Shown here: in pieces, positions 1 to 64,000 of the stretch | Position numbering within the stretch: the first letter of the stretch is position 1 | Layout of the letters: each line of letters opens with the position of its first letter | Source of the DNA: Rhodohalobacter sulfatireducens | Lineage (GTDB): Bacteria > Bacteroidota > Rhodothermia > Balneolales > Balneolaceae | Reading direction: 5' to 3' | Length of the DNA stretch: 64,000 nt | Assembly: GCF_022012475.1 (NCBI RefSeq) | Contig: NZ_JAKLWS010000010.1 | Coordinates: 1 to 64,000 of the forward strand | Program-made: the position numbers and the translations under genes | Notes under the pieces: model-generated | Databases searched by the model: none | The model's input: the letters and a program-made list of their open reading frames with translations, nothing else | Told to the model about the DNA's origin: nothing

Positions 1-1
1 T

Positions 2-109
2 GATTTTTCCGGCAATAAAACTCTGCATAATTCCAATCTTTACTTTGAAATACCGGATTTAACACTTGCGTCAGTTTTGGGGAGTCATCGGATGATTAAA
101 AAAGTTTGA
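2..109 (+). CDS. C-terminal end of an unidentified protein (partial)
   Basis: An open frame runs from the left edge to a TGA at 107-109, giving about 35 residues that end in SHRMIKKV. The amino-acid mix (FEIPDLTLASVLG) looks like ordinary protein, but no family can be named from so short a tail and the start lies outside the window. It could be a chance open frame. The 256 bp that follow, up to the hupE start, contain no further gene that I can see. Confidence 0.3.
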   Translation, partial: DFSGNKTLHNSNLYFEIPDLTLASVLGSHRMIKKV

Positions 110-365
110 ATTCAAGAATTTAGCAAACACACTCATCCATTGACTTAATGTTAATCAATCTTCTTCGACTTCTGAAAGTGAGGAAGATTATGATCTCCAG
201 TTTTAGGAATGCCTAACCTGTATATGGCCTCCAAATCAACTGGTTATACCATTGTCTGGAAAAAATTCTCTATTTATTCATAATAGTTTTAAAATATATC
301 TCCATACTACAGTATGGTTTGAAGTTCATTGGTTACAATAAATCAATAACAAGAGACGAGGATCT

Positions 366-956
366 ATGAAATATAGAATCAAAAAGAGTAGCCTGTTCCT
401 GTTTTCCATTCTTATGTTAATTCCTTCTCTGCTTCTCGCTCATACCGGTGCGGGATTTACCTCAGGTTTTTTGGTCGGATTAGGCCATCCCTTTGGAGGA
501 CTTGACCACCTGCTTGCGATGTTGGCCGTAGGCATTTGGGCATCCCAAATGTCGGACCGGGCTGTCTGGGCCGTGCCTTTAACTTTTGTCGGTGTGATGC
601 TCTTTGCGGCTGCATTGGGAATAGCCGGTATTGCTGTACCCTTTGTTGAGCAGGGCATCCTGATATCTGTACTGTTATTTGGAATTCTTATTGCCGTAGC
701 TGCCCGTTTTCCATTGGGTACCAGCGCCGTGATTGTCGGCCTTTTTGCAATTTTTCACGGTCATGCTCACGGTGAAGAAATCCCTGCTGCCATCACCGGA
801 TTATCCTACGCACTCGGATTCGGTTTAGCTACTATCATCCTGCATGGTGTGGGTATCGGCTTTGGGATACTCTTTACGAATAGTGAACGTGTACCGGTCG
901 TTCGTTATGCCGGCGTTGCGATTACTCTCTTGGGTATATACCTGCTTGTTCCCTGA
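366..956 (+). CDS. hupE: HupE/UreJ family nickel permease
   Basis: This is a small polytopic inner-membrane protein of the HupE/UreJ family, known in other bacteria to import Ni2+ for hydrogenase or urease. The 196 residues start with a cleavable signal-like segment ending near SLLLAHTG, followed by about six membrane segments. Both family signatures are visible: HPFGGLDH (the HX5DH motif, about residues 39-46) and FHGHAHGEE (about 131-139), whose histidines are thought to handle nickel. It lies just upstream of the hydrogenase operon, and no urease genes are present, so nickel supply to the hydrogenase is the natural inference. A gap of 389 bp with palindromes separates it from the operon, so it is probably transcribed separately. 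Confidence 0.88.
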   Translation: MKYRIKKSSLFLFSILMLIPSLLLAHTGAGFTSGFLVGLGHPFGGLDHLLAMLAVGIWASQMSDRAVWAVPLTFVGVMLFAAALGIAGIAVPFVEQGILISVLLFGILIAVAARFPLGTSAVIVGLFAIFHGHAHGEEIPAAITGLSYALGFGLATIILHGVGIGFGILFTNSERVPVVRYAGVAITLLGIYLLVP

Positions 957-1157
957 AATGACAAGTTGATTTTCCACTTACAAAGCTGCAGCCTGTTTTG
1001 GGTATCTGCGCTTGATTGATTTCATTCAAGCGTCACTAATTCGGTGAATCTGCCATAGAAACTGCTCCGCTTATATGGTGATAAACTATCCCTGTTTTTC
1101 AGAGCTCTTGAAAGAGGTTTTCATCTTTCTCAAAACCCTTTTCTTCTCCGAAACACG

Positions 1158-1261
1158 ATTTATTTTAAAATAAATGCATGAATTAAAACTCCCTTCACAT
1201 TGTAAATGTATATATTATATAGAAGGGAGTTTGTTAGAAATCACAGTTGATGATCGATCAA
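1158..1261 (+). promoter_or_regulatory. Cluster of palindromes upstream of the hydrogenase operon
   Basis: The 389-bp gap between hupE and the operon contains three distinct inverted repeats. A perfect 18-bp A/T palindrome lies at 1158-1175. An 11-bp inverted repeat has arms AAACTCCCTTC (1186-1196) and GAAGGGAGTTT (1222-1232) around an A/T-rich loop. A TTGAT-N5-ATCAA site lies at 1247-1261. The last resembles a Crp/Fnr half-site pair but has a spacer one base longer than canonical Fnr sites. The second is too far from hupE, and lacks a T-run, to be its terminator. Control of the operon is an inference from position. Confidence 0.45.
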
Positions 1262-1345
1262 TCAGAATAAATGAGAGGTTCTAAGAAAAGAGATTAGAGG
1301 AGTTACAATCCAGGCTTAAAAACATAAATGTATCAGGAGGTTGAT

Positions 1346-2503
1346 ATGGCCAAACTGAACCCGGAAAGCGTGGTCATTTTACAAAAGGATGATCTTGCGA
1401 AGTTGCTAAACATATTAAGGAGTCACTCTTATCAAACCATCGGGCCCACTCTTCGGGAAAATGCTATTGTTTATGATGAGATCCAGGGCATGGAGGATCT
1501 GCCAATCGGATGGACGGACAGCCAGGAAAAAGGCAGCTATCGGCTGGAAAAGCGAAATGATGATGCCTACTTCGGATATAACGTAGGTCCATACAGCTGG
1601 AAAACTTACCTGAGCCCCGCCAGGGTGAGAGTGTGCAATGCAAGTAGATCCGAAAACGGGTTTAATGTTGTACAGGAAACCGGGAATGCACCCAATTACG
1701 CATTTATCGGAGTTCGACCATGCGATGTGAAAGCCATCAAAATTCTCGACAAGGTTTTTATCAATGATTTCTGTGTGGACAATGTATACGGCAATCGACG
1801 TAAGCAAAGTTTTATCGTTGCCGTAAATTGCACCGAAGCAGGGAACACATGTTTCTGCAGTTCAATGGGAACAGGGCCGAAAAGTGAAGAGGGATTCGAC
1901 CTTTGCCTGACCGAAATTGTTACAGAACAAAGCCACTTTTTTGTTACTGAGATCGGGTCGGATAAAGCTTTGGAGGTTTTGGAAGCGCTTTCGCCGCAAA
2001 CAGCATCAGAGAGTGAAATTAAAGAGGCAGAAAGAAGAATTGAGAATGCCGCTCAATCGATGGGCCGAAATTTGAATACCGACCGGATTCATGACCTGAT
2101 GTTTGACAACTACCGGCATCCGCAGTGGGACGACATTGCGGAAAGATGTCTTAGCTGCGCAAACTGTACGATGGTTTGCCCCACCTGTTTCTGCAATACC
2201 GTTGAAGAGAAGACGGATCTCGAAGGAGATAACGCCGAACGATGGAGAATTTGGGATTCCTGTTTCACTCTCGAGTACTCCTATATACATGGAGGTAGTG
2301 TTCGCCATTCAACAAAATCCCGGTACCGCCAGTGGATGACCCACAAACTGGCTTCATGGCACGATCAATTTGATACTTCGGGGTGTGTTGGATGTGGACG
2401 TTGTATCACATGGTGTCCTGTAGGAATTGATATTACAGAGGAAGTCAGCGCCATTAGAAACAGTTCTACCGTACCCGAAGAAACGGTCGATCAACCACGA
2501 TAA
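1346..2503 (+). CDS. hydB: Group 3b [NiFe]-hydrogenase beta subunit (4Fe-4S dicluster electron-transfer protein)
   Basis: This is the iron-sulfur subunit that carries electrons between the flavin subunit and the small subunit in cytosolic NADP-linked hydrogenases (sulfhydrogenase beta, HydB/HyhB). The ATG at 1346 is preferred over one at 1328 because an AGGAGG box sits seven bases upstream. It is 385 residues. Two C-terminal ferredoxin clusters are plain: CLSCANCTMVC followed by CFC (from about residue 268) and CVGCGRCITWC (from about 347). The N-terminal half holds the family's extra cysteines, including GVRPCDVKA and CFCSSMG. It is the first gene of a tightly packed operon; the next start is 15 bp downstream. 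Confidence 0.9.
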   Translation: MAKLNPESVVILQKDDLAKLLNILRSHSYQTIGPTLRENAIVYDEIQGMEDLPIGWTDSQEKGSYRLEKRNDDAYFGYNVGPYSWKTYLSPARVRVCNASRSENGFNVVQETGNAPNYAFIGVRPCDVKAIKILDKVFINDFCVDNVYGNRRKQSFIVAVNCTEAGNTCFCSSMGTGPKSEEGFDLCLTEIVTEQSHFFVTEIGSDKALEVLEALSPQTASESEIKEAERRIENAAQSMGRNLNTDRIHDLMFDNYRHPQWDDIAERCLSCANCTMVCPTCFCNTVEEKTDLEGDNAERWRIWDSCFTLEYSYIHGGSVRHSTKSRYRQWMTHKLASWHDQFDTSGCVGCGRCITWCPVGIDITEEVSAIRNSSTVPEETVDQPR

Positions 2504-2518
2504 CTTAAATCAACCGCA

Positions 2519-2980
2519 ATGGAAAATCTGGAAAAAATCTTATCGGAGCATCCATTTTTTAGAGATCTGGATGAGGATAGTCTGAATTTGATTGTCGGGT
2601 GTGCCTCGAATGTTAGATTTGAGAAGGATGATATGATCATTCGAGAAGGCGATAAAGCTGATAAGTTTTACATTATCAGAGAAGGTTCTGTGGCTTTAGA
2701 AATTCAGGGTCCCGGCAAAGGAAAAATCACCATCGATACACTTTCAGATGGAGAAATACTGGGATGGTCTTGGTTATTTCCACCCTATCATTGGCGTTTT
2801 GACGGACATGCACAAGACCGGGTCAGAGCCATCGGTTTGGATGGTAAATGCTTACGTGAGAAATGTGAGGAAAACCATGACCTTGGTTATGAATTGCTAA
2901 AACGGTTCTCACAAATCATCGATCAAAGATTGCAAGCTACAAGACTTCAATTATTGGATATATATGGAATACCCTCATAG
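2519..2980 (+). CDS. Cyclic-nucleotide-binding-domain protein within the hydrogenase operon, no DNA-binding domain
   Basis: The 153 residues form a single Crp-like beta-roll: an N-terminal helix (HPFFRDLDEDSL), the roll (FEKDDMIIREGDKADKFYI) and a C-terminal helix (LLKRFSQIIDQRLQATRL). The protein ends there, with no helix-turn-helix, so it cannot be a normal Crp/Fnr regulator. The phosphate-binding GE...RSA cassette of true cAMP binders is replaced by DGEILGWSWLFPPYHWRFDG, so classical cAMP binding is doubtful. Similar stand-alone roll proteins occur in other group 3b operons. It sits between hydB and hydG and overlaps hydG by 17 bp, which suggests translational coupling and a role in the complex or as an allosteric sensor. 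That role is inferred. Confidence 0.8.
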   Translation: MENLEKILSEHPFFRDLDEDSLNLIVGCASNVRFEKDDMIIREGDKADKFYIIREGSVALEIQGPGKGKITIDTLSDGEILGWSWLFPPYHWRFDGHAQDRVRAIGLDGKCLREKCEENHDLGYELLKRFSQIIDQRLQATRLQLLDIYGIPS

Positions 2981-3833
2981 TACAGCGACAACCGAACAAC
3001 TGTTGATGAAGGGGTCGATGCAGCCCCGGCGTTTCCGAATTGATAAAGTTTACTGGGAAACGGATGATACGTTCACCCATGAATTGATTCCTATCGATGA
3101 GGGAAGGTTTTTTAACTTCCATCCCGGCCAATTTAATATGATTTACATATTTGGTGTAGGGGAAATACCCATATCCATCTGCGGAGACCCTGATATCAAC
3201 ACCCGTTTATATCATACAACGAGGGTTGTGGGGGATGTGACAAAACGGAAACAGCACTTGAAAGTGGGTGATCTGCTCGGAATCCGCGGGCCATTTGGCA
3301 ACGGGTGGCCTGTTGAGAAAGCAAAGGGACGGGATGTCGTTGTAATTGCAGGCGGCATCGGATTAGCCCCTCTTCGCCCTATCATCTACCACTTCCTAAA
3401 CCATCGGGATGATTATGAAAGCATTACCCTGATCTACGGGACTCGATCACCGGATAAAATATTATATCGTAAAGAGCTGGAGGAATGGAGCTCGAGACTC
3501 GATATGGATGTAAGTGTTACCGTTGATGCTGCAGGCAGAACCTGGAAAGGCCCTGTAGGTGTTGTGACTAAATTGATCCCCAGGATCATAAGCAACCCCG
3601 ACAACTCAACAGCCTTTGTTTGCGGGCCGGAAATTATGATGCGCTTTACCGCCGTGGAGCTTCTGAAAAGAAATTTTGCTGAACAGAACATCTTTTTATC
3701 CATGGAGCGAAATCACAAATGCGGAATCGGATTTTGCGGACATTGCCAGCTTGGATCCTACTTTTTATGCAAAGACGGTCCGGTTTTCAGCTACGATAAA
3801 CTCAAATCCTATTTGTCATTGAAGGAGGTGTAA
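2964..3833 (+). CDS. hydG: Group 3b hydrogenase gamma subunit (FAD/NAD(P)-binding)
   Basis: This flavoprotein exchanges electrons with NAD(P)H and passes them to the beta subunit. The 289 residues show a ferredoxin-reductase-like layout: an FAD-binding barrel (about 20-110, with FHPGQFNMIYIFGVGE and ISICGDP), a Rossmann-type NAD(P) domain (VVIAGGIGLAPLRP, about 130-145, and FVCGPEIMMRF, about 212-222) and a C-terminal [2Fe-2S] cysteine group CGIGFCGHCQLGSYFLC. The first ATG overlaps the upstream gene by 17 bp. An internal ATG at 3009 is possible but would remove the start of the barrel. The delta subunit begins 3 bp downstream. Confidence 0.9.
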   Translation: MEYPHSTATTEQLLMKGSMQPRRFRIDKVYWETDDTFTHELIPIDEGRFFNFHPGQFNMIYIFGVGEIPISICGDPDINTRLYHTTRVVGDVTKRKQHLKVGDLLGIRGPFGNGWPVEKAKGRDVVVIAGGIGLAPLRPIIYHFLNHRDDYESITLIYGTRSPDKILYRKELEEWSSRLDMDVSVTVDAAGRTWKGPVGVVTKLIPRIISNPDNSTAFVCGPEIMMRFTAVELLKRNFAEQNIFLSMERNHKCGIGFCGHCQLGSYFLCKDGPVFSYDKLKSYLSLKEV

Positions 3834-3836
3834 TGT

Positions 3837-4625
3837 ATGAGAGACGGAACAAAACCCAAACTGGCAGTCTGGAAATTTGCAAGCTGTGATGGATGTCAGC
3901 TCACACTTCTGAATTGTGAAGATCAACTGCTAACCATTGCGGATAACATTCAAATAGCCTATTTCCCGGAAGCTACCCGTGCCGAAGTGGAAGGGCCTTA
4001 CGATCTCTCGCTAGTAGAAGGATCGGTAACCACGCCTCACGAACTGGAGCGAATCAAAGGAATTCGGGAGCAATCGAAGTTCCTGATTACAATCGGTGCT
4101 TGTGCAACGGCCGGTGGTATCCAGGCGCTGCGAAATTTTAAAGATGTTGATGAGTTTACCTCAATCGTCTATGCATCGCCGGAATATATTACCACGTTAA
4201 AAACCTCAACTCCCATATCCGACCATGTAGAGGTAGATTTTGAATTGCGCGGTTGCCCCATCAGCGTGGAACAGCTGGTTGAGGTTCTGAGCGCATTCCT
4301 TTTTGACCGACGGCCACAAATACCGACATACAGCGTTTGTGTGGAGTGTAAGCGCAGGGGAATTCCGTGCGTCATGGTATCACAAGGAAAAGCATGCCTG
4401 GGTCCTGTTACACAAGCCGGCTGTGGGGCACTCTGTCCCTATTTTAACAGAGGTTGCTACAGCTGCTTCGGCCCTAAAGAAACTCCAAACCCAAGATCCC
4501 TCAGCCGTCAGATGGAAGAGATGGGATATAGTGAAGATCAACTGTTGAGAGTGTATCGCACTTTTAATGCATTTGCCGAACCCTTCAGAAAAGAAAGCAC
4601 ATACCATGAACAAGAAAACAATTAA
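3837..4625 (+). CDS. hydD: Group 3b [NiFe]-hydrogenase small (delta) subunit
   Basis: This is the small subunit that feeds electrons to the NiFe site through iron-sulfur clusters, of the NADH:quinone oxidoreductase 20-kDa type. The proximal-cluster ligands appear as [12 protein letters not shown] (about residues 17-28), GACATAGG (about 88-95) and RGCPIS (about 139-144). A cysteine-rich C-terminal part ([11 protein letters not shown], then [15 protein letters not shown]) supplies further clusters. There is no Tat signal, so the enzyme is cytoplasmic. The start at 3837 has a strong AAGGAGGTG box with 6-bp spacing; an overlapping ATG at 3833 is out of frame. It is 262 residues and overlaps the alpha subunit by 20 bp. 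Confidence 0.92.
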
Positions 4626-5895
4626 GGTAGATTACATGGCCCGCGTTGAAGGTGAAGGAGCCTTGCGGGTGGATATCAACGGAGATATTGTAGAGCATGT
4701 TGAACTCAATATTTTTGAACCGCCCCGATATTTTGAAGCACTGCTTCAGGGGCGCGACTATTCTGAAGCTCCGGATATAACGGCACGAATTTGTGGTATC
4801 TGTCCCGTTGCTTATCAGATGAGTTCCTGCCATGCGATGGAAGATGCCCTGGGAATAAATGTTGACGGCGCATTACGTGAGCTGCGAAGGCTGCTCTACT
4901 GCGGCGAATGGATCGAAAGCCACGCCCTCCATGTATTCATGCTTCATGCCCCCGATTTTCTCGGCTACCAGGACGCTCTACAAATGGCCAAAGATTTTCC
5001 TGAAGAGGTGAAGATGGCACTGAAACTGAAAAAGATCGGCAATGAGCTATTAGATGTTTTGGGGGGAAGGTCGGTCCACCCGATCAATGTGAGAGTAGGT
5101 GGCTTTTACAAGGCACCTGACAAGAAAGATCTGGATGCCCTTGTGGACAGGCTGGAATGGGCCAAAGAAGCCAGTCTTGAAGCCGTAAAATTTGCTTCCG
5201 GATTGCCTTTTCCAAATTTTGAGCCCGATTATGAGTTTGTAGCTCTCCGGCATCCGGATGAGTACCCGTTTAATGAAGGACGGCTGGTTTCAAATAAAGG
5301 AGTGGACATCCACATCAGTGAGTTTGAGGATACCTTTGAGGAGCTGCATATTGAGCACTCCACTGCACTGCACGGAAATAAAATCGGAGGTGGAGCTTAT
5401 CTTGTGGGTCCGTTGGCAAGGTATAACCTGAATTATGATCAACTAACCCCAACTGTTCATAAAGCTGCTGAAGAGGCCGGAATTGCGGAAAGATGCTTTA
5501 ACCCCCATAAGGGCATTATCGTCCGATGCCTTGAACTGGTTTACTCATGTGAAGAGGCGTTGCGAATCATCGATGAGTATGTGAAACCGGCTCAACCTTT
5601 TGTTGAGATGCCCTCAAAAGCGGGTCGAGGATACGGCTGTACAGAGGCGCCCCGGGGCATTTTATATCACCGTTACGAGCTGGATGAAAACGGGAAAATC
5701 GTAAATGGAAAGATCACTCCGCCCACCTCTCAAAACCAGCCTATGATAGAAAGTGATCTCAGAGACTTTGTTCAGCAACATATCGATATGGAAGACGATA
5801 AACTTCAATGGAAGTGTGAGCAGATCATCCGAAATTATGATCCCTGTATCTCCTGTTCCGTCCACTTTCTCAATCTTGAAGTGAACAGGAATTAA
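4606..5895 (+). CDS. hydA: Group 3b [NiFe]-hydrogenase large (alpha) subunit
   Basis: This is the catalytic subunit with the NiFe(CN)2CO site; in this group it couples H2 and NADP(H), and some members also reduce sulfur. The N-terminal ligand motif reads [16 protein letters not shown] (about residues 63-78) and the C-terminal one DPCISCSVH. Nine residues follow that His and are presumably trimmed by the protease encoded next. The N-terminus [20 protein letters not shown] matches the family's conserved TRVEGxG start, so ATG 4606 is preferred over ATG 4567, which would add 13 unrelated residues. The protein is 429 residues. The start lies inside the end of hydD, consistent with coupling of the two core subunits. 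Confidence 0.93.
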
Positions 5896-5911
5896 ACTTT
5901 CATTGTGAATT

Positions 5912-6424
5912 ATGGGAAGTAAAACCGACATATTGATCATCGGTATTGGAAATCCTTACAGGCACGACGATGGTGTGGGTTTCTTTGTGATTGATGCGTT
6001 GGAGAATAAGGGCGTTGACGCTGAAACAAGGAGAATTAAACCCGATGGTTACTCCCTGCTGGAAGCCTGGAAAGGCAGGGAGCTTGTTATCATCGTGGAC
6101 GCTGCACGAGGCATCGGTCCGGTTGGAACCGTCCGATATTTTAACGCCCTGAATGATGAAATCCAAGCTGAACTCTCACCGGTATCCACCCATTCGCTGA
6201 GTCTTCCCGAGACGCTCTTTTTGGGAAAGACGCTGAATCAACTGCCGAATAATTTATGGATCTATGCAATTGAAGCGGGTGAACTGGGCCATGGCACAGA
6301 CCTTTCCCCGGAGGTCAGAAAAGCAGCCCTCAATGTAGCTTTGGAAATCGAAACATTGATCAAAGAGTACCCGGAACTGTACCAGGCAGCAGGCAGCGCT
6401 TTAAAGGTCGGCCTCAAATCATGA
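5912..6424 (+). CDS. Hydrogenase maturation protease (HycI/HoxW type)
   Basis: This endopeptidase removes the C-terminal tail of the large subunit after nickel insertion. The 170 residues begin with the family signature GIGNPYRHDDGVG (about residues 11-23), whose first Asp binds nickel. The second conserved region IIVDAARG (about 57-64) and the His in STHSLSL (about 88-94) complete the expected nickel ligands. It is the last gene of the operon, 16 bp after hydA, and its stop is only 7 bp from the stop of convergent hypE. Its place directly behind the large-subunit gene indicates which substrate it serves. Confidence 0.88.
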   Translation: MGSKTDILIIGIGNPYRHDDGVGFFVIDALENKGVDAETRRIKPDGYSLLEAWKGRELVIIVDAARGIGPVGTVRYFNALNDEIQAELSPVSTHSLSLPETLFLGKTLNQLPNNLWIYAIEAGELGHGTDLSPEVRKAALNVALEIETLIKEYPELYQAAGSALKVGLKS

Positions 6425-6431
6425 AGAGTGA

Positions 6432-7499
6432 TTAGCAGATTCGGGGGAGCTGCTCTCCGGTAATCATATCGACAACCCGTCTCCCCCCTATCCGGCTGTT
6501 CAGAACAACCAGGCCGGGATGATCTTCTACAACCTCACCAATCACTGCAGCTTCTTTCCCCAAAGGATCTGCTCTCATTGCGTTTAAAACAGCATCAGCA
6601 TCTTCACTATTCACAAAAGCAAGCAGTTTGCCTTCATTGGCTACGTAGAGCGGATCAAGCCCGAGAAGCTCACACGCTCCGCGAACCTGTTCACGAATCG
6701 GCAGATTCTCCTCATCTATTTGAATCCCGTAACCGGATGCCTCAGCCAGTTCATTTAACGCGCTGGAAACACCGCCCCTTGTCGGATCGCGAAGGGCATG
6801 AATTTCCCCTTTTTTTCGCATGGCGTTCACCAGGCCATGCAGCGAAGCCGAATCAGTTTCAATTACAGTCTCAAATTCCAGTCCTTCGCGTACAGACATA
6901 ATTGAAATTCCGTGACGCGCGATATCACCGCTGACGATAATTTTATCGCCGGCTTGAATTTCTGAAGCGCCGATCTTCATCTCCGGCCAAACGGCGCCAA
7001 TACCCGTCGTATTAATGAAAATCTTGTCGCATTTACCCCTGTCCACAACCTTTGTATCCCCGGTTACAACCTGAACTCCGGCCTCTTTTGCGGCCTTCTC
7101 CATGGATAATATAATTGTCCATAAATCATCCATCGGAAAACCCTCTTCAATGATCAGGCCGACAGAAAGATAGAGCGGTTCGGCCCCACACATGGCGATA
7201 TCGTTGACGGTGCCGTGCACGGATAGAGACCCGATATCCCCTCCCGGAAAAAAGATCGGGTTTACAACAAAGGAGTCTGTGGAGATCGTTAACTGCCGTC
7301 CATTCAGCGAGGGCAGGATGGCGCCATCGTGCAGGTTTTCCAACTGTTCATTTCTGAAGGGAGGCACAAACATTTTCCGGATCAGGTCGTTCGTCAATTT
7401 CCCGCCGCTACCGTGGGCCAGCAGAACCGATTTATAGTCGGAAATGGGTATGGGGCAATGAAAAGAGGCCGTTCCTTCTTTTTTTTCTGACTTACTCAT
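6432..7499 (-). CDS. hypE: Hydrogenase maturation factor HypE
   Basis: HypE dehydrates the carbamoyl group received from HypF to make the cyanide ligands of the NiFe centre. The 355 residues follow the PurM/AIR-synthase fold, with the glycine-rich LLAHGSGGKLTNDLI near residue 30 and ISTDSFVVNP near 70. The protein ends PRIC, placing the thiocarboxamide-carrying cysteine at the extreme C-terminus as the family requires. It is the last gene of the hypCABFDE set and lies 29 bp after hypD. No terminator hairpin is visible between its stop and that of the convergent protease gene. Confidence 0.93.
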   Translation of the reverse strand: MSKSEKKEGTASFHCPIPISDYKSVLLAHGSGGKLTNDLIRKMFVPPFRNEQLENLHDGAILPSLNGRQLTISTDSFVVNPIFFPGGDIGSLSVHGTVNDIAMCGAEPLYLSVGLIIEEGFPMDDLWTIILSMEKAAKEAGVQVVTGDTKVVDRGKCDKIFINTTGIGAVWPEMKIGASEIQAGDKIIVSGDIARHGISIMSVREGLEFETVIETDSASLHGLVNAMRKKGEIHALRDPTRGGVSSALNELAEASGYGIQIDEENLPIREQVRGACELLGLDPLYVANEGKLLAFVNSEDADAVLNAMRADPLGKEAAVIGEVVEDHPGLVVLNSRIGGRRVVDMITGEQLPRIC

Positions 7500-7528
7500 C
7501 TGAACCTTTTTTTGATCTCAATTTCTGT

Positions 7529-8689
7529 TCACTGGTTTGTTCCCAGATTTTTTTCTGTTTGAAGTTCTTTCTGCCCAGGAGTCCCGCTCTGCAAGCTCCT
7601 CTGCCGATAATTTCCATAATGGTAATAGGCGGCGCAAGCTCCTTCTGAAGAGACCATGGGAGCTCCCACCGGATGTTCCGGCGTACATTTTGTTCCAAAT
7701 ACCGGGCAGTCAATCGGTTTTTTGACCCCTCGAAGTATCTCCCCTGCGATACATTCAGGACTGTTTTCCGCTTCACCAATATTCACCTCAAATTTCTTAT
7801 TTGCATCATGAGCTTCATACTCCGACCTGAGCTCAAGTCCGCTTTTTGGAATTCCACCAACCCCCCGCCAATTGCGGTCTGTAACCCGGAATACTTTCTT
7901 GATGATATTCTGCGACGGAATATTTCCTTGGGACTGAACCACCCTGGCATATTGATTTTCAACCTCGTAACGGCCCTCTTCAAGTTGCTTCAAAACCATA
8001 TATGTGCCTTGTAAGATATCCAGGGGCTCAAAACCTGTAACCACAATAGGGACTTTATATCGTTCAGCCAGCGAATAATACTCTTCGTACCCAACAACCG
8101 TACAGACGTGGCCGGCAGCCAGGAATCCCTGCACCCTGTTTTCCGGAGACGAAAGAATCGTTTCCATTGCCGGGGGTACCAGCACGTGCGATGAGAGGAT
8201 GGAGAAGTTTTTCACGCCGGTTTTTGAGGCCTGGTAGACAGCCATTGCATTTGCCGGTGCCGTTGTTTCAAATCCAACTGCAAAAAAAACAACCTCTTTC
8301 CCGGGATGCCCGCGAGCCAGCTTTAAAGCGTCCAGAGGAGAATAAACCATTCTGACGTCGGCTCCTTCCGACTTGGCCATCAAGAGGTCTTTGTGAGTGC
8401 CGGGAACTCTCATCATATCTCCGAACGAGGTAAAGATCACATCGGGTTGTTCAGCGATTGCAATCGCTTTGTCGATCAACTCCTGGGGCGTTACGCAGAC
8501 CGGGCAGCCCGGGCCGTGAACAAAATTGACTTCATAGGGCAAAAGATGGTTCAGACCGTACTTAACAATTGCGTGGGTTTGGCCGCCGCAGATCTCCATA
8601 ATCGTCCATTGCCGGGTCACCATCTTTTTGACCAGGTTGATATACTTTTCGGCCGCTTCGCGGTCACGATATTCATCCAGGTACTTCAT
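7529..8689 (-). CDS. hypD: Hydrogenase maturation factor HypD
   Basis: HypD is the iron-sulfur scaffold that, with HypC, holds the iron while CO and CN are attached. The 386-residue protein has the expected cysteine motifs: [14 protein letters not shown] (about residues 37-50), [14 protein letters not shown] (about 66-79) and, near the C-terminus, the CAAYYHYG segment (about 352-359). Its start overlaps the hypF stop by 17 bp. The last 25 residues are hydrophilic and rich in Gln, Lys and Gly, and extend slightly beyond the conserved region. Confidence 0.93.
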
Positions 8690-11000
8690 CGAGAGCTTGC
8701 TCCTTTTTGTAACTGTTGATGTTCTTTAATGCATAAAAGAGCTGGCCTGCAGAAATACCTCCGTCGTTCGGCGGAATCTTCTGATGCCAGTAAGGCTGAA
8801 ATCCTTCCTTTCTCAATCCGTCGACTGTCTTCTCCGCCAGGTAAACATTCTGGAAGCATCCACCCGACAAAACCACTTTCTCACGGCCAACCTGTTTGGC
8901 TACATCCACAATCATTTTGGAAAGCGTATTGTGGAACTTCGCTGATATCTCAAACGCTTTAAGCCGATTCAAATCTTGCAATATTTCACGGAAGAGAAGC
9001 TCCCAGTCAATGATATCCAGATCTCCATCCCGGCCGATCTCGTAGGGATAAACATCTGCAGACTCTGTTTGCGAGATCAAATATTCCAAAGCCATGGCTG
9101 CCTGGCCCTCAAAGGATATCTTCTGCTTGATATTCAGTATGGAAGCAACGGCATCAAACACTCTTCCTGCACTGGTGGTGATGTGCGTATTGATCTTTTG
9201 ATCCAGCATTCGCTGAAGAATCTCTCGCTCCGGTTTTTCAAAAGCCTGAATGGGTAGCAAATCTGTCTGCTGAAACAGTTGCTCTCCAAAGATTTCATAC
9301 AACACTCCGATAGCCGATCTCCTCGGCTCTTTGATTGCCTGATCGCCACCGGGTAAAAGAAATGGCCGAAAGGCCGCCACACGCTTCCAGGACCCCATGT
9401 CTGCGAGTAAAAACTCGCCTCCCCAAATAGTTTCATCCGTCCCGAACCCAGTACCATCCCACGCCACTCCCAGCACGGGTCCTTCCAGGTTGTGCTCGGC
9501 CATACATGAAAGAACGTGCGCGTAGTGATGTTGAACCCCAATCGTCGGCAGAGTACGCTTCAGTGCATCCTTGGTTGAGTAATATTCCGGGTGATCGTCA
9601 TGCAGGATCCATTCGGGATGCAAATCGTACAATGCCGGCAAATCCTCAATCACTCTGTGATATGCTTTTATCGCCTCGTAGGTATCAAGGTCACCAATAT
9701 GCTGACTCATAAATAGATTGGTATCCCGGTTAACAGCTACTGTGTTCTTCAGATGACCTCCCACCGCCAGGCATGTCGGTATTTCCTGAGATTGATCCTG
9801 ATCAGAAGCATCTACTTTGATGGGAAAGGGGGCATATCCCCTGGCACGACGCAGCAAAGTTGGTTTTCCGGCAATTATTCGCACGACCGAATCATCTACA
9901 TGCCTCTCGATGGGGCGATTATGCACCAAATAGAGATCAGCGATCCCTCCCATTCGCTCTATCGCCTCATTTTCATTAATGCAGATCGGTTCATCACTCA
10001 AATTCCCACTTGTAGCCACAACCGGCCCGTTCACCAATCGCATGAGAATGTGGTGCAGAGGTGTATAAGGCAGCATGATTCCAAGTGTTGGATTCTCCGG
10101 AGCCACAGAATCAGCTATAAACTCACTGGCCCATTTCTTCCGATTTAAAATAACAATGGGAGCCTCGGCAGAGGTTAGCAACTCTTTCTCCTGTTCTGAG
10201 ATCGAACAGATCTCCCGAGCCTTTATCAAAGACGAGACCATTAAAGCGAACGGTTTCTCTTCCCGGTTTTTACGCTGCCGAAGCCTTGAAACCACACCTT
10301 CACTGGTTGCATCCGTCAGCAGTTGAAATCCTCCCAAGCCTTTCAACGCAACAATTTTCCCGCGTTTGATCTCCTCGGCTGCAGTCTCAATCACTTTGTG
10401 ATGTGTCGCCAGAACTTTACCCTGTTTACTCCACAATTCAACATGGGGCCCACAGTCCGGACAGGCATTAGGTTGAGCATGAAAGCGCCTGTCTACCGGA
10501 TCTTCATACTCCTTTTGGCATCTCTGACACATGATAAAATTCTTCATCGTAGTCTGTGAACGATCGTAGGGCAGCCCGGTTATGATGGAATATCGCGGGC
10601 CGCAATGCGTACAGTTTGTGAACGGGTAGAGGTACCGCCGGTCACCGGGATCAAAAATCTCCTCCAGGCAGTCCGAGCAAGTGGCAAGTTCAGGCTGCAT
10701 CAATGCTTTTTTGCTCCCCTGATCGCTGCTCTCCCTGATTTTAAAGGTAGAGTATCCTGCAACTTCCAGCGACTCTACATTAAAATACTGGTAATAAGAG
10801 TGGGCAGGCTTGTCGTTCTGCAGAGTCTCAAGCATTTCATCAAGCAATTGTTCAGCTCCCTCCACTTCAATAGTAACTCCAGCAGGGTCGTTAACGACCC
10901 ATCCATTCAATCCGAATTGAGTAGCCAACCGATAAACAAACGGCCGAAAGCCCACTCCCTGAACAGCTCCACGAATTGTTATGCGGAAACGTTTTTCCAT
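8673..11000 (-). CDS. hypF: Carbamoyltransferase HypF
   Basis: HypF turns carbamoyl phosphate and ATP into carbamoyl-AMP and hands the group to the HypE cysteine. Domain order in the 775 residues is complete: acylphosphatase ([20 protein letters not shown] at about 5-24), four paired zinc-finger cysteines (CSDC, CTHCG, CQRC, CPDCG), a YrdC-like nucleotide domain ([17 protein letters not shown] at about 213-229) and a Kae1-like domain with the metal motif [15 protein letters not shown]. It overlaps hypB by 22 bp and hypD by 17 bp, so the set is probably translated in a coupled way. Confidence 0.94.
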
Positions 11001-11653
11001 GTTTTTTCCATCACCTGTTTCTCCAACCAGTTACACCAATCATCAACTCCTTCACCGCTAACACAAGAGGTCTCAAAAATGGTCAGATCAGGATTGATCT
11101 TTAAGGCATTGGTCCGCAATTGGTCAAGATCACAATTTGTGTATGGCAAGAGATCCGTTTTATTGATAATTAAAACCTTTGAATTCCGAAACATAGCCGG
11201 GTATTTCAACGGTTTATCGTCTCCCTCTACTGTACTTGAGATGACGACTTTCATCTCTTCGCCCAAATCGAAACTGGACGGACAAACGAGATTACCAACA
11301 TTTTCTATGAACAGCAGTTCGGTTTCTTCCGGATTGATATCGGCCAGGGCATCTTTGACCAAAGCTGCTTCCAAATGGCATGATCCATTGGTCACCAGCT
11401 GTATAATTGGCAGATCGAATGATGATAAACGTTCGGCATCCAAACTAGTCTGAACATCACCGATCACCACGGCTGTTTTCACTCTTCCCTCCAGTTCTTT
11501 GAGCGTCCATTCAAGTAAACTGGTTTTACCTGAGCCGGGAGAGCTTACCAGGTTCAGAGCGAAGATTCCCTGTTTGTCAAAAAACGATCGGTTTTGGTTG
11601 GCTACTTCATCATTCTTTTGCAAGACTTTTCTTTCAATTGTTTTGATACTCAT
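10979..11653 (-). CDS. hypB: Hydrogenase nickel-insertion GTPase HypB
   Basis: HypB is the GTPase that, with HypA, drives nickel delivery to the large-subunit precursor. The 224 residues show the P-loop SSPGSGKTSL (about 37-46), the metal-binding switch region ENVGNLVCPSSFDLGE and the guanine-specificity motif NKTD. The N-terminus (MSIKTIERKVLQKNDEVA) lacks both the CxxCGC nickel motif and the His-rich store present in some homologues, so this is the minimal form and nickel must come from elsewhere, plausibly the HupE permease. It lies 3 bp downstream of hypA. Confidence 0.92.
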   Translation of the reverse strand: MSIKTIERKVLQKNDEVANQNRSFFDKQGIFALNLVSSPGSGKTSLLEWTLKELEGRVKTAVVIGDVQTSLDAERLSSFDLPIIQLVTNGSCHLEAALVKDALADINPEETELLFIENVGNLVCPSSFDLGEEMKVVISSTVEGDDKPLKYPAMFRNSKVLIINKTDLLPYTNCDLDQLRTNALKINPDLTIFETSCVSGEGVDDWCNWLEKQVMEKTWKNVSA

Positions 11654-11656
11654 GGC

Positions 11657-12013
11657 TTAGTGGTTTATGGGTTCAGTAATTTCAAGATTCTCGATCATGA
11701 TCTCATTGCCTTCAACGACATCAACATCATTGGAGCAACAGACAGGACAGGTAAAATCAACGGGTTCGATTTCACTGACTTCTCCGCAGCTATTGCATTG
11801 AACACGAAGCGGAATGACGGTTATTTCCAACTTGGCATTTTCCATTGCAGTACCATCCACAGCAGCTTCAAAACCGGATTGTAACAGATCGGGAACAATC
11901 GTGGAAAACTTTCCAATTCGGACTCGAATCTTCGTTAGCAATGCCTGCTCATCCGGAGAGAGATGTTCCCCGGCAATTCGAATGATGTTTTTTGCAATTG
12001 AGAGTTCATGCAT
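11657..12013 (-). CDS. hypA: Hydrogenase nickel metallochaperone HypA
   Basis: HypA binds nickel at its N-terminus and a structural zinc in its C-terminal half, and docks nickel onto the hydrogenase precursor. The 118 residues begin MHELSIA, carrying the essential Met1-His2 nickel ligands. The zinc site is formed by CNSCG (about residues 74-78) and CPVCCSNDV (about 90-98). The length is normal for the family. It is the second gene of the hyp set, 49 bp downstream of hypC. Confidence 0.92.
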   Translation of the reverse strand: MHELSIAKNIIRIAGEHLSPDEQALLTKIRVRIGKFSTIVPDLLQSGFEAAVDGTAMENAKLEITVIPLRVQCNSCGEVSEIEPVDFTCPVCCSNDVDVVEGNEIMIENLEITEPINH

Positions 12014-12062
12014 AATAAGTCATCCTATATTAACTCCCTGTGTAACGCCGTTAATCTACTTT

Positions 12063-12314
12063 CTATGGTTCGTTCTTGAGTTCGTCGGTTTCTCCCAGCT
12101 GCTCCAGGTATTCAAATACCTTAGTGGCTTCCTGTTCATCAATTTTATTGAGGGCAAATCCAACATGGACGATAACATAATCGCCGATTTTTGCTTCAGG
12201 TACATAGGAGAGGCAGACTTCTTTAACAAGACCGCCGAAACTGACTCTCCCCATTGTCAGCTCGTCTTGCTCTTCACTAATCTGGATTACTTTTCCCGGG
12301 ATCCCAAGACACAT
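12063..12314 (-). CDS. hypC: Hydrogenase assembly chaperone HypC
   Basis: HypC carries the Fe(CN)2CO unit together with HypD and delivers it to the large-subunit precursor. The 83-residue protein opens with MCLGIPGKV, where the Cys2 exposed after Met removal is the iron ligand. The small beta-barrel follows, and a helical tail contains KVFEYLEQLGE. It is the first gene of the minus-strand accessory set, so the promoter for hypCABFDE should lie in the region just right of 12314. Confidence 0.92.
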   Translation of the reverse strand: MCLGIPGKVIQISEEQDELTMGRVSFGGLVKEVCLSYVPEAKIGDYVIVHVGFALNKIDEQEATKVFEYLEQLGETDELKNEP

Positions 12315-12964
12315 AATTTTTCTATTTTAGAGTTTTAGCTCTCTTTATCCATACTTATTATAAATGTACACATTCTTAAGCTATTTATTGAATGGCGGGG
12401 CTGTTTTTTCAAAAAAAACATGTAATTAGACAGGTAAGAAAGTAGCAGAATGATCCCTGAACATTGATGTTATCAATTCAGAGAGATTATTCCCGAAAAT
12501 AGTTCGTTGGTAGACGAATTTTATAACCAATCAAATTGATATGTTTTCTATTCAGGATAGAAAGCAGTTGGTACCGGGTAACCCTTACAAAGTTGGTAAA
12601 AAGCATATCCCTTCACGTTTAAAAAGAGAGTGCAGTCCGGTTTAGCTTTGAACGGTTGCATTTGTGTTGACTCCCTTAGGGTTAAACAAAAAGAATTTAA
12701 ATAGCTTGAGCGCAGTACTCTCCAGCAGTACTATTCATATTCTCTTCCCTGAAGGAACCAAGATCCGGGCATGCAATTTCTATCATTCTTTATGGCTAGA
12801 TGATATTGGTGCGTTGTCTTTAATGAGTCCTGATTCATATTACTCTCACAAATCCAACGTAATTTGAATAGTATCAAAGGTATGCAAATGATGCTGGCAT
12901 ACCCGGAACAACCTCTAAACGTAAGAGCTTCGCAAACAGAAAAATTAAACAAAATGATCTTTCT
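12315..12964. other. 650-bp gap between divergent hypC and the 12965 lipoprotein gene
   Basis: It must contain the promoters of both flanking genes. An 11-bp palindrome ATCAAATTGAT lies at 12530-12540, and two GCAGTACT direct repeats lie near 12712-12734. I see no recognisable coding region: a 67-codon frame at 12664-12867 has no family resemblance or ribosome-binding site. Confidence 0.5.
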
Positions 12965-13966
12965 ATGAAGACTTTGACTACCGTTCTTGCTTGTATTCTT
13001 TTGTTAAGTTGTACTGCTGAAACCAACAGAACCGTAGATGATATTCTTAACTCCACGTTCAGGGTATATCAAATATCCGGGTTCGAGGGGCCCAAAATCG
13101 ATATCAAATCAGACAGTCTTACTGAATTTCTGACTGCACTGCATTACGATATTCCACTTTCTGACATTGAACATGAATTGGAATGGAGTCCGGAGACAAC
13201 GGAGAGGCATATCAATGCTCTTATTGAAAATAAACTGCTCATAAAGCAGGGTGATGACTATCAACCAAACCTCGGGATCATCACGCTGGAGCGAGGGAAT
13301 TTATTAGAAGAAAAAGCCCAAAACGTAGCGAATGAAATTTCAGACAGCATATCCGCATGGTTACCGGAAATAAAGGAGATCCATAATGAATCGCACATTT
13401 CGCAGAACCATGACTTCCGCGAATTGTCTCTCTTTTATCTGAGCAATGTCATTCTCGACAATTTTCAGATCGAACGGGTGGAAGAAGAGTTTTTAAATCA
13501 ACAACGTCCGTTACGAAACGGAAGCCGGTACTACCTTGCTATTGTCGAAGATGATCTGGCCGCCGCCACCGAACCGTACGGAATCTATGGTAACCGGGGG
13601 CTTCACTGGAGCGACTCCACAGGCATCTCCGTGTACGGGAACCGGCGTACATCTTCGAACCCCGGCTGGGACAATTACGAAGACAAAAATATCCATGTGT
13701 TTGATGAACACGATACGGAGCTGATCACCCAAACCATGCCCGACCTGTTTTTTCCAACGCTTCTCGATATCCTGAACAGAAACCGGTCCGCTTTTGAAGC
13801 CATCTACAGTGAGCTGAACTTTGATGAAGAGATCTCCTTTGAAGAGTTCTTTATTTTCTGGTACCACTGGATTTACACGGAAGCGACGGACGTTCTCATT
13901 GAAAGAGAGATCATCCAGAAACCACAAAACGAGATGTTCTACTACCAGATTGCGGTGAATTTTTGA
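12965..13966 (+). CDS. Lipoprotein with a winged-helix-like segment, function unknown
   Basis: I do not recognise this family. The 333-residue product starts with a lipoprotein signal (MKTLTTVLACILLLSC, Cys16 as lipid anchor). Residues of about 50-95 (LTALHYDIPLSDIEHELEWS, then ERHINALIENKLLIKQGDDY) follow the helix-turn-helix-wing pattern of winged-helix regulators, which is unexpected in an exported protein. The rest is acidic and aromatic-rich, with GNRGLHWSDSTGISVYGNRR in the middle and a hydrophobic, Glu-rich C-terminal helix (EEISFEEFFIFWYHWIY). The first ATG is used and no clear ribosome-binding site is visible. It stands alone, diverging from the hyp set. Confidence 0.65.
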   Translation: MKTLTTVLACILLLSCTAETNRTVDDILNSTFRVYQISGFEGPKIDIKSDSLTEFLTALHYDIPLSDIEHELEWSPETTERHINALIENKLLIKQGDDYQPNLGIITLERGNLLEEKAQNVANEISDSISAWLPEIKEIHNESHISQNHDFRELSLFYLSNVILDNFQIERVEEEFLNQQRPLRNGSRYYLAIVEDDLAAATEPYGIYGNRGLHWSDSTGISVYGNRRTSSNPGWDNYEDKNIHVFDEHDTELITQTMPDLFFPTLLDILNRNRSAFEAIYSELNFDEEISFEEFFIFWYHWIYTEATDVLIEREIIQKPQNEMFYYQIAVNF

Positions 13967-14340
13967 AAAGCACGAGCAGCATTCCTGTACTGTTTTTTCT
14001 TTTGCCAATTCGGGCATTAAGATAGAGAGAACCATCCAGGGTCAAATGTGATAGCCTTAAGTTGAGGATATTCAAAACCCCTTGCAAATATCGAACCTAC
14101 TACGCAATGTCCAGCCTCTAAATTTCATCAACTCCAATTAGCCCCCAACTCGCACAGTTCACTGACACACCTCGCCGATTCTTGCCCGCCTCCTAATTAT
14201 TAGTTAATCTTTCCTAGTAAAAAGGAATTCCACATCCTGGTTTGTTGCAAGGCGTGACTGTTTAAAATCATTATTCGTTCATTGATCCATAATCCCCTCG
14301 CCTCTTAGACATTAATGAACCCAAAACAAAGAATAACAAT
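13967..14340. other. Gap containing a 40-bp dispersed repeat (copy 1)
   Basis: Positions 14174-14213 match 22266-22305 at 33 of 40 bases, with the shared blocks TTCTTGCCCGC and TTATTAGTTA. Both copies lie about 90-130 bp upstream of a gene start (AraC regulator here, acetyltransferase at 22393), on the same strand. The match could be a leader, a promoter module or a mobile-repeat remnant. I see no coding sequence in the gap. Confidence 0.5.
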
Positions 14341-15213
14341 TTGAGAAAATTCACATTTGAAAATCGGAAGTACGGATTCGAATTATTGATGGATTTGCAC
14401 AAATTTGAAGATAATGCAAACGTATTTTTTGATCCTAATCCGCATACGATTGACTTTTTTGAAGTGATGATTTTTGAAAACGGAAACGGTCAGATTGAAC
14501 TAAACGGGCACAAATTGGATGTAACAACGAACAGCCTGTTCTTCACCTCTCCCTTTCAAAAAAAAAGTTGTAAAATCGATCCCGCTACAGTCAAGGGTTT
14601 TCATCTTGTTTTTCAAAATGACTTTTTATCTGATTTTTTTGACGACAAACTTTTCACATACCGGCTGCAATACTTTTTTAATTCTCAATATCCTCAATAC
14701 TTACAGCTGCAAAATGAAGATTATAATATCATCAAATTAACCTTAAATGAAATTATCGCCGAGGTAAAAAATTATCAAAATGATAGTCTCCACATTTTGC
14801 GTTCACTTCTATATTTCTCCTTAGCCAAGCTCAATCGGCTGTATTCAAAGCGCTATAATATCTCACCTGATACTCAATCGGATTCTACTCTTTACAAGTT
14901 CAAAGAGATGTTAGAAAAAAATATTCGCAGCACTCATCTGGTAGAAGAATATTGCCGTTTGCTGCGGGTTACCCGCCAACAACTAAACAAAATGGTAAAA
15001 GCACATACCGGCCTCACTTCCAAAAGTATGATTAACAACAGATTGCTGCAGGAAGTAAAAATGGAACTTCGATATACCGATAAAACAATAGCCGAAATAG
15101 CCTTTGCCCTCAATTTTAGTGAGTCCAATAATCTGACAAGGTTTTTCAAAAATTTAGAGGGTATCAGCCCTTCAGCCTACAGGAATAATTACCAAAATGA
15201 TAGTAATTATTGA
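14341..15213 (+). CDS. AraC family transcriptional regulator
   Basis: This is a 290-residue DNA-binding regulator. The N-terminal 150 residues form a cupin-like sensor domain (PNPHTIDFFEVMIFENGNG, then FFTSPFQKK). The C-terminal 100 residues hold the two AraC helix-turn-helix units, seen in EEYCRLLRVTRQQLNKMVKA and in IAEIAFALNFSESNNLTRFF followed by EGISPSAYR. It appears to start with TTG at 14341, because the nearest upstream ATG is out of frame; the ATG at 14389 would cut into the sensor domain. It lies 77 bp before a co-oriented secreted lectin-like gene, a possible target. The ligand is unknown. Confidence 0.85.
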   Translation: MRKFTFENRKYGFELLMDLHKFEDNANVFFDPNPHTIDFFEVMIFENGNGQIELNGHKLDVTTNSLFFTSPFQKKSCKIDPATVKGFHLVFQNDFLSDFFDDKLFTYRLQYFFNSQYPQYLQLQNEDYNIIKLTLNEIIAEVKNYQNDSLHILRSLLYFSLAKLNRLYSKRYNISPDTQSDSTLYKFKEMLEKNIRSTHLVEEYCRLLRVTRQQLNKMVKAHTGLTSKSMINNRLLQEVKMELRYTDKTIAEIAFALNFSESNNLTRFFKNLEGISPSAYRNNYQNDSNY

Positions 15214-15290
15214 TAAAGTGATATTAAGGAGATACTGATCCAAACTTATTTTTGTGAACAAACGAACCATTATTTGTAAACAAAAATATC

Positions 15291-16361
15291 ATGATAAAAT
15301 TACTCTACCTGTTAATCGTATTATTCGTCGCTGAACTATCCACTGCTCAAAACTCAACCGTAAAAATTGATATGAATGCTTCCAATTGGGACTTGCCCGA
15401 GGAAGCCGTGTTAGAAAGGTTTGATAACAAAGAAACGCTTCTACTGAATGGAAAGGCCATTGTGAAAAACCAAAATTTCACAAACGGAACCATTGAGGTG
15501 GATATATACGCCAATTCAAAGAGAAGTTTTGCCGGCATCATCTTCAGAAAGCAAGATCAGACCATGGAAGAGGTATATATGAGACTTCACAAATCCAGCC
15601 AGGCCGATGCAGTTCAATATACACCCATTTTTAATAATGAGACGAACTGGCAATTATACATAGAACATCAGGCGATGGTTTCTTTTAAAGATTCAGGCTG
15701 GAATACTCTTCGTATTGAAGTGGCAAATAGCAGTGCTGAGGTGTTTGTAAATGACGAAAAAATGTTTACGGTTGATCATTTAAAGACAAACCACAGTCGT
15801 GGATCAATCGGCCTAACTGCTCTGTTTACCAATAGATTTTCAAATTTTCGGGTAACCAACAGTGATAATACTGTTGATTCGCAAACCGAAGACAATAGTG
15901 TTATGGACCCAAATATCATCTCAGAATGGCAAATTTCCCAGGCAAAACCTTTCAATGAAGAAGAGTTTGGTATAAATAATTTTTCAAGTATAAATTATAT
16001 GACCGCTACAACAGAAAATTCCGGTCTACTACCAATTTCCAAATATCTTGAGAAACCATCATCAGGTAATTTTGAGGAGAACCGGGAAGATTACACCATA
16101 GCATATACAACAATTCACGCAGATAAACGGGAAACAAAACTTTTCTCCTTTGATTATAGTGACAGGATAATTGTTTATCTCAACGGCGAACCCATTTTTA
16201 AAGGTAACAACGCTTTCAGGGCTAAAGGAATACAATACATGGGTCATATGGATATAAATACCAACAAATTGTACCTGCCTCTCAATAAAGGTAAAAATGA
16301 AATTCATTGTATAGTTATTGACAAGGCAAACGGTTGGGGTATCATGGCAAAATTAGAATGA
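15291..16361 (+). CDS. Secreted LamG/DUF1080-like (concanavalin-fold) protein
   Basis: The 356-residue product has a cleavable signal peptide (MIKLLYLLIVLFVAELSTAQ). The first domain (about 25-195) has the jelly-roll pattern of LamG or DUF1080 proteins: an opening strand on the NWDLPEEAVLERFDNKE type, FTNGTIEVDIYANSKRSFAG, GWNTLRIEVANSSAEVFVND and closing RFSNFRVTN. The second half (about 210-356) looks like another beta-rich domain, with a closing KNEIHCIVIDKANGWGIMAK that resembles the accessory beta-sandwich of glycosidases. No catalytic residues can be assigned. Sugar or polymer binding is the likely role, and the neighbouring AraC regulator may control it. Confidence 0.65.
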   Translation: MIKLLYLLIVLFVAELSTAQNSTVKIDMNASNWDLPEEAVLERFDNKETLLLNGKAIVKNQNFTNGTIEVDIYANSKRSFAGIIFRKQDQTMEEVYMRLHKSSQADAVQYTPIFNNETNWQLYIEHQAMVSFKDSGWNTLRIEVANSSAEVFVNDEKMFTVDHLKTNHSRGSIGLTALFTNRFSNFRVTNSDNTVDSQTEDNSVMDPNIISEWQISQAKPFNEEEFGINNFSSINYMTATTENSGLLPISKYLEKPSSGNFEENREDYTIAYTTIHADKRETKLFSFDYSDRIIVYLNGEPIFKGNNAFRAKGIQYMGHMDINTNKLYLPLNKGKNEIHCIVIDKANGWGIMAKLE

Positions 16362-16806
16362 CCTGTTTGCCACTCTCTATAGAATCGAAGCAAAGGTAAC
16401 CGGCCCCACAGCTGTTTCTTCAGTATAAGATAAATAACAACTTTTCGAGATAAAGATGAATATTATTATGCAAAGTAACATTGCGCTGCCTGCTCCTTAA
16501 TTGGCAAGGAGGCTCTATATGCCTTGAATTTACTACACTCCGGTAGTTCTATTCCTATCATCTGCCTTAATCTATCATCAATTAACCGAGCAATCTTCCA
16601 AACTCTAAATCGCAAGATATTGACAGTAATTTGATATTTAATCGGCGTTATTCATGTTGCCCTGTTAGTTTTATTTAGAACGTGAATAGAACTGGTTTAT
16701 GAAGTTAGGATAGAAGAACGGCATTGGACATATTCCAACTTTGGCTTTTATTGTAAAAACATTGCATCTAATTTAGCGCCAGTATCATTAATACAAATCA
16801 GATCAG
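16362..16806. other. 445-bp gap without a recognisable gene
   Basis: The only structure noticed is a short inverted repeat, CTCCTT at 16493-16498 with AAGGAG at 16506-16511. There is no T-run behind it, so it is not a convincing terminator. No open frame with a family signature is present. Confidence 0.4.
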
Positions 16807-17082
16807 ATGAACCAAAAAGAAATTTCTCAATTAAGTGACGAAGAACTGCTGGAAGAAGTACAAAAAATAAAGCCATCCCCCGGCATTGATGCATTTTTTA
16901 TTGGGTTTTTAATCGGAATCATCATTTTCAGTGTAACCGCGAGCAGTTGGGGGTTTCTTACCTTAATTCCTCTGTTTTTGATCTACCTGTTTTTAAAAAA
17001 ATCAAAGAGATACGATGCACTAAAGAAGGAAATGAAAGACCGAAAATTACAATCAATTTATACGCGTTTTTTTAAATCATAA
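16807..17082 (+). CDS. Small two-TM membrane protein, hypothetical
   Basis: This 91-residue protein begins with an acidic amphipathic helix (ISQLSDEELLEEVQKIKPS), followed by two closely spaced membrane segments (AFFIGFLIGIIIFSVTA and GFLTLIPLFLIYLFL) and a basic cytoplasmic tail (KKSKRYDALKKEMKDRK). Small proteins with this SDEELLEE plus hairpin layout are common in Bacteroidota and relatives, with no assigned function. It stands alone, with gaps on both sides, so context gives no hint. Confidence 0.7.
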   Translation: MNQKEISQLSDEELLEEVQKIKPSPGIDAFFIGFLIGIIIFSVTASSWGFLTLIPLFLIYLFLKKSKRYDALKKEMKDRKLQSIYTRFFKS

Positions 17083-17209
17083 TGACGCAGTGCGTTACCG
17101 TCACTTTGAATGCACCAACAGTTAAGCTACTTTAATTGCTATTCATAAAGCGCGGTAGCCACAGTGGAATTTCCGGGCAACCCTCGTGATCTCTTCATAA
17201 AAATATCTC

Positions 17210-18181
17210 ATGAAAGCAATACTTTTAAAGAAGTATGGAACACCGTACGATCTTACAATTGGGAAGGTGGCTAAACCGGTCCCGAAACACAATGAAGTGC
17301 TGGTGAGAGTTCACTCAGCATCTATTAACGATTGGGATTGGGGATTGGTCAGGGGAAAGCCATTTGTGATCCGTTTGTTTTTCGGTCTGAGAAAACCCAA
17401 AATTCAGTTTCCGGGGGTTGATATTTCCGGAAAGATCGAAGCATTGGGCAGTAATGTGAGTTCCTTTGAAATCGGTGATGAAATCTACTGCGATCTGTCG
17501 GATTGCGGTCTCGGTGGATTTGCCGAATACGTTTGTGTTCCGGAAAAAATATTGTCCAAAAAGCCCTCCAATATAAGTTACAGTGATGCCTCTGCCCTGC
17601 CACATGCCGGGGTACTCGCCCTACAGGGGCTCGTTGAAAAGGGAAAGGTGAGATCCGGACAAAGTGTCCTCATCAATGGCGCCGGAGGCGGTGTCGGGAC
17701 CTTGGGCATACAAATCCTGAAATCTTACGGGGTAAAGGTAACCGGTGTTGACAGTGACAAAAAACTCGGTTTGATGAAATCACTGGGGTTTGATAGCGTA
17801 ATGGATTTTAAAAAAACGGAATTTACCGCTACCGGAGATAAATACGACCTCATCCTTGATGCAAAATCAAACAGATCCGTATTTAAATATGCACGATCTC
17901 TCAAAAAGAATGGTACTTATGTCACAGTCGGAGGGTCGATGGTCAGATTAATTGAAATAGCATTGATGGGCTCGCTCATATCACTTTTTACGAGTAAAAA
18001 GCTGAGTGTTCTCATCCTGGAACCAAATAAAGGTTTGGACCGGATTTCTAAACTTGCAGAGAAGGGACAAATGAAACCTGTTATTGATGGCCCCCACCCA
18101 TTTGATAAAATCCCTGAGTTAATTCAATATTTCGGGGAAGGCAAGCATTTGGGAAAGATTGTTGTTGAAATGGATGAATAA
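17210..18181 (+). CDS. Zinc-independent medium-chain dehydrogenase/reductase (quinone oxidoreductase-like)
   Basis: The 323-residue product is an NAD(P)-dependent MDR enzyme. The N-terminal GroES-like domain has VLVRVHSASINDWDWGLV and FPGVDISGKIEALGSNVSSF. The Rossmann domain has the nucleotide loop INGAGGGVGTLGIQILK (about residues 148-164) and GVDSDKKLGLMKSLGFD. The catalytic-zinc and structural-zinc cysteine sets of alcohol dehydrogenases are absent, which places it with quinone or enone reductases. Length is normal for the group. It is a single gene and the substrate cannot be predicted. Confidence 0.85.
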   Translation: MKAILLKKYGTPYDLTIGKVAKPVPKHNEVLVRVHSASINDWDWGLVRGKPFVIRLFFGLRKPKIQFPGVDISGKIEALGSNVSSFEIGDEIYCDLSDCGLGGFAEYVCVPEKILSKKPSNISYSDASALPHAGVLALQGLVEKGKVRSGQSVLINGAGGGVGTLGIQILKSYGVKVTGVDSDKKLGLMKSLGFDSVMDFKKTEFTATGDKYDLILDAKSNRSVFKYARSLKKNGTYVTVGGSMVRLIEIALMGSLISLFTSKKLSVLILEPNKGLDRISKLAEKGQMKPVIDGPHPFDKIPELIQYFGEGKHLGKIVVEMDE

Positions 18182-18693
18182 CGACGCAGAAGCTGTATCC
18201 ATCCTTATGTGTTAGTTGACTTATAACCTATTTATGCCCTCCAATGTCAACCGGATGCACTCCTGATCAAAACTGTCCTTTCTCGCCTAAATAGTTCTGA
18301 TACCCTTCCTGTGCATGTCTATTACGCCAAAGGCGTCCCTTGCGGTGCAAGTAGTATTCAACGGTGGCTCGCTCAGGCACTATGGGACACCAAGCAGATA
18401 ATGAAGCTCAACGAACAGAGGTTAGCCAGGCGATCCCTCTATTTACAGGACGGCTACAGAACATATTGTGTATCCTGAATCCGGATGAACAAGCGCGGAA
18501 CTACAGCACCAAGAAAGAAAATATTTTTTCTTACCCTAAAAAGCTCTGCAAACTCCGTTAAAACCTCATACGGTTCCATCTGATTGATTAATTTTCTCCT
18601 ATTGAAAAAAATTATCACGGAATATGTAATTCTGATAGTTGATTTGTAACTAACAGTATAAAACAGGCAATTTTCATTTATGCAGGCTAACCG
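18182..18693. other. 512-bp gap with an unassigned start-less open stretch
   Basis: A frame open from 18227 to a TGA at 18476-18478 (84 codons) reads like protein in places (KGVPCGASSIQRWLAQALWD) but has no start codon and no family I recognise. It may be a gene remnant. A different frame (18364-18561) overlaps it and looks non-coding. The sigma-factor promoter should lie near the right end, where the sequence is A/T rich. Confidence 0.3.
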
Positions 18694-19191
18694 TTGAAAA
18701 ACGAAAATCTTGAACAACAATTTTTAGACCAGGTAATGGACCATCAAGCCATTATACATAAAGTATGCGGTATGTACTGTGATAATGAAGAGGACAAAAA
18801 AGATCTCTTCCAGGAGATTCTTATCAACCTGTGGAAATCCTATCCCTCCTTTCGGGGAGACTCAACTTTTACAACATGGATGTACCGGGTAAGCCTGAAT
18901 TTAGCTTTTCAGCGATTACGGAAAACAGCAAAAAACATGGAGCAGGTAATGCTTCCGACCACCTTTGATACCATGAAAAGCTCCGGGAAAGAAGGCTTAC
19001 CGAACAGAGAAAAACAACAAATGTATGCTGCTATTGAGAAGTTAAACGAGGTAGAAAAAGCTATTGTAATGTTATACCTGGAAGAAAAAGGAAATGAAGA
19101 GATCGCAAAGATCATCGGAATCAGCCAAAATTATGTAAGAGTCAAAATGACCCGCATCAGAAGGAAACTCAAACAGATAGTGGAGGAATAA
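18694..19191 (+). CDS. ECF-type RNA polymerase sigma factor
   Basis: This is a sigma-70-related factor of 165 residues with only regions 2 and 4. Region 2 shows DLFQEILINLWKSYPSF and STFTTWMYRVSLNLAFQRLR (core and -10 binding). Region 4 shows LNEVEKAIVMLYLEEKGNEE and IAKIIGISQNYVRVKMTRIR (-35 recognition helix). Translation appears to start at TTG 18694; the next ATG (18736) would remove the first helix. The gene ends 4 bp before a co-transcribed membrane protein that is a likely partner or anti-sigma factor. Target genes are unknown. Confidence 0.88.
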   Translation: MKNENLEQQFLDQVMDHQAIIHKVCGMYCDNEEDKKDLFQEILINLWKSYPSFRGDSTFTTWMYRVSLNLAFQRLRKTAKNMEQVMLPTTFDTMKSSGKEGLPNREKQQMYAAIEKLNEVEKAIVMLYLEEKGNEEIAKIIGISQNYVRVKMTRIRRKLKQIVEE

Positions 19192-19195
19192 TACT

Positions 19196-19861
19196 ATGGA
19201 ACTTGAAACAATGAAAACAATCTGGAAAAAAGAGAGTGAAGAGCATTTTCAAAACAATCAAATAGAACAGGAAAAAATCCAATCACTTATGAAGTCAAAA
19301 TCACAGATGACCTTTGCTAAAATAAAACGCTCCATGCAGTTCAAATCCGGAACAGCGGGTATCATCGGAACGGGTGCTTTGATACTTGCCGCTTTTTACT
19401 TTTTTGGAGTTATAAAAGAGCCCCTTTCAGTTGCGCCATTCCTGAGTGTTATGGAGACGGGGGTTATCCTTTTTCTGATGGGGCTTATCTTGTGTGTTAC
19501 AGCTGTAGCCAATCTATTGAGTTACAACCGGGTTAAACAATTTGAGCAATCTTCAAAACCCCTAAAAAAGATGCTGAGTGAAAGCGTCACTATTCTGCGC
19601 AATATTATCTCACTGGGCATCTATTCGGATGCGATATTTGTACCGGTATTTTCTGGGTTTATCGCCTATAAATGGCTTTTCAACGACGGCCTTGTATCCG
19701 ATATCCGCCTTTTTTACCTGGTGCTTATCGTTTCCGCCGCAGCAGTACTTTCTTATGTTATAGCAAGCCGTTTTATGTATCAAAAACATGGTGGTAACCT
19801 CGAAAAACTACGTGGATATCTCAAAGAACTTGATTCAAACAATGGTATCCCTGTCAATTAA
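19196..19861 (+). CDS. Membrane protein encoded with the ECF sigma factor (putative anti-sigma partner)
   Basis: This 221-residue protein has a charged cytoplasmic N-terminus (about 50 residues, MKTIWKKESEEHFQNNQIEQ) and about four membrane segments, including GIIGTGALILAAFYFFGV, GVILFLMGLILCVTAVANLL, and two near the C-terminus (IFVPVFSGFIAYKWLF; FYLVLIVSAAAVLSYVIA). It lacks the HxxxCxxC zinc anti-sigma motif. The start is 4 bp after the sigma-factor stop, behind a GAGGAA box. Control of the sigma factor by sequestration at the membrane is inferred from this pairing only. Confidence 0.7.
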   Translation: MELETMKTIWKKESEEHFQNNQIEQEKIQSLMKSKSQMTFAKIKRSMQFKSGTAGIIGTGALILAAFYFFGVIKEPLSVAPFLSVMETGVILFLMGLILCVTAVANLLSYNRVKQFEQSSKPLKKMLSESVTILRNIISLGIYSDAIFVPVFSGFIAYKWLFNDGLVSDIRLFYLVLIVSAAAVLSYVIASRFMYQKHGGNLEKLRGYLKELDSNNGIPVN

Positions 19862-20068
19862 TCTTTTTGGGAGAGGGATTTATACGAAGACTTTACGAAT
19901 CTTGCTTTGCAGCTGGTTATAAAACCCAAACTAATCCATCACGTTATTTAAAACCAAAACCGGGATCACACCAAGCGGATTTCAAAAACAGCAATTTTCA
20001 ATAAGTAAATCTCATGTTGATTTATAATCTTAATGCTACAATTTATCCATTAATAAAAACTTGAGATT

Positions 20069-20464
20069 ATGAAAATCAAAGTTGTAGGTATTCCTGTTAA
20101 GGATCAGGAAAAAGCGCTGAAATTTTACACAGAGAAATTGGGGTTCATCAAAAAACGTGATTTTCCACTGGGTGAAGGAAACCGATGGTTGACCGTTGTA
20201 TCCAAGGATGAACAAGATGGTCCCGAGTTGCTCCTTGAACCCGCCCCCAATCATTTTGAACCTGCAAAGGTCTACCAAAAAGCAGTAAAGGATGCAGGTA
20301 TGCCGTATACCCAGTTCAGAGTAGATAATATTAAGGATGAATATGAACGGTTATCAGGTATTGGAGTTGAATTTAGTATGGAACCCACAGACATGGGTAC
20401 TTCCAAGGTGGCTATATTCGACGACACTTGTGGCAACAATATGATGATCGTTGAAATGTTATAA
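20069..20464 (+). CDS. VOC superfamily (glyoxalase/bleomycin-resistance-like) protein
   Basis: The 131-residue protein has the two beta-alpha-beta-beta-beta modules of vicinal-oxygen-chelate proteins: IPVKDQEKALKFYTEKLGF at the start and VEFSMEPTDMGTSKVAIFDD near the end, closing with GNNMMIVEML. The fold covers metal-dependent lyases, dioxygenases and binding proteins, and the metal ligands cannot be fixed here. It is free-standing, preceded by a 207-bp gap. The substrate is unknown. Confidence 0.82.
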   Translation: MKIKVVGIPVKDQEKALKFYTEKLGFIKKRDFPLGEGNRWLTVVSKDEQDGPELLLEPAPNHFEPAKVYQKAVKDAGMPYTQFRVDNIKDEYERLSGIGVEFSMEPTDMGTSKVAIFDDTCGNNMMIVEML

Positions 20465-20762
20465 AGCAAAATCAAAACGATCTGTATTCGCATTAAACGC
20501 TTTCTCAAGACACTTCCTTTACCTTTTGGATGAAAAGCGGAACTGTCTCTTGCAGTAAAAATCAAAGCATATCATCAACAACTCGGCATTTAAACACCTC
20601 AAGGTCAGGTTGCCACTTTGAAATTGCCAATTGTTTTTAAAAGGTTTTACTGTTGATTTAAATATCGTTGGGATAGCTAACGAACAGTAGGAGTATGAGG
20701 GTACAAGTTCATTCCCTTCGATTGCTAAATAAAATCTTAACCCAAAAAGAGAGATAATTACA

Positions 20763-21098
20763 ATGGAAAATCCTGTTGAACACCAAGTCAAGGCCTTCAA
20801 CAACCGGAATATTGACGCATTTCTAAAAGCCTTTTCTTCTGACGTGAAAGCTGAAAACGGAAGCGGTGAAGAAATGATGAGTGGTCTTGATGAATTTCGC
20901 GCTTTTTATGAGAACCTGTTTAATAATAGCCCTGAACTTCATTGTGACATCATCAACCGAACAAAAGTTGGTGACTGGATCATTGACGAGGAAAAACTTG
21001 AAGGCCTCAAAGCTGAAGGTTTTCCAGAAGAGGCACATGCTGTAGTTGCCTATACCGTCAACGATGGGCAGATTACATTCGTACGGATGTTTTCATAA
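20763..21098 (+). CDS. SnoaL/NTF2-like small protein
   Basis: The 111 residues match the NTF2-like fold, opening with the characteristic VEHQVKAFNNRNIDAFLKAF helix pair. GLDEFRAFYENLFNNSPELH and VGDWIIDEEKLEGL follow, with a closing strand VAYTVNDGQITFVRMF. Such proteins are small-molecule isomerases, hydrolases or binding proteins. No catalytic residues can be assigned with confidence. It is a single gene, with a roughly 300-bp gap upstream in which I see no other feature. Confidence 0.8.
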   Translation: MENPVEHQVKAFNNRNIDAFLKAFSSDVKAENGSGEEMMSGLDEFRAFYENLFNNSPELHCDIINRTKVGDWIIDEEKLEGLKAEGFPEEAHAVVAYTVNDGQITFVRMFS

Positions 21099-21284
21099 TT
21101 CCAATATTTTTTAAATACTTCAGACACAAAAACAATACTGCGTTAGTATCATCTTGACTAATGTGCAGAGATAAGGTATATCCTCTCTGTCTTCTACCGA
21201 TTTCTAGTTCCCCCATTTTGTAGTACATTCTGTTTGTAATCAACCTTTACCATTCAGTAGATCATTATTAGTGAGGAGCTTGAA

Positions 21285-22157
21285 ATGAAAATGTCTTCAG
21301 CACCGAGATTATTAACTCTTTTACTGCTTTCAATTTTATTTTGCGCAACGGGGAATGATGATAATGCACCTGACAGTATCGTATCATACAAGACGATTGG
21401 TGAGACAGAACTTAAACTACACATCTTCACCCCGGAAGGATATGAGACGTCCGATAACAGACCTGCCATCGTCTTCTTCTTTGGCGGAGGGTGGAAAGGT
21501 GGATCGCCAAGCCAGTTTTACCCGCAAAGCAGGTACCTCGCTTCTCGCGGTATGGTGGCGATATCCGCAGAATACCGGGTGGAGTCCCGGCATAACACAA
21601 CCCCGCGAGAGTGTGTATTGGATGGCAACTCGGCGATCAGATGGATAAGGCAACATGCCGGTGAACTGGGTATAGATCCAGAACGAATTGCAGCAGGTGG
21701 CGGGTCAGCAGGTGGTCATGTGGCGGCCGCCACAGCAATAACAGATGGGTTTGAGGAAGAAGGGGAAGATCTGAGTATACCCTCCCGTCCGGATGCGCTG
21801 GTATTATTCAATCCAGTATTTGATAATGGACCCGAGGGTTATGGTCATTCTCGTGTCAAGTCATACTGGAAGGAGTTCTCTCCAATGCACAATATAGACG
21901 ATACTGCACCACCAACCATCGTCTTCCTTGGTACTGAGGACAGTCTTGTCCCGGTGAGTACAGCCAGGAAATATAAACGCCTGATGGAAGAAAAGGGCCG
22001 CCGCTGCGATCTCCATCTTTATGAGGGGCAGCCTCACGGTTTCTTTAACTATAGTAGTAGAGAATACTACAACAAGACGGTCATCGAAATGGATCGCTTC
22101 TTGAGCTCTTTAGGATATCTGGATGGTGAGCCAACATTGCAGAACGAGCAGGATTAG
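21285..22157 (+). CDS. Secreted alpha/beta-hydrolase (carboxylesterase, BD-FAE/acetyl-esterase-like)
   Basis: The 290-residue product has an N-terminal export signal (MKMSSAPRLLTLLLLSILF) with a possible cleavage or lipid site near FCATG. The catalytic domain shows the oxyanion loop FFFGGGWKGG (about 65-74), the nucleophile elbow GGGSAGGHVAA with Ser in GxSxG, the acid in GTEDSLVP and the His in GQPHGFFNY. The pattern fits esterases that remove acetyl or feruloyl groups from plant polysaccharides, although other esters are possible. A GTGAGGAGC box precedes the start. It may act with the xylanase and GH43 proteins encoded elsewhere in the window. Confidence 0.82.
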   Translation: MKMSSAPRLLTLLLLSILFCATGNDDNAPDSIVSYKTIGETELKLHIFTPEGYETSDNRPAIVFFFGGGWKGGSPSQFYPQSRYLASRGMVAISAEYRVESRHNTTPRECVLDGNSAIRWIRQHAGELGIDPERIAAGGGSAGGHVAAATAITDGFEEEGEDLSIPSRPDALVLFNPVFDNGPEGYGHSRVKSYWKEFSPMHNIDDTAPPTIVFLGTEDSLVPVSTARKYKRLMEEKGRRCDLHLYEGQPHGFFNYSSREYYNKTVIEMDRFLSSLGYLDGEPTLQNEQD

Positions 22158-22265
22158 GAAAACTGTAATTCGTTCTCCCTTGTCAAGTTTTGGTTAAGCT
22201 CATCAGATCTGCCATATCAGACTGATATTTCAAAACCTCCTTGTGTATTTTGTTGGTAAGGCCAT

Positions 22266-22305
22266 GCCGGTTCTTGCCCGCTATCTATTTATTAGTTACC
22301 CTTTC
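22266..22305 (+). repeat. 40-bp dispersed repeat (copy 2)
   Basis: It is 33 of 40 bases identical to 14174-14213 and lies about 90 bp upstream of the acetyltransferase start. It keeps the blocks TTCTTGCCCGC and TTATTAGTTA. The function is unknown. Confidence 0.5.
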
Positions 22306-22392
22306 ACTCTTCAACTTTCTTATAAAAATAAGTGCCTGAAGTATATATGAACTCTCATTAGACATTTGGTAAACCTACTCAATTCTTGTTCT

Positions 22393-22956
22393 ATGACCGA
22401 AAAACAGAAAATGCTCGCCGGTAAATTGTATGATCCGGGCGAACCCGAATTGGCAAAAATGCGGCAGATTGCCCGCCAAAAAACTGAGAAGTTTAACAGA
22501 ACATCTCATAATGAAAGCCAAAAAAGAGTTGACATTATTAAATCCCTATTCGGATCAACAGGTCAAAATATTCACATTGAACCATCCTTTCGATGTGACT
22601 ACGGGAGAAATATTCATGTCGGTGAAAATTTTTATGCAAACTTTGATTGTGTGATTTTAGATGTAGCCGAGGTACGTTTTGGCAATAACTGTTTATTAGC
22701 TCCCCAAGTTGGTATTTATACAGCAACACATCCCCTGTTACCCCACGAGAGAAACAGTGGGTTAGAATTGGCAAAACAAATTACGATAGGTGATAACTGC
22801 TGGATTGGAGGACATGCAACAATTAATCCTGGAGTTCAACTTGGAGACAATGTGGTTGTGGCATCAGGGGCGGTCGTGACGAAGAGTTTCGGCGATAATG
22901 TAGTAATCGGCGGAAATCCTGCCAAGGTTATTAAAGAATTACCTATAAATGAATGA
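22393..22956 (+). CDS. maa: Sugar O-acetyltransferase (Maa/LacA/NodL type)
   Basis: This enzyme transfers an acetyl group from acetyl-CoA to a sugar hydroxyl. The protein begins MTEKQKMLAGKLYD, the classic N-terminus of maltose acetyltransferases, which fixes the start at ATG 22393 rather than an upstream TTG at 22366. It is 187 residues. The left-handed beta-helix hexapeptide repeats follow (IGDNCWIGGHATINPGVQLG and DNVVVASGAVVTKSF), with the catalytic His in YTATHPL. The acceptor sugar is not predictable. A 235-bp gap upstream contains the dispersed repeat. Confidence 0.88.
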   Translation: MTEKQKMLAGKLYDPGEPELAKMRQIARQKTEKFNRTSHNESQKRVDIIKSLFGSTGQNIHIEPSFRCDYGRNIHVGENFYANFDCVILDVAEVRFGNNCLLAPQVGIYTATHPLLPHERNSGLELAKQITIGDNCWIGGHATINPGVQLGDNVVVASGAVVTKSFGDNVVIGGNPAKVIKELPINE

Positions 22957-23194
22957 TAGAGATGTGTCTTGCACTGGTATCATTCTAAAAAGTCGATTCT
23001 ATTTTTGAAATTCTATTCAGCGCACCACTTCTGCAGTTGCTTACTGCATGCAGTTTATACGCCCATTTGCTGAAAAATTGCGAAGAAGAAGTGAGTTTTC
23101 GCGAGACCGGGCCTTCCTTTTTGAATAAATCTGAGCTTCAATGTGAAACTCAAAATACTAACCCAGGGAATCCATCATGAAATCAGGTCTGTGA

Positions 23195-24361
23195 TCAGAA
23201 AAACAGCTCTGAAACTCCAAGGGCAAGAAGCGGCAGAAGGAAGAACACCGATACAATATACGCTCCCACAAACCATTTCCTCTTTTGGGTCATTTCGGCC
23301 ATTTTTTCGGCGATGGTCGGTGGAACATTACGCAGAAATGGAATGGAGAAAATTAGCAGAATAGCAAAAACATTGAAGAGTAAGTGAAGCAGTGCGATCT
23401 GAAATGCCAGTACAGCCGTCGCCCCGGTAATAGCCATTGCTGCAAGCAATGCTGTAACTGTTGTACCGATATTTCCTCCAAGTGTAAAGGGATAGACCTG
23501 TTTCATGGACATAACCCCACTTCCGGCCATCGGAACAATCAATGAAGTGGTTGTGGATGAGGATTGAACCAAAACCGTAATTGCCGTACCTGCACCGATT
23601 CCGGAGATCGGCCCACGGCCCACGGCAGTATTCATGATTTCAAGAGCTCGCCCTGTCATAAGCCTTTTTAGTATTTTCCCAATCGTGTGGACAACAAAAA
23701 GGATGAGGCCCACACCAAGAATGATAAGAAATATCCCCTGCCAGACTCCCTGGATCAGCGATGAAGACCACATAATCAGATTTACTAAAGGAGCAATTGC
23801 AAATGAGACAATATTAAAACTACTCACACCTACATCTGCCATGGCTATATCGCCTGAAAAAAACCCGGCTAACCATAGGGAGGCATGTTCAAGAGGATGA
23901 AAAAGAAGTTCAATCGGTAAAATCAACAGAACAGCAAAAACATTAAAACTGTCGTGAACGGTAGCAGCTGAAAAAGCTCGTTTAAATTCTTCACCGTCCC
24001 TTACATGCCCCAGGCTTACAATTGTGCTTGTAAGCGAGGTACCGATATTGGCTCCCATAATCATCGGTATCGCCATCGACATCGGTAATCCTCCCGCAAC
24101 CAAGCCGACAATAATGGATGTGACAGTACTTGAGCTTTGTATTGCCGCTGTGGCAACAACTCCAATCATCAACGCGATGATGGGATTCGTGGCAAATTCA
24201 AATAGTTGAGCTGCGGCTCCTCCTGTGGCAATTTCAAAACCATCTCCAATGATAGATACTGCAACCAAGAGCAAGTAAACGAGTGCTGCTACGGCACCCC
24301 ACTTGATGAGATGTCTGTAACTATCAAAAATACCCGAACTCTTTGTTTCAGCCTGTTCCAA
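23195..24361 (-). CDS. Na+/phosphate symporter family protein (NptA-like)
   Basis: The 388 residues form a sodium-phosphate cotransporter core with an internal duplication. Each half carries the signature re-entrant loop: QSSSTVTSIIVGLVAGGL (about 70-87) and QSSSTTTSLIVPMAGSG (about 267-283). About ten membrane segments are visible. There is no C-terminal PhoU-like domain, which many bacterial members have, so this is the short form. It imports, or in some bacteria exports, phosphate using the sodium gradient, fitting a marine host. It is a single gene. Confidence 0.9.
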   Translation of the reverse strand: MEQAETKSSGIFDSYRHLIKWGAVAALVYLLLVAVSIIGDGFEIATGGAAAQLFEFATNPIIALMIGVVATAAIQSSSTVTSIIVGLVAGGLPMSMAIPMIMGANIGTSLTSTIVSLGHVRDGEEFKRAFSAATVHDSFNVFAVLLILPIELLFHPLEHASLWLAGFFSGDIAMADVGVSSFNIVSFAIAPLVNLIMWSSSLIQGVWQGIFLIILGVGLILFVVHTIGKILKRLMTGRALEIMNTAVGRGPISGIGAGTAITVLVQSSSTTTSLIVPMAGSGVMSMKQVYPFTLGGNIGTTVTALLAAMAITGATAVLAFQIALLHLLFNVFAILLIFSIPFLRNVPPTIAEKMAEMTQKRKWFVGAYIVSVFFLLPLLALGVSELFF

Positions 24362-24782
24362 AATTTATGCAGCTCATTGTTGTTCGATATCTCTTGATTA
24401 AGATACAAATCAATTTTTATGCTAATGTTACCTCAATGTTAAGCGGTAAAACCTTTATTGAACTTTATAACATATTGGAGGTGTCATCTTGATTGTTTCC
24501 TAACTCGTTTAAGTAAAAACCTTTTGTGAACAAGTGTCATTTCGAACATTATTTTGATGGTATTACTTTTGGAAAGAAAACTCTCCACAAATGAACTAAG
24601 CTTTTTTCATCGTCTTATTTAATGGTATTTTTGCCTATGAGTATGTAATGCTTGAGCAGTTATTTGATATTTTTTTATCAACAAGAGACAATTATACTTT
24701 GAAATTCATCTAATATTATCCTTAAACTTTAATTCTCAGATAGTTTGATAAGAGAGAAAAAAAATCGTCCAACGAATCGAGA
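24362..24782. other. 421-bp A/T-rich divergent promoter region
   Basis: This gap separates the minus-strand symporter gene from the plus-strand FG-GAP gene and must hold both promoters. It is A/T rich with T-runs. I see no gene and no clear operator. Confidence 0.4.
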
Positions 24783-25985
24783 ATGAATATGAAACCACAC
24801 AAGTTTTCTACACTGCTTTTGCTATTCACCATACTCGGCTTTGGTATTACAACAGCCCAAACACAATACAGGGATGTTACAAGCACACATCTCCCCTCCG
24901 CCCCGGATCTTCATGCCCTTGGATCCGAATTTGTAGATGTGGATAAAGACGGTGACCTGGATATCGCACTTGCTGTGGAATATGGTGCCAACCGGCTTTA
25001 CATCAACGACGGACAGGGACGTTTTCGCTGGAAAGAGGGGGCTTTTGGCCGGGCCTCTCATGATACAGAACATGTGGTGGGAACTGATTTTAATCAAGAC
25101 GGACATGTGGATTTCATTTTCATTGCAGAAGATGATCAAACACATCAACTTTTTTTCGGAAATTCCGATGGAAGCTTTTCTGATGAAAGTGACCGAATTC
25201 CGGCGATGAGCGAGGGGAATGCCCTGGCAGTCAGTGATCTGAATGGGGATAATTTACCGGATATCGTTGTTGGGAATACCGGTGAAGAAAACCAGAACTT
25301 TTTGTGGTTGAACAATCCCGATCAGCCCGGCCGTTTTATGGATGTGACCCGTGAACGGTTGCCACAGATTCAGGATAATACGCAGGGTATTGCACTGGCA
25401 GATATCGATAAAGATGGAGACCCGGATATGGTACTTGGCAATGAAACACCACCCAATGCCCTCTTCCTAAACGATGGTAACGGGCACTTCTCAGACCATT
25501 CGGATCGCCTTGACCTTGTCACTCTACTGGAAACGCGAGAAGTACATGTGCGGGATTTTACCGGGGACGGCCACCTGGACATCCTCTTTTTTAACCTGAC
25601 AAGTAATAATACAGGTTGGGATAAAAATCCAAGGGTTCGTCTGCTGGTGAATGACGGACAGGGACAGTTTAACGATGAAACCCCTGACCGTTTGCCATAC
25701 AATTCGTTTTCCGTTTACGCCGGCATACCTGTAGATCTGAACCGGGATGGTTCACTGGATATCCTCCTCGGGCCGATCCAGATTCCGGGATTTGTTCCAC
25801 TGCAAGTTCGTGCATATATCAATGATGGCAGCGGATATTTCAGAGACAAAACGGAAGATTATATTCCTGAAGAAACTGTGGGACGAGGCTGGGGTTTTGA
25901 AGCTGGAGACCTCAACGGGGATGGCAAAAATGATATCTTCATAGGCGGTTGGGGAACCCAGGCACGTTTATTGCTTGCCAATTGA
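24783..25985 (+). CDS. Secreted FG-GAP/VCBS beta-propeller protein
   Basis: The 400-residue product has a signal peptide ending around GITTAQ (residue 26). The mature part is a run of seven calcium-binding FG-GAP/VCBS-type repeats, each with a DxDxDGxxD loop: DVDKDGDLDIALA, DFNQDGHVDFIFI, DLNGDNLPDIVVG, DIDKDGDPDMVLG, DFTGDGHLDILFF, DLNRDGSLDILLG and DLNGDGKNDIFIG. Seven blades predict a closed propeller. No C-terminal secretion or sorting domain is present, so the product is probably periplasmic or released. Such domains bind ligands or surfaces; no enzymatic site is visible. A second ATG two codons in (24789) is equally possible. Confidence 0.83.
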   Translation: MNMKPHKFSTLLLLFTILGFGITTAQTQYRDVTSTHLPSAPDLHALGSEFVDVDKDGDLDIALAVEYGANRLYINDGQGRFRWKEGAFGRASHDTEHVVGTDFNQDGHVDFIFIAEDDQTHQLFFGNSDGSFSDESDRIPAMSEGNALAVSDLNGDNLPDIVVGNTGEENQNFLWLNNPDQPGRFMDVTRERLPQIQDNTQGIALADIDKDGDPDMVLGNETPPNALFLNDGNGHFSDHSDRLDLVTLLETREVHVRDFTGDGHLDILFFNLTSNNTGWDKNPRVRLLVNDGQGQFNDETPDRLPYNSFSVYAGIPVDLNRDGSLDILLGPIQIPGFVPLQVRAYINDGSGYFRDKTEDYIPEETVGRGWGFEAGDLNGDGKNDIFIGGWGTQARLLLAN

Positions 25986-26101
25986 CTTCTCTAATATAAC
26001 TTTGACACCAAACAAATTTATCTCCACTATCCATAGATTAAGTCTATAAGCAAAACTGGCTGGTGGTGTCGAATAGATCAATTTCCTTACCTGTTTTATA
26101 G

Positions 26102-26347
26102 CTGTTTCATACCTGTGGTACAGTTGCACTTTGGATTCACAAATACCTGGCCATATCCGAATTCCTTTTTTTAAAAGTTTGGGGTGAACAAACGCAAACA
26201 CCCGATAACTGTATCGTCGAGAGAATGGACGACCGCCGAAATGCGATGCTATCATGGGACGCCGTTCCCGATGCCACCGGCTACGTTATTTATTGGAGCA
26301 TTGAGGAAGAAAGCCTGAACCTCTCCCCCATGAGGGATATGAGCTAA
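26102..26347 (+). pseudogene. Remnant of a fibronectin type III domain
   Basis: An open stretch from 26102 to a TAA at 26345-26347 contains AMLSWDAVPDATGYVIYW, the first strands of a fibronectin type III domain, followed by SIEEESLNLSP and the stop. The rest of the domain is missing and the upstream residues look random, so this is a broken gene fragment rather than a small gene. It lies between the FG-GAP protein and the xylanase, and probably marks a deleted secreted protein. The 117 bp between the FG-GAP stop and this fragment, and the 162 bp after it, show nothing else. Confidence 0.55.
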
Positions 26348-26509
26348 GAGCCTTCATACCGTACAGGGAGTTTATTACTGAATGAAAACGGTATTAAAGA
26401 GAAATAGGGTTATTTATACGAAATAATCTGATATTTTTCTGTATTACGTTAATTAGTATCTGTCACTCTTTAAAATCGATATTCATACAAATTCAATAGT
26501 GAGGATAAG

Positions 26510-27667
26510 ATGATGAAGCATAATCACTCAATCGACAGAAATACCCGGTCAACTCTTTTTCTGATTCTCTTTTTGATCATCATTGGATGCACAAATGAGC
26601 AACAGAACCTGGAGTCATCCGACTCAAACTCATTATCAAATTCTTACCTGCATGATTTTAAAATTGGTGTAGCACTGAACCATTCCCAAGTGGCCGGAGA
26701 AATACCACGGGTCACTCCATTGATCCGGCAGCATTTTAATTCCATCACCCCGGAAAATCTGCTGAAATGGGAACGGGTACATCCAAATCCCGACGAATAT
26801 AATTTTACTCCAGTGGATACTTTTGTTGAGTTCGGTGTAGAGAATAAGATGTTTATTGTTGGGCATACATTGGTATGGCATTCACAGGTTCCGGATTGGG
26901 TCTTTGAAACAGAGAACGGCGAAGCCGTCGGCAGGGAAGAACTTCTACAGAGAATGAGAAATCATATACAAACAGTTGCAGGCCGATACCAGGGACGCAT
27001 AGACGGCTGGGATGTCGTCAACGAAGCTGTGTTGGATGAAGGCGGCATGCGAGAATCAAAATGGTATGAATTGGTGGGAGAAGATTACGTCCAGAAAGCA
27101 TTTCAGTATGCCGGTGAAGCCGCTCCGGACGCTGAGCTTTATTACAATGATTATAACCTGTGGATTCCTGAAAAACGGGAAGCTGCAATTGCACTGGTGA
27201 AAAGCCTGCTGGAGAATAATATCCGCATTGACGGTATAGGCATGCAGGCTCACCTGAAAATAGATACTCCTTCTATCGAAATGATGGAGGAGAGCATCAT
27301 TGCCTTTTCGGAATTGGGCCTGAAAGTTATGATTACCGAACTCGACATTGACCTCCTGCCTCGGGAAGAACAAGCAGATGTTGAACTTCCTGAAAATAGC
27401 CCGGTACCTGATGCCCTTAATCCATTCACTGAAAACCTGCCGGACTCAATGCACCAGGAACTTGCAGACCGTTATTCAGCTCTGTTTGAGCTATTTAAAA
27501 AGCACAGTGATAAAATAGAGCGTGTGACGTTTTGGGGACTCAATGACGGACAATCCTGGCTTAATAATTTTCCAATTCGCGGACGAACGAATTATCCGCT
27601 TCTTTTTGACCGTGAGTTTGAAGCCAAACCTGCATTTGAAGCCGTCTTAGAAGCAGCTAAAGATTAG
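26510..27667 (+). CDS. GH10 endo-1,4-beta-xylanase lipoprotein
   Basis: This retaining endoxylanase cleaves the xylan backbone. The 385 residues begin with a lipoprotein signal (lipobox LIIIGC, Cys at about 28), so the enzyme is membrane anchored. The TIM barrel keeps the family's landmarks: PENLLKWERVHPNPDEYNF, GHTLVWHSQVPDW, the acid/base Glu in GWDVVNEAV, YYNDYN, GIGMQAHL, the nucleophile Glu in MITELDIDLLP, and the closing FWGLNDGQSWLN. The length is that of a single-domain GH10 plus linker, without a carbohydrate-binding module. It is a single gene; the esterase at 21285 and the GH43/SGNH pair at 61.8-63.6 kb are plausible functional partners. Confidence 0.93.
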   Translation: MMKHNHSIDRNTRSTLFLILFLIIIGCTNEQQNLESSDSNSLSNSYLHDFKIGVALNHSQVAGEIPRVTPLIRQHFNSITPENLLKWERVHPNPDEYNFTPVDTFVEFGVENKMFIVGHTLVWHSQVPDWVFETENGEAVGREELLQRMRNHIQTVAGRYQGRIDGWDVVNEAVLDEGGMRESKWYELVGEDYVQKAFQYAGEAAPDAELYYNDYNLWIPEKREAAIALVKSLLENNIRIDGIGMQAHLKIDTPSIEMMEESIIAFSELGLKVMITELDIDLLPREEQADVELPENSPVPDALNPFTENLPDSMHQELADRYSALFELFKKHSDKIERVTFWGLNDGQSWLNNFPIRGRTNYPLLFDREFEAKPAFEAVLEAAKD

Positions 27668-27825
27668 TGTCGAGATATCGGTAAAAGTTATTTGTATCTG
27701 CCATTCGTTTGGAGCAATCAGTTTTTATTATTCTCACACAGTACCGATCGTATAATCGTTGAATGGAGAATCCAGGCGTGTTGATTATTTACCAATTGAA
27801 TGTGTCTGTGTAAATCAAGCATACA

Positions 27826-27983
27826 ATGAACTACCCCGGGGCAAAGCCCGCGAGGTATCAACGAAGAACCCATAACATTTTGGTCAAAACGTGTCTTATT
27901 TTTGGAGTGTCCCACTTCAAAGGAGGATTTTTATCTTTTTCGAGCCAGAGGGTCGGGGAATTAAACCACTTATCATAAAACAG
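27826..27983 (+). repeat. Dispersed non-coding repeat, short copy
   Basis: It begins ATGAACTAC and carries GCCCGCGAGGTATCAACG; it ends with TTAAACCACTTATCAT. The same start and end, in the same order, border 51978-52301, where an extra roughly 165 bp lies in the middle. A short hairpin near the start (ACC-CGGG against CCCG-GAGGT) is kept in both. It sits in the 444-bp gap downstream of the xylanase, which otherwise looks empty. It is probably a non-autonomous element or its remnant. Confidence 0.6.
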
Positions 27984-28111
27984 TTTCCCACTTATGGGAA
28001 TATTTATTTGCCAAATTTCTATTACAGATGTTTATTTTGGCATTAACAACTTGAAAACCAGCAGCTTAATCATCAGACTGTGTATTGTTTTTTTTAAAAA
28101 ATGGATAAGAT

Positions 28112-28477
28112 ATGAGCCGATCAGCTATCAGCGTTTTAGTTTATGGTATTTTTCTAGCTTTTAACGGAATAATGCTTCTTTTTGTACCGAATGCACTGTT
28201 AACTCCCCTGGGAATCGAACCCACATTTGAAGTCTGGGTCCGGCTTTCCGGAATATTACTGATGGCTATATCTGTCTATTACTTTTTAGCAGCCAGGTAT
28301 GAAATTATTGTAATCATGAAAGCGACTGCATTTATTCGTTTCACCATCATCTTTTTCTTTTCAGCATTTGCACTGCTTGATTTTGTTTCTCCAAACATCA
28401 TCATTATATCTGTTATTGACCTGCTGGGAGGTATTTGGACGTATGTGATGTTAAAAAATGAAGGACATTTTGAATGA
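28112..28477 (+). CDS. Small four-TM membrane protein, hypothetical
   Basis: The 121 residues consist almost entirely of four membrane segments: ISVLVYGIFLAFNGIMLLFV, VWVRLSGILLMAISVYYFLA, FIRFTIIFFFSAFALLDFV and IIIISVIDLLGGIWTYVML. The Arg in the second and third segments and the Asp residues in the third and fourth are buried charges that are probably functional. I do not recognise a named family. It is a single gene with a repeat-containing gap upstream and a decayed toxin-antitoxin locus downstream. Confidence 0.7.
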   Translation: MSRSAISVLVYGIFLAFNGIMLLFVPNALLTPLGIEPTFEVWVRLSGILLMAISVYYFLAARYEIIVIMKATAFIRFTIIFFFSAFALLDFVSPNIIIISVIDLLGGIWTYVMLKNEGHFE

Positions 28478-28755
28478 CAATAGCCCGGTATTTCGGTTAG
28501 GAAATTATGCAACCTGCGGATTTATTTAAGATGTTTTTCCCAATAATCCGGTTTTCGATTCATCTGCAAGATGCAAAAACCATGATCAATTCATCCCTGT
28601 AAACCTTGTATACAATCGCATAAGGGAATCAATTCAGAAAAATAAGCTTGGTTTGATGTAGATAAGGATGGCCTGCTTTGGGGAATTTTATAAGTCGCTG
28701 TACAGCATATTCAAACTCTTGAATAAAATCGTAGGAAAGCGTCAGATCAAATTGT

Positions 28756-28763
28756 TTATAATA
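28756..28763 (+). repeat. Target-site duplication, left copy (TTATAATA)
   Basis: This is an 8-bp direct repeat identical to 29038-29045 that borders the inserted element exactly outside its inverted ends. Only one copy is needed to rebuild the toxin reading frame. Confidence 0.75.
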
Positions 28764-29037
28764 ACGCGTTTACCGGTTAAGATTGTAAGAAATAAAACCC
28801 TATAGTTATCTGGAATGAGCTTTTTTAGCTATTGTCATTCCTCCCGACAGCGGTCGGGAAAAAGCACCCGAATCTTCCCCCTTCGACCTGTGCTCCGAAG
28901 CCTCTCCTTTGCGCAGGGTTACGGTGAGCATCTTTGGCGTAGGATGTAAGGGGGACTCAGGGGGATGATCAGCCTATAAAACATGCTTCGTATAATGAAT
29001 ACGACTATGGCTTTGTAAATTCAACTGGTAAACGCGT
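28764..29037. mobile_element. 274-bp MITE-like element with 15-bp inverted ends
   Basis: The ends are ACGCGTTTACCGGTT (28764-28778) and AACTGGTAAACGCGT (29023-29037), inverted repeats with one mismatch, flanked by 8-bp direct repeats. The element has no coding capacity. Its interior has a CCCGAC/GTCGGG hairpin (28843-28858) and blocks such as CTCCGAAGCCT and CGTAGGATGTAA that also occur in the repeat at 51978-52301. These are the features of a non-autonomous element mobilised by a transposase encoded elsewhere. The transposase family cannot be named; an 8-bp duplication limits the choices. Confidence 0.75.
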
Positions 29038-29045
29038 TTATAATA
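29038..29045 (+). repeat. Target-site duplication, right copy (TTATAATA)
   Basis: It matches 28756-28763 exactly and lies immediately outside the right inverted end of the inserted element. Confidence 0.75.
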
Positions 29046-29111
29046 ATCAACGATATCGTAAAACTTGGCCTCTGCCGCATTATCAAGTTCAAAGGCCATT
29101 TTGCTCATCGG

Positions 29112-29275
29112 TCAAGAAGTGCCTGCGCATTTTTTTACTTCAATCCAAGGTTTTGTAGAACTTTTACCTTGTTCATACCGGTCAATACGTTTTTTTGTTC
29201 TTCAGACCACGCTTCCTCAGATTCAAATTCCTTCTCTGGGTGAAGACTATTGATCAGCATATGTGCAAGTATCGC
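29112..29275 (-). pseudogene. Truncated and frameshifted antitoxin gene (addiction-module component)
   Basis: On the minus strand this reads AILAHMLINSLHPEKEFESE and then EAWSEEQ; a one-base deletion in an A-run shifts the frame, after which the homologous sequence continues as KKRIDRYEQGKSSTKPWIEV to a TGA at 29112-29114. It aligns directly with the intact antitoxin at 40308-40529 (AHMLIDSLQSEKEFNSEEAW, RIDRYEQSESSAKPWSEV). The N-terminal quarter is missing. It lies just upstream of the broken toxin, in normal antitoxin-toxin order. Confidence 0.72.
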
Positions 29276-29352
29276 ATAGTATCATCTGATAGACCCACCT
29301 CCCTTCCCTTCTTTTTTTCATTCTATCTGTTGACTAATTCATATTTTGAATG

Positions 29353-29375
29353 TACTTTGAAATAAAAAGTACTTT
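29353..29375 (+). promoter_or_regulatory. Putative operator of the winged-helix regulator (copy 1)
   Basis: The sequence TACTTTG-AAATA-AAAAGT-ACTTTG forms an imperfect palindrome plus a third half-site directly in front of the 29378 start codon. A nearly identical site (30441-30463) precedes the gene at 30551. The two sites bracket a small winged-helix regulator gene, so they are plausible autoregulatory operators. This is inferred from the shared motif and position. Confidence 0.55.
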
Positions 29376-29377
29376 GT

Positions 29378-29983
29378 ATGAATAAAGAACGGGACTACAT
29401 TCAAGATATCGCTGAGATACGCTCCATGATGGAGAAATCTTCCAAATTTTTATCTCTTTCTGGATGGGCCGGAATCATGGCCGGTATTTATGCACTGACG
29501 GGTGCTTACATCGCCTACCGTTTTTTTGATTTTTACCCGGATGAAATTTCATACAGCACCCCTGCCCTTACGAATGTAGTGAGTCTGGCGCTCATCATTT
29601 TGGTTGTGGCACTATTAACCGCCATATTTTTTTCATGGAGAAATGCGAACATCAATGGTGAAAACATATGGAATGCCACATCACGACGGTTACTGACCCA
29701 AATGGCAGTTCCTCTGTTCACTGGTGGAATTCTAATTCTAATTTTAATATCAAAAGGTTTGATTGGGCTAATCGCCCCATTCACACTCCTGTTTTACGGA
29801 CTTGCTCTATATAACGCTGGTAATACAACCATTTTTGAGGTCAGGCTGATGGGGTTTGTCCAGATCGCCCTCGGATTATTCAGCTCGGTTTTCCTTGAAT
29901 ACAGTTTGATATTTTGGGCAGTTGGATTTGGTTTGGTTCATATCATATATGGCATTTACATGCATTTCAGGTACGAACGGTGA
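29378..29983 (+). CDS. Membrane protein encoded with a winged-helix regulator
   Basis: The 201-residue protein has a hydrophilic amphipathic start (DYIQDIAEIRSMMEKSSKFL) and about six membrane segments, including GIMAGIYALTGAYIAYRFF, ALIILVVALLTAIFF, TGGILILILISKG and IFWAVGFGLVHIIYGIYM. It is translated from an ATG with no ribosome-binding site, just behind a palindromic motif. The gene lies 6 bp upstream of the regulator gene, so the two are co-transcribed. I cannot name a family; a sensory or envelope role alongside the regulator is conjecture. Confidence 0.7.
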   Translation: MNKERDYIQDIAEIRSMMEKSSKFLSLSGWAGIMAGIYALTGAYIAYRFFDFYPDEISYSTPALTNVVSLALIILVVALLTAIFFSWRNANINGENIWNATSRRLLTQMAVPLFTGGILILILISKGLIGLIAPFTLLFYGLALYNAGNTTIFEVRLMGFVQIALGLFSSVFLEYSLIFWAVGFGLVHIIYGIYMHFRYER

Positions 29984-29989
29984 GAAACA

Positions 29990-30289
29990 GTGAAATTATC
30001 ATTTGATGATCTACATAAAGCATTTGAAAGTCGCGTAAGACTTGGAATTATGTCTGCCCTGGCTGTGAACGACACATTGGATTTTACTTCACTGAAGGAA
30101 TTCTTAGATGTGACCGATGGGAACTTAGCGACTCATATTAAAAAATTGGAGAAGGAAAACTTTATCGGGATCAAAAAATCATTTATCGACAACAAACCAA
30201 ACACCAGGTACTATATGACTAAAGAGGGTAAGAAAGCCTTCGCCGATTACCTGGGCCTCATGGAACAGATTATTAAATCACAAAAATAG
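29990..30289 (+). CDS. Winged-helix transcriptional regulator (HTH_34/MarR-like, about 100 residues)
   Basis: The 99 residues form a single winged helix: RVRLGIMSALAVNDTLDFTS (first helices), FLDVTDGNLATHIKKLEKEN (recognition helix) and the wing IGIKKSFIDNKPNTRYYMTK, then a dimerisation helix. There is no sensor domain. The likely start is GTG at 29990, 6 bp after the upstream membrane-protein stop. Small regulators of this kind are often found in operons with membrane proteins and control their own operon. The two ACTTTG-N5-CAAAGT-like sites nearby are the candidate targets. Confidence 0.82.
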   Translation: MKLSFDDLHKAFESRVRLGIMSALAVNDTLDFTSLKEFLDVTDGNLATHIKKLEKENFIGIKKSFIDNKPNTRYYMTKEGKKAFADYLGLMEQIIKSQK

Positions 30290-30440
30290 ATGCTGAATAA
30301 ACAGTTCACCCCTTTACACGTTGTTAAGCTCCACTTTTCTTTCATCTTTGAAAAGGATACTTGCTCATTTGTTCACAGAACACCAACACTCAAGCCTGTA
30401 AAGCAGGATCATCGCAACATGTAAAAAAATTTATATCATA

Positions 30441-30463
30441 ACTTTGAATTACAAAGTACTTTC
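30441..30463 (+). promoter_or_regulatory. Putative operator of the winged-helix regulator (copy 2)
   Basis: ACTTTG-AATTA-CAAAGT is a perfect 6-bp inverted repeat with a 5-bp spacer, followed directly by ACTTT. It matches the motif at 29353-29375 and lies about 90 bp upstream of the membrane-protein gene at 30551. Confidence 0.55.
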
Positions 30464-30550
30464 TATCTTCAAATAACTTCTTGTTCCCAATTCAGCCGGA
30501 AAACAAACCAATAAAGCCCAGCTTTATTAAACCTAAATGGAATACATTCA

Positions 30551-31660
30551 ATGTCAACACCAACCCAACTCACCGAATCAACAAAAACATACAAGGAAGC
30601 CATTATTGTCTTTGCCCTGGCAACAACAGCGGCTCTGTTCATTAAATTACCCGATCTTTTAGGATTTGATACAAACCAAAATGAAGTTTTTTACATCCAG
30701 AATTTCAGCTTTTTCGTTCTCCCGCTCCTTGTCATTTACTTTACCTGGAAACGAAGCCCTGGAATTCGAACTCTCTCTTGGTTGACCTTTGCTTTTGTGG
30801 CAGCAATTCTATTCGCCAACACCTATCCGTTTGAAACGTCCGGTGATACGATCATACTTACTTCATTGCATATGCCAATTGCACTATGGTTGCTTGTGGG
30901 AATAGCGTATACAGGCGGTAAATGGAATCAGATTAGCGCTCGTATGGATTTTATACGATTCTCCGGTGAACTGTTCATCTACTATGTCCTTATCGCCCTC
31001 GGTGGCGGGGTTTTGATGGCATTAATGGCATTCATATTCCAAACCATCGCCATCGATATTGAACCTCTCTTTGAATCATGGATACTTCCCTGCGGATCGG
31101 TTGGTGCTTTAATTATCGCCGCCTGGCTGGTGGAGATAAAAAAAGGTGCAGCCGAAAACTTTGCGCCTATGCTGGCACGACTCTTTACACCACTTTTTGC
31201 TGTCGTACTGCTTTCATTCCTGGGTACGCTGATTTGGACCGGACGCACCATGGAAATAGAACGTGATGTACTTATTGCTCTGGATCTGCTTCTTGTGGTG
31301 GTACTGGGTCTTTTGCTCTATTCCATCTCAGCCCGGCGGGTAGATTCTACTCCAGGGATAATTGATTTTGTTCGGATCGTTCTACTGGTGAGCGCTTTAA
31401 TCGTTGACTTGATTGCGCTCTGGAGTATTGGCGGAAGAATTTCCGAACTCGGCTTAACACCGAATCGCATCGTGGCACTGGGTTTAAACCTGATTCTCCT
31501 TATCAACTTAAGTGGGTCTGCCCTGCTCTATATCCGGTATATACTAAAACAGGGATCTTACAATCGTCTCGAAAAATGGCAAAGCGATTACCTGCCGGTC
31601 TATGCTATTTGGGCAGCTCTTGTTGTGATATTCATTCCACCCCTCTTTAGCTATGCCTGA
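30551..31660 (+). CDS. Polytopic membrane protein (DUF4153-like)
   Basis: The 369 residues form about ten membrane segments separated by short loops, for example FALATTAALFIKLPDLLGF, LIALGGGVLMALMAFIF, LFAVVLLSFLGTLIWTG and LIALDLLLVVVLGLLLYS. The overall layout, with a short hydrophilic start and the conserved-looking WKRSPGIRTLSW and LVEIKKGAAENF loops, resembles DUF4153 proteins, but I hold the family name loosely. It is preceded by the same palindromic motif as the regulator operon, so it probably belongs to that regulon. The function is unknown. Confidence 0.65.
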   Translation: MSTPTQLTESTKTYKEAIIVFALATTAALFIKLPDLLGFDTNQNEVFYIQNFSFFVLPLLVIYFTWKRSPGIRTLSWLTFAFVAAILFANTYPFETSGDTIILTSLHMPIALWLLVGIAYTGGKWNQISARMDFIRFSGELFIYYVLIALGGGVLMALMAFIFQTIAIDIEPLFESWILPCGSVGALIIAAWLVEIKKGAAENFAPMLARLFTPLFAVVLLSFLGTLIWTGRTMEIERDVLIALDLLLVVVLGLLLYSISARRVDSTPGIIDFVRIVLLVSALIVDLIALWSIGGRISELGLTPNRIVALGLNLILLINLSGSALLYIRYILKQGSYNRLEKWQSDYLPVYAIWAALVVIFIPPLFSYA

Positions 31661-32336
31661 TGAAACATATTAATCCCTGATTGGGCAGGTTAGTTACCTA
31701 TGAAGTGCGCCCCCGGACGAATGACATTTTATAACACCAGCAGTTTCAACTACTTAACTCAAACGCTGGAATAATCTGCCCAATTTTGCTTATCAACCAT
31801 TAATGAGTCCGCAATGGATTATCGATCACATAAATATGTAGAGTAACAATTAGAATAAGATGATTACCTCTGCACCAAAATGAGCCTGACACAACGCCGG
31901 AGTGTTTGGGAGCTGGATGCATTGACAAAACCCCACCATTACCCGGGTGATTACATTTGCGGCCATCCATTTTTTGAAAATCTGCAGGACGCATCCGATC
32001 ATAAGATCTATTCAGAAGAACTCTTCCCCGGCTTTGATGCACTTTTTATTCAGAGAAGATATTCACCGTAATGTTTCAATTATAGCTTATTATTCATTTA
32101 ACCTGAATAAAATCGAATATTTGACTTTTTTTGGCGATTTTATTCTATTCAATCAAATAAATGAGCCGTTATCCTGAAACGGATAAATAGCTAAAAACAC
32201 AGCAACTAACCAACGAATCTCAATTAGCATTAAAACAGCAGCAGCCTACCTGAACGGCTCAAGAAATCCCGGAAATACAAGGGGCATCTACTGAAGGCAT
32301 CTCCGTTGTTTTACGAAATTGGAACGATCCTGGACC
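31661..32336. other. 676-bp gap with a perfect 11-bp inverted repeat
   Basis: GAATAAAATCG at 32105-32115 pairs exactly with CGATTTTATTC at 32135-32145 around a 19-base loop containing a T-run. It is not directly behind a gene, so it is unlikely to be a terminator. Open frames of 60-80 codons occur on both strands around 31800-32070 but have no family resemblance. Confidence 0.4.
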
Positions 32337-33185
32337 ATGAATTTTACATCTGAACACCTAAAAAACGCAGATACAAGAAATGATCTCATCAAAATTGCAA
32401 AAAAGAACGGTATACCTGTTCAAAAAACACTGGATAAATTACGGTATGAAGCTGAACTAAAGCAGTTGCAAATTGAGATGGTGAATCTTCAAAAATGGAT
32501 AGCCAAAAAGAAGAAACGACTTGCAATTATTTTTGAAGGACGAGACGCTGCCGGCAAGGGTGGATCCATCAAACGGCTTAAACAGCATCTCAATCCACGG
32601 TCATCCAGGGTGGTCGCTTTGTCAAAACCAACAGAAGTTGAAAGAGGGCAATGGTATTTTCGAAGGTATATCAAAGTACTGCCCAACCCGGGTGAGATTG
32701 TATTTTTTGACCGAAGCTGGTACAACCGTGCTGTTGTGGAACCTGTGATGGGTTTTTGTAATGAGGAGGAGTATGAACAGTTTATTGTTCAGGTACCTGA
32801 ATTTGAACACCTGCTTTACGAAGACAATCTCATTATGATCAAGTTTTGGTTTTCAATTTCAAAGGATGAGCAGCAGGAGCGATTCGAATCCCGACTGCAA
32901 AACCCGTTGAAACAGTGGAAATACAGTCCCGTTGATATGAAAGGCCAGGAGCTTTGGGATCGCTATACCTATTACAAAGAACAGATGTTCAGTAAGACCC
33001 ACACTAATTTCAGTCCCTGGATTATCGTAAAAGCCAACAGTAAAAAGAAAGCCAGGCTGGAAAGTATGAGATATATACTTTCGAAATTTAATTACGAAGG
33101 GAAAGGTGAATCGGACACAACTCTACTTCCGGATCCTAATATTGTGATGAGATACCATCGAAGTGCAACTCAAATTGATATCTAA
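32337..33185 (+). CDS. ppk2: Polyphosphate kinase 2 family protein (first of a tandem pair)
   Basis: PPK2 enzymes move phosphate between inorganic polyphosphate and nucleotides. Visible motifs are Walker A FEGRDAAGKGGSIKRL (about residues 66-81), Walker B with lid residues EIVFFDRSWYNRAVVEP (about 120-136), and KFWFSISKDEQQERFESR near the lid module. ATG 32337 is chosen over a TTG at 32319. The protein is 282 residues. The neighbouring gene, 14 bp downstream, encodes a second PPK2, so the two are surely co-transcribed. Substrate class (AMP, ADP or GDP) cannot be set from sequence alone. Confidence 0.9.
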   Translation: MNFTSEHLKNADTRNDLIKIAKKNGIPVQKTLDKLRYEAELKQLQIEMVNLQKWIAKKKKRLAIIFEGRDAAGKGGSIKRLKQHLNPRSSRVVALSKPTEVERGQWYFRRYIKVLPNPGEIVFFDRSWYNRAVVEPVMGFCNEEEYEQFIVQVPEFEHLLYEDNLIMIKFWFSISKDEQQERFESRLQNPLKQWKYSPVDMKGQELWDRYTYYKEQMFSKTHTNFSPWIIVKANSKKKARLESMRYILSKFNYEGKGESDTTLLPDPNIVMRYHRSATQIDI

Positions 33186-33199
33186 ATAATTTTTACAGG

Positions 33200-33964
33200 A
33201 TGAAACTAACAGATAAAGAGATCGAGCTCCTGAACTCCAAAGATGGCTTTTATGCCCTTCTTAAAAGGAAAAAGCTTAATATCAGAAAGTCTTTGAAGGA
33301 GGCTAAATATGCCCATGAAATGAACAAAAAGCAGGAAGAGATGATCAAACTGCAAAGCTGGGTTATAGAAAATGATAAAAAAGTGGTCATTGTTTTTGAA
33401 GGCAGGGATGCAGCCGGAAAAGGTGGAGCTATTCGTCGCCTGACGGAGCGCATCAACCCAAGACACTTTCGCAGTGTTGCTTTGAATATTCCTTCTGACG
33501 ATGAGCAAAAACAATGGTTTTTCCAAAGATACATTAACCAGTTACCCAACCCCGGGGAGATTGTCCTGTTCGACCGGAGCTGGTATAACAGGGCGGTCGT
33601 TGAACCGGTCAATGGTTTTTGCACCGAAGAGGAATACCGGGTTTTTATGTCCCAGGTTAATCAATTTGAGAAGATGTTGGTTCAATCCAATACGTACCTG
33701 GTGAAGTTTTACTTTTCCATCACAAAAAAAGAACAGGCCCGGCGGTTTAAAGACATCAAAAAAAGTCCGTTAAAACGCTGGAAAATGACCGCCGTAGATG
33801 AAAGAGCACAAGATCTTTGGGACTCTTACACAGAGTACAAGGAAAAAATGTTTGAAGTCACCAATTCAGAACATGCACCATGGAGAATAATCGATGCCAA
33901 CAATAAAAGGTATGCACGACTTGAGGCTATCAAACATATTCTAAAAACAATTCCCTACGAGTAA
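33200..33964 (+). CDS. ppk2: Polyphosphate kinase 2 family protein (second of a tandem pair)
   Basis: The 254 residues repeat the PPK2 layout of the upstream gene: Walker A FEGRDAAGKGGAIRRL, Walker B EIVLFDRSWYNRAVVEP, and KFYFSITKKEQARRF. Compared with the first copy, it is about 30 residues shorter and lacks the C-terminal tail. The two proteins are clearly paralogous but diverged (for example SSRVVALSKPTEVE against HFRSVALNIPSDDE), so they probably have different nucleotide preferences or form a mixed oligomer. The 378 bp that follow contain no gene that I recognise, only a 17-bp block (34202-34218) that recurs inverted at 57602-57618. Confidence 0.9.
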   Translation: MKLTDKEIELLNSKDGFYALLKRKKLNIRKSLKEAKYAHEMNKKQEEMIKLQSWVIENDKKVVIVFEGRDAAGKGGAIRRLTERINPRHFRSVALNIPSDDEQKQWFFQRYINQLPNPGEIVLFDRSWYNRAVVEPVNGFCTEEEYRVFMSQVNQFEKMLVQSNTYLVKFYFSITKKEQARRFKDIKKSPLKRWKMTAVDERAQDLWDSYTEYKEKMFEVTNSEHAPWRIIDANNKRYARLEAIKHILKTIPYE

Positions 33965-34342
33965 AAACTCTCCCTACACTTAACTTTTTTAACTGATCCA
34001 GACAATCGGGACAATTAACAGAATGATGAATGTCCATCGACATTCCCCTTCTACTGTTGTCAAGATTCAATATCCGGATTCCAACCGGGTTAATGGGTAC
34101 TATTTGTTAAACGACAGATCTGTCCAAACGGTTTTGAGATCAAAAAATGTCTTCTCTTGCAGGCCTTCAGCATGCTTTATTAATAAATAAAAAGGGTACA
34201 GGTGAGTCAACTACGCCAGCAGGCTTTCTTGACCGAGGACGCTTCGCTTAATACATGCACCAGATGAGTTTACGATTGACATAGTAAATGTTTTCCAATT
34301 GCAGAAACGTTTTGGAAAGCTGTTTTTAAATAAATGAACCCT
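33965..34342. other. 378-bp gap with a 17-bp shared block
   Basis: GTGAGTCAACTACGCCA at 34202-34218 recurs in opposite orientation at 57602-57618, within another repeat-rich gap. Nothing else is recognisable. Confidence 0.4.
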
Positions 34343-35008
34343 TCATGTTGGCTCTAACTGATTTTTGAGCTCAATGAGTTTCTCCTTATGCCTCACCATT
34401 TCAGACAGTTTACCCTCATAGGTTTTTATCTCTGAAATTTTCGGAAAATGTACTTTTTGCTTGATATAGGAATAGGAAAGTGTAATAGGAATGTAGTTCA
34501 GCAATAAAATCAAAAGCTGAAGAATATCCGTTTTAACGGGTTTTAAGCCAAACCGGGCTGCAGTTTTATCATTGATGATATAGGAAGTTCCACGAATTTG
34601 AAGGTCTCCCCTACTCTTATTCTCGTGTTCCGAGATAAAACGTAATAAGCCAAGTATATAGCCATACAACACAAATCTTGTCCGGTTCCGCCCTTTCAAA
34701 TCCGAAGTGATGGTGAACAGATAATCAAACAGAGTCCCGCCGTGAACAACCACCTTGCCATTCCTTTCTGGCTCAGTGATGAATAATGGAGAATAGTAAA
34801 TAAATTTTCCGTTTTTTCTGCCCATAGGAAGGTCTATAAACGGTGCGGTAATCAAAATAGCAAAGGGGATGAGCCCTGCAAGCAGATATAATCCTGTGAG
34901 GTAGCATATCAACAAAATGAGAGAACTTACCAGGAATAGGAGCAGCCCAGTTTTCCAAAGAAACTTTTGTTGTTCAGAGTCTGATTTTTGAAAGAATTGA
35001 TGTTTCAT
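34343..35008 (-). CDS. Membrane protein with two N-terminal TM segments, hypothetical
   Basis: The 221-residue product has a hydrophilic start (FFQKSDSEQQKFLWK), a tight pair of membrane segments (TGLLLFLVSSLILLICYLTG and LYLLAGLIPFAILITAPFI), then a soluble part with an apparent strand-rich stretch (GKFIYYSPLFITEPERNGKV) and a second hydrophobic stretch (ILQLLILLLNYIPITLSYSY). The C-terminus is a charged coiled-coil-like helix (SEMVRHKEKLIELKNQ). I do not recognise a family. It diverges from the gene at 35178. Confidence 0.65.
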   Translation of the reverse strand: MKHQFFQKSDSEQQKFLWKTGLLLFLVSSLILLICYLTGLYLLAGLIPFAILITAPFIDLPMGRKNGKFIYYSPLFITEPERNGKVVVHGGTLFDYLFTITSDLKGRNRTRFVLYGYILGLLRFISEHENKSRGDLQIRGTSYIINDKTAARFGLKPVKTDILQLLILLLNYIPITLSYSYIKQKVHFPKISEIKTYEGKLSEMVRHKEKLIELKNQLEPT

Positions 35009-35177
35009 TCTTTTAATAAAGTAAAATGGTTTATCCGAAATGATTTGCCAAACTGACGAAAACAGAGCGGAACCACAAATTCAATATTTATATATAGTTT
35101 TGGCTCGTATCTCACCCCTTGCTCACCACTAAATTAATCATTACCATTTCCATAAATCTCAAACAAGCGGGAGAACC

Positions 35178-35612
35178 ATGAATGATAAGGATGCACTTTT
35201 AAAAAAAATAAACACAAAACGAGGGGAGGTATCTGATTATCTAAAAAAGAATGAGCCAAGACATTCCCGGTACATTACCATCTCAATCGTGGCCGGTGCA
35301 TTAGCTGCAGCACTGACAGCCGGCCCCGGTGTGGGAGGCCCCGGTTTTATCGAATCTGCAAAGGGTGTGATATCATTTGGTATTCCTGTATGGCAAGTGC
35401 TCTGTTTAGTGGCTACCCTCTTATCCATGTCTGCTGTCATTGCAAACGGATTGTTAAAAGCCCGTGATCTAACCTCGAAAATTACCCAGGTTCGCGGCTG
35501 CGATGCCAAACTTGAAGGACTGGAAACCATGCTTGAGTTTGAACAGATAGATCTAAAACAAGCAACTTCGCTTTATACACAGTATCTGACCGAGATTCCG
35601 CATATAAGGTGA
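35178..35612 (+). CDS. Small two-TM protein with flanking helices, hypothetical
   Basis: The 144 residues begin with a charged helix (MNDKDALLKKINTKRGEVSD), followed by two membrane segments (ITISIVAGALAAALTAGPGV and WQVLCLVATLLSMSAVIANG) and a long C-terminal helix (KITQVRGCDAKLEGLETMLE). The pattern resembles the SLATT group of small membrane proteins, some of which act as pore effectors in defence systems, but that resemblance is loose and no nucleotide-processing partner gene is adjacent. The start ATG follows GGGAGAACC, a weak ribosome-binding site. Confidence 0.6.
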   Translation: MNDKDALLKKINTKRGEVSDYLKKNEPRHSRYITISIVAGALAAALTAGPGVGGPGFIESAKGVISFGIPVWQVLCLVATLLSMSAVIANGLLKARDLTSKITQVRGCDAKLEGLETMLEFEQIDLKQATSLYTQYLTEIPHIR

Positions 35613-36031
35613 TTGATCTCTGAATGGAGATTCATTCTGCGAATTCAGATCTCGGGTCTTAGATCAAATAGCCAAGCTCGCATATCCTAAATATTATATC
35701 ATTTTTTCTATACCAGATTCCCCCTGGTTACCAATCCTGAATCTATATCTGCATTCCACAATTTTTTTATATATAATTTCTCCAGTGTTGACAAAACCTA
35801 AATCCATGGTTTAGCGGTTTAAATAGAATTTAGTATGATTATCCGGAATAATAAGTTAAACCAGCTATCATTTTACTTAATGTAGCCCTATAGCGTTTGA
35901 GATATCGTTTTTTTAAGATCAACACTTGTACTGGATTACAATTATGTAAGTTGATCAGAATTATTACATTTCTGCCGAATACAATTAAATGTTAAGTCTA
36001 CCTATAATACTGTTTCTTTAATTAATTTTTT
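35613..36031. other. 419-bp gap beginning with a gene-end repeat
   Basis: TTGATCTCTGAATGGAGAT at 35613-35631, directly behind the stop at 35612, matches 38356-38374 (18 of 19 bases), which lies close behind the stop at 38339. The rest is A/T rich and should contain the promoter of the GMC oxidoreductase gene. Confidence 0.45.
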
Positions 36032-37738
36032 ATGGCGAATTATAATATTCAAGCAAAGCGTGATGTAACTTATGATGCGATCGTTATCGGATCAGGAATA
36101 AGTGGCGGATGGGCAGCCAAAGAACTCTGCGAAAATGGACTTAAAACACTGGTACTGGAAAGGGGCAGGATTGTCAAACATGTTGATGATTACCCAACCA
36201 TGCATGATGACCCCTGGGATGATGAATTAAGGGGTTCACTTACCCCCGAAGACAGAGAAAATCATTATAAAGCCGTTCGGGCCGGGTTTATTGGACAGAG
36301 CAACAAACATTTTTATGCAAATGATAAGGAGAATCCTTATACCGAAGTAAAGCCGTTCTTATGGGTCAGAGCGCATCAAATGGGAGGACGTTCCCTCTTA
36401 TGGGGAAGGCAGTGTTATCGCTGGTCAGACCTCGATTTTGAAGCAAATGCAAAAGACGGACATGGTGTTGACTGGCCCATACGCTACAAAGACATTGAAC
36501 CGTGGTACACATATGTAGAAAAATTCGCAGGTATCAGTGGTGAATCGCTTGGACTGCCTCAACTGCCTGACAGCCATTTCTTACCCCCTATGGAGATGAA
36601 TTGCCTGGAAAAGCAGATCAAAAGCCGAATTGAAAGTGAATTTACCGGAAGAAATATGATTATTGGCCGGGTAGCGCACCTTACCGAACCGATGAACGGA
36701 CGGGGCAAATGCATGTTTAGAAATCGCTGCGACCGTGGCTGCCCCTACGGAGCATACTTCAGCAGTAATGCAGTAACGCTGCCAGCCGCTCACTCAACCG
36801 GTAATTTAACAATCAGGCCCTATTCGATTGTACAATCAATCATCTATGATGAAGAGTCCGGTAAAGCATCAGGGGTTAGAATTATTGATGCTGAAACGGA
36901 TGAAGTGATTGAATACCAGTCGCGAATCATTTTCTGCAATGCCTCAGCACTCAGCTCTACTCAAATTCTTTTAAATTCAACCAGCAACCGATTTCCCGAC
37001 GGACTCGGGAATGACAGCGGTGAGTTGGGCCATAACCTTATGGATCACACCTACAGAGTTGGGGCTATGGGTGAATCTGAGGATTTTGAAGATCAATACT
37101 ACCAGGGGCGCCGTCCTAACGGCATCTATATCCCGCGATATGTAAATCTGCAAGATCAGCCTCAATCGGATAAATTCGTTCGCGGTTTTGGGTACCAAGG
37201 CAGTGCCGGACGCGCAAATTGGTCGAGAGGCGCCAACGAAGAGGATGTTGGAGGAGATTTCAAAGACAGAATGATGAAACCGGGCCCGTGGGAATTCTTT
37301 ATCACAGGTTTTGCGGAATGTCTGCCTTATCATGATAATCAAGTGTACCTCGACAACGAAAACCTGGATAAGTGGGGTCAGCCCACACTTGCCATCGATG
37401 CCGAATGGCATGAAAATGAACTGGCCCTGAACAAGCAGATCAGGGAAGATGCCAAAGAGATGCTGGATAATGCCGGGTTAAAAAATGTTGTGGATTTTGA
37501 TAAAAACCACGAGATGGGATACGGAATCCACGAAATGGGAACCGCCCGCATGGGCAGAGACCCCGAAACCTCCGTTTTGAACGGCACCAACCAAATTCAT
37601 GCCTGCAAAAATGTATTTGTAACGGACGGGGCCTGTATGACCTCATCATCCTGTGTAAATCCTTCGCTCACGTACATGGCCCTGACGGCCCGGGCCGCAG
37701 ATCATGCCGTATCGGAACTCAAAAAAAATAACCTCTGA
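36032..37738 (+). CDS. GMC-family FAD oxidoreductase (gluconate dehydrogenase large-subunit-like)
   Basis: This 568-residue flavoprotein oxidises a sugar or alcohol. The FAD dinucleotide fold is at the start (AIVIGSGISGGWAAKELCEN, about 16-35). The C-terminal substrate and FAD region has the GMC signature HEMGTARMGRDPETSVLN and VTDGACMTSSSCVNPSLTYM. A central cysteine cluster (CMFRNRCDRGCPYG, about 229-242) is typical of the bacterial branch. The next gene encodes the small subunit that exports such proteins by Tat hitch-hiking; this protein has no signal of its own. No cytochrome c subunit gene follows, so the electron acceptor is unclear. Confidence 0.88.
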   Translation: MANYNIQAKRDVTYDAIVIGSGISGGWAAKELCENGLKTLVLERGRIVKHVDDYPTMHDDPWDDELRGSLTPEDRENHYKAVRAGFIGQSNKHFYANDKENPYTEVKPFLWVRAHQMGGRSLLWGRQCYRWSDLDFEANAKDGHGVDWPIRYKDIEPWYTYVEKFAGISGESLGLPQLPDSHFLPPMEMNCLEKQIKSRIESEFTGRNMIIGRVAHLTEPMNGRGKCMFRNRCDRGCPYGAYFSSNAVTLPAAHSTGNLTIRPYSIVQSIIYDEESGKASGVRIIDAETDEVIEYQSRIIFCNASALSSTQILLNSTSNRFPDGLGNDSGELGHNLMDHTYRVGAMGESEDFEDQYYQGRRPNGIYIPRYVNLQDQPQSDKFVRGFGYQGSAGRANWSRGANEEDVGGDFKDRMMKPGPWEFFITGFAECLPYHDNQVYLDNENLDKWGQPTLAIDAEWHENELALNKQIREDAKEMLDNAGLKNVVDFDKNHEMGYGIHEMGTARMGRDPETSVLNGTNQIHACKNVFVTDGACMTSSSCVNPSLTYMALTARAADHAVSELKKNNL

Positions 37739-37742
37739 ACCT

Positions 37743-38339
37743 ATGGACAGACGAGAAGCTTTAAAAAATACAGCACTATTGACCGGAGGTATCCTCGCGG
37801 GACCTTCGTTGTTAGGCCTACTACAATCCTGCACAAAAGCCAGTCGTTTGGACTGGCAGCCACTTTTTTTGAATGAAGACCAGGCATTGTTCATCTCCGC
37901 CTTCGTGGATACCATTCTTCCGGCCACGGATACTCCGGGTGCCTTGGATGTAAACGTGGATATATTTATCGACCTGTTTTTTGAAAAATCGTACGACGCA
38001 GAATCCCAGCAGCAGGTACGAGATGAGCTGGATCAATTGAATGCAGAGGCGGAGCAGAATTACGGGGCTCCTTTCATTGATTTAAATAATGATGACAGGA
38101 AGCAGTTCCTGCTCGATCAGGAAGAAGAGGGCGGCACATTCAGAAAAAGCGTATGGGGAACGGCCGTCGGTGACCAGGAAGAACCGCCGGGATTCTACAA
38201 GTCCTTAAAATCGCTGACATTATGGGCCTATTTCAGTTCTGAAAAAGTCGGCGAAGAAATTCTTGTTTATGATCCAATTCCCGGTGTTTACCGAGGTTGC
38301 ATTCCTCTGTCTGAAGATGAAAAATCCTGGAGTCTGTAA
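37743..38339 (+). CDS. Gluconate 2-dehydrogenase subunit 3 family protein
   Basis: This is the small partner of GMC-type membrane dehydrogenases. The start at 37743 gives 198 residues with a twin-arginine export signal (MDRREALKNTALLTGGILAG) and a lipobox-like LLQSC (Cys at about 34). The conserved early segment FLNEDQALFISAFVDTILPA then TDTPGALDVNVDIFIDLFF identifies the family. A frame start at 37704 would add 13 residues overlapping the GMC gene and mask the Tat motif. The gene is 4 bp behind the oxidoreductase and almost certainly exported as a complex with it. Confidence 0.85.
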   Translation: MDRREALKNTALLTGGILAGPSLLGLLQSCTKASRLDWQPLFLNEDQALFISAFVDTILPATDTPGALDVNVDIFIDLFFEKSYDAESQQQVRDELDQLNAEAEQNYGAPFIDLNNDDRKQFLLDQEEEGGTFRKSVWGTAVGDQEEPPGFYKSLKSLTLWAYFSSEKVGEEILVYDPIPGVYRGCIPLSEDEKSWSL

Positions 38340-38671
38340 GATCATTTTGTAAAGCTTGATCTCTGATTGGAGATATCCGTTTTTTGATCTCAGAAGTTTC
38401 CCAGATCAAAGATCTGAGATCGCATATCATTTTTGACCCAGTGGATTTTTGACTCCTCTCCATCCCCGGTATAGTACGTGAATATAGACCATATTTGTTT
38501 TCCACTTATGTGAACCATCTCCGCAGTATACATTACAAATTTATTGAATCATATTATGCAACGTATTCGAAAGGATTGTGAAATCTGCTCAATCATATGA
38601 TATACCGCTTCTGTTGCAATAATCACCTCTTCTGATTAGTTTCATAATGAAACTAAATTAAATTCAATCTT
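38340..38671. repeat. Gene-end repeat with a 9-bp inverted repeat
   Basis: TTGATCTCTGATTGGAGAT (38356-38374) matches the sequence behind the 35612 stop. It is followed by a perfect 9-bp inverted repeat, GATCTCAGA (38386-38394) and TCTGAGATC (38413-38421). The gap also holds the promoter of the VapBC-type pair. The hairpin has no T-run, so termination is not certain. Confidence 0.45.
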
Positions 38672-38914
38672 ATGCCTACAAGTATCACCATTCGAGATAT
38701 ACCTGATGATGTTTATGCCAAAATAAAAAAGCAGGCTGAGCTACATCATCGAAGTATTAACAGTGAAGTGATTGTTTATTTGAAAAAATTAGCTCAAAGC
38801 AATCGACGAGATCCAGACCAAATAATTACTCGTGCCAAAAAACTTAAACAGAAAGCGAAAGGCTCTCTTTCTATGGATGAAATTCAACAAGCAATTGACA
38901 AAGGCCGTCCATGA
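38672..38914 (+). CDS. Antitoxin of a VapBC/FitAB-type pair (ribbon-helix-helix)
   Basis: The 80-residue protein opens with a ribbon-helix-helix domain (MPTSITIRDIPDDVYAKIKK, then HHRSINSEVIVYLKKLA) that would bind the operon promoter. The C-terminal part, MDEIQQAIDKGRP, would clamp the toxin. This is the FitA-like class of VapB antitoxins. Its stop overlaps the toxin start by 4 bp (ATGA), the standard arrangement for translational coupling. The upstream gap contains an A/T-rich promoter-like region with the sequence TAGTTTCATAATGAAAC, an inverted repeat that could be its operator. Confidence 0.88.
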   Translation: MPTSITIRDIPDDVYAKIKKQAELHHRSINSEVIVYLKKLAQSNRRDPDQIITRAKKLKQKAKGSLSMDEIQQAIDKGRP

Positions 38915-39312
38915 TTGTTGTTGATACCAATGTAATTGCAACCATGTGGGTGCCAAATGACATGGATGAATGGGTTTACAAGGTTCTCAAGAAAGATGAT
39001 GATTGGGTTGCTCCTCTTCTCTGGCGATCCGAATTTAGAAATATACTATCGATATATTTACGGAAGGAAATTTTAGAATTCTCCGTTGTTTTGCGAGTAA
39101 CAGAAGAAGCTGAGCATTTGATGGAGGCCAACGAATTCGATGTTAACTCGACACAGGTTATGAGTCTTGTTGCAAATTCATCATGTTCAGCATATGATTG
39201 TGAATTTGTAGCATTGGCTGATGATTTAAATATTCAGCTGGTCACATTTGATAAAAAAATTGCTCGTGAATTTCCTGAGATCGCTATTAGCCCAAAAGAA
39301 TTTGCTACATAA
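38911..39312 (+). CDS. vapC: PIN-domain RNase toxin (VapC/FitB-like)
   Basis: This ribonuclease of 133 residues has the PIN-domain acidic residues in place: Asp in IVVDTNVIATMW (residue 5), Glu in WRSEFRNILS (about 43), Asp in SAYDCEFVALA (about 93) and the final Asp in VTFDKKI (about 113). VapC toxins cut tRNA or rRNA when freed from VapB. The intact acidic set and full length indicate an active gene, unlike several neighbouring toxin-antitoxin remnants. Confidence 0.88.
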   Translation: MIVVDTNVIATMWVPNDMDEWVYKVLKKDDDWVAPLLWRSEFRNILSIYLRKEILEFSVVLRVTEEAEHLMEANEFDVNSTQVMSLVANSSCSAYDCEFVALADDLNIQLVTFDKKIAREFPEIAISPKEFAT

Positions 39313-39405
39313 TTAATAAAAGCGGTATAACTAGTGCATTTAGGGACACGCCTCCCTCCTACGCTACGGTTCAATGATTCTCCACATTTTCAATGAAGGT
39401 ATGAT

Positions 39406-39422
39406 GCTTCGGAGGACAGGCG
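39406..39422 (-). repeat. Fragment of the dispersed repeat
   Basis: CGCCTGTCCTCCGAAGC, read on the minus strand, equals blocks found at 52180 and (nearly) 52211. It lies in the 228-bp gap behind vapC, which shows no other feature. Confidence 0.45.
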
Positions 39423-39540
39423 CCAATTCTTTGCCCCTCTTGGTTTTAAGTCGCGTCTTTCGTTAGTTGCTAATTCAACATTTATTTGCGTGCAGCTTAT
39501 GTGCCATGTCGTTAACTAAATAGATAAAAGGAGAACTTCT

Positions 39541-40179
39541 ATGGATCGTCAGATTAATCACAAAACCATGCGTGTGATTGTTGGAGCGATAGCCGTCTTG
39601 CTTGCTCCAACGGTTTATTTGCTTGCTGGATCGGAAGAAACCTTAACATCAATCAGCATTTCGTACTGGACAGATGCACATGACATCTTTGTCGGCTCAT
39701 TGGTGGTCGTAGGCTTTTTCCTTTCAGCCTACAACGGAACCGGGGGCAAAAAAGACTGGGAATTTTATTTGAGTAAAGCCTCCTGTGTTTTTGCCATTTG
39801 CGTTGCCCTTTTTCCGACCCAGGGATTCACCGGCTCTGATATACCGCCCGCCTGGACAACAACCGTAGCAAATGCTGTCAACCTTGAACCGATGAATATT
39901 CATTACGGGGCTGCCATTCTCCTGTTTGCATGCCTGATCGTGATGATGTGGTTTTTTTCAAACAGGGCGATGAAAAAAGGAAAAACCGGCCGTTCCTACA
40001 CCTATCGCACCATCAGCGTACTCATGGTTCTCGGAATCCTTTCCATCTTTATTTACGGCAGAGCAACGGATTTGGAGAATATGGTTTTATGGATCGAAGT
40101 TTGGGGACTCACACTGTTTGGTATCGGGTGGCTGATTGCGGGATCCTACAAAAATGATCCCAACCTTGATGAAGCGTAA
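39541..40179 (+). CDS. Six-TM membrane protein (DUF998-like), hypothetical
   Basis: The 212 residues carry about six membrane segments: MRVIVGAIAVLLAPTVYLLA, DIFVGSLVVVGFFLSAYNG, KASCVFAICVALFPTQGF, IHYGAAILLFACLIVMMWFF, YRTISVLMVLGILSIFIYG and LWIEVWGLTLFGIGWLIAG. The IHYGAA motif, with a membrane-embedded His, and the spacing recall DUF998 or related proteins. AAAAGGAGAACTT upstream is a good ribosome-binding site. The function is unknown and no operon partner is present. Confidence 0.7.
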   Translation: MDRQINHKTMRVIVGAIAVLLAPTVYLLAGSEETLTSISISYWTDAHDIFVGSLVVVGFFLSAYNGTGGKKDWEFYLSKASCVFAICVALFPTQGFTGSDIPPAWTTTVANAVNLEPMNIHYGAAILLFACLIVMMWFFSNRAMKKGKTGRSYTYRTISVLMVLGILSIFIYGRATDLENMVLWIEVWGLTLFGIGWLIAGSYKNDPNLDEA

Positions 40180-40307
40180 AGTGCTGGATGCTGAAAAATT
40201 TTTCACCCAGTCTATTATTCATACGCCTCTACCCTCCGACAAAATTATTTTCCTTTTTTCGAGTTTATTACCATACTACAGAAGTATTCAAAAGATTTGA
40301 AAAACCT

Positions 40308-40529
40308 ATGATTAACAAAAAGATCAGAAAACAGGCACTTGAACTATCCCATCAAGAACGGGCGGAACTTGCACATATGTTGATAGACAGTCTTCAATCG
40401 GAGAAAGAGTTCAATTCGGAGGAAGCCTGGTCAAAGGAACTAAAAAAACGTATTGACAGGTATGAGCAAAGTGAGAGTTCTGCAAAGCCCTGGAGCGAAG
40501 TGAAAAAAAAATGCAAAGTCATTTCTTGA
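40308..40529 (+). CDS. Orphan addiction-module antitoxin
   Basis: The 73-residue protein matches the putative addiction-module component family: RKQALELSHQERAELAHMLI, EEAWSKELKKRIDRYEQSES and a short tail. ATG 40308 is chosen because the 40 upstream residues from an earlier start look non-homologous. The expected toxin gene begins 3 bp later but stops after 13 codons, so this antitoxin has no partner here. Its closest visible relative is the decayed copy at 29112-29275. It might still neutralise a toxin encoded elsewhere. Confidence 0.78.
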   Translation: MINKKIRKQALELSHQERAELAHMLIDSLQSEKEFNSEEAWSKELKKRIDRYEQSESSAKPWSEVKKKCKVIS

Positions 40530-40532
40530 CTG

Positions 40533-40574
40533 ATGAGCAAAAGAGAGCTAAAAGTAACTCCAAAATTATATTAA
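40533..40574 (+). pseudogene. Vestige of a toxin gene start
   Basis: ATG 40533 opens a 13-codon frame (MSKRELKVTPKLY) ended by TAA. The junction with the antitoxin (TTCTTGACTGATGAGCAAAA) is almost identical to the one at the decayed locus (TTCTTGACCGATGAGCAAAA, minus strand near 29116-29097). The sequence therefore appears to be the first codons of a ParE-type toxin whose body has been deleted. Confidence 0.55.
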
Positions 40575-40698
40575 ATTCCCATCAAAAAGGCCGAGTCGGT
40601 TAAACACTGGACCGTTACACCCACTCTTCCACTCAATAAATAATTGTCAGAATTGTTCGTTTTTCAATAGATTGGAGAAAGAGACAAACCCCAAAACT

Positions 40699-40932
40699 AT
40701 GATTACAGATTATAAAGAAATTCAGCATTCGGCTCTCGAATTAGACGAAAAACAACGCGCTGAATTAGCCAAAAAGCTTATTGATAGCCTTGATCAGCAA
40801 ATTGATGATGATATTGAACAAGCATGGATTGATGAAGTAAAACAAAGAAAAGCTGAGATCAAATCGGGAAAGGTAGCTGCAATTTCAGGTCAAGAAGTGC
40901 ATAAAGCCGCCCGAGAGTTTCTTAAAAAATGA
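40699..40932 (+). CDS. Addiction-module antitoxin of a ParE-type pair
   Basis: The 77 residues start MITDYKEIQHSALELDEKQR and include AELAKKLIDSLD, the conserved core shared with the orphan antitoxin at 40308. The acidic middle (DDDIEQAWIDEV) is typical of the family. ATG 40699 is preferred to a TTG at 40672. The C-terminal residues (HKAAREFLKK) overlap the toxin start by 4 bp. Together with the next gene it forms a complete and apparently live type II system. Confidence 0.82.
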   Translation: MITDYKEIQHSALELDEKQRAELAKKLIDSLDQQIDDDIEQAWIDEVKQRKAEIKSGKVAAISGQEVHKAAREFLKK

Positions 40933-41222
40933 CTTTTCAATATCATCCTGAGGCAGCAAAAGAATTAACGAGTTCTATTCAATACTACGAAGAAAAATCT
41001 AATGGGCTTGGGGCTGAATTTCTTGATGAGATAGAAGAAGCCATCGCTCAGGCATTAGCACATCCTCAATCTGGATCTTTACTTAGCAAACAAGATCGAA
41101 GGATTTTACTTGACCGTTTTCCTTATGAAATTATTTATTTCGTTTCTGAAAATATAATCACTATTACTGCTGTCAAGCATATGAAACGAAAACCGGGTTA
41201 TTGGGAAAAGCGCCTTAAATAA
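40929..41222 (+). CDS. RelE/ParE family toxin
   Basis: The 97-residue toxin has the ParE layout: MTFQYHPEAAKELTSSIQYY, GLGAEFLDEIEEAIAQALAH, a strand pair ending RILLDRFPYEIIYFVSENI, and the closing VKHMKRKPGYWEKRLK. ParE proteins poison gyrase, while related RelE proteins cut mRNA; the RKPGYW end favours ParE. It begins in the antitoxin stop (ATGA). Unlike the two nearby paralogous loci, it is intact. Confidence 0.87.
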   Translation: MTFQYHPEAAKELTSSIQYYEEKSNGLGAEFLDEIEEAIAQALAHPQSGSLLSKQDRRILLDRFPYEIIYFVSENIITITAVKHMKRKPGYWEKRLK

Positions 41223-41351
41223 ATAGCAGGTTGCGCAGTTGCTGCATCATTATCAATACCCCCTCACCCCACCGAAACCCGCGTTCACAAAATTCCCAAC
41301 CATATCAATTTCCGGGATGAGCTTGGAACCTATAACAGATTTACTCTTCAC

Positions 41352-42404
41352 TTACTTCAACGGAATACTCAACAGTTGGTCACTTGCAGTTATGAAGAGC
41401 GTTTTGCCGTCCTGGCCAATCGTACAATTTGCGGTAGGTTTATTGGTTTTGATTTTGCCGAGAACAGTTCCATCGGGTGAAAAGATCCAGACACCACCGG
41501 GGCCTGTTGCATAGATATTGCCGTTGGCATCTACATCCATGCCATCCTGGCTTCCCGGATCAACACCCACAAAATCACTGGCATCGTGGAATACACGACC
41601 GTTTGCAATATTGCCGTCTTCTGTCACATCGTATGCCATCCAGATCGGGTTTTCACCACTTGAATTTGCTACGTATAGAGTCTTTTCATTGGGAGAGAAT
41701 TCAATCCCGTTTGGTCGGCTGAGTTCATCCGTTAAGAGTATCACCTCTCCCTCCGGTGTCACCCTGTAGACTCCCTGGAAATCAAGTTCTTTGGATGGAT
41801 CATCTGCTTGTTCTTCCAAACCATAGGGCGGATCGGTAAAGTAAATATCGCCGTTGCTGTGCTGTACAAGATCGTTCGGGCTGTTTAACCGCTGCCCGTT
41901 GTAACTTCCCGCAATTGTAGTAAAATTTACCCCAGGTTCATCCAGTGGTGCGTCCATGCGTGCAATTCGCCGGTCACCATGCTGAGCCAACAACAAATCC
42001 CCCTCAAGGCTGAGATAAAGTCCGTTCGATCCCAACTCACCACCTCGAGGCTCCTCTCCTGTATAACCGGCCGGTTCAAGGTAGGGTGTAACTCCTTCGC
42101 CCGGTGTCCACTTGTGAATGATGTTATTCGGGATGTCGGAAAATAGTAAGAATCCATGCTCTTCCACCCAAACCGGACCTTCACTCCAGGCATATCCGCT
42201 GCCCAGCTCGGTCAGAACCGCTTCCGAATCAATCAGGTCGTTTACCGCATCGTCTAATACCTCTACATCTCCCGATGCAGTTTGTATACCCTCCTCAGCT
42301 TCCCTCTCTTCCTCACCGCAAGCCATAAGCATAATCCCTGTAATGATCGAAAGAATGAGAATTTTTGAAAAAATGATATGACGTATGTATTTGATATAAT
42401 TCAT
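41352..42404 (-). CDS. SMP-30/gluconolactonase-like lipoprotein
   Basis: The 350-residue protein has a lipoprotein signal (ILILSIITGIMLMAC, Cys at about 29) and a six-bladed SMP-30/gluconolactonase/LRE propeller. Landmark residues are the metal-binding Glu in YAWSEGPVWVEEHGF, the Asn in RLNSPNDLVQHSNGDIYFTD, the Asn in ELSRPNGIEFSPNEK and the Asp in SQDGMDVDANGNIYATG. Such enzymes open sugar lactones, fitting a sugar-oxidation role that might extend the GMC dehydrogenase at 36032. It is a single gene on the minus strand. Confidence 0.85.
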   Translation of the reverse strand: MNYIKYIRHIIFSKILILSIITGIMLMACGEEEREAEEGIQTASGDVEVLDDAVNDLIDSEAVLTELGSGYAWSEGPVWVEEHGFLLFSDIPNNIIHKWTPGEGVTPYLEPAGYTGEEPRGGELGSNGLYLSLEGDLLLAQHGDRRIARMDAPLDEPGVNFTTIAGSYNGQRLNSPNDLVQHSNGDIYFTDPPYGLEEQADDPSKELDFQGVYRVTPEGEVILLTDELSRPNGIEFSPNEKTLYVANSSGENPIWMAYDVTEDGNIANGRVFHDASDFVGVDPGSQDGMDVDANGNIYATGPGGVWIFSPDGTVLGKIKTNKPTANCTIGQDGKTLFITASDQLLSIPLK

Positions 42405-42495
42405 CTTATTACTGTGTAATTTCGGTATGTTTTAAAAAAATAAAGTCCCATGATTTACAATATGAAATAAATTATTCATAAAAAATCATCCGGAT

Positions 42496-43104
42496 TTACT
42501 GCAGTCTCAAAAACAGATCCCTCTCCTTCTCACGTCGGTTTACAAGAGCTTCATTCACCTGGCCGTTCACTTTGTTCCACAACAGAATAGCTTCGGCAGC
42601 TTCCTCCCATGCCTGCTCGTTCACCTTCCTTAAAACAGTAGATTCGGCAAAACCGCCCGGCCCGATGTTATAAGTGAGACAGACCATGGCACTGAATTCG
42701 TTTTCAGAAATTTCCACTTCCACCATGCGGCTAACGCTCTCCTCAAAGATCCTGAGATCTTCCCTCAGGTATTGTTCAGCTTCGGCCTCGGTAATCTTCA
42801 TGCCTTCCGTTACTTCCTGGCTTCGTCCATACCCGATATACCAATTCCCTCGCTGATCTGAATAAGCCTCCAGGCGCAAACCTGTAAACTCCTTAATGAT
42901 ATCAATACAGGCATCATTTGTCCGGAATTCTTCTGCAGATTCTCGAGTTGGCTGCTCAGTTGCTTTAGGAATATTTCTTTCAACCGGCCTGTACGTTTCA
43001 ATTCTCACAGGTTCTGAAGTTTCCGATTGCGCTGTTTTCTCGGAACTGCTGCAACCCGTTATCCATAAACAGATAACTATGATTAGACTACCTATTTTTT
43101 TCAT
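42496..43104 (-). CDS. Lipoprotein with GH24 lysozyme fold, catalytic Glu and Thr missing (copy 1)
   Basis: The 202-residue product has a lipobox (CLWITGC, Cys18), a Ser/Glu/Thr-rich linker and a T4/lambda-type GH24 lysozyme domain (about 70-200). The family's E-8x-D-5x-T triad can be read against the pattern EGLRLxAYxDxxGxWTIGYG. Here the segment is FTGLRLEAYSDQRGNWYIGYG: Glu is Thr, Asp is kept and Thr is Tyr. The rest of the fold is well kept (NEFSAMVCLTYNIGPGGF, STVLRKVN, VNRREKERDLF). It is therefore probably not a standard muramidase; glycan binding or an altered mechanism are options. A paralogue is encoded next to it. Confidence 0.82.
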   Translation of the reverse strand: MKKIGSLIIVICLWITGCSSSEKTAQSETSEPVRIETYRPVERNIPKATEQPTRESAEEFRTNDACIDIIKEFTGLRLEAYSDQRGNWYIGYGRSQEVTEGMKITEAEAEQYLREDLRIFEESVSRMVEVEISENEFSAMVCLTYNIGPGGFAESTVLRKVNEQAWEEAAEAILLWNKVNGQVNEALVNRREKERDLFLRLQ

Positions 43105-43234
43105 ATTCTACTCCTCGTTTAATTATATCCCCTTTATATCAAGTGAAGCCAATGCCTTGTAGATGCAAATGTAGTTAATTGCAACCTAAACTCCTTAAAG
43201 TCAATAATAATAAACTGCAAAAATTTAAGATTGT

Positions 43235-43876
43235 TTAATCCACGCTTAGAAACAACTCTCTCTCCATTTCCCGGCGGCTTACGAGGTGTGAATTCACCTG
43301 TCCATTAACTTTATTCCACATTAAAATGGCATCAGCAGCTTCATCCCACTTCTCTTCGTTTACTTTTCTCAATACGGTGGACTGGCCAAAGTTTCCTGAG
43401 CCGATGTTATAAGATAAACAGACCATCGCGCTAAATTCATTATTGGTTACACCTACCCCTACCATCTGGCTTATGTTTTCCTCGAAAACCCTGAGATCTT
43501 CACGTAGTAACTGTTCAGCTTCGGCTTCTGTAATTGTCATTCCCTCAGTCACACCACCCTGGTGACCATATCCGATATACCAATGTCCACTGAGGCCTTG
43601 ATAGGCTTCAAGCCGTAATCCTTCGGATTCTTTGATAATATCAATACATGTATCATTGGTTCGATACAAATTTGCCGGCTGGCGAAGCAATACTGCTTCG
43701 GTAGAAACAACTTCCGGTTCAACTGGTTCAACCGTTTCAACGATCTCTTCAGCTACCGGTGTTTCAGGAGGCGCTGATGTTTCTGGTTCTACTGTTTTCT
43801 CAGCGGTGCTGCAAGCTGTAACCCAACAACATGTGATAATGATAAGACAGGCTTTACGATACATGGTATTCTCCAT
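43235..43876 (-). CDS. Lipoprotein with GH24 lysozyme fold, catalytic Asp and Thr missing (copy 2)
   Basis: The 213-residue product has a lipobox (CWVTAC), a long Glu/Val/Pro-rich linker and a GH24 domain closely related to that of the neighbouring gene. In SEGLRLEAYQGLSGHWYIGY the catalytic Glu is kept, but the Asp is Gly and the Thr is Tyr. This is the reverse of copy 1, which keeps Asp and loses Glu. The remainder (NNEFSAMVCLSYNIGSGNFG, STVLRKVNEEKWDEAADAIL, SRREMERELFL) is conserved. The two genes are arranged head to tail, 130 bp apart. A role in binding or remodelling peptidoglycan at the outer membrane is inferred. Confidence 0.82.
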   Translation of the reverse strand: MENTMYRKACLIIITCCWVTACSTAEKTVEPETSAPPETPVAEEIVETVEPVEPEVVSTEAVLLRQPANLYRTNDTCIDIIKESEGLRLEAYQGLSGHWYIGYGHQGGVTEGMTITEAEAEQLLREDLRVFEENISQMVGVGVTNNEFSAMVCLSYNIGSGNFGQSTVLRKVNEEKWDEAADAILMWNKVNGQVNSHLVSRREMERELFLSVD

Positions 43877-44177
43877 TTTTACCTTTGGAAAGTGATTGAA
43901 AAAACTACAACTCGTGGTTTTTAATGTAGTTAATTGATTTTAAAAAAACTCATCCGTTGTATTTTTTCATTTGATCCATCAAATAGGTTCAACTTAATCA
44001 CAACTTATTTACAGGAAAATTAAAAATTTTTAGTTATTGGATATTCGGATAGATATGAAATAATTAAGTCAAAAATTTTAAAACTATCTCAAAAACATAT
44101 TGATTGACTCGGTTCACTGAAGGTGATTTACAACGCAAATTAAACGAGCATATCACAAACAATTAAAAATTCTTGGT
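43877..44177. other. 301-bp A/T-rich gap
   Basis: This lies upstream of the GH24 copy 2 gene (minus strand) and downstream of the barrel gene (minus strand). It is very A/T rich, with T-runs near 43945 and 44030. No gene and no clear hairpin were found. Confidence 0.35.
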
Positions 44178-45110
44178 TTAGAGTTTCAGACTCCATCCTA
44201 TTCCAAAAACCTGGTCGGCAGATGATTCACTCAAGCCAAGAGTAAACGTACTATTTAATGAAATTCGATTAGATGCAAAAAGTCCAACCCCAAAACTGAG
44301 ATTCATGGGGGGATCGTAATCCTTAATAATCTCTGTATATCCGCTAAATGTACTGTTGATAAACCACTTCCCTTGTCCGAATGTCCGTGTGAGCCCGGCA
44401 CTGTAAGTAAGAGGATCTTTTAATTCCAGGTCGGGCATATTTCCAAGCCACCATCTCATGAAATTAGTATACATAAAGAATTTTCCAAAGCGCTGGGAAA
44501 GGGATATCCCGACTCCATAATCCCACTCGCCGGTACCAAACCCGTTGTTTGGATCAGCAAATGGAATTTTGAATCCTGAGTTTAACTGAATGTTGCTGGA
44601 ACCTGAGCCCGAACTGTATAATTTGAGACTTGCATAAATATTTGGATCTCCAAAGCTGGATTGAGTATATGAAGTGGTATCTGGAAGTGTGATTGGTACT
44701 TCTTCAGATTCGGCAACTAGAATCGGAGTACTATAGCTTCCACTACCGTATTGATTTTTTGAACCATTCCCATTTTTGCCTCCCTTACCGGGTCTGCGAC
44801 CCGTCGAATCTGCGAGACCTCCATGCTGAGGACCACCGGTTGGTAATTGTCCGGCTGCACTGTATGAGATCCATGGTGAATTTTGAACAATAAACGGCAC
44901 GGAAAAGGAGACGGAGAATTTATCTCCTACATAGCCCAATCCATTGGATGCAGAAAAACTGCTCGTTGATTCATCAAAAAAATAGGAGCCGGTTGCGTAC
45001 TGTACATTCCCATGGTATGATACCTGTTGAGCCTGTACACAACCGACTACCAAAGTAACCCCAAGTAACGCCACCGTGAATATTCTGCGATTTCGTCTCT
45101 GGATTTCCAA
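44178..45110 (-). CDS. Outer-membrane beta-barrel protein with a Gly/Asn/Lys-rich loop
   Basis: The 310-residue product has a signal peptide (LLGVTLVVGCVQAQQ) and then alternating-hydrophobicity strands typical of a transmembrane barrel (FSVSFSVPFIVQNSPWISYS; IYASLKLYSSGSGSSNIQLN; MYTNFMRWWLGNMPDLELKD; WFINSTFSGYTEIIKDYD). It ends in an aromatic-rich strand (VFGIGWSLKL), as barrels inserted by BamA do. A disordered segment (GRRPGKGGKNGNGSKNQYGS) probably forms a large surface or periplasmic loop. It resembles the meta-pathway (phenol degradation) barrel family only in outline. The next gene, on the same strand, encodes a poly-Gln secreted protein. Confidence 0.7.
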   Translation of the reverse strand: MEIQRRNRRIFTVALLGVTLVVGCVQAQQVSYHGNVQYATGSYFFDESTSSFSASNGLGYVGDKFSVSFSVPFIVQNSPWISYSAAGQLPTGGPQHGGLADSTGRRPGKGGKNGNGSKNQYGSGSYSTPILVAESEEVPITLPDTTSYTQSSFGDPNIYASLKLYSSGSGSSNIQLNSGFKIPFADPNNGFGTGEWDYGVGISLSQRFGKFFMYTNFMRWWLGNMPDLELKDPLTYSAGLTRTFGQGKWFINSTFSGYTEIIKDYDPPMNLSFGVGLFASNRISLNSTFTLGLSESSADQVFGIGWSLKL

Positions 45111-45155
45111 TTGGACCTCCTCTCATAGTTACCTGTTTCGAAAAACAAGCCTTGG

Positions 45156-45671
45156 TTAATTTGATTGATGAATTCTATCTTGATCTCGCAACCTATCTCT
45201 TATTTGATCCATCGTTTGCAAGGCATCTTCAGCCTGACCAGTCATGTCATTCAGGTGCAGTCGCAGGCGGTCCATGTCTCGTTGCATGTCTCGATCCTGA
45301 ATCATATCACGATCTTGCAGCATTAGGTTACACTGCTGGGCTGCATTTTTCATGTTGCCAATGGTCAGTCCGAGTTGTTCACCAAATCGATGCATATTTT
45401 GAAATTGGTTTCGCAACTGTTCATTCTGTGTTTGCTGCATTCGACGATTCATATCCTGGTTCATTGCATAGGTACGTTCCTGAAGTCGATTCATCCGCTG
45501 CATCATTTGCTGCATCTGCTGCATATGTTGCTGCATTTGTTGTTGCATCTGTTGCTCCTGTTGTTGCTGTTGCTGCTGTTGTTGTTGCTGACCTCGTTGT
45601 TGAGCAAAAACATTAACAGTCAAAAAAAGCAGCATCAATAGTACTGAAGTCATTCTTGTTATTTTTTTCAT
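45156..45671 (-). CDS. Secreted poly-glutamine helical protein, hypothetical
   Basis: The 171 residues start with a clear signal peptide (TSVLLMLLFLTVNVFAQQ). The mature protein opens with an almost pure Gln tract (11 consecutive Gln, then QMQQQMQQHMQQMQQ) built from CAG and CAA codons. After it come long Met/Gln/Arg/Asp-rich helices with MQDRDM-type repeats (IQDRDMQRDMDRLRLHLND). Coiled-coil assembly is likely. The tract is encoded by trinucleotide repeats around 45540-45600 and may be length-variable. A Leu-rich frame on the opposite strand is an artefact of this composition. The gene is 45 bp upstream of the barrel gene, so the two are probably co-transcribed. Confidence 0.72.
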   Translation of the reverse strand: MKKITRMTSVLLMLLFLTVNVFAQQRGQQQQQQQQQQQEQQMQQQMQQHMQQMQQMMQRMNRLQERTYAMNQDMNRRMQQTQNEQLRNQFQNMHRFGEQLGLTIGNMKNAAQQCNLMLQDRDMIQDRDMQRDMDRLRLHLNDMTGQAEDALQTMDQIRDRLRDQDRIHQSN

Positions 45672-46168
45672 GACATCTCCTGATCTCTGATTATTGGTAA
45701 GATGATCTACAAAAGTAGTTTAGACATAAACAAGCTTTGGAAATAACAATTAACTCAACACAGCATGTAATTAAATTCCGCAAATTAGCATAGTACAAAT
45801 GACTACAAGGCTTCGAAATATACGGTTCTCCCGATCTATCCTGCCTTTCAGATTAACTGCATCATCAATTTATGCGGCATCTAGAGTATTTTATTTAAGC
45901 AAATTCCTGCTTTTTAAATCTATAGGGTAACGTCAGGGCAAACTACTCTTTGTATTTGCTCTATATCTTTTCTGTACAAAAATAAAAAAGTAATTACAGT
46001 ACAGGAGGGTAAGCAATATTCTTACAAATGTGATTGAAATACCTTTCATATCAGAATAGTAAATCATAGTAGTCTTCTGGGGTTTAAGGAGGATATTATA
46101 TAACAAGAAAGAGTGAGTAATTATGCTCAAAAACAAGAACAAAAATAAACAAGATGAGAGGTAAACAG
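45672..46168. other. 497-bp divergent promoter region
   Basis: It separates the poly-Gln gene from the Gly-rich lipoprotein gene. A TAAGGAGGATAT box at 46086-46097 resembles a ribosome-binding site, but no start codon sits at the right distance. A 13-codon Lys/Asn-rich frame (46123-46164) ends just before the lipoprotein start and may be chance or a leader peptide. Confidence 0.35.
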
Positions 46169-47269
46169 ATGAGAACAACAAAAAGATATCTGCAAAACTT
46201 ACTGCCTCTTTTATTAATTCTAATCTGGGCGTGCGAAACCCCATTAGAAATATCAGATAAGGCAGAAGTAAGTTCGTTGGACTCCGATTTGATCGCGTTG
46301 GCAAAACCAACAGATGGAGATAAGGTAGGTAATAATCTGTCTTTTCCAGTTATATGGTCAGATGGAGTAGTGAAACCTTTAAGAGGTACATATGGTACTC
46401 CACAATTTGACGGATTATTTTTTACAGCCGATGGATATGATTGGTATGTACAAAATGATGATCTGAACACATGGCAGGCTGCTTCTGTAAATGCCGTTAC
46501 AGAAGTAGGTTACGAATCTCCGGTGGTTGTTTCTTCCATTGACTGGGGAGACAACCTGGAATCAAAAGCATGGCCGTTTGGTGCACAGGTTCGGGTTGAA
46601 ACAGTACTTTACAAAACCTTGAGCACACCAATGGATGCCTATACAATGCAAATCGAAGATCCAAGTGTTTCGGGCCTTGCAGAAGTATGGGGAACCAATG
46701 GAGTAATCTATCCAAGTAGTGAGGCTACTGTGTATTCCGGTACAGCCAAACTGGTGATTCAGCAACTGCTTAAAGAACGCGATGATCCTACATTGACAAC
46801 CACCTGGGACCCGGTACTTTCTCAATGGACAGGTGACATCGGATCTCCGCTATTTGAAAGTGGTGTATGGAACGCAGTGGATGGACCATCCGGATATTCA
46901 GCCGAGATCAACGTTCAAGGAAAAGTAATCTACGGATACAACTGGGTGACCCGTAGAACTGCTGCTGGCCCCGGGGACTATCGAATTACGTTTGTCCTGG
47001 ATCCCAACAGCATCGTGACCTACAATACCGACTTCGACAGTAATACAATTATCGTACTCAAAGAAGAAGAAGAGGAAGAAGTTGTCATTCAAGAGGAACC
47101 AGACCTTGCTGGTGGAGTAGCTATAATTGATGCTGTGAATAACCTTACCTATATGGATGTTCGCCTTACACTAAAAAGCGGTAGCGGAAAACCCGGTGGC
47201 GGTGATGGAAATAAAGGTAACGGCGGCGGTAAACCTGATGATGGCGGTAAAGGTCAGAAAGGCAACTAA
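46169..47269 (+). CDS. Secreted lipoprotein with Gly/Lys/Asn-rich C-terminal tail, hypothetical
   Basis: The 366-residue product has a lipoprotein signal (NLLPLLLILIWAC) and mostly beta-rich sequence with many Trp and Tyr (FFTADGYDWYVQNDDLNTWQ; WNAVDGPSGYSAEINVQGKV; VIYGYNWVTRR). An acidic run of Glu (EEEEEEVVIQEE) follows, and a low-complexity tail of GGGDGNKGNGGGK type. ATG 46169 is preferred to 46154 because GAGAGGT then acts as its ribosome-binding site. The tail resembles the loop of the barrel protein at 44178, suggesting that the two may act in one surface system. A strong terminator follows 30 bp after the stop. Confidence 0.7.
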   Translation: MRTTKRYLQNLLPLLLILIWACETPLEISDKAEVSSLDSDLIALAKPTDGDKVGNNLSFPVIWSDGVVKPLRGTYGTPQFDGLFFTADGYDWYVQNDDLNTWQAASVNAVTEVGYESPVVVSSIDWGDNLESKAWPFGAQVRVETVLYKTLSTPMDAYTMQIEDPSVSGLAEVWGTNGVIYPSSEATVYSGTAKLVIQQLLKERDDPTLTTTWDPVLSQWTGDIGSPLFESGVWNAVDGPSGYSAEINVQGKVIYGYNWVTRRTAAGPGDYRITFVLDPNSIVTYNTDFDSNTIIVLKEEEEEEVVIQEEPDLAGGVAIIDAVNNLTYMDVRLTLKSGSGKPGGGDGNKGNGGGKPDDGGKGQKGN

Positions 47270-47298
47270 TAATTTAAATCAAACTTATAAACCACAAG

Positions 47299-47340
47299 AA
47301 TTGCCGGTTAAGAAATTGTCATTAACCGGCAATTTTTTTG
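47299..47340 (+). terminator. Rho-independent terminator
   Basis: A perfect 13-bp stem, AATTGCCGGTTAA (47299-47311) with TTAACCGGCAATT (47322-47334), has a 10-base loop and runs into a T-tract. It ends the lipoprotein transcript and shows that the downstream frame starts afresh at 47361. Confidence 0.88.
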
Positions 47341-47360
47341 TAAAGAAAGGGAGAAATATT

Positions 47361-48056
47361 ATGAAATTGCTAAATTTATTAGTAATGGTTCCTATAGCAT
47401 TCTTGATACTGCTGACTAGCTTTGATAGTCCAACGGGAATTAACGAAGACAAGCTCCAATCCAATTCGTCCATATCTGAAGAGTTGTTTCAAACAAATTT
47501 TGGAATAGATAAATTGCATGCAACAGCTGAATTTTGGGCAAAATGGCAGGGATGTGACGGCGGCCATGATAATCCAGATGACAATAGTGGTGGATACAGT
47601 GGAAATCTTGAAGATTGAACCACTCACCATGACTCTGAAGCTTATGAAGGTGGATATTAAGATGGCTATCATTGAGCTCAGGGATGTAAGGGAGCACGTC
47701 CTGATCGTGAATTTTATCTGCAGTTTAATGCTAAACTCATGAAAGATGTAAAAGGAGCTGTTGATTTCAAGGGGAGATCGGACTATGAAGGAGTTAATTT
47801 CAACTGTCCGGTAAGTTGGATTCAGGCTGGTAAGGAATCAAACGAAATAGTATATAGATGTGTAGTAAACGGAGGAGGATTGAATCGTGGGTGTCTTCTC
47901 TTTTCAATGCAAGATAATGGAGAAGGTAAAAATATGGCAGCAGATCGAGTACTGTGTCGACTCTATGGATTTTCAAATGCACCCTGCCATTTGCCCGATC
48001 ACTTTCCAAAAGGTTTCCCGATTGCACTATACGCCAGTACCTTACTTGTGCATTAA
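47361..48056 (+). pseudogene. Secreted protein gene broken by three in-frame stops
   Basis: ATG 47361 follows an AAGGGAG box and opens with a signal-like segment (LLNLLVMVPIAFLILLTSF). The frame then hits TGA (47616-47618), TAA (47658-47660) and TGA (47673-47675) within 60 bases, yet continues open in the same frame to TAA at 48054-48056. The peptide between and after the stops stays sensible: HHDSEAYEGGY, then ARPDREFYLQFNAKLMKDVK, FNCPVSWIQAG, MQDNGEGKNMAADRVLCRLY. Each stop could come from a single C-to-T change (CGA, CAA, CGA). I know no function; DNGEG...ADRV motifs recur in secreted proteins of this phylum. The 85-residue N-terminal part alone might still be made. Confidence 0.68.
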
Positions 48057-48137
48057 TAAAATCCGATATTCTTAAATAATATTCTATTCATTCGGGCAGA
48101 TCTTTTCTCCTGAATAAGCCTCATCAATCTTAAAAAA

Positions 48138-49184
48138 TTACGGTTTACCCAAAAGAACACCGATCGGTTTCAGTTGTTCAAACTCGTCAAAAATCACCTT
48201 CAAAACTCCAACAATCGGGATGAACAAAATCATGCCCGAAACGCCCCAAATAGAAGCTCCGGCAAAAATGGCGATCAAAGCAACCAGCGGATTTAATTTT
48301 ACCTGAGAGCCCACCACATAAGGAGTAATCAGGTTGTTTTCTAATAACTGTATCAGCCATAAAGAGATGAGTACACCAACCGGATAGAACAATGATCCGG
48401 ACGTTGCCAGCGAATATAACACTACAACTACGGACGAGATAAAGACTCCGATATAGGGAATCAGGTTAAAGAGAGCCAGGAATACAGCAAAGAAAAAAGC
48501 GAATTTTATATCGAAAAGAGTCAGAACTATATAAAATAGGACGGCTACGATAAGGGTTACAATGACCAGTCCCCGCAAATACTGCTGTACCACCTTCATG
48601 ATTTTATTGAAGATGGTTTGAGTTTGCTGATAATGGACTGCAAGCTGAATTGTACCCCTATAGAATTGATCTCTGTAATAGAGCATAAAAAAGATATAGA
48701 GCGGTATAACGCTGATCACCGTAATGATCCGAAATACGGAATAGAGTGAATTCCTAACTTCCGTGAGTCCCGTTTGAATGAATTGAGAAATGGAATTTAA
48801 TGCCTGTTGAGTTAAAAGTTCATGAGAGATACCAAGCCGAATTTCAAGCAGGTGCTGCAGCTCCGAAGTCCAGGCACTCAGAGTACTGGTTACAGCCGGA
48901 ATATCTCCAAGCAAACCCGCCACTTGTACAGACAACAGGTAAAGTATAAATCCAACCAAAACTGTTACTACCAGAAGCACGGTGATGATTGCGAGCCATC
49001 GGGGAAATTTTATATGTTCCAATTTTTCCGTCAGCGGCAATATTAACAGGGCAATGAATACCGCCCACACCAATGGAAGTAAGATAAATTGAGTCTCGAT
49101 CATAATGTGAACCGTTAAAACCCCGATCACTAACAAAGCAGCGGTTTTTAACAGCGTCGAATTTTCCATCTTCTCTTGAGCCAT
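48138..49184 (-). CDS. AI-2E family transporter (PerM/TqsA-like)
   Basis: The 348-residue membrane protein has the family pattern of two N-terminal helix pairs (TAALLVIGVLTVHIMIETQF; RWLAIITVLLVVTVLVGFIL), a long soluble stretch (LGDIPAVTSTLSAWTSELQH), and a C-terminal block of helices carrying NLIPYIGVFISSVVVVLYSL, LENNLITPYVVGSQVKLNPL and GASIWGVSGMILFIPIVGVL. Members export autoinducer-2 or, in other cases, exchange ions; the real substrate here is unknown. It is a single gene between the broken gene and the protein at 49342. Confidence 0.88.
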   Translation of the reverse strand: MAQEKMENSTLLKTAALLVIGVLTVHIMIETQFILLPLVWAVFIALLILPLTEKLEHIKFPRWLAIITVLLVVTVLVGFILYLLSVQVAGLLGDIPAVTSTLSAWTSELQHLLEIRLGISHELLTQQALNSISQFIQTGLTEVRNSLYSVFRIITVISVIPLYIFFMLYYRDQFYRGTIQLAVHYQQTQTIFNKIMKVVQQYLRGLVIVTLIVAVLFYIVLTLFDIKFAFFFAVFLALFNLIPYIGVFISSVVVVLYSLATSGSLFYPVGVLISLWLIQLLENNLITPYVVGSQVKLNPLVALIAIFAGASIWGVSGMILFIPIVGVLKVIFDEFEQLKPIGVLLGKP

Positions 49185-49341
49185 AATGTAATATGAGTAG
49201 AAAGGTGATTCATATTCAATCAGGAATACCCTTATAAAAACAGTCAGTTATCCACTACATTATAAAGTAAATCACGACTACAGACTTGAACTCAGTAATC
49301 CAATATATAGTAATTATAAAATCATTAAATGAGAGTTAATA

Positions 49342-50142
49342 ATGTTCAATACAGATCTGTTTAAGAAGATTTTAACTATAACATTCATTATTACCCTTTT
49401 TTCTTACACTGAGGCTTTTTCCCAGTATAGGGCTTCTTTGGTTGAAAAGTCGTTACTATCTTCCTCAATTCAAGATTCTGTAACAGCAGAGCAGCAAGAA
49501 ATTTTACTTGGCTTGATGGACCAGGGTTTTCAAACACTGTCCGATCAAGGTCGAAGGGGGCGCCGGACTGGCGGATTTGTATTACTTGGCCTTGGTGCAG
49601 GGACCGCTGTAGGAGGAGCAGCAACGTTAGCTTTTGGTGAAGGAGATGATGCGCGAATGGTCGGTTATTCACTCTTAGGCGGGGGTGCACTACTCAGTGG
49701 CTTGAGCCTGATTCCGTTTAATATTCGATCTGAATCCGAACGGTTAAATGAGGAGTTCGAACAGATGCCGGAAAGGACCCCGCGTGAAATTCAGCAAAAA
49801 TATGTCTATTGGGACAGGCGTTTTTCAGAACTGGCTCAAAAATGGCGCAGAGAACGGATTATTGGCGGGGTTACGACCATCGTCTCCGGCGGGATTACGA
49901 GCATTGCAGTTGCCTATTCATCAGATTCAAATGATCCGAATACATATATCTGGCCTGCAGTAGGCGGATTGATTGGAGGTATTTCCAGTTTCCTTATTGA
50001 ATCTGACAAGGAAAGCCAATATAAAATCTACCGAGGTGCAAAAAACGACCTCTTATCAAACAGGCATCAAGCAGAATGGAACGTCAGATTGGCTCCAACT
50101 GTGTACGGCGGACTGGTTGGTTCGATTCATGTACAATTTTAA
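49342..50142 (+). CDS. Secreted/membrane protein with two glycine-rich hydrophobic hairpins, hypothetical
   Basis: The 266 residues begin with a signal peptide (FIITLFSYTEAFSQYR). Two Gly-rich hydrophobic regions follow, about 76-125 (VLLGLGAGTAVGGAATLAFG, GYSLLGGGALLSGLSLIPF) and about 172-215 (IIGGVTTIVSGGITSIAVAY, WPAVGGLIGGISSFLI), each followed by charged helices (RRFSELAQKWRRER). The end NVRLAPTVYGGLVGSIHVQF looks like a final outer-membrane strand. I do not recognise the family. It precedes the CIA30 gene by 90 bp, but no functional link is evident. Confidence 0.62.
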   Translation: MFNTDLFKKILTITFIITLFSYTEAFSQYRASLVEKSLLSSSIQDSVTAEQQEILLGLMDQGFQTLSDQGRRGRRTGGFVLLGLGAGTAVGGAATLAFGEGDDARMVGYSLLGGGALLSGLSLIPFNIRSESERLNEEFEQMPERTPREIQQKYVYWDRRFSELAQKWRRERIIGGVTTIVSGGITSIAVAYSSDSNDPNTYIWPAVGGLIGGISSFLIESDKESQYKIYRGAKNDLLSNRHQAEWNVRLAPTVYGGLVGSIHVQF

Positions 50143-50231
50143 AATGATCTCCCTCAGAAAATTGTATTGTAGATAAGATCCTTTAACCGAATCCTGAGTG
50201 TCTTCACAATTAATCGAAAACATATTCATGA

Positions 50232-50735
50232 ATGATGTCTAAAACAGCCAAAGTACTATTTGACAGCAGCAAATCAACAAGCCTTAATAATTGGAGAATT
50301 GTAGACGATGTGGTGATGGGGGGGCGATCAAATGGAGCGATTGAATTCACGCCAGAAGGACACCTCCAATTTTCAGGGACGATATCCCTGGAAAATAACG
50401 GGGGATTTTCATCACTACGTTACGATTGCCCAAACACGGCTGTTGAAGGCAACAGTGTCATTAGGGTACGATTAAAAGGGGATGGCAAGCAATACCAATT
50501 CCGGGTCCGGCATAAAAACGACAGGCATTCGTTCATCACCTATTTCAATACGAAAGGTGATTGGCAATCTGTTGAATTTACTTTGCGAGAGCTCTACCCT
50601 ACCTTCCGTGGCAGGCGTTTGGATCTTCCTGATTTTAACCATGATTCAATCAGCGAAATCGGTTTTTTGATTGGAAATAAGAAAGCCGAAACCTTCAACC
50701 TGCTAATTGACAGAATCGAATTAGTCAATCCCTGA
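50232..50735 (+). CDS. CIA30 family protein
   Basis: The 167 residues match the CIA30 (complex I intermediate-associated protein 30) fold, a galactose-binding-like sandwich. Landmarks are LNNWRIVDDVVMGGRSNGAI near the start, FSGTISLENNGGFSSLRYD, and EIGFLIGNKKAETFNLLIDR at the end. In eukaryotes CIA30 helps to assemble respiratory complex I; bacterial members are widespread and mostly unstudied. There are two successive start codons (50232 and 50235). No respiratory genes lie nearby. Confidence 0.85.
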   Translation: MMSKTAKVLFDSSKSTSLNNWRIVDDVVMGGRSNGAIEFTPEGHLQFSGTISLENNGGFSSLRYDCPNTAVEGNSVIRVRLKGDGKQYQFRVRHKNDRHSFITYFNTKGDWQSVEFTLRELYPTFRGRRLDLPDFNHDSISEIGFLIGNKKAETFNLLIDRIELVNP

Positions 50736-50796
50736 GTATGAAAGTCCACCAATAACTAAAAGATTTCTGACAGGTTATTGATGGATTTGAATTGAC

Positions 50797-51768
50797 TCAA
50801 TTCAGATCAGCCATCGCATTCGTAAGAACCGTATGTGTTCTCTCATAACTCTCCTTCAAAATTGTCCGGGCATCCATTGAATCCCAATATTCTCGGTTAA
50901 AGAGTTCAACTGAAAATCCTCCGCGGAATCCGGCATTATATAGTTTGGGTATAACATCTTCATAAGGACAAATTCCTTCACCGGGAAAAACTCTGTCGGC
51001 ATCCGTCAGTTCATCCCTCGGCGGATTGGCCGGGTAATCATTCATATGCATCACGGATAGCTTGCCCGCATTAACCAGATTGATGGTATCCCAATCATTT
51101 CCACCGCGGTAGACGTGGTAAAAATCAAACAAAACAGTGGCATCGGGGTGACCACTTGCAATTGCGATATGAACACAATCAGATACTCTATGAAGGGCTC
51201 CGGTTCCCCAAACTTCCAGGATGGGAATCACACCGGTTTGATCACCGAGTTCCAAGATAGCTCGATAGCGATCGGCATATTCATCAAGTTTTGAGAGATC
51301 GATCGAATCTATTCCCTGAACAGGTGCGGCAATATAGTTTCCACCCATCGCCGCAATCATCTCCATGTCGCTGCGAAGCAGATCAAGTGCTTCTGCACGG
51401 GTATTAGCGTCATCACTGATCCACTCCGAAAAACCAATCATATTCTCGAGCAGAAGATTGTTTGATGAAAGCAATTCACCCAGCTCTTCAGCCGTACCAC
51501 CTGCATCGATAAAACTACGAATATCGCGTACCCACATCTCTATACCATCAAAACCGGCATCGCCCACCATCCGTATCTGTTCATCTGCCGGTAACTCATA
51601 TGCCTGAAGCGTGGAGGTGTTCATACTGATTCGAAAAGGTAAATCGTGAGTTTGTGCTCTATTATTTACAGGCTTACTCTTTGAAAAACCGAAACCGGTT
51701 GCAGCTCCCATAACAGCAAGACCGCTGTTTCGAATCATTTGCCTTCGCGACATTTTATTATCAGACAT
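50797..51768 (-). CDS. Sugar phosphate isomerase/epimerase-like TIM-barrel protein with Tat signal
   Basis: The 323-residue product is an AP-endonuclease-2-type TIM barrel as found in xylose-isomerase-like enzymes: GFDGIEMWVRDIRSFIDAGG, MIAAMGGNYIAAPVQGIDSI, PDATVLFDFYHVYRGGNDW, MHMNDYPANPPRDEL and FRGGFSVELFNREYWDSMD, with the expected Glu, Asp, His and Glu metal ligands. It begins with a twin-arginine signal (MSRRQMIRNSGLAVMGAATG), so it is exported. ATG 51768 is chosen because GTGGAG lies upstream as the ribosome-binding site. It probably epimerises or dehydrates a sugar in the periplasm. Confidence 0.85.
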   Translation of the reverse strand: MSDNKMSRRQMIRNSGLAVMGAATGFGFSKSKPVNNRAQTHDLPFRISMNTSTLQAYELPADEQIRMVGDAGFDGIEMWVRDIRSFIDAGGTAEELGELLSSNNLLLENMIGFSEWISDDANTRAEALDLLRSDMEMIAAMGGNYIAAPVQGIDSIDLSKLDEYADRYRAILELGDQTGVIPILEVWGTGALHRVSDCVHIAIASGHPDATVLFDFYHVYRGGNDWDTINLVNAGKLSVMHMNDYPANPPRDELTDADRVFPGEGICPYEDVIPKLYNAGFRGGFSVELFNREYWDSMDARTILKESYERTHTVLTNAMADLN

Positions 51769-51977
51769 AGAAAAACTCCACAAATTTTAAATATTCAGTG
51801 ACGAGCACATAAATAAAAAAATCTAGTTAAAAAGTCAGAGAACTATCATCCTCTTTTCAAATTTTTTCAGATTCTTTTTATATCTGTCTGATAAAATCTC
51901 TAAACTTTATGCGAAACAGTCGCCTTAAATTGAATCATAAAAACGTTTCATAAATCGAGCTACCTGAAAAAGTTATA

Positions 51978-52301
51978 ATGAACTACCTCGGGCAGAGCCC
52001 GCGAGGTATCAACGAAGAACCCGTAACATTTTGGGCAATACATGGCTTTTTTTTGGAATGTCCTCCTTTCGCCGCGTCCCGAAACATCGGGGAAGGGGGC
52101 AATGGGGATGATTCATTGTGGATCAGAATTCTAGTCATTGACATTTTTAAACTCAGAAAGTCATCCCCCGGCTCACTCCGCCTGTCCTCCGAAGCCTTGG
52201 GCGCAGGCGGGCCTGTCCTCCGAAGCCTTTGACGTAGGATGTAAAGGGGAATTTTCATCTTTTTCCGACCCAGAGGGACAGGGAATTAAACCACTTATCA
52301 T
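51978..52301 (+). repeat. Dispersed non-coding repeat, long copy with internal 19-bp duplication
   Basis: It shares start and end blocks with 27826-27983 and carries an extra central part of about 165 bp. That part has a GTCCCGAAACATCGGGG hairpin and the direct repeat GCCTGTCCTCCGAAGCCTT at 52180-52198 and 52211-52229. Parts of the centre (CTCCGAAGCCT, CGTAGGATGTAA) also occur in the inserted element at 28764-29037, and one block occurs inverted at 39406. The whole 740-bp gap 51769-52508 has no gene. Confidence 0.6.
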
Positions 52302-52508
52302 TAAAAAATTTATAAGGTCTCTAATTAAGACTTGTTGGTCTTGTTAATTTTCATACATTGTTTGTGTTCAAGCTCAAGCTTATCATCTGTTTATAAAAAA
52401 TTTATGGTTTGTTATTTCGGCTTTTTTAGTGTAGTAAAGTAGTACCATCTCCCTGCTTCATTCCCGGGACAGAGCTATATAAAGCCGGAAACGCCTTAAC
52501 CTTTATTT

Positions 52509-53123
52509 ATGCAAATACTGAGAAATCACTGGTATGATCTTGGCGGATTTCTGGCTGTCATTACATCTATTTACCTGGTTCTAAATTTCTACGATTTTAC
52601 CTACTATAAGAGCGTAGTTTATATAAACCTGATTTCACTTTTTTTACACCAACTGGAAAAGTTTCGAATTGTTGGCACATATCCCGAAATGGTAAATAGA
52701 ACTCTTTTCGAAAGTGATATTCCAGACCGATACCCTTTAAATACACAAACTGCACTTATCAATAATATTGGAATTGGGTGGTTATTTTATGTGGGAGCGG
52801 CTGTTTTGGCTGAATCGGCCATCTGGCTTGGAATTGCAACTATCGTACTCTCATTTGGCAGCTTTATTGCTCATGTATTCTTTTTTAATATCAAGGGAGG
52901 CACCTTTTTTAATGCCGGTATGATTACGAGTATCCTTCAATATTTACCTGTTACTGTAGTGTTTTTCTGGATTGTTATAGATCAGGATTACGCTTCTCTT
53001 CCTGATTACCTGATAGGCATTCCCCTTGGAGTATTATTGATTTTCCTGTACTACCTGAAAATGACAGATTGGTTAAAAGACAGAGATACTACATTCATCT
53101 TCCCGGTCAGAAATATAGTGTAA
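52509..53123 (+). CDS. HXXEE-domain membrane protein
   Basis: The 204 residues form about six membrane segments. The first two are followed by the family's signature region, here FLHQLEKFRIVGTYPEMVNR (H-x-x-E-K rather than H-x-x-E-E). Later segments include GIGWLFYVGAAVLAESAIWL, FNIKGGTFFNAGMITSI and LPDYLIGIPLGVLLIFLYYL. The membrane His and Glu suggest a metal or catalytic site, but no activity is established for the family. It is a single gene behind a repeat-rich gap. Confidence 0.75.
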   Translation: MQILRNHWYDLGGFLAVITSIYLVLNFYDFTYYKSVVYINLISLFLHQLEKFRIVGTYPEMVNRTLFESDIPDRYPLNTQTALINNIGIGWLFYVGAAVLAESAIWLGIATIVLSFGSFIAHVFFFNIKGGTFFNAGMITSILQYLPVTVVFFWIVIDQDYASLPDYLIGIPLGVLLIFLYYLKMTDWLKDRDTTFIFPVRNIV

Positions 53124-53249
53124 GGAATTGTACGATTGAGTTAAAATCAGGGGAATGATTTTTAGAAGGAGAAAGAGATTGTATAGATCTTCACACGGTA
53201 TATGTTTTTCAAAAAATCTTTGATGTAGGAAGATATCGTCTATCGATCT

Positions 53250-54032
53250 CTAAAACGAAATATTAAGAGTCAGAGAAAAATTGTCGTACCCGGCAGTGGG
53301 AATAACCTGCACACGATCTGTCTGTAAACTCAGGTGTTTTTTTGCAAGGTAATGACCCATTGAAAATCCGATTGCTGCACCGGCGGTTACATCACTGAAC
53401 CAATGCCTGCCTTTGGCTACTCGGGCAACCGCTGTTCCTATGGGAACCACCATCAGGGCGTATGTTATCGGTCCGGGATAGTACACCATCCAGGGGGTTA
53501 CCAGTGCAAAAGCTGTAGCGGTATGACCGGAAGGAAACGAGGTTCCGCCCGGCTGTACAAAATCAAAATCATAGGGTCCATCCTCTTGATAAGGTCGCTC
53601 TCTGCCAAATATAAATTTAGCTGTATTCACCGTTAGTTTTGTCATCAGAAGTGATTGCAAGGACGTAAAGGCTGCGTCTTGAAATTTCCTGTTGTTGGTT
53701 ACCAGGGATGATGCAAATATTCCCGCTGAAGCTGCTCCCGCAATCTTCCAATCACCCCATAAATTAGTGAAATGAAGAAATTCTGACTGACCATACTTAT
53801 TCTGGAAATGCCGGCTCGAAATATCATCTTCTATTGCGATTACAGAGAGGCTCACACCCACTGACGCCACTTTAAGCATCTGTGCGGAACCAAAATCAGT
53901 GAATATATTTACAGGATCTTCCTTCAGCCAATACAAAAAACGATCAGCCCCATCTTGCGCAAAACAATTCTGACTAAGAAGTACTATTGTCAGAATAATG
54001 AGACTAATTATAAAGGCATTTTTTGATTGCAT
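53250..54032 (-). CDS. PAP2 family phosphatase (lipid phosphatase-like), exported
   Basis: The 260-residue product has an N-terminal signal (IISLIILTIVLLSQNCFAQD) and the three PAP2 motifs: KFIFGRERP (KxxxxxxRP, about 138-146), TSFPSGHTATAF (PSGH, about 163-174) and VARVAKGRHWFSDVTAG (the SRxxxxxHxxxD motif with Ala replacing Ser, about 205-221). It probably removes phosphate from undecaprenyl pyrophosphate, phosphatidate or a related lipid in the envelope. It is a single gene on the minus strand, divergent from the sulfotransferase remnant. Confidence 0.88.
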   Translation of the reverse strand: MQSKNAFIISLIILTIVLLSQNCFAQDGADRFLYWLKEDPVNIFTDFGSAQMLKVASVGVSLSVIAIEDDISSRHFQNKYGQSEFLHFTNLWGDWKIAGAASAGIFASSLVTNNRKFQDAAFTSLQSLLMTKLTVNTAKFIFGRERPYQEDGPYDFDFVQPGGTSFPSGHTATAFALVTPWMVYYPGPITYALMVVPIGTAVARVAKGRHWFSDVTAGAAIGFSMGHYLAKKHLSLQTDRVQVIPTAGYDNFSLTLNISF

Positions 54033-54180
54033 ATAAAAACCATATTACTAATACGGTAAATAAAAACAAATCTTGAAGTAACTTTTTCTAACTCAATCCA
54101 CAAGTTAAGGCAGGTCAAAAGTCTTATATATAAAATGATCTTGAATGTTAAATAATGATTCTCAACCTTATTGACTGATC

Positions 54181-54825
54181 ATGAATCAAAAAAAACACGT
54201 TGTAATAACGGGGACAGGCAGAACCGGAACAACTTTTTTAGTTGAACTTTTAACCCATCTTGGATTAGATACCGGTTTTGAAATTGAGAATATTGACCAT
54301 TTTAAGAGTGATCTTTCTAATGCAGGTTTGGAATACAGAATCGGTTCGGAAAATTGCCCATACATCGCAAAGGATCCATGGTTTTGTGATTATGCAGAAG
54401 AAGTCATTCAGCGAGATGATATCATCCTCTAGCACGTATATATTCCTGTTAGAGATTTGAACTCCGCCGCCGAAAGCCGAAGATATGTAACAAAAAAAGG
54501 CTATTCTGAACTCTCATCTATCGGAAAATTCAAACACTTGTTTAACCCGAAAGAGTTTCCAGGAGGTTTGTGGCACACCAAATCAACAGGCAATGGAAAG
54601 CAAGAAGAAGTATTACTAAACCAATTATACAAGGTAATCTATCAGTTATCCGGAGGTTCTACTGATGTTACTTTAATGCAGTACCCAAAAATTACGAGAG
54701 ATCCGAAATATCTCTATAAAAAATTAGAATTCATCTTGGAGGGTATTCAGTTTGATATGTTTAAAGCCACATTCCAGGAAGTGGTTCAGCCGGATATCGT
54801 ACATCAGTTCCATAGTGATGACTAA
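54181..54825 (+). pseudogene. Sulfotransferase-like gene with one in-frame TAG
   Basis: The N-terminal part shows the PAPS-binding P-loop of sulfotransferases (VVITGTGRTGTTFLVELL, about residues 7-24). The frame stops at TAG 54430-54432 but continues in register as HVYIPVRDLNSAAESRRYVT to TAA 54823-54825, for a total of 214 codons. PVRDL with AAESR is the expected 3'-phosphate-binding region, so the amber codon interrupts a once-functional protein; CAG-to-TAG is the simplest change. A sequencing error or recent inactivation are both possible. The donor would be PAPS; the acceptor is unknown. Confidence 0.72.
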
Positions 54826-55491
54826 TGAGTTTGTTGTAATTTTGTTTGATTTATCCAGATATGCCTGACTGTATATTTACGATCACTCCGATAATTTTAG
54901 ACTTAAACGGATAGGGTTAAAAAGAAATTTAATCTTCACTTCCACCTTATTCTTCTATACACTGAGTTCATTTTCAGTCAAAATTTCTGGAAAACTATGA
55001 CAGATGCTCACTAGCAGGCACCTGAACTTTGCTGGGATCTGAGACAGATTATTCATTGAAATAGATACGGGTACCGGATAACAATTTCCTAAACCTTGAG
55101 TTTCAGAATAGACGAATATCAAGCAGTGATCAGGAACTTGTCTTACAATATCACGCGTACTTTCAGCACAAAGTAATTCACTGTTTGACGGTACTTGATT
55201 GGATTCCATGGGTGTAATATTCCGGTATTTGATACACTTTAAGGCTCAACCTTCACTGTAGTTGGGAATCACAGGAACAGAGCAGGGTAATACAGCTTTT
55301 ACCATTGTCTCACAAAAAGATGCAACAGACATCTACTACTTTTTTCAGGAGATAATGACATAAAATTCGGTGATACTAATTCTCATTCAAAGAACTATTT
55401 TTTGATTTAACAACAGTTTGTCAAAATGGTAAATGATTCCATTTATTGGTATCATTTGCCGCTTTAAGACAGAAATGAAACCATTTTAACT
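54826..55491. other. 666-bp gap without a recognisable gene
   Basis: A minus-strand open frame of 84 codons (54955-55209) has no family resemblance. A plus-strand stretch around 55264-55362 reads ITGTEQGNTAFTIVSQKDAT, which looks protein-like but starts nowhere. It may be another gene remnant. The promoter of the DgcN gene should lie near the right end. Confidence 0.35.
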
Positions 55492-56493
55492 ATGCTCAAA
55501 ACACCATACCTCCTGTTTTTAGGCGATGCCCACGACCAACTTGCAGCCAAAGTAGCCAAAGGTATCTGCGACTGGCGTCCTGAATATGCCATCGGCCAAT
55601 TACGACTTCCGGGCTGTGACGCAGACGTTGGATTACCAGATTTGACACTTGAAGAAGCTCGCAATGCTGGGGCAAAAACAATGGTGATTGGCGTGGCCAA
55701 TCGTGGTGGTGTAATCTCAGAAACCTGGAAAGATGTGATGGTTGAAGCCCTTGAAAGCGGATTTGATCTGGCCTCCGGGCTTCATAACCGTCTTCAGGAT
55801 AATCCACACCTTTCCGATGCCGCAGCACGTCATGGACAGGAACTAATTGATGTACGGGTCCCTCAGCATCAATATCCCATCGCAACGGGAGAAAAGAGAA
55901 CCGGTAAGCGTTGCCTGACGGTTGGGACGGATTGCTCTGTCGGAAAAATGTATACGTCGCTGGCACTTGAGAAAGAGATGAAAGCCAGGGAGATGAATGT
56001 TGATTTCAGAGCCACTGGCCAATCCGGTATTTTGATTACAGGCGAAGGTGTTCCGGTGGATGCCGTCATTGCTGATTTCATGGCCGGATCGGTTGAATGG
56101 CTCACTCCCGATAACGATCCCGATCACTGGGACCTCATTGAAGGCCAGGGTTCCCTGTTTCACGTCTCATTTTCCGGGGTAACAATGGCATTGATTCATG
56201 GAGGTCAGCCCGATGCCCTTGTTGTTTGTCATGAACCGACACGAACTCACATGCGCGGTATTCCCAATTTCGGGCTTCCCACGTTAGAAGAGGTCCGCGA
56301 CCTATCCCTGAAGGTAGCCCGGGTAGTAAACCCCGACTGCAAAGTGATTGGAATTTCTGTGAACACCTCAGCCTTAAATGAAAATGAGGCGAAAAACTAT
56401 CTCGCTAATGTAGAAGAACAGATAGGTCTCCCAACGGTAGATCCCTATCGACAGGGAGCTGCCCGACTCGTGGATGCCCTTGAGGAGCTTTAA
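55492..56493 (+). CDS. dgcN: DUF1611 protein, N-acetyltransferase DgcN-like
   Basis: The 333-residue protein belongs to the DUF1611 family. It has a Rossmann-like N-terminal part (PYLLFLGDAHDQLAAKVAKG) and a P-loop-like C-terminal part (CLTVGTDCSVGKMYTSLALE, about 140-159), with ATGQSGILITGEGVPVD and VVCHEPTRTHMRG. In marine bacteria DgcN acetylates D-glutamate, and its partner DgcA then racemises the product to the L form, which opens D-amino-acid use. The gene here lies directly before a dgcA-like gene (stop and start 2 bp apart), which supports the name. Other DUF1611 roles exist, so the substrate is inferred. Confidence 0.82.
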   Translation: MLKTPYLLFLGDAHDQLAAKVAKGICDWRPEYAIGQLRLPGCDADVGLPDLTLEEARNAGAKTMVIGVANRGGVISETWKDVMVEALESGFDLASGLHNRLQDNPHLSDAAARHGQELIDVRVPQHQYPIATGEKRTGKRCLTVGTDCSVGKMYTSLALEKEMKAREMNVDFRATGQSGILITGEGVPVDAVIADFMAGSVEWLTPDNDPDHWDLIEGQGSLFHVSFSGVTMALIHGGQPDALVVCHEPTRTHMRGIPNFGLPTLEEVRDLSLKVARVVNPDCKVIGISVNTSALNENEAKNYLANVEEQIGLPTVDPYRQGAARLVDALEEL

Positions 56494-56494
56494 T

Positions 56495-57469
56495 ATGAGT
56501 GATTTCAAGATCCATTTTCGAGCTGAATCCTTTCCCCTGGCAGAGGTATTTACCATCGCACGTGGATCGAAGACAGAGGCGAATGTCGTGTTGGTTGAGA
56601 TTTCAAGAAACGGTATCACCGGGCGGGGTGAAAGTGTACCCTACTCACGTTATGATGAAACGATAGAAAGCGTCAAATCTCAAATTGAATCTCTCCCCTC
56701 TGAGTTTAACAGAACTTCATTGCAGGATCTACTCCCATCAGGTGCAGCACGAAACGCAGTCGATTGTGCTCTTTGGGATCTTGAAGCAAAATCTCAAAAT
56801 AAACGAGTGTGTGAACTGGTCGGGCTTCCAAAACCCGGGCCTGAAATCACCGCTTTTACGCTTTCACTGAATACCCCCGAGCGAATGAAAGCGGCGGCTG
56901 CAAAACATGCTCACCGCCCACTCTTGAAAATTAAACTGGGAACTCCCGACGATATGTCTCGCTTGGAAGCCGTACGTGCCGGTGCTCCCGATTCAGAAAT
57001 CATTGTAGATGCTAATGAGGGTTGGACGGCTGAGGTCTATAAAGATCTCGCCCCTCACCTGTTACGACTTGGGGTGACCATGGTCGAGCAGCCGCTACCC
57101 GCCGACCAGGATGAACTTCTTGCAGAGATTGAGCGTCCGCTTCCGGTTTGCGCGGATGAATCGTGCCACGACCGGGCAAGCCTGCCCGCGCTGAAAGGCC
57201 GATATGATATGGTCAACATCAAACTGGATAAAACGGGTGGACTGACCGAAGCGCTGGCCTTAAAAAAACAAGCCATCTCCGAAGGGTATAAAATTATGGT
57301 CGGCTGTATGGTTGGCACTTCCCTTGCGATGGCACCGGCTGTTTTATTAGCACAGGGAGCAGCCGTTACCGATCTGGATGGACCGCTACTCCTGGCCAAA
57401 GATCGAAAGCCTTCTCTGAAATTTGATGAAGATGGCGTTCACCCTCCCCTGCCCGAACTTTGGGGGTAA
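56495..57469 (+). CDS. dgcA: Enolase-superfamily epimerase, N-acetyl-D-Glu racemase DgcA-like
   Basis: The 324 residues form a muconate-lactonizing/dipeptide-epimerase-type protein. The catalytic KxK pair is in PLLKIKLGTPDD (about 147-158). Metal ligands are the Asp of IIVDANEGW, the Glu of MVEQPLPADQ and the Asp of PVCADESCH. The opposite Lys is in VNIKLDKTGGL. These residues are all present, so the enzyme should be active. ATG 56495 follows GAGGAG and is 2 bp from the dgcN stop; an earlier ATG at 56474 lies inside dgcN. An L-Ala-D/L-Glu dipeptide epimerase is the alternative; the dgcN neighbour favours N-acetyl-glutamate. Confidence 0.83.
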   Translation: MSDFKIHFRAESFPLAEVFTIARGSKTEANVVLVEISRNGITGRGESVPYSRYDETIESVKSQIESLPSEFNRTSLQDLLPSGAARNAVDCALWDLEAKSQNKRVCELVGLPKPGPEITAFTLSLNTPERMKAAAAKHAHRPLLKIKLGTPDDMSRLEAVRAGAPDSEIIVDANEGWTAEVYKDLAPHLLRLGVTMVEQPLPADQDELLAEIERPLPVCADESCHDRASLPALKGRYDMVNIKLDKTGGLTEALALKKQAISEGYKIMVGCMVGTSLAMAPAVLLAQGAAVTDLDGPLLLAKDRKPSLKFDEDGVHPPLPELWG

Positions 57470-57484
57470 ACGAATTTTACAACA

Positions 57485-57532
57485 CATAAACTGGAATATA
57501 CTGGCACAACTCATAAACTGGAATATACTGGC
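57485..57532 (+). repeat. Tandem pair of a 21-bp unit
   Basis: CATAAACTGGAATATACTGGC occurs at 57485-57505 and 57512-57532, a period of 27 bp. It is two units only and not a CRISPR array. It opens the 768-bp gap behind dgcA, which also holds a widespread-looking repeat (57602-57720, containing TCTCTGCGATCCCGGCGG) and a pseudogene. Confidence 0.5.
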
Positions 57533-57872
57533 GCAAGGTATTCAGCATAGCGTTCTCGGTCAACGAAACCAGAACAGTATTAAAGCTTTGTAGTATAGAT
57601 ATGGCGTAGTTGACTCACTTGTGCCGCCCATCACAAACCTGCCAAACCAATCTCCATAAGTTACGCAAACCACCTCGGCAAAAATTGCTCTCCGCGTATC
57701 TCTGCGATCCCGGCGGTTACATTTCACCTCAAAGGACGAGTCGGGCCGCAAAGAAGCGTGACTAATAACAACCTCTAAATTCACCTGGATCTCTCTCCCC
57801 TACCTTTCGAAACATGGTTAACAGAAATCTCAATATTAAATCAAAACAATTCAGTATAATTTCGAATATTGG

Positions 57873-58066
57873 ATGACGAGGGATGTCAGTTTAGAATGGA
57901 CGCCGGAATTTGCAGAAGTTGCTGAATCAGGTGATCTCGGTTATACCTACGGACTTTTTAGGTTTATGGCGTTTCTGCACAGGGCGATACCATACAATCA
58001 TCCGGAATCTTTCACGCCGTCTGGAAAAAACAGGACAACGGAAATTGGAATTTTGTATATGATTGA
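57873..58066 (+). pseudogene. Frameshifted C-terminal half of a DUF4440 (SnoaL-like) protein
   Basis: The frame from 57873 reads MTRDVSLEWTPEFAEVAESG and then DLGYTYGLF, a typical mid-region of DUF4440 proteins. At about 57960 the homologous sequence passes into another frame: VYGVSAQGDTIQSSGIFHAV, then WKKQDNGNWNFVYD and TGA at 58064-58066, which is the family's normal end (WKKQ.DG.W). The N-terminal half is missing. A longer open frame in the first phase, out to 58193, is therefore not real protein. Confidence 0.68.
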
Positions 58067-58237
58067 TCATCTATCAAGCCGGGATAAGACAAAACTATTC
58101 TCATTCAGCGAACGACACTCTCATTTCTTGAACTTTAACATGGACTCTCACCGGTTTATACCTTTTTTTACACCCAATAACCATATGAAATAACTCAATA
58201 CCAGGTGTAATAGCCAAAAAAAAATAATATAAATCAA

Positions 58238-59536
58238 ATGCCGAAGAACCCTCTCACGATCGTAATCCTTAGTATCGTTTATTTTTTTACTTCCTGTACA
58301 GGCACGGACGAGCTTGATAAACTTCAATTTTCACTTTCAATTCCTACTGAAGGAAATAGCTGGGTCGTTGATGATCAAGATAAAAACCGGACATTGATTG
58401 GAGAGAACGGAATTAAAAACTGGGTTGATAAGGAAACCAGGATCCGAACGTATTTTAAAACAGAAATTGGAGGGATGATTGATTTGGGTCTGATTGCAAA
58501 ATCGTCAGATCTCTCGGAAATAAAAATAACCCTTGGAGAGAATATCTCAACGATAAACGTTGAAAACTCAACTCTCGATACAATTAATGTCGGAAAATTT
58601 GAAATAAAAGAACCGGGGTATCATTTTGTTGAAATTCAGGGAATAGAAAAAAGCGGAGATTATTTTCCGGAAATCCAAGCCATTTTAATCGGTGGGGATG
58701 TGTCTACAGGAAAAGTCTGGTTTGCCAAAGATGATTTTTACTGGGGAAGACGAGGGCCATCTGTTCATCTTAACTACCAGGTTCCCAAGGAGACTGGCGA
58801 TGTCGTTTATTTTTATAACGAAATTACTGTTCCTGAAGGTAATGATGTTTTAGGATCCTACTTTATGGCCAATGGCTTTGGCCAGGGATACTTTGGAATT
58901 CAGGTGAATTCATCTACTGAAAGGCGAGTGTTATTTTCTGTATGGAGCCCTTATGAAACGGATAACCCGGACGAGATTCCGGATGATCAAAAGATAGAAC
59001 TGCTAAAAAAGGGAAAGGGAGTTTACTCCGGTGAATTTGGTAATGAAGGTTCCGGCGGACAAAGCTACTACAAGTTCATGTGGGAAACAGACACTACATA
59101 TCAGTTCCTGTTAAAAGGAGAACCAACAGGTGATGGAAAAACAGATTTTACAGCCTGGTTTTTTGCACCTGAAGTAAATGAATGGAAACTCATTGCCAGT
59201 TTTCGTCGCCCAAAAACGGATTCATATTTAACGAATTTATATTCATTTCTTGAAAATTTTCAAACAACAACCGGTAATATTACCCGAAAAGGAAATTATT
59301 CAAATCATTGGATTTACACGACGGATAACGAATGGATAGAGATCAATAAGATCAAATTTACAGCAGATGCTACGGCCCGAAAGGAATCAAGAATGGACTA
59401 TGCGGGAGGTGTTGAAGGTGATCAATTTTATTTAAAGAATTGTGGCTTTTTTAGCAAAACAACTCCAATCGATTCTTTTTTTGAACGAGATGCCGGCGGA
59501 GAATCTCCTTTCATTAATTTTGATGATTTACCTTAA
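58238..59536 (+). CDS. DUF3472 (with DUF5077-like domain) secreted lipoprotein
   Basis: The 432-residue product has a lipobox (IVYFFTSC, Cys20). An N-terminal beta-sandwich (about 30-150, FSLSIPTEGNSWVVDDQDKN, with RTYFKTEIGGMIDLGLIAKS) precedes the DUF3472 domain (about 165-430: FYWGRRGPSVHLNYQVPKET, YFMANGFGQGYFGIQVNSST, RRVLFSVWSPYETDNPDEIP). The protein ends with the usual GVEGDQFYLKNCGFF segment. Such proteins occur next to glycoside hydrolases and probably bind or modify glycans; no catalytic site is known. It opens a run of six co-oriented secreted proteins. Confidence 0.78.
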   Translation: MPKNPLTIVILSIVYFFTSCTGTDELDKLQFSLSIPTEGNSWVVDDQDKNRTLIGENGIKNWVDKETRIRTYFKTEIGGMIDLGLIAKSSDLSEIKITLGENISTINVENSTLDTINVGKFEIKEPGYHFVEIQGIEKSGDYFPEIQAILIGGDVSTGKVWFAKDDFYWGRRGPSVHLNYQVPKETGDVVYFYNEITVPEGNDVLGSYFMANGFGQGYFGIQVNSSTERRVLFSVWSPYETDNPDEIPDDQKIELLKKGKGVYSGEFGNEGSGGQSYYKFMWETDTTYQFLLKGEPTGDGKTDFTAWFFAPEVNEWKLIASFRRPKTDSYLTNLYSFLENFQTTTGNITRKGNYSNHWIYTTDNEWIEINKIKFTADATARKESRMDYAGGVEGDQFYLKNCGFFSKTTPIDSFFERDAGGESPFINFDDLP

Positions 59537-59654
59537 AAATTCGTTCACATTTTCAAAAGAATCACCCATTTAATTTATATGGAATGATCTTGTCAGCTTA
59601 CTTATAATTTGAGGACTCATCGTATCACCTATTATTTAAACAAAACCATACCAC

Positions 59655-60446
59655 ATGAAAAACCCGGCAGCTTTTTTAATTCTGACCCTTATTTTCGCAC
59701 TCACCTTAGATCAATCAAAAGCCCAATCAACGGATGACAATGACTGGAAGATTCTATTCAACGGGGAAGATTTGAACGACTGGATTGTTAAAATTCACCA
59801 TCACGAAACGGGAGATAATTATGCCAATACGTTTCGGGTGAGAGATGGAGTGATACAGGTCAATTATGATGACTATGAAGAGTTTGATGCGCGGTACGGG
59901 CACCTGTTTTATAAAGAACCGTTTTCATCATATCACCTGAAGTTCGAGTACCGGTTTACCGATCAATGGCTGGAAGATGCTCCCGGTTACACCTACAAGA
60001 ACAGCGGGGTGATGTTTCACTCACAGGATCCTCGTACTATTCTGAAAGAACAGGACTGGCCTATTTCCGTAGAATACCAGATGCTGGCTGAAGCAACCGA
60101 AGGAGAACCCCGTCCCACTGGAAATATGTGTTCTCCCGGTACGGATGTTTTTTATGAAGGAGAATTAGATCCGCGGCACTGTATTAACTCTTCATCTGAT
60201 ACTTACAAATGGGATGAATGGGTCCGGGCTGATCTGATTGTTTACGGCGATTCTCTTGTGGTTCATAAGGTGAATGATGAAACCGTACTGGAGTATTCAA
60301 AACCGCAGATTGGAGGTGGAGTAGCAAATGGATTTGACCCCGAGATCAAAGTGGATGGTCAGCCGTTAACGGAAGGTTATATTGGACTACAGGCTGAAGG
60401 TCAGGGTGTTGAGTTCAGGAATATTAGAATTAAAGAATTGGACTAA
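59655..60446 (+). CDS. DUF1080 (3-keto-disaccharide hydrolase-like) secreted protein
   Basis: The 263 residues have a signal peptide (FLILTLIFALTLDQSKAQS) and a single DUF1080 jelly-roll domain. Landmarks are the opening WKILFNGEDLNDWIVKIHHH, then RVRDGVIQVNYDDYEEFDAR, YHLKFEYRFTDQWLEDAPGY, NSGVMFHSQDPRTI, PISVEYQMLAEATEGEPRPT and the closing GYIGLQAEGQGVEFRNIRIK. Members cleave 3-keto-glycosides formed by sugar-3-dehydrogenases. The Glu of the VEYQML segment is a candidate catalytic residue. The genes at 58238 and 60637 are on the same strand, but with gaps of 100-190 bp. Confidence 0.87.
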   Translation: MKNPAAFLILTLIFALTLDQSKAQSTDDNDWKILFNGEDLNDWIVKIHHHETGDNYANTFRVRDGVIQVNYDDYEEFDARYGHLFYKEPFSSYHLKFEYRFTDQWLEDAPGYTYKNSGVMFHSQDPRTILKEQDWPISVEYQMLAEATEGEPRPTGNMCSPGTDVFYEGELDPRHCINSSSDTYKWDEWVRADLIVYGDSLVVHKVNDETVLEYSKPQIGGGVANGFDPEIKVDGQPLTEGYIGLQAEGQGVEFRNIRIKELD

Positions 60447-60636
60447 AAGTAATCTCAAGAAGGACCTGGCACAAGTTACTGTGGCAATGGGGGCTATTTA
60501 TCGAATGTTGAAGATCCCATTAATAATGTGTTATGTCAGCAACTCAAGAAGGGTTGTAAAAATCAAGGAAAGTAGCACTTTAGTATCACTATGAAGACAG
60601 AATTAGTTACAACACTGAAACGTTTCGAGAAATAAG

Positions 60637-61722
60637 ATGAAGAGATTGATACTTAATCGACTTTCTTTTCACCTTGCCATTTTTTCAAAAGTCTTCAATG
60701 TCGCGGGTGGAAAAAAGGTCTTCATTAGATCTATGTTGATCTGTTCACTGGCCTGGGCAACTGCCGCTTGCGAAAATAGATCTGTTCATTCTGATGGTAA
60801 AACATCGGGTGCGCCTGGTGACGGCTTGGTGTATTCTGCAGAGAAAGTTGGTGACCGGGAGGACGGTAGTGGGGCTTTTCGTACGCACTGTCTTGAGTCG
60901 CACGAAAACTTTGACGATCCGCTTGTGTTTCCCGGTCAACCGGGAGCCTCGCATCATCATGTTTTCTTCGGAAATCCGAATGTGGACGCCTATACAACGA
61001 TTGGTTCACTGTTTGAAGCAACTGAAACGACTTGTGATGGTGGCACATTGAATCGTTCGGCTTATTGGATACCGGCTCTGTACGATGCCAATGAAAAGCG
61101 AATCGATTACGGGGAACCCCTTTTCTACTACAAGACAGGCTATCACGTTGCTGCCGCTGCGATTCAACCGCCACCAGAGAATTTGCGGATCATTGCGGGT
61201 AACGCACATGCTACCACGTCCCAGGATGTTTCGGTTGTGAAGTTTCGCTGCGGAAGTTGGGTGTCTGAAAAGGATTGGTTTGACCCGGGCGACCCTCTCG
61301 ATCATGTATCTATATTACCTGACTGTCCAAAAGATGACTTTCTTGAAATTCGTATAGTTTTTCCACAATGCTGGGATGGTAAGAACCTGTACCTGCCTGA
61401 TCAAAGTCACATGGCCTACCCAAGTGAAGCCACGCCTCCGGTAGTAGGCACCGGCGCGTGTCCTCAAACTCATCCGATTGCCATACCCGAAATCTCATAC
61501 AATTTCAGATTATATGTGACTGAGGATCGCGGGCCCTCAAATTCATGGCGATTCGCATGCGAAACAAACCCTGGTGGCATCTGTGCACACGCTGACTGGA
61601 TGAATGGTTGGGATCCAAAGACGATGGAAAAAATTGTGGAGAATTGTTTGCGACCTGCTCGTGAGTGCCTCGTTGGGCTTCTTGGTGATGGGACAAGATT
61701 GGATCCGGTCATAACAGATTGA
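60637..61722 (+). CDS. DUF1996 family secreted lipoprotein
   Basis: The 361 residues begin with a rather long N-terminal region and a lipobox-like segment (SLAWATAAC, Cys about 45). The DUF1996 domain then shows its landmark residues: FRTHCLESHENFDDPLVFPG, GASHHHVFFGN, RSAYWIPALYD, VKFRCG, FLEIRIVFPQCWDGKNLYLP, DQSHMAYPS and CPQTHPIAIPEISYNFRLY. Several conserved cysteines suggest disulphides. The family is best known from fungi and actinomycetes; its role is unknown, although the conserved His and Asp residues suggest an enzyme or metal site. Confidence 0.82.
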   Translation: MKRLILNRLSFHLAIFSKVFNVAGGKKVFIRSMLICSLAWATAACENRSVHSDGKTSGAPGDGLVYSAEKVGDREDGSGAFRTHCLESHENFDDPLVFPGQPGASHHHVFFGNPNVDAYTTIGSLFEATETTCDGGTLNRSAYWIPALYDANEKRIDYGEPLFYYKTGYHVAAAAIQPPPENLRIIAGNAHATTSQDVSVVKFRCGSWVSEKDWFDPGDPLDHVSILPDCPKDDFLEIRIVFPQCWDGKNLYLPDQSHMAYPSEATPPVVGTGACPQTHPIAIPEISYNFRLYVTEDRGPSNSWRFACETNPGGICAHADWMNGWDPKTMEKIVENCLRPARECLVGLLGDGTRLDPVITD

Positions 61723-61813
61723 TTCATAATGAATAAAGCTTGCGTACAAAACCAGGATAAGCTCAATAGCGTTGTTTAGATACCAGCGTTCTCTGTAATT
61801 AAAAAATGACACA

Positions 61814-62869
61814 ATGAAAATAGCTGTAAATATTTTGCTGTTAGGATTAATCTTTGCAACAATGAATTCTTGTGATATGATTCAAAATGAAGTCATAGAT
61901 AATAATCAAAATGCAATAATTTACAGTGGTGTACATGATCCTGCTCAATTAGTAGAAGTCAATGAGGAGTTGGTTCTTTTTGCAAGTGCAGTTGAATGGT
62001 CTACCTATGAGTTTGGCAGCAATGAATGGCAACTGAATGGAGATAATATCTATGCAAACGGAACTCCTTCATGGTACAACGGTACGAATTTGTGGGCACC
62101 ATCTGTATTTAAAATTAATTCCAACAAACTTAGATTATACCATTCCGCAGTTTCAGATGAAGACATGCACCAGTCCAAAATTGGCTTTGCAACGGTTCAT
62201 ACATCAACGTCTAATTTTACTTTTACACCTTCAAGCGACTATGTGCTTGAATCTCAAAACACAGAACAACCATTTGCTATTGACCCGGCAGTTTTTGAAG
62301 ACGACTCTAATCGTATGTGGTTGGTTTACGGCTCACACGCTAAAGGAATCTGGATGATAGAATTGGATAAAGCAACAGGGTTGCTAAAAGAAAATCCAGC
62401 AAATAAAACATGGAACACTACAGATAACAGGTTTATTGAGATAGCCAATTATGGAGGTCAACTCAATGAAAATAATATTGAAGCCGCCTATATCTACAAT
62501 CACCCTGATAACCCCTATTATTATTTATTTGTCAATTGGGATGTTTGCTGCAGTGGTGTCAATAGCACTTACAATATTCGTGTAGGAAGGTCTAACTCGC
62601 CAACAGGGCCTTTTCTGGATAAGGATGGTGTAGATTTAAAATCAGGAGGTGGAACGATGTTTTTAGATGCGAACGGAGAAATAATCGGGAATAATCGTTT
62701 CGCAGGCCCGGGTCATTCAGGTATTTACCGGCATTCAGATGGTAAATTTTATTTCTCTCACCATTTTTACGATGTAGATAACAATGGCGAAGCATCAATG
62801 GCTATTTGGAACTTAGACTGGGTTGATGGATGGCCTCTCTTGAATACTCAAAATGAAGTAAATCTTTAG
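61814..62869 (+). CDS. GH43-like glycosidase lipoprotein (arabinanase/xylosidase family)
   Basis: The 351-residue product has a lipoprotein signal (LGLIFATMNSC, Cys20). The five-bladed propeller of GH43 fits: the base Asp in GVHDPAQLVE, NLWAPSVFKI, the pKa-setting Asp in FAIDPAVFEDDSNRMWLVYG, and the acid Glu in NNIEAAYIYNHPDNPYYYLF; GHSGIYRHSDGKFYFSHHFY follows. The enzyme probably trims arabinose or xylose polymers. The reading frame is more A/T rich than most genes in the window. The next gene, 13 bp downstream, has a very similar signal sequence. Confidence 0.85.
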   Translation: MKIAVNILLLGLIFATMNSCDMIQNEVIDNNQNAIIYSGVHDPAQLVEVNEELVLFASAVEWSTYEFGSNEWQLNGDNIYANGTPSWYNGTNLWAPSVFKINSNKLRLYHSAVSDEDMHQSKIGFATVHTSTSNFTFTPSSDYVLESQNTEQPFAIDPAVFEDDSNRMWLVYGSHAKGIWMIELDKATGLLKENPANKTWNTTDNRFIEIANYGGQLNENNIEAAYIYNHPDNPYYYLFVNWDVCCSGVNSTYNIRVGRSNSPTGPFLDKDGVDLKSGGGTMFLDANGEIIGNNRFAGPGHSGIYRHSDGKFYFSHHFYDVDNNGEASMAIWNLDWVDGWPLLNTQNEVNL

Positions 62870-62882
62870 TTAAATAAATACG

Positions 62883-63620
62883 ATGAAAATCACAGTAAAT
62901 TATTTACTTATTGGAATATCATTTTTGATGTTCAACGCTTGCGACAATGATCATTTAAATTCCAAACCGGAAAGCAACTCAATAAATAAAATACTTCCAC
63001 TGGGAGCTTCGAGAGTTGAAGGGGCAAGACCCGAATTTGAAAGTTACCGTTATGAACTTTGGAAAGATTTGAAAGAAAACAATTGGGATTTTGACTTCGT
63101 TGGGACACAATCAGACAATGCGTCTTATCCACGATTTGATAATGAAAATTTTGATATCGACCACGAAGGAAGAGGAGGATGGACCTCGGGACAAATTTTA
63201 AACGGATTGAATGGTTGGCTGCGTCAAACCGGCTCACCTGATATTGTCCTTTTTAGCTCACCAGGGGGTAATGATCTATTAGAAAGTTTGGATTATAACC
63301 AAACCATATCAAATATCAACGCTATTATTGACGCTTTGCAAGCAAATAACCCATATGTGACGATAATAATTGAACAACCCGCACAAGGTCGTTCAGACTT
63401 CATGATAACGGATCTTACAAACGCCTTCAATCAAATGCGAGAAGATATAGTAACTATTTCGGCAAATCAGACGACAGGAGAATCGCAAGTAATAGCAGTT
63501 GATATGTACACAGGATTTAACGACAGTTACTTAGCAGACGAAGTACATTATAATGAAGCTGGAGCAGAATTTATTGCGACACGATACTACAACGTTTTAA
63601 TAACTGTGCTTGAGCAATAA
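62883..63620 (+). CDS. SGNH/GDSL hydrolase lipoprotein
   Basis: The 245 residues start with a lipoprotein signal (LIGISFLMFNAC, Cys20), like that of the upstream GH43 protein. The SGNH blocks are clear: the nucleophile Ser in LPLGASRVEG (about 38-47), Gly in EGRGGWTSGQIL, Asn in FSSPGGNDLLES, and the catalytic Asp/His in LADEVHYNEAGAEF (about 215-228). It probably removes acetyl or other ester groups from the polysaccharide attacked by the neighbouring GH43 protein. It is certainly co-transcribed with that gene. Confidence 0.86.
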   Translation: MKITVNYLLIGISFLMFNACDNDHLNSKPESNSINKILPLGASRVEGARPEFESYRYELWKDLKENNWDFDFVGTQSDNASYPRFDNENFDIDHEGRGGWTSGQILNGLNGWLRQTGSPDIVLFSSPGGNDLLESLDYNQTISNINAIIDALQANNPYVTIIIEQPAQGRSDFMITDLTNAFNQMREDIVTISANQTTGESQVIAVDMYTGFNDSYLADEVHYNEAGAEFIATRYYNVLITVLEQ

Positions 63621-63750
63621 AACAGAGAATTGAGCAGGTGACCGTGAGCAAAAAGCTTACGATGCGCCCGCCTTACAAATGCCAAACCGTAATAAACCTT
63701 CAATTTGAAGACATTATTTTAATTGCAAAAATCTCAAATTGGCAAAATTC

Positions 63751-64000
63751 ATGAGAACAAAATATTCAGTGCTTCAGGTAAGCGGGGTTCTTTGGATTTT
63801 GCTACTGATTGGCTGCTCTACAAATGACTCAGTTTATTCCGGGACTGTCCAGGTTTCTGAGGGTAAGAATGTCATTGAAACAGATAAATATAATTGGCCG
63901 GGGATTAATCGCGTTTGGTATTATCGGCCTTCTACCTCAGAAGACTCCCTTCGGTTAGTCATGGTTTTCCATGGTATGGGACGAAACGGGGAAGACTATC
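63751..64000 (+). CDS. Partial secreted alpha/beta-hydrolase or esterase lipoprotein (runs off the window)
   Basis: ATG 63751 opens a frame that stays open to the window end (83 codons). It starts with a lipoprotein signal (VLWILLLIGC, Cys23) and continues with NWPGINRVWYYRPSTSEDS, then LVMVFHGMGRNGEDY. This is the first strand and oxyanion loop (HGMGRNGEDY) of feruloyl-esterase or PHB-depolymerase-like hydrolases. The nucleophile would lie outside the window. It continues the secreted-hydrolase run 131 bp behind the SGNH gene. Confidence 0.72.
   Translation, partial: MRTKYSVLQVSGVLWILLLIGCSTNDSVYSGTVQVSEGKNVIETDKYNWPGINRVWYYRPSTSEDSLRLVMVFHGMGRNGEDY

Follow-up and report, generated by a model that had tools for sequence, protein, structure and literature searches.

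Two adjacent lipoprotein-like GH24 proteins of Rhodohalobacter sulfatireducens have altered active sites and probably hold on to the cell wall instead of digesting it

In a stretch of 64,000 nucleotides from Rhodohalobacter sulfatireducens (positions 1 to 64,000 of contig NZ_JAKLWS010000010.1, hereafter the window), two neighboring genes encode proteins with a phage-lysozyme (GH24) domain whose catalytic residues are replaced in different combinations. We propose that a phage-type GH24 muramidase was domesticated and blunted, giving rise to two lipid-anchored envelope proteins, of which copy 1 acts as a binder and copy 2 as a binder or a weak muramidase relying on Glu only. The probability of this joint reading is, in our estimate, about 0.55. 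Judging from the residues at the active site, both proteins probably bind to the cell wall without digesting it.

The two genes are arranged as follows:

42496-43104, minus strand: copy 1, an ORF for a lipoprotein-like protein of 202 aa with a GH24 (phage-lysozyme) domain (PF00959, E 5e-40, residues 71-194); lipobox ITGC with Cys18, read by eye
43235-43876, minus strand: copy 2, an ORF for a lipoprotein-like protein of 213 aa with a GH24 domain (PF00959, E 1e-39, residues 82-205); lipobox VTAC with Cys22, read by eye
codon from 43864, minus strand: Met5, an alternative start of copy 2

Both genes lie in tandem on the minus strand with a gap of 130 bases, and their products are paralogues with 60% identity (124/208). 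Each copy fills the Pfam Phage_lysozyme profile PF00959 completely (1-125 of 125 positions), with scores of 137.1 bits for copy 1 and 135.7 bits for copy 2 against a gathering score of 22.3, and these two proteins are the only matches to the profile in the whole genome at E<=10. The layout is the same in both copies: a hydrophobic N-terminus with a lipobox-like motif is followed by a linker of about 42-49 residues that is rich in Pro, Glu and Thr, and then by the C-terminal GH24 domain. The lipobox, again read by eye, takes the form [IV]T[GA]C in all four proteins of the clade that the two copies form with their closest relatives (see below), and we infer from it that both copies are anchored in the outer membrane.

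The codons of the residues at the catalytic positions are the following:

42883-42885, minus strand: Thr74 of copy 1, in place of the catalytic Glu (the orthologue from genome G027 has Val here)
42856-42858, minus strand: Asp83 of copy 1, at the Asp/Cys position, kept
42838-42840, minus strand: Tyr89 of copy 1, at the catalytic Thr position
43622-43624, minus strand: Glu85 of copy 2, the catalytic Glu, kept
43595-43597, minus strand: Gly94 of copy 2, at the Asp/Cys position
43577-43579, minus strand: Tyr100 of copy 2, at the catalytic Thr position

The triad columns thus read T74/D83/Y89 in copy 1 and E85/G94/Y100 in copy 2, in an alignment that is gapless from the Glu to the Thr column; the columns were also read against lysozymes of the PDB. 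These are the residue losses that the first-pass annotation, made from the sequence of the window, had stated, and they hold against a control of 79 rows of cellular GH24 proteins. The GH24 motif, as given in the available text of PMC8228626, is Glu-x8-(Asp/Cys)-x5-Thr. Among the other GH24 ORFs 170 of 201 hold E-x8-[DC]-x5-T, and it was not found in register in copy 1 or copy 2, so that neither copy has a full Glu-Asp-Thr set in register. Copy 1 matches this pattern once, at residues 59-74, but the match is located upstream of the active site and has no equivalent in the orthologue; a shift of register was rejected on these grounds.

The cellular control was compiled without two Tyr-bearing rows (L086 and L088, described below) and without L090, which gave no alignment. 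In this control the Glu column holds Glu in all 75 filled rows of the 79, and the Thr column holds Thr in 76 of 77 rows with one Ser (76/79 once L086 and L088 are added). The Glu and Thr of the Glu-Asp-Thr triad from which the first-pass annotation had started are therefore near-invariant, but its Asp is not strictly kept: Asp or Cys fills this column in 73 of 77 rows, with Cys in 49 and Asp in 24. The frequency of Cys agrees with the published motif, and the loss of Asp in copy 2 reads as a milder departure than the loss of Glu in copy 1 or of Thr in both copies. For Thr, the fair control consists of the cellular rows only, as Thr and His are given in the viral rows by their selection with TIGYGHT. 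At least 120 stretches of IMG/VR contain TIGYGHT, all with a GH24 ORF, and four contain YIGYGHT, none of them with a GH24 ORF. One GH24 ORF from IMG/VR (L188) has Tyr at the Glu position and Asn at the Asp position and keeps Thr; it is possibly a further inactive form.

Relatives of the pair are rare. The PF00959 profile finds matches in 3 of 28 genomes of the genus, 3 of 92 of the family, 10 of 244 of the class and 67 of 394 genomes sampled in the phylum, while a profile built from the four clade proteins matches 3 of 128 genomes of the order at E<=1e-10. Since 3 of the 28 genus genomes carry it, the lysozyme gene is accessory and not core. All eight class-level matches outside the genus keep both Glu and Thr. 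A wide scan of genome contigs with a single-protein query found nothing, and the same scan with the four-row alignment returned a record of the congeneric genome G010 together with GH24 genes from two cyanobacteria, two Magnetospirillum and one Paenibacillus; those outside the clade have the ordinary triad, but with Lys at the Asp position in Paenibacillus. No clade relatives were found in a scan of IMG/VR.

Two congeneric genomes complete the clade. G010 has one gene of the copy-2 type (Glu/Gly/Tyr), on a contig that matches SKKO01000245.1, labelled Balneolaceae, and G027 has one gene of the copy-1 type (Val/Asp/Tyr). All four proteins found carry Tyr in place of Thr, and Glu is replaced in the copy-1 pair only (by Thr and Val). 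In a careful tree the four proteins form one clade with full support, with values of 97/57 for the copy-1 pair and 85/48 for the copy-2 pair; a larger quick tree supports the copy-1 pair at 99 and does not resolve the copy-2 pair. Based on this topology and on the residue states, Thr was most likely replaced before the split between copy 1 and copy 2, and Glu was lost on the copy-1 side only.

The distribution of the two types also bears on an idea of the first-pass annotation, namely that the copies may assemble into a heteromer whose active site is composite or new; in a composite site, Glu would come from copy 2 and Asp from copy 1. Such a heteromer would suit two adjacent, co-directional genes, only 130 bases apart, that are complementary in Glu and Asp. 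However, G010 and G027 each hold one orthologue without a partner, and the occurrence of each type on its own argues against an obligate heteromer; G027 is 97% complete in about 20 contigs with its lysozyme locus whole, whereas G010 is 98% complete in 390 contigs. Since a contig ends some 1.5 kb away from the G010 gene, a second copy may have been lost there. In addition, both residues would lie inside one cleft of one fold, and sharing them would require a domain swap. The composite site is weakened by these findings, and we regard it as highly improbable.

The same pairs of orthologues were used to estimate selection. Within the GH24 domain, dN/dS amounts to 0.043 in the copy-1 pair and 0.080 in the copy-2 pair, compared with 0.24 and 0.25 in the N-terminal part (signal and linker together); these values, obtained by the method of Nei and Gojobori, are rough, with a domain dS of 1.76 and 1.10, above 1 in both pairs. 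They support purifying selection on the GH24 domain despite its damaged active site, in line with the first-pass annotation, which had taken the rest of the fold to be strongly conserved and under selection. The conservation is less complete than this would imply, as substitutions also occur at further conserved positions: all four clade proteins have lost the Gly of the GLxRRR motif, and three of them the His after GYG. In a set of 199 GH24 rows, 25 columns reach a conservation of 85% or more, of which copy 1 retains 20 and copy 2 retains 21; with the threshold at 80% there are 30 such columns, and the numbers retained are 24 and 26. This set of rows excludes the clade, L086 and L088 and includes 120 IMG/VR rows picked by TIGYGHT, which inflates the columns of that motif. 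The conserved columns that were lost include Glu (copy 1) and Thr (both copies), each 99% conserved in the 199 rows.

The predicted structures agree with an intact fold. The AlphaFold models have a mean pLDDT of 89.0 for copy 1 and 88.3 for copy 2, with ten-residue blocks at 95 or above across residues 61-200 and 71-210, respectively. For both models the top structural match is the muramidase domain of SpmX, 6h9d (Z 23.5 and 23.8), which superposes with an rmsd of 1.1 on copy 1 and 1.0 on copy 2 over 143 residues. It is tied with the peptidoglycan hydrolase 9kbq (Z 23.5/23.6) and the endolysin 7m5i (Z 22.9/23.2), and the predicted GH24 fold also matches several phage lysozymes at Z of 20 or more. 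Aligned to copy 2, 6h9d keeps Glu and has Leu at Gly94 and Met at Tyr100, which contradicts the statement in the available text of PMC8228626 that all published structures hold the full GH24 motif. In the comparison with PDB sequences, 6h9d takes third place with copy 2 and sixth place with copy 1, and the entries above it are phage and prophage lysozymes. The first NCBIfam match of both copies is the gene-transfer-agent endolysin BgtA, below the cut-off, and SpmX (NF051871) comes second with 86.6 and 92.8 bits against an equivalog cut-off of 700. The sequence matches favour ordinary lysins over SpmX, and this counts against our joint reading.

Two genes located on either side of the pair, some way off, served as synteny markers:

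35178-35612, plus strand: short gene with no Pfam match at E<=0.001; in G027 its homologue (94% identical) comes immediately after the copy-1 orthologue, on the downstream side
50797-51783, minus strand: xylose-isomerase-like TIM-barrel gene; its G027 homologue lies directly upstream of the copy-1 orthologue

In G027 the copy-1 gene stands between the homologues of these two markers, and the gene order shared with G027 runs on to 57.5 kb of the window. Because the gene order around copy 1 is conserved in this way, the lysozyme genes are more likely resident than a fresh insertion. The G010 gene is found at another place, downstream of a dxs-like ORF (named by eye). In a further genus genome, G025, the TIM-barrel gene is present and the surrounding 4-kb locus holds no lysozyme remnant. 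Counting the genome of the window itself, an SMP-30-like flanking gene occurs in 6 of the 28 genus genomes and the flanking gene at 44178-45110 in 4, and no lysozyme was found at the loci of these genes in the other genus genomes. The short marker gene is likewise present in 4 of 28, own genome counted, and has a very weak PADLOC match to an RT-associated SLATT protein (E 0.024).

The scanned neighbours of the pair match metabolic, transport and toxin-antitoxin families or nothing. By Pfam, no phage, holin, spanin or lysis gene was found among the 14 neighbouring ORFs scanned, nor do the scanned neighbours form a tra operon. A scan for promoter-like sites (4 found, 4.9 expected) and terminator-like sites (2 found, 1.5 expected) was uninformative. 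Several other genes of this region deserve a record. An overlapping toxin-antitoxin pair at 40672-41222 (plus strand) combines a putative addiction-module antitoxin (PF09720) with a ParE toxin (PF05016), and 38911-39312 (plus strand) is a PIN-domain (VapC-like) gene, for which partner antitoxins of at least 110 aa were considered. At 32319-33964 (plus strand) two adjacent ORFs resemble, by eye, tandem polyphosphate kinase 2 paralogues. The products of 44178-45110 (minus strand) and 46154-47269 (plus strand) have hydrophobic N-termini and low-complexity stretches rich in Gly, Lys and Asn, and that of 45156-45671 (minus strand) has a hydrophobic N-terminus and a long tract rich in Gln and Met.

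Two further explanations can be weighed against this neighbourhood. The copies could be decaying prophage lysins whose ORFs are still open by chance; the closest PHROGs families of both are phage endolysins (phrog_7), and the gene is patchy, with 3 of 28 genus genomes. Nevertheless, a dN/dS of 0.04-0.08, the conserved synteny of copy 1 and the absence of phage genes among the 14 scanned neighbours make such decay hardly plausible. Alternatively, the blunt lysozymes could serve as a decoy or shield, occupying the wall from the inside and slowing the endolysins of phages or rivals. As matches to endolysin profiles they should occupy the same sites, their patchy presence suits an accessory trait, and the toxin-antitoxin pair and the PIN-domain gene lie nearby; we still consider a decoy very unlikely, given that PADLOC yielded chance-level matches only (Csx19 at E 0.022 for copy 1, none for copy 2).

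Outside the clade, our survey showed Tyr in place of Thr in just two further rows, both from genome G507 (L086 and L088), which represent a lysozyme family of Bacteroidales conjugative elements. A query with this family gave 18 distinct loci, for which we took 10 of 11 plasmid matches, left out a weak Burkholderia match and did not count L216 and L222, which repeat L088 and L086. Tyr stands at the Thr position in 14 loci (L086, L088, L217 and L223-L233), with Glu in all 13 that cover its site; in the remaining four loci, which are more distant, this position is filled by Thr or Ser. Relative to GH24, the loop from Glu to Tyr lacks four to six residues, which leaves Asp/Cys without a clear counterpart; an Asp occurs inside the loop in 3 of the 14. 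Two records with wide annotation place the gene in a tra operon, near TraO and DUF3872 genes. In the short-flank records a DUF3872 gene adjoins in three and an integrase in one, and four carry no annotation. The clade and the conjugative-element lysozymes are separate in the tree, but a single clade of Tyr variants is not rejected (AU p 0.279); an independent origin of the Tyr in the two is likely rather than established.

These lysozymes bring into view a possible, if doubtful, alternative in which copy 2 still works as a muramidase or transglycosylase through a changed active site, using Glu85 as the acid and Tyr100 as a water positioner or nucleophile, and copy 1 is its acid-less binding partner or regulator. 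Such an enzyme would account for Tyr in all four clade proteins and in 14 of 18 conjugative-element loci, with Glu retained, and two of these loci belong to tra operons, which can be expected to need a functional wall enzyme. The frequency of Cys for Asp in the cellular rows (49/77) points the same way. According to the available text of PMC7060211, cleavage persists in T4 lysozyme T26E, although a covalent adduct is formed, and so the chemistry at this position can change. On the other hand, Tyr is much bulkier than Thr, copy 2 has also lost the conserved Gly of GLxRRR, and none of the literature titles among the matches listed pointed to an activity measurement on a conjugative-element lysozyme. 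It is unlikely, in our judgement, that Glu and Tyr without the usual Asp/Cys form an unrecognised working GH24 variant common to copy 2 and the conjugative-element lysozymes, with Tyr as nucleophile or water guide or with a Glu-only transglycosylase, and with copy 1 as a dead paralogue that became a wall-binding regulator. Copy 2 may cut normally, because its essential Glu is kept and similar Glu/Tyr lysozymes sit in transfer operons.

Our preferred reading, the domesticated and blunted muramidase, would work as follows. The precursor would be exported and, to judge from the lipobox, lipidated at Cys18 (copy 1) or Cys22 (copy 2), and the linker would carry the intact lysozyme fold to the peptidoglycan. 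In the ancestor, the replacement of the water-positioning Thr by Tyr would have blunted cutting. With the additional loss of its catalytic Glu, copy 1 would have become a binder of glycan strands without catalysis, while copy 2, with Glu kept and Gly in place of Asp/Cys, would be a binder or a strongly weakened Glu-only muramidase, maybe one that cuts slowly. Both would likely tether either the outer membrane or some partner protein to the wall, and this would parallel the way in which SpmX re-uses its muramidase domain.

The suggestion of non-catalytic binders in the first-pass annotation therefore fares differently for the two proteins. Copy 1 is probably a pure, non-catalytic glycan binder, because in T4 lysozyme the mutation E11A abolishes cleavage and leaves peptidoglycan binding (available text of PMC7060211). 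For copy 2, as binder or weak Glu-only enzyme, we are less sure that catalysis is lost, since the Asp position often holds Cys, SpmX retains Glu alone, and the conjugative-element family combines Glu with Tyr.

In literature on inactive, domesticated or lipoprotein GH24 proteins and on Balneolaceae lysozyme, no title among the matches listed describes such a pair. If the preferred reading is true, the pair represents a further phage lysin tamed into an envelope protein, besides SpmX in Caulobacterales, and provides a graded series at one locus, with Thr lost in all proteins and Glu in one of two paralogues. SpmX itself is said to have originated from a phage lysin and to have retained attenuated activity. 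The pair also raises the question of whether GH24 enzymes need Thr and Asp, or whether Glu with Tyr is enough, as the conjugative-element lysozymes would suggest.

Compared with phage GH24 endolysins (P22-type, PF00959, phrog_7), the two copies share the whole domain, the fold and most core motifs, and their best sequence matches are found there. They differ from them by the broken Glu-x8-(Asp/Cys)-x5-Thr motif in both copies, by the lipoprotein-like anchor and by the absence of lysis genes among the 14 scanned neighbours. The T4 lysozyme mutants E11A and T26E, as described in the available text of PMC7060211, are parallels to the loss of Glu in copy 1 and to the changed Thr, although they are single laboratory mutants and neither is a Thr-to-Tyr change. 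The Bacteroidales conjugative-element lysozymes resemble copy 2 in having Tyr at the Thr position, Glu kept and no Asp/Cys at the usual spacing; unlike copy 2, they are very divergent and have a shorter Glu-Tyr loop, and unlike them, copies 1 and 2 do not lie in a tra operon, to judge from the scanned neighbours.

SpmX of Caulobacterales is another case of a GH24 fold re-used by the cell, and the active-site change described here resembles one already known in Caulobacter SpmX. Like SpmX, copy 2 keeps Glu but has other residues at the Asp and Thr positions (6h9d has Leu and Met there), whereas copy 1 is without even the Glu. The lysozyme-like domain of SpmX, according to the available text of PMC5347347, keeps Glu, has no detected activity and was repurposed for oligomer assembly and protein recruitment. 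The architectures differ: SpmX consists of an N-terminal muramidase domain, a proline-rich region and two transmembrane segments (same source), and in copies 1 and 2 the GH24 domain is C-terminal, behind a lipoprotein-like N-terminus and linker. As in SpmX, viewed as a detoxified lysin, degenerate catalytic residues go together with purifying selection and a resident gene, and the residues suggest that activity was lost. Because they fall far below the equivalog cut-off and have this other architecture, the two copies are not SpmX, but by analogy they would work like it, as tamed phage lysins.
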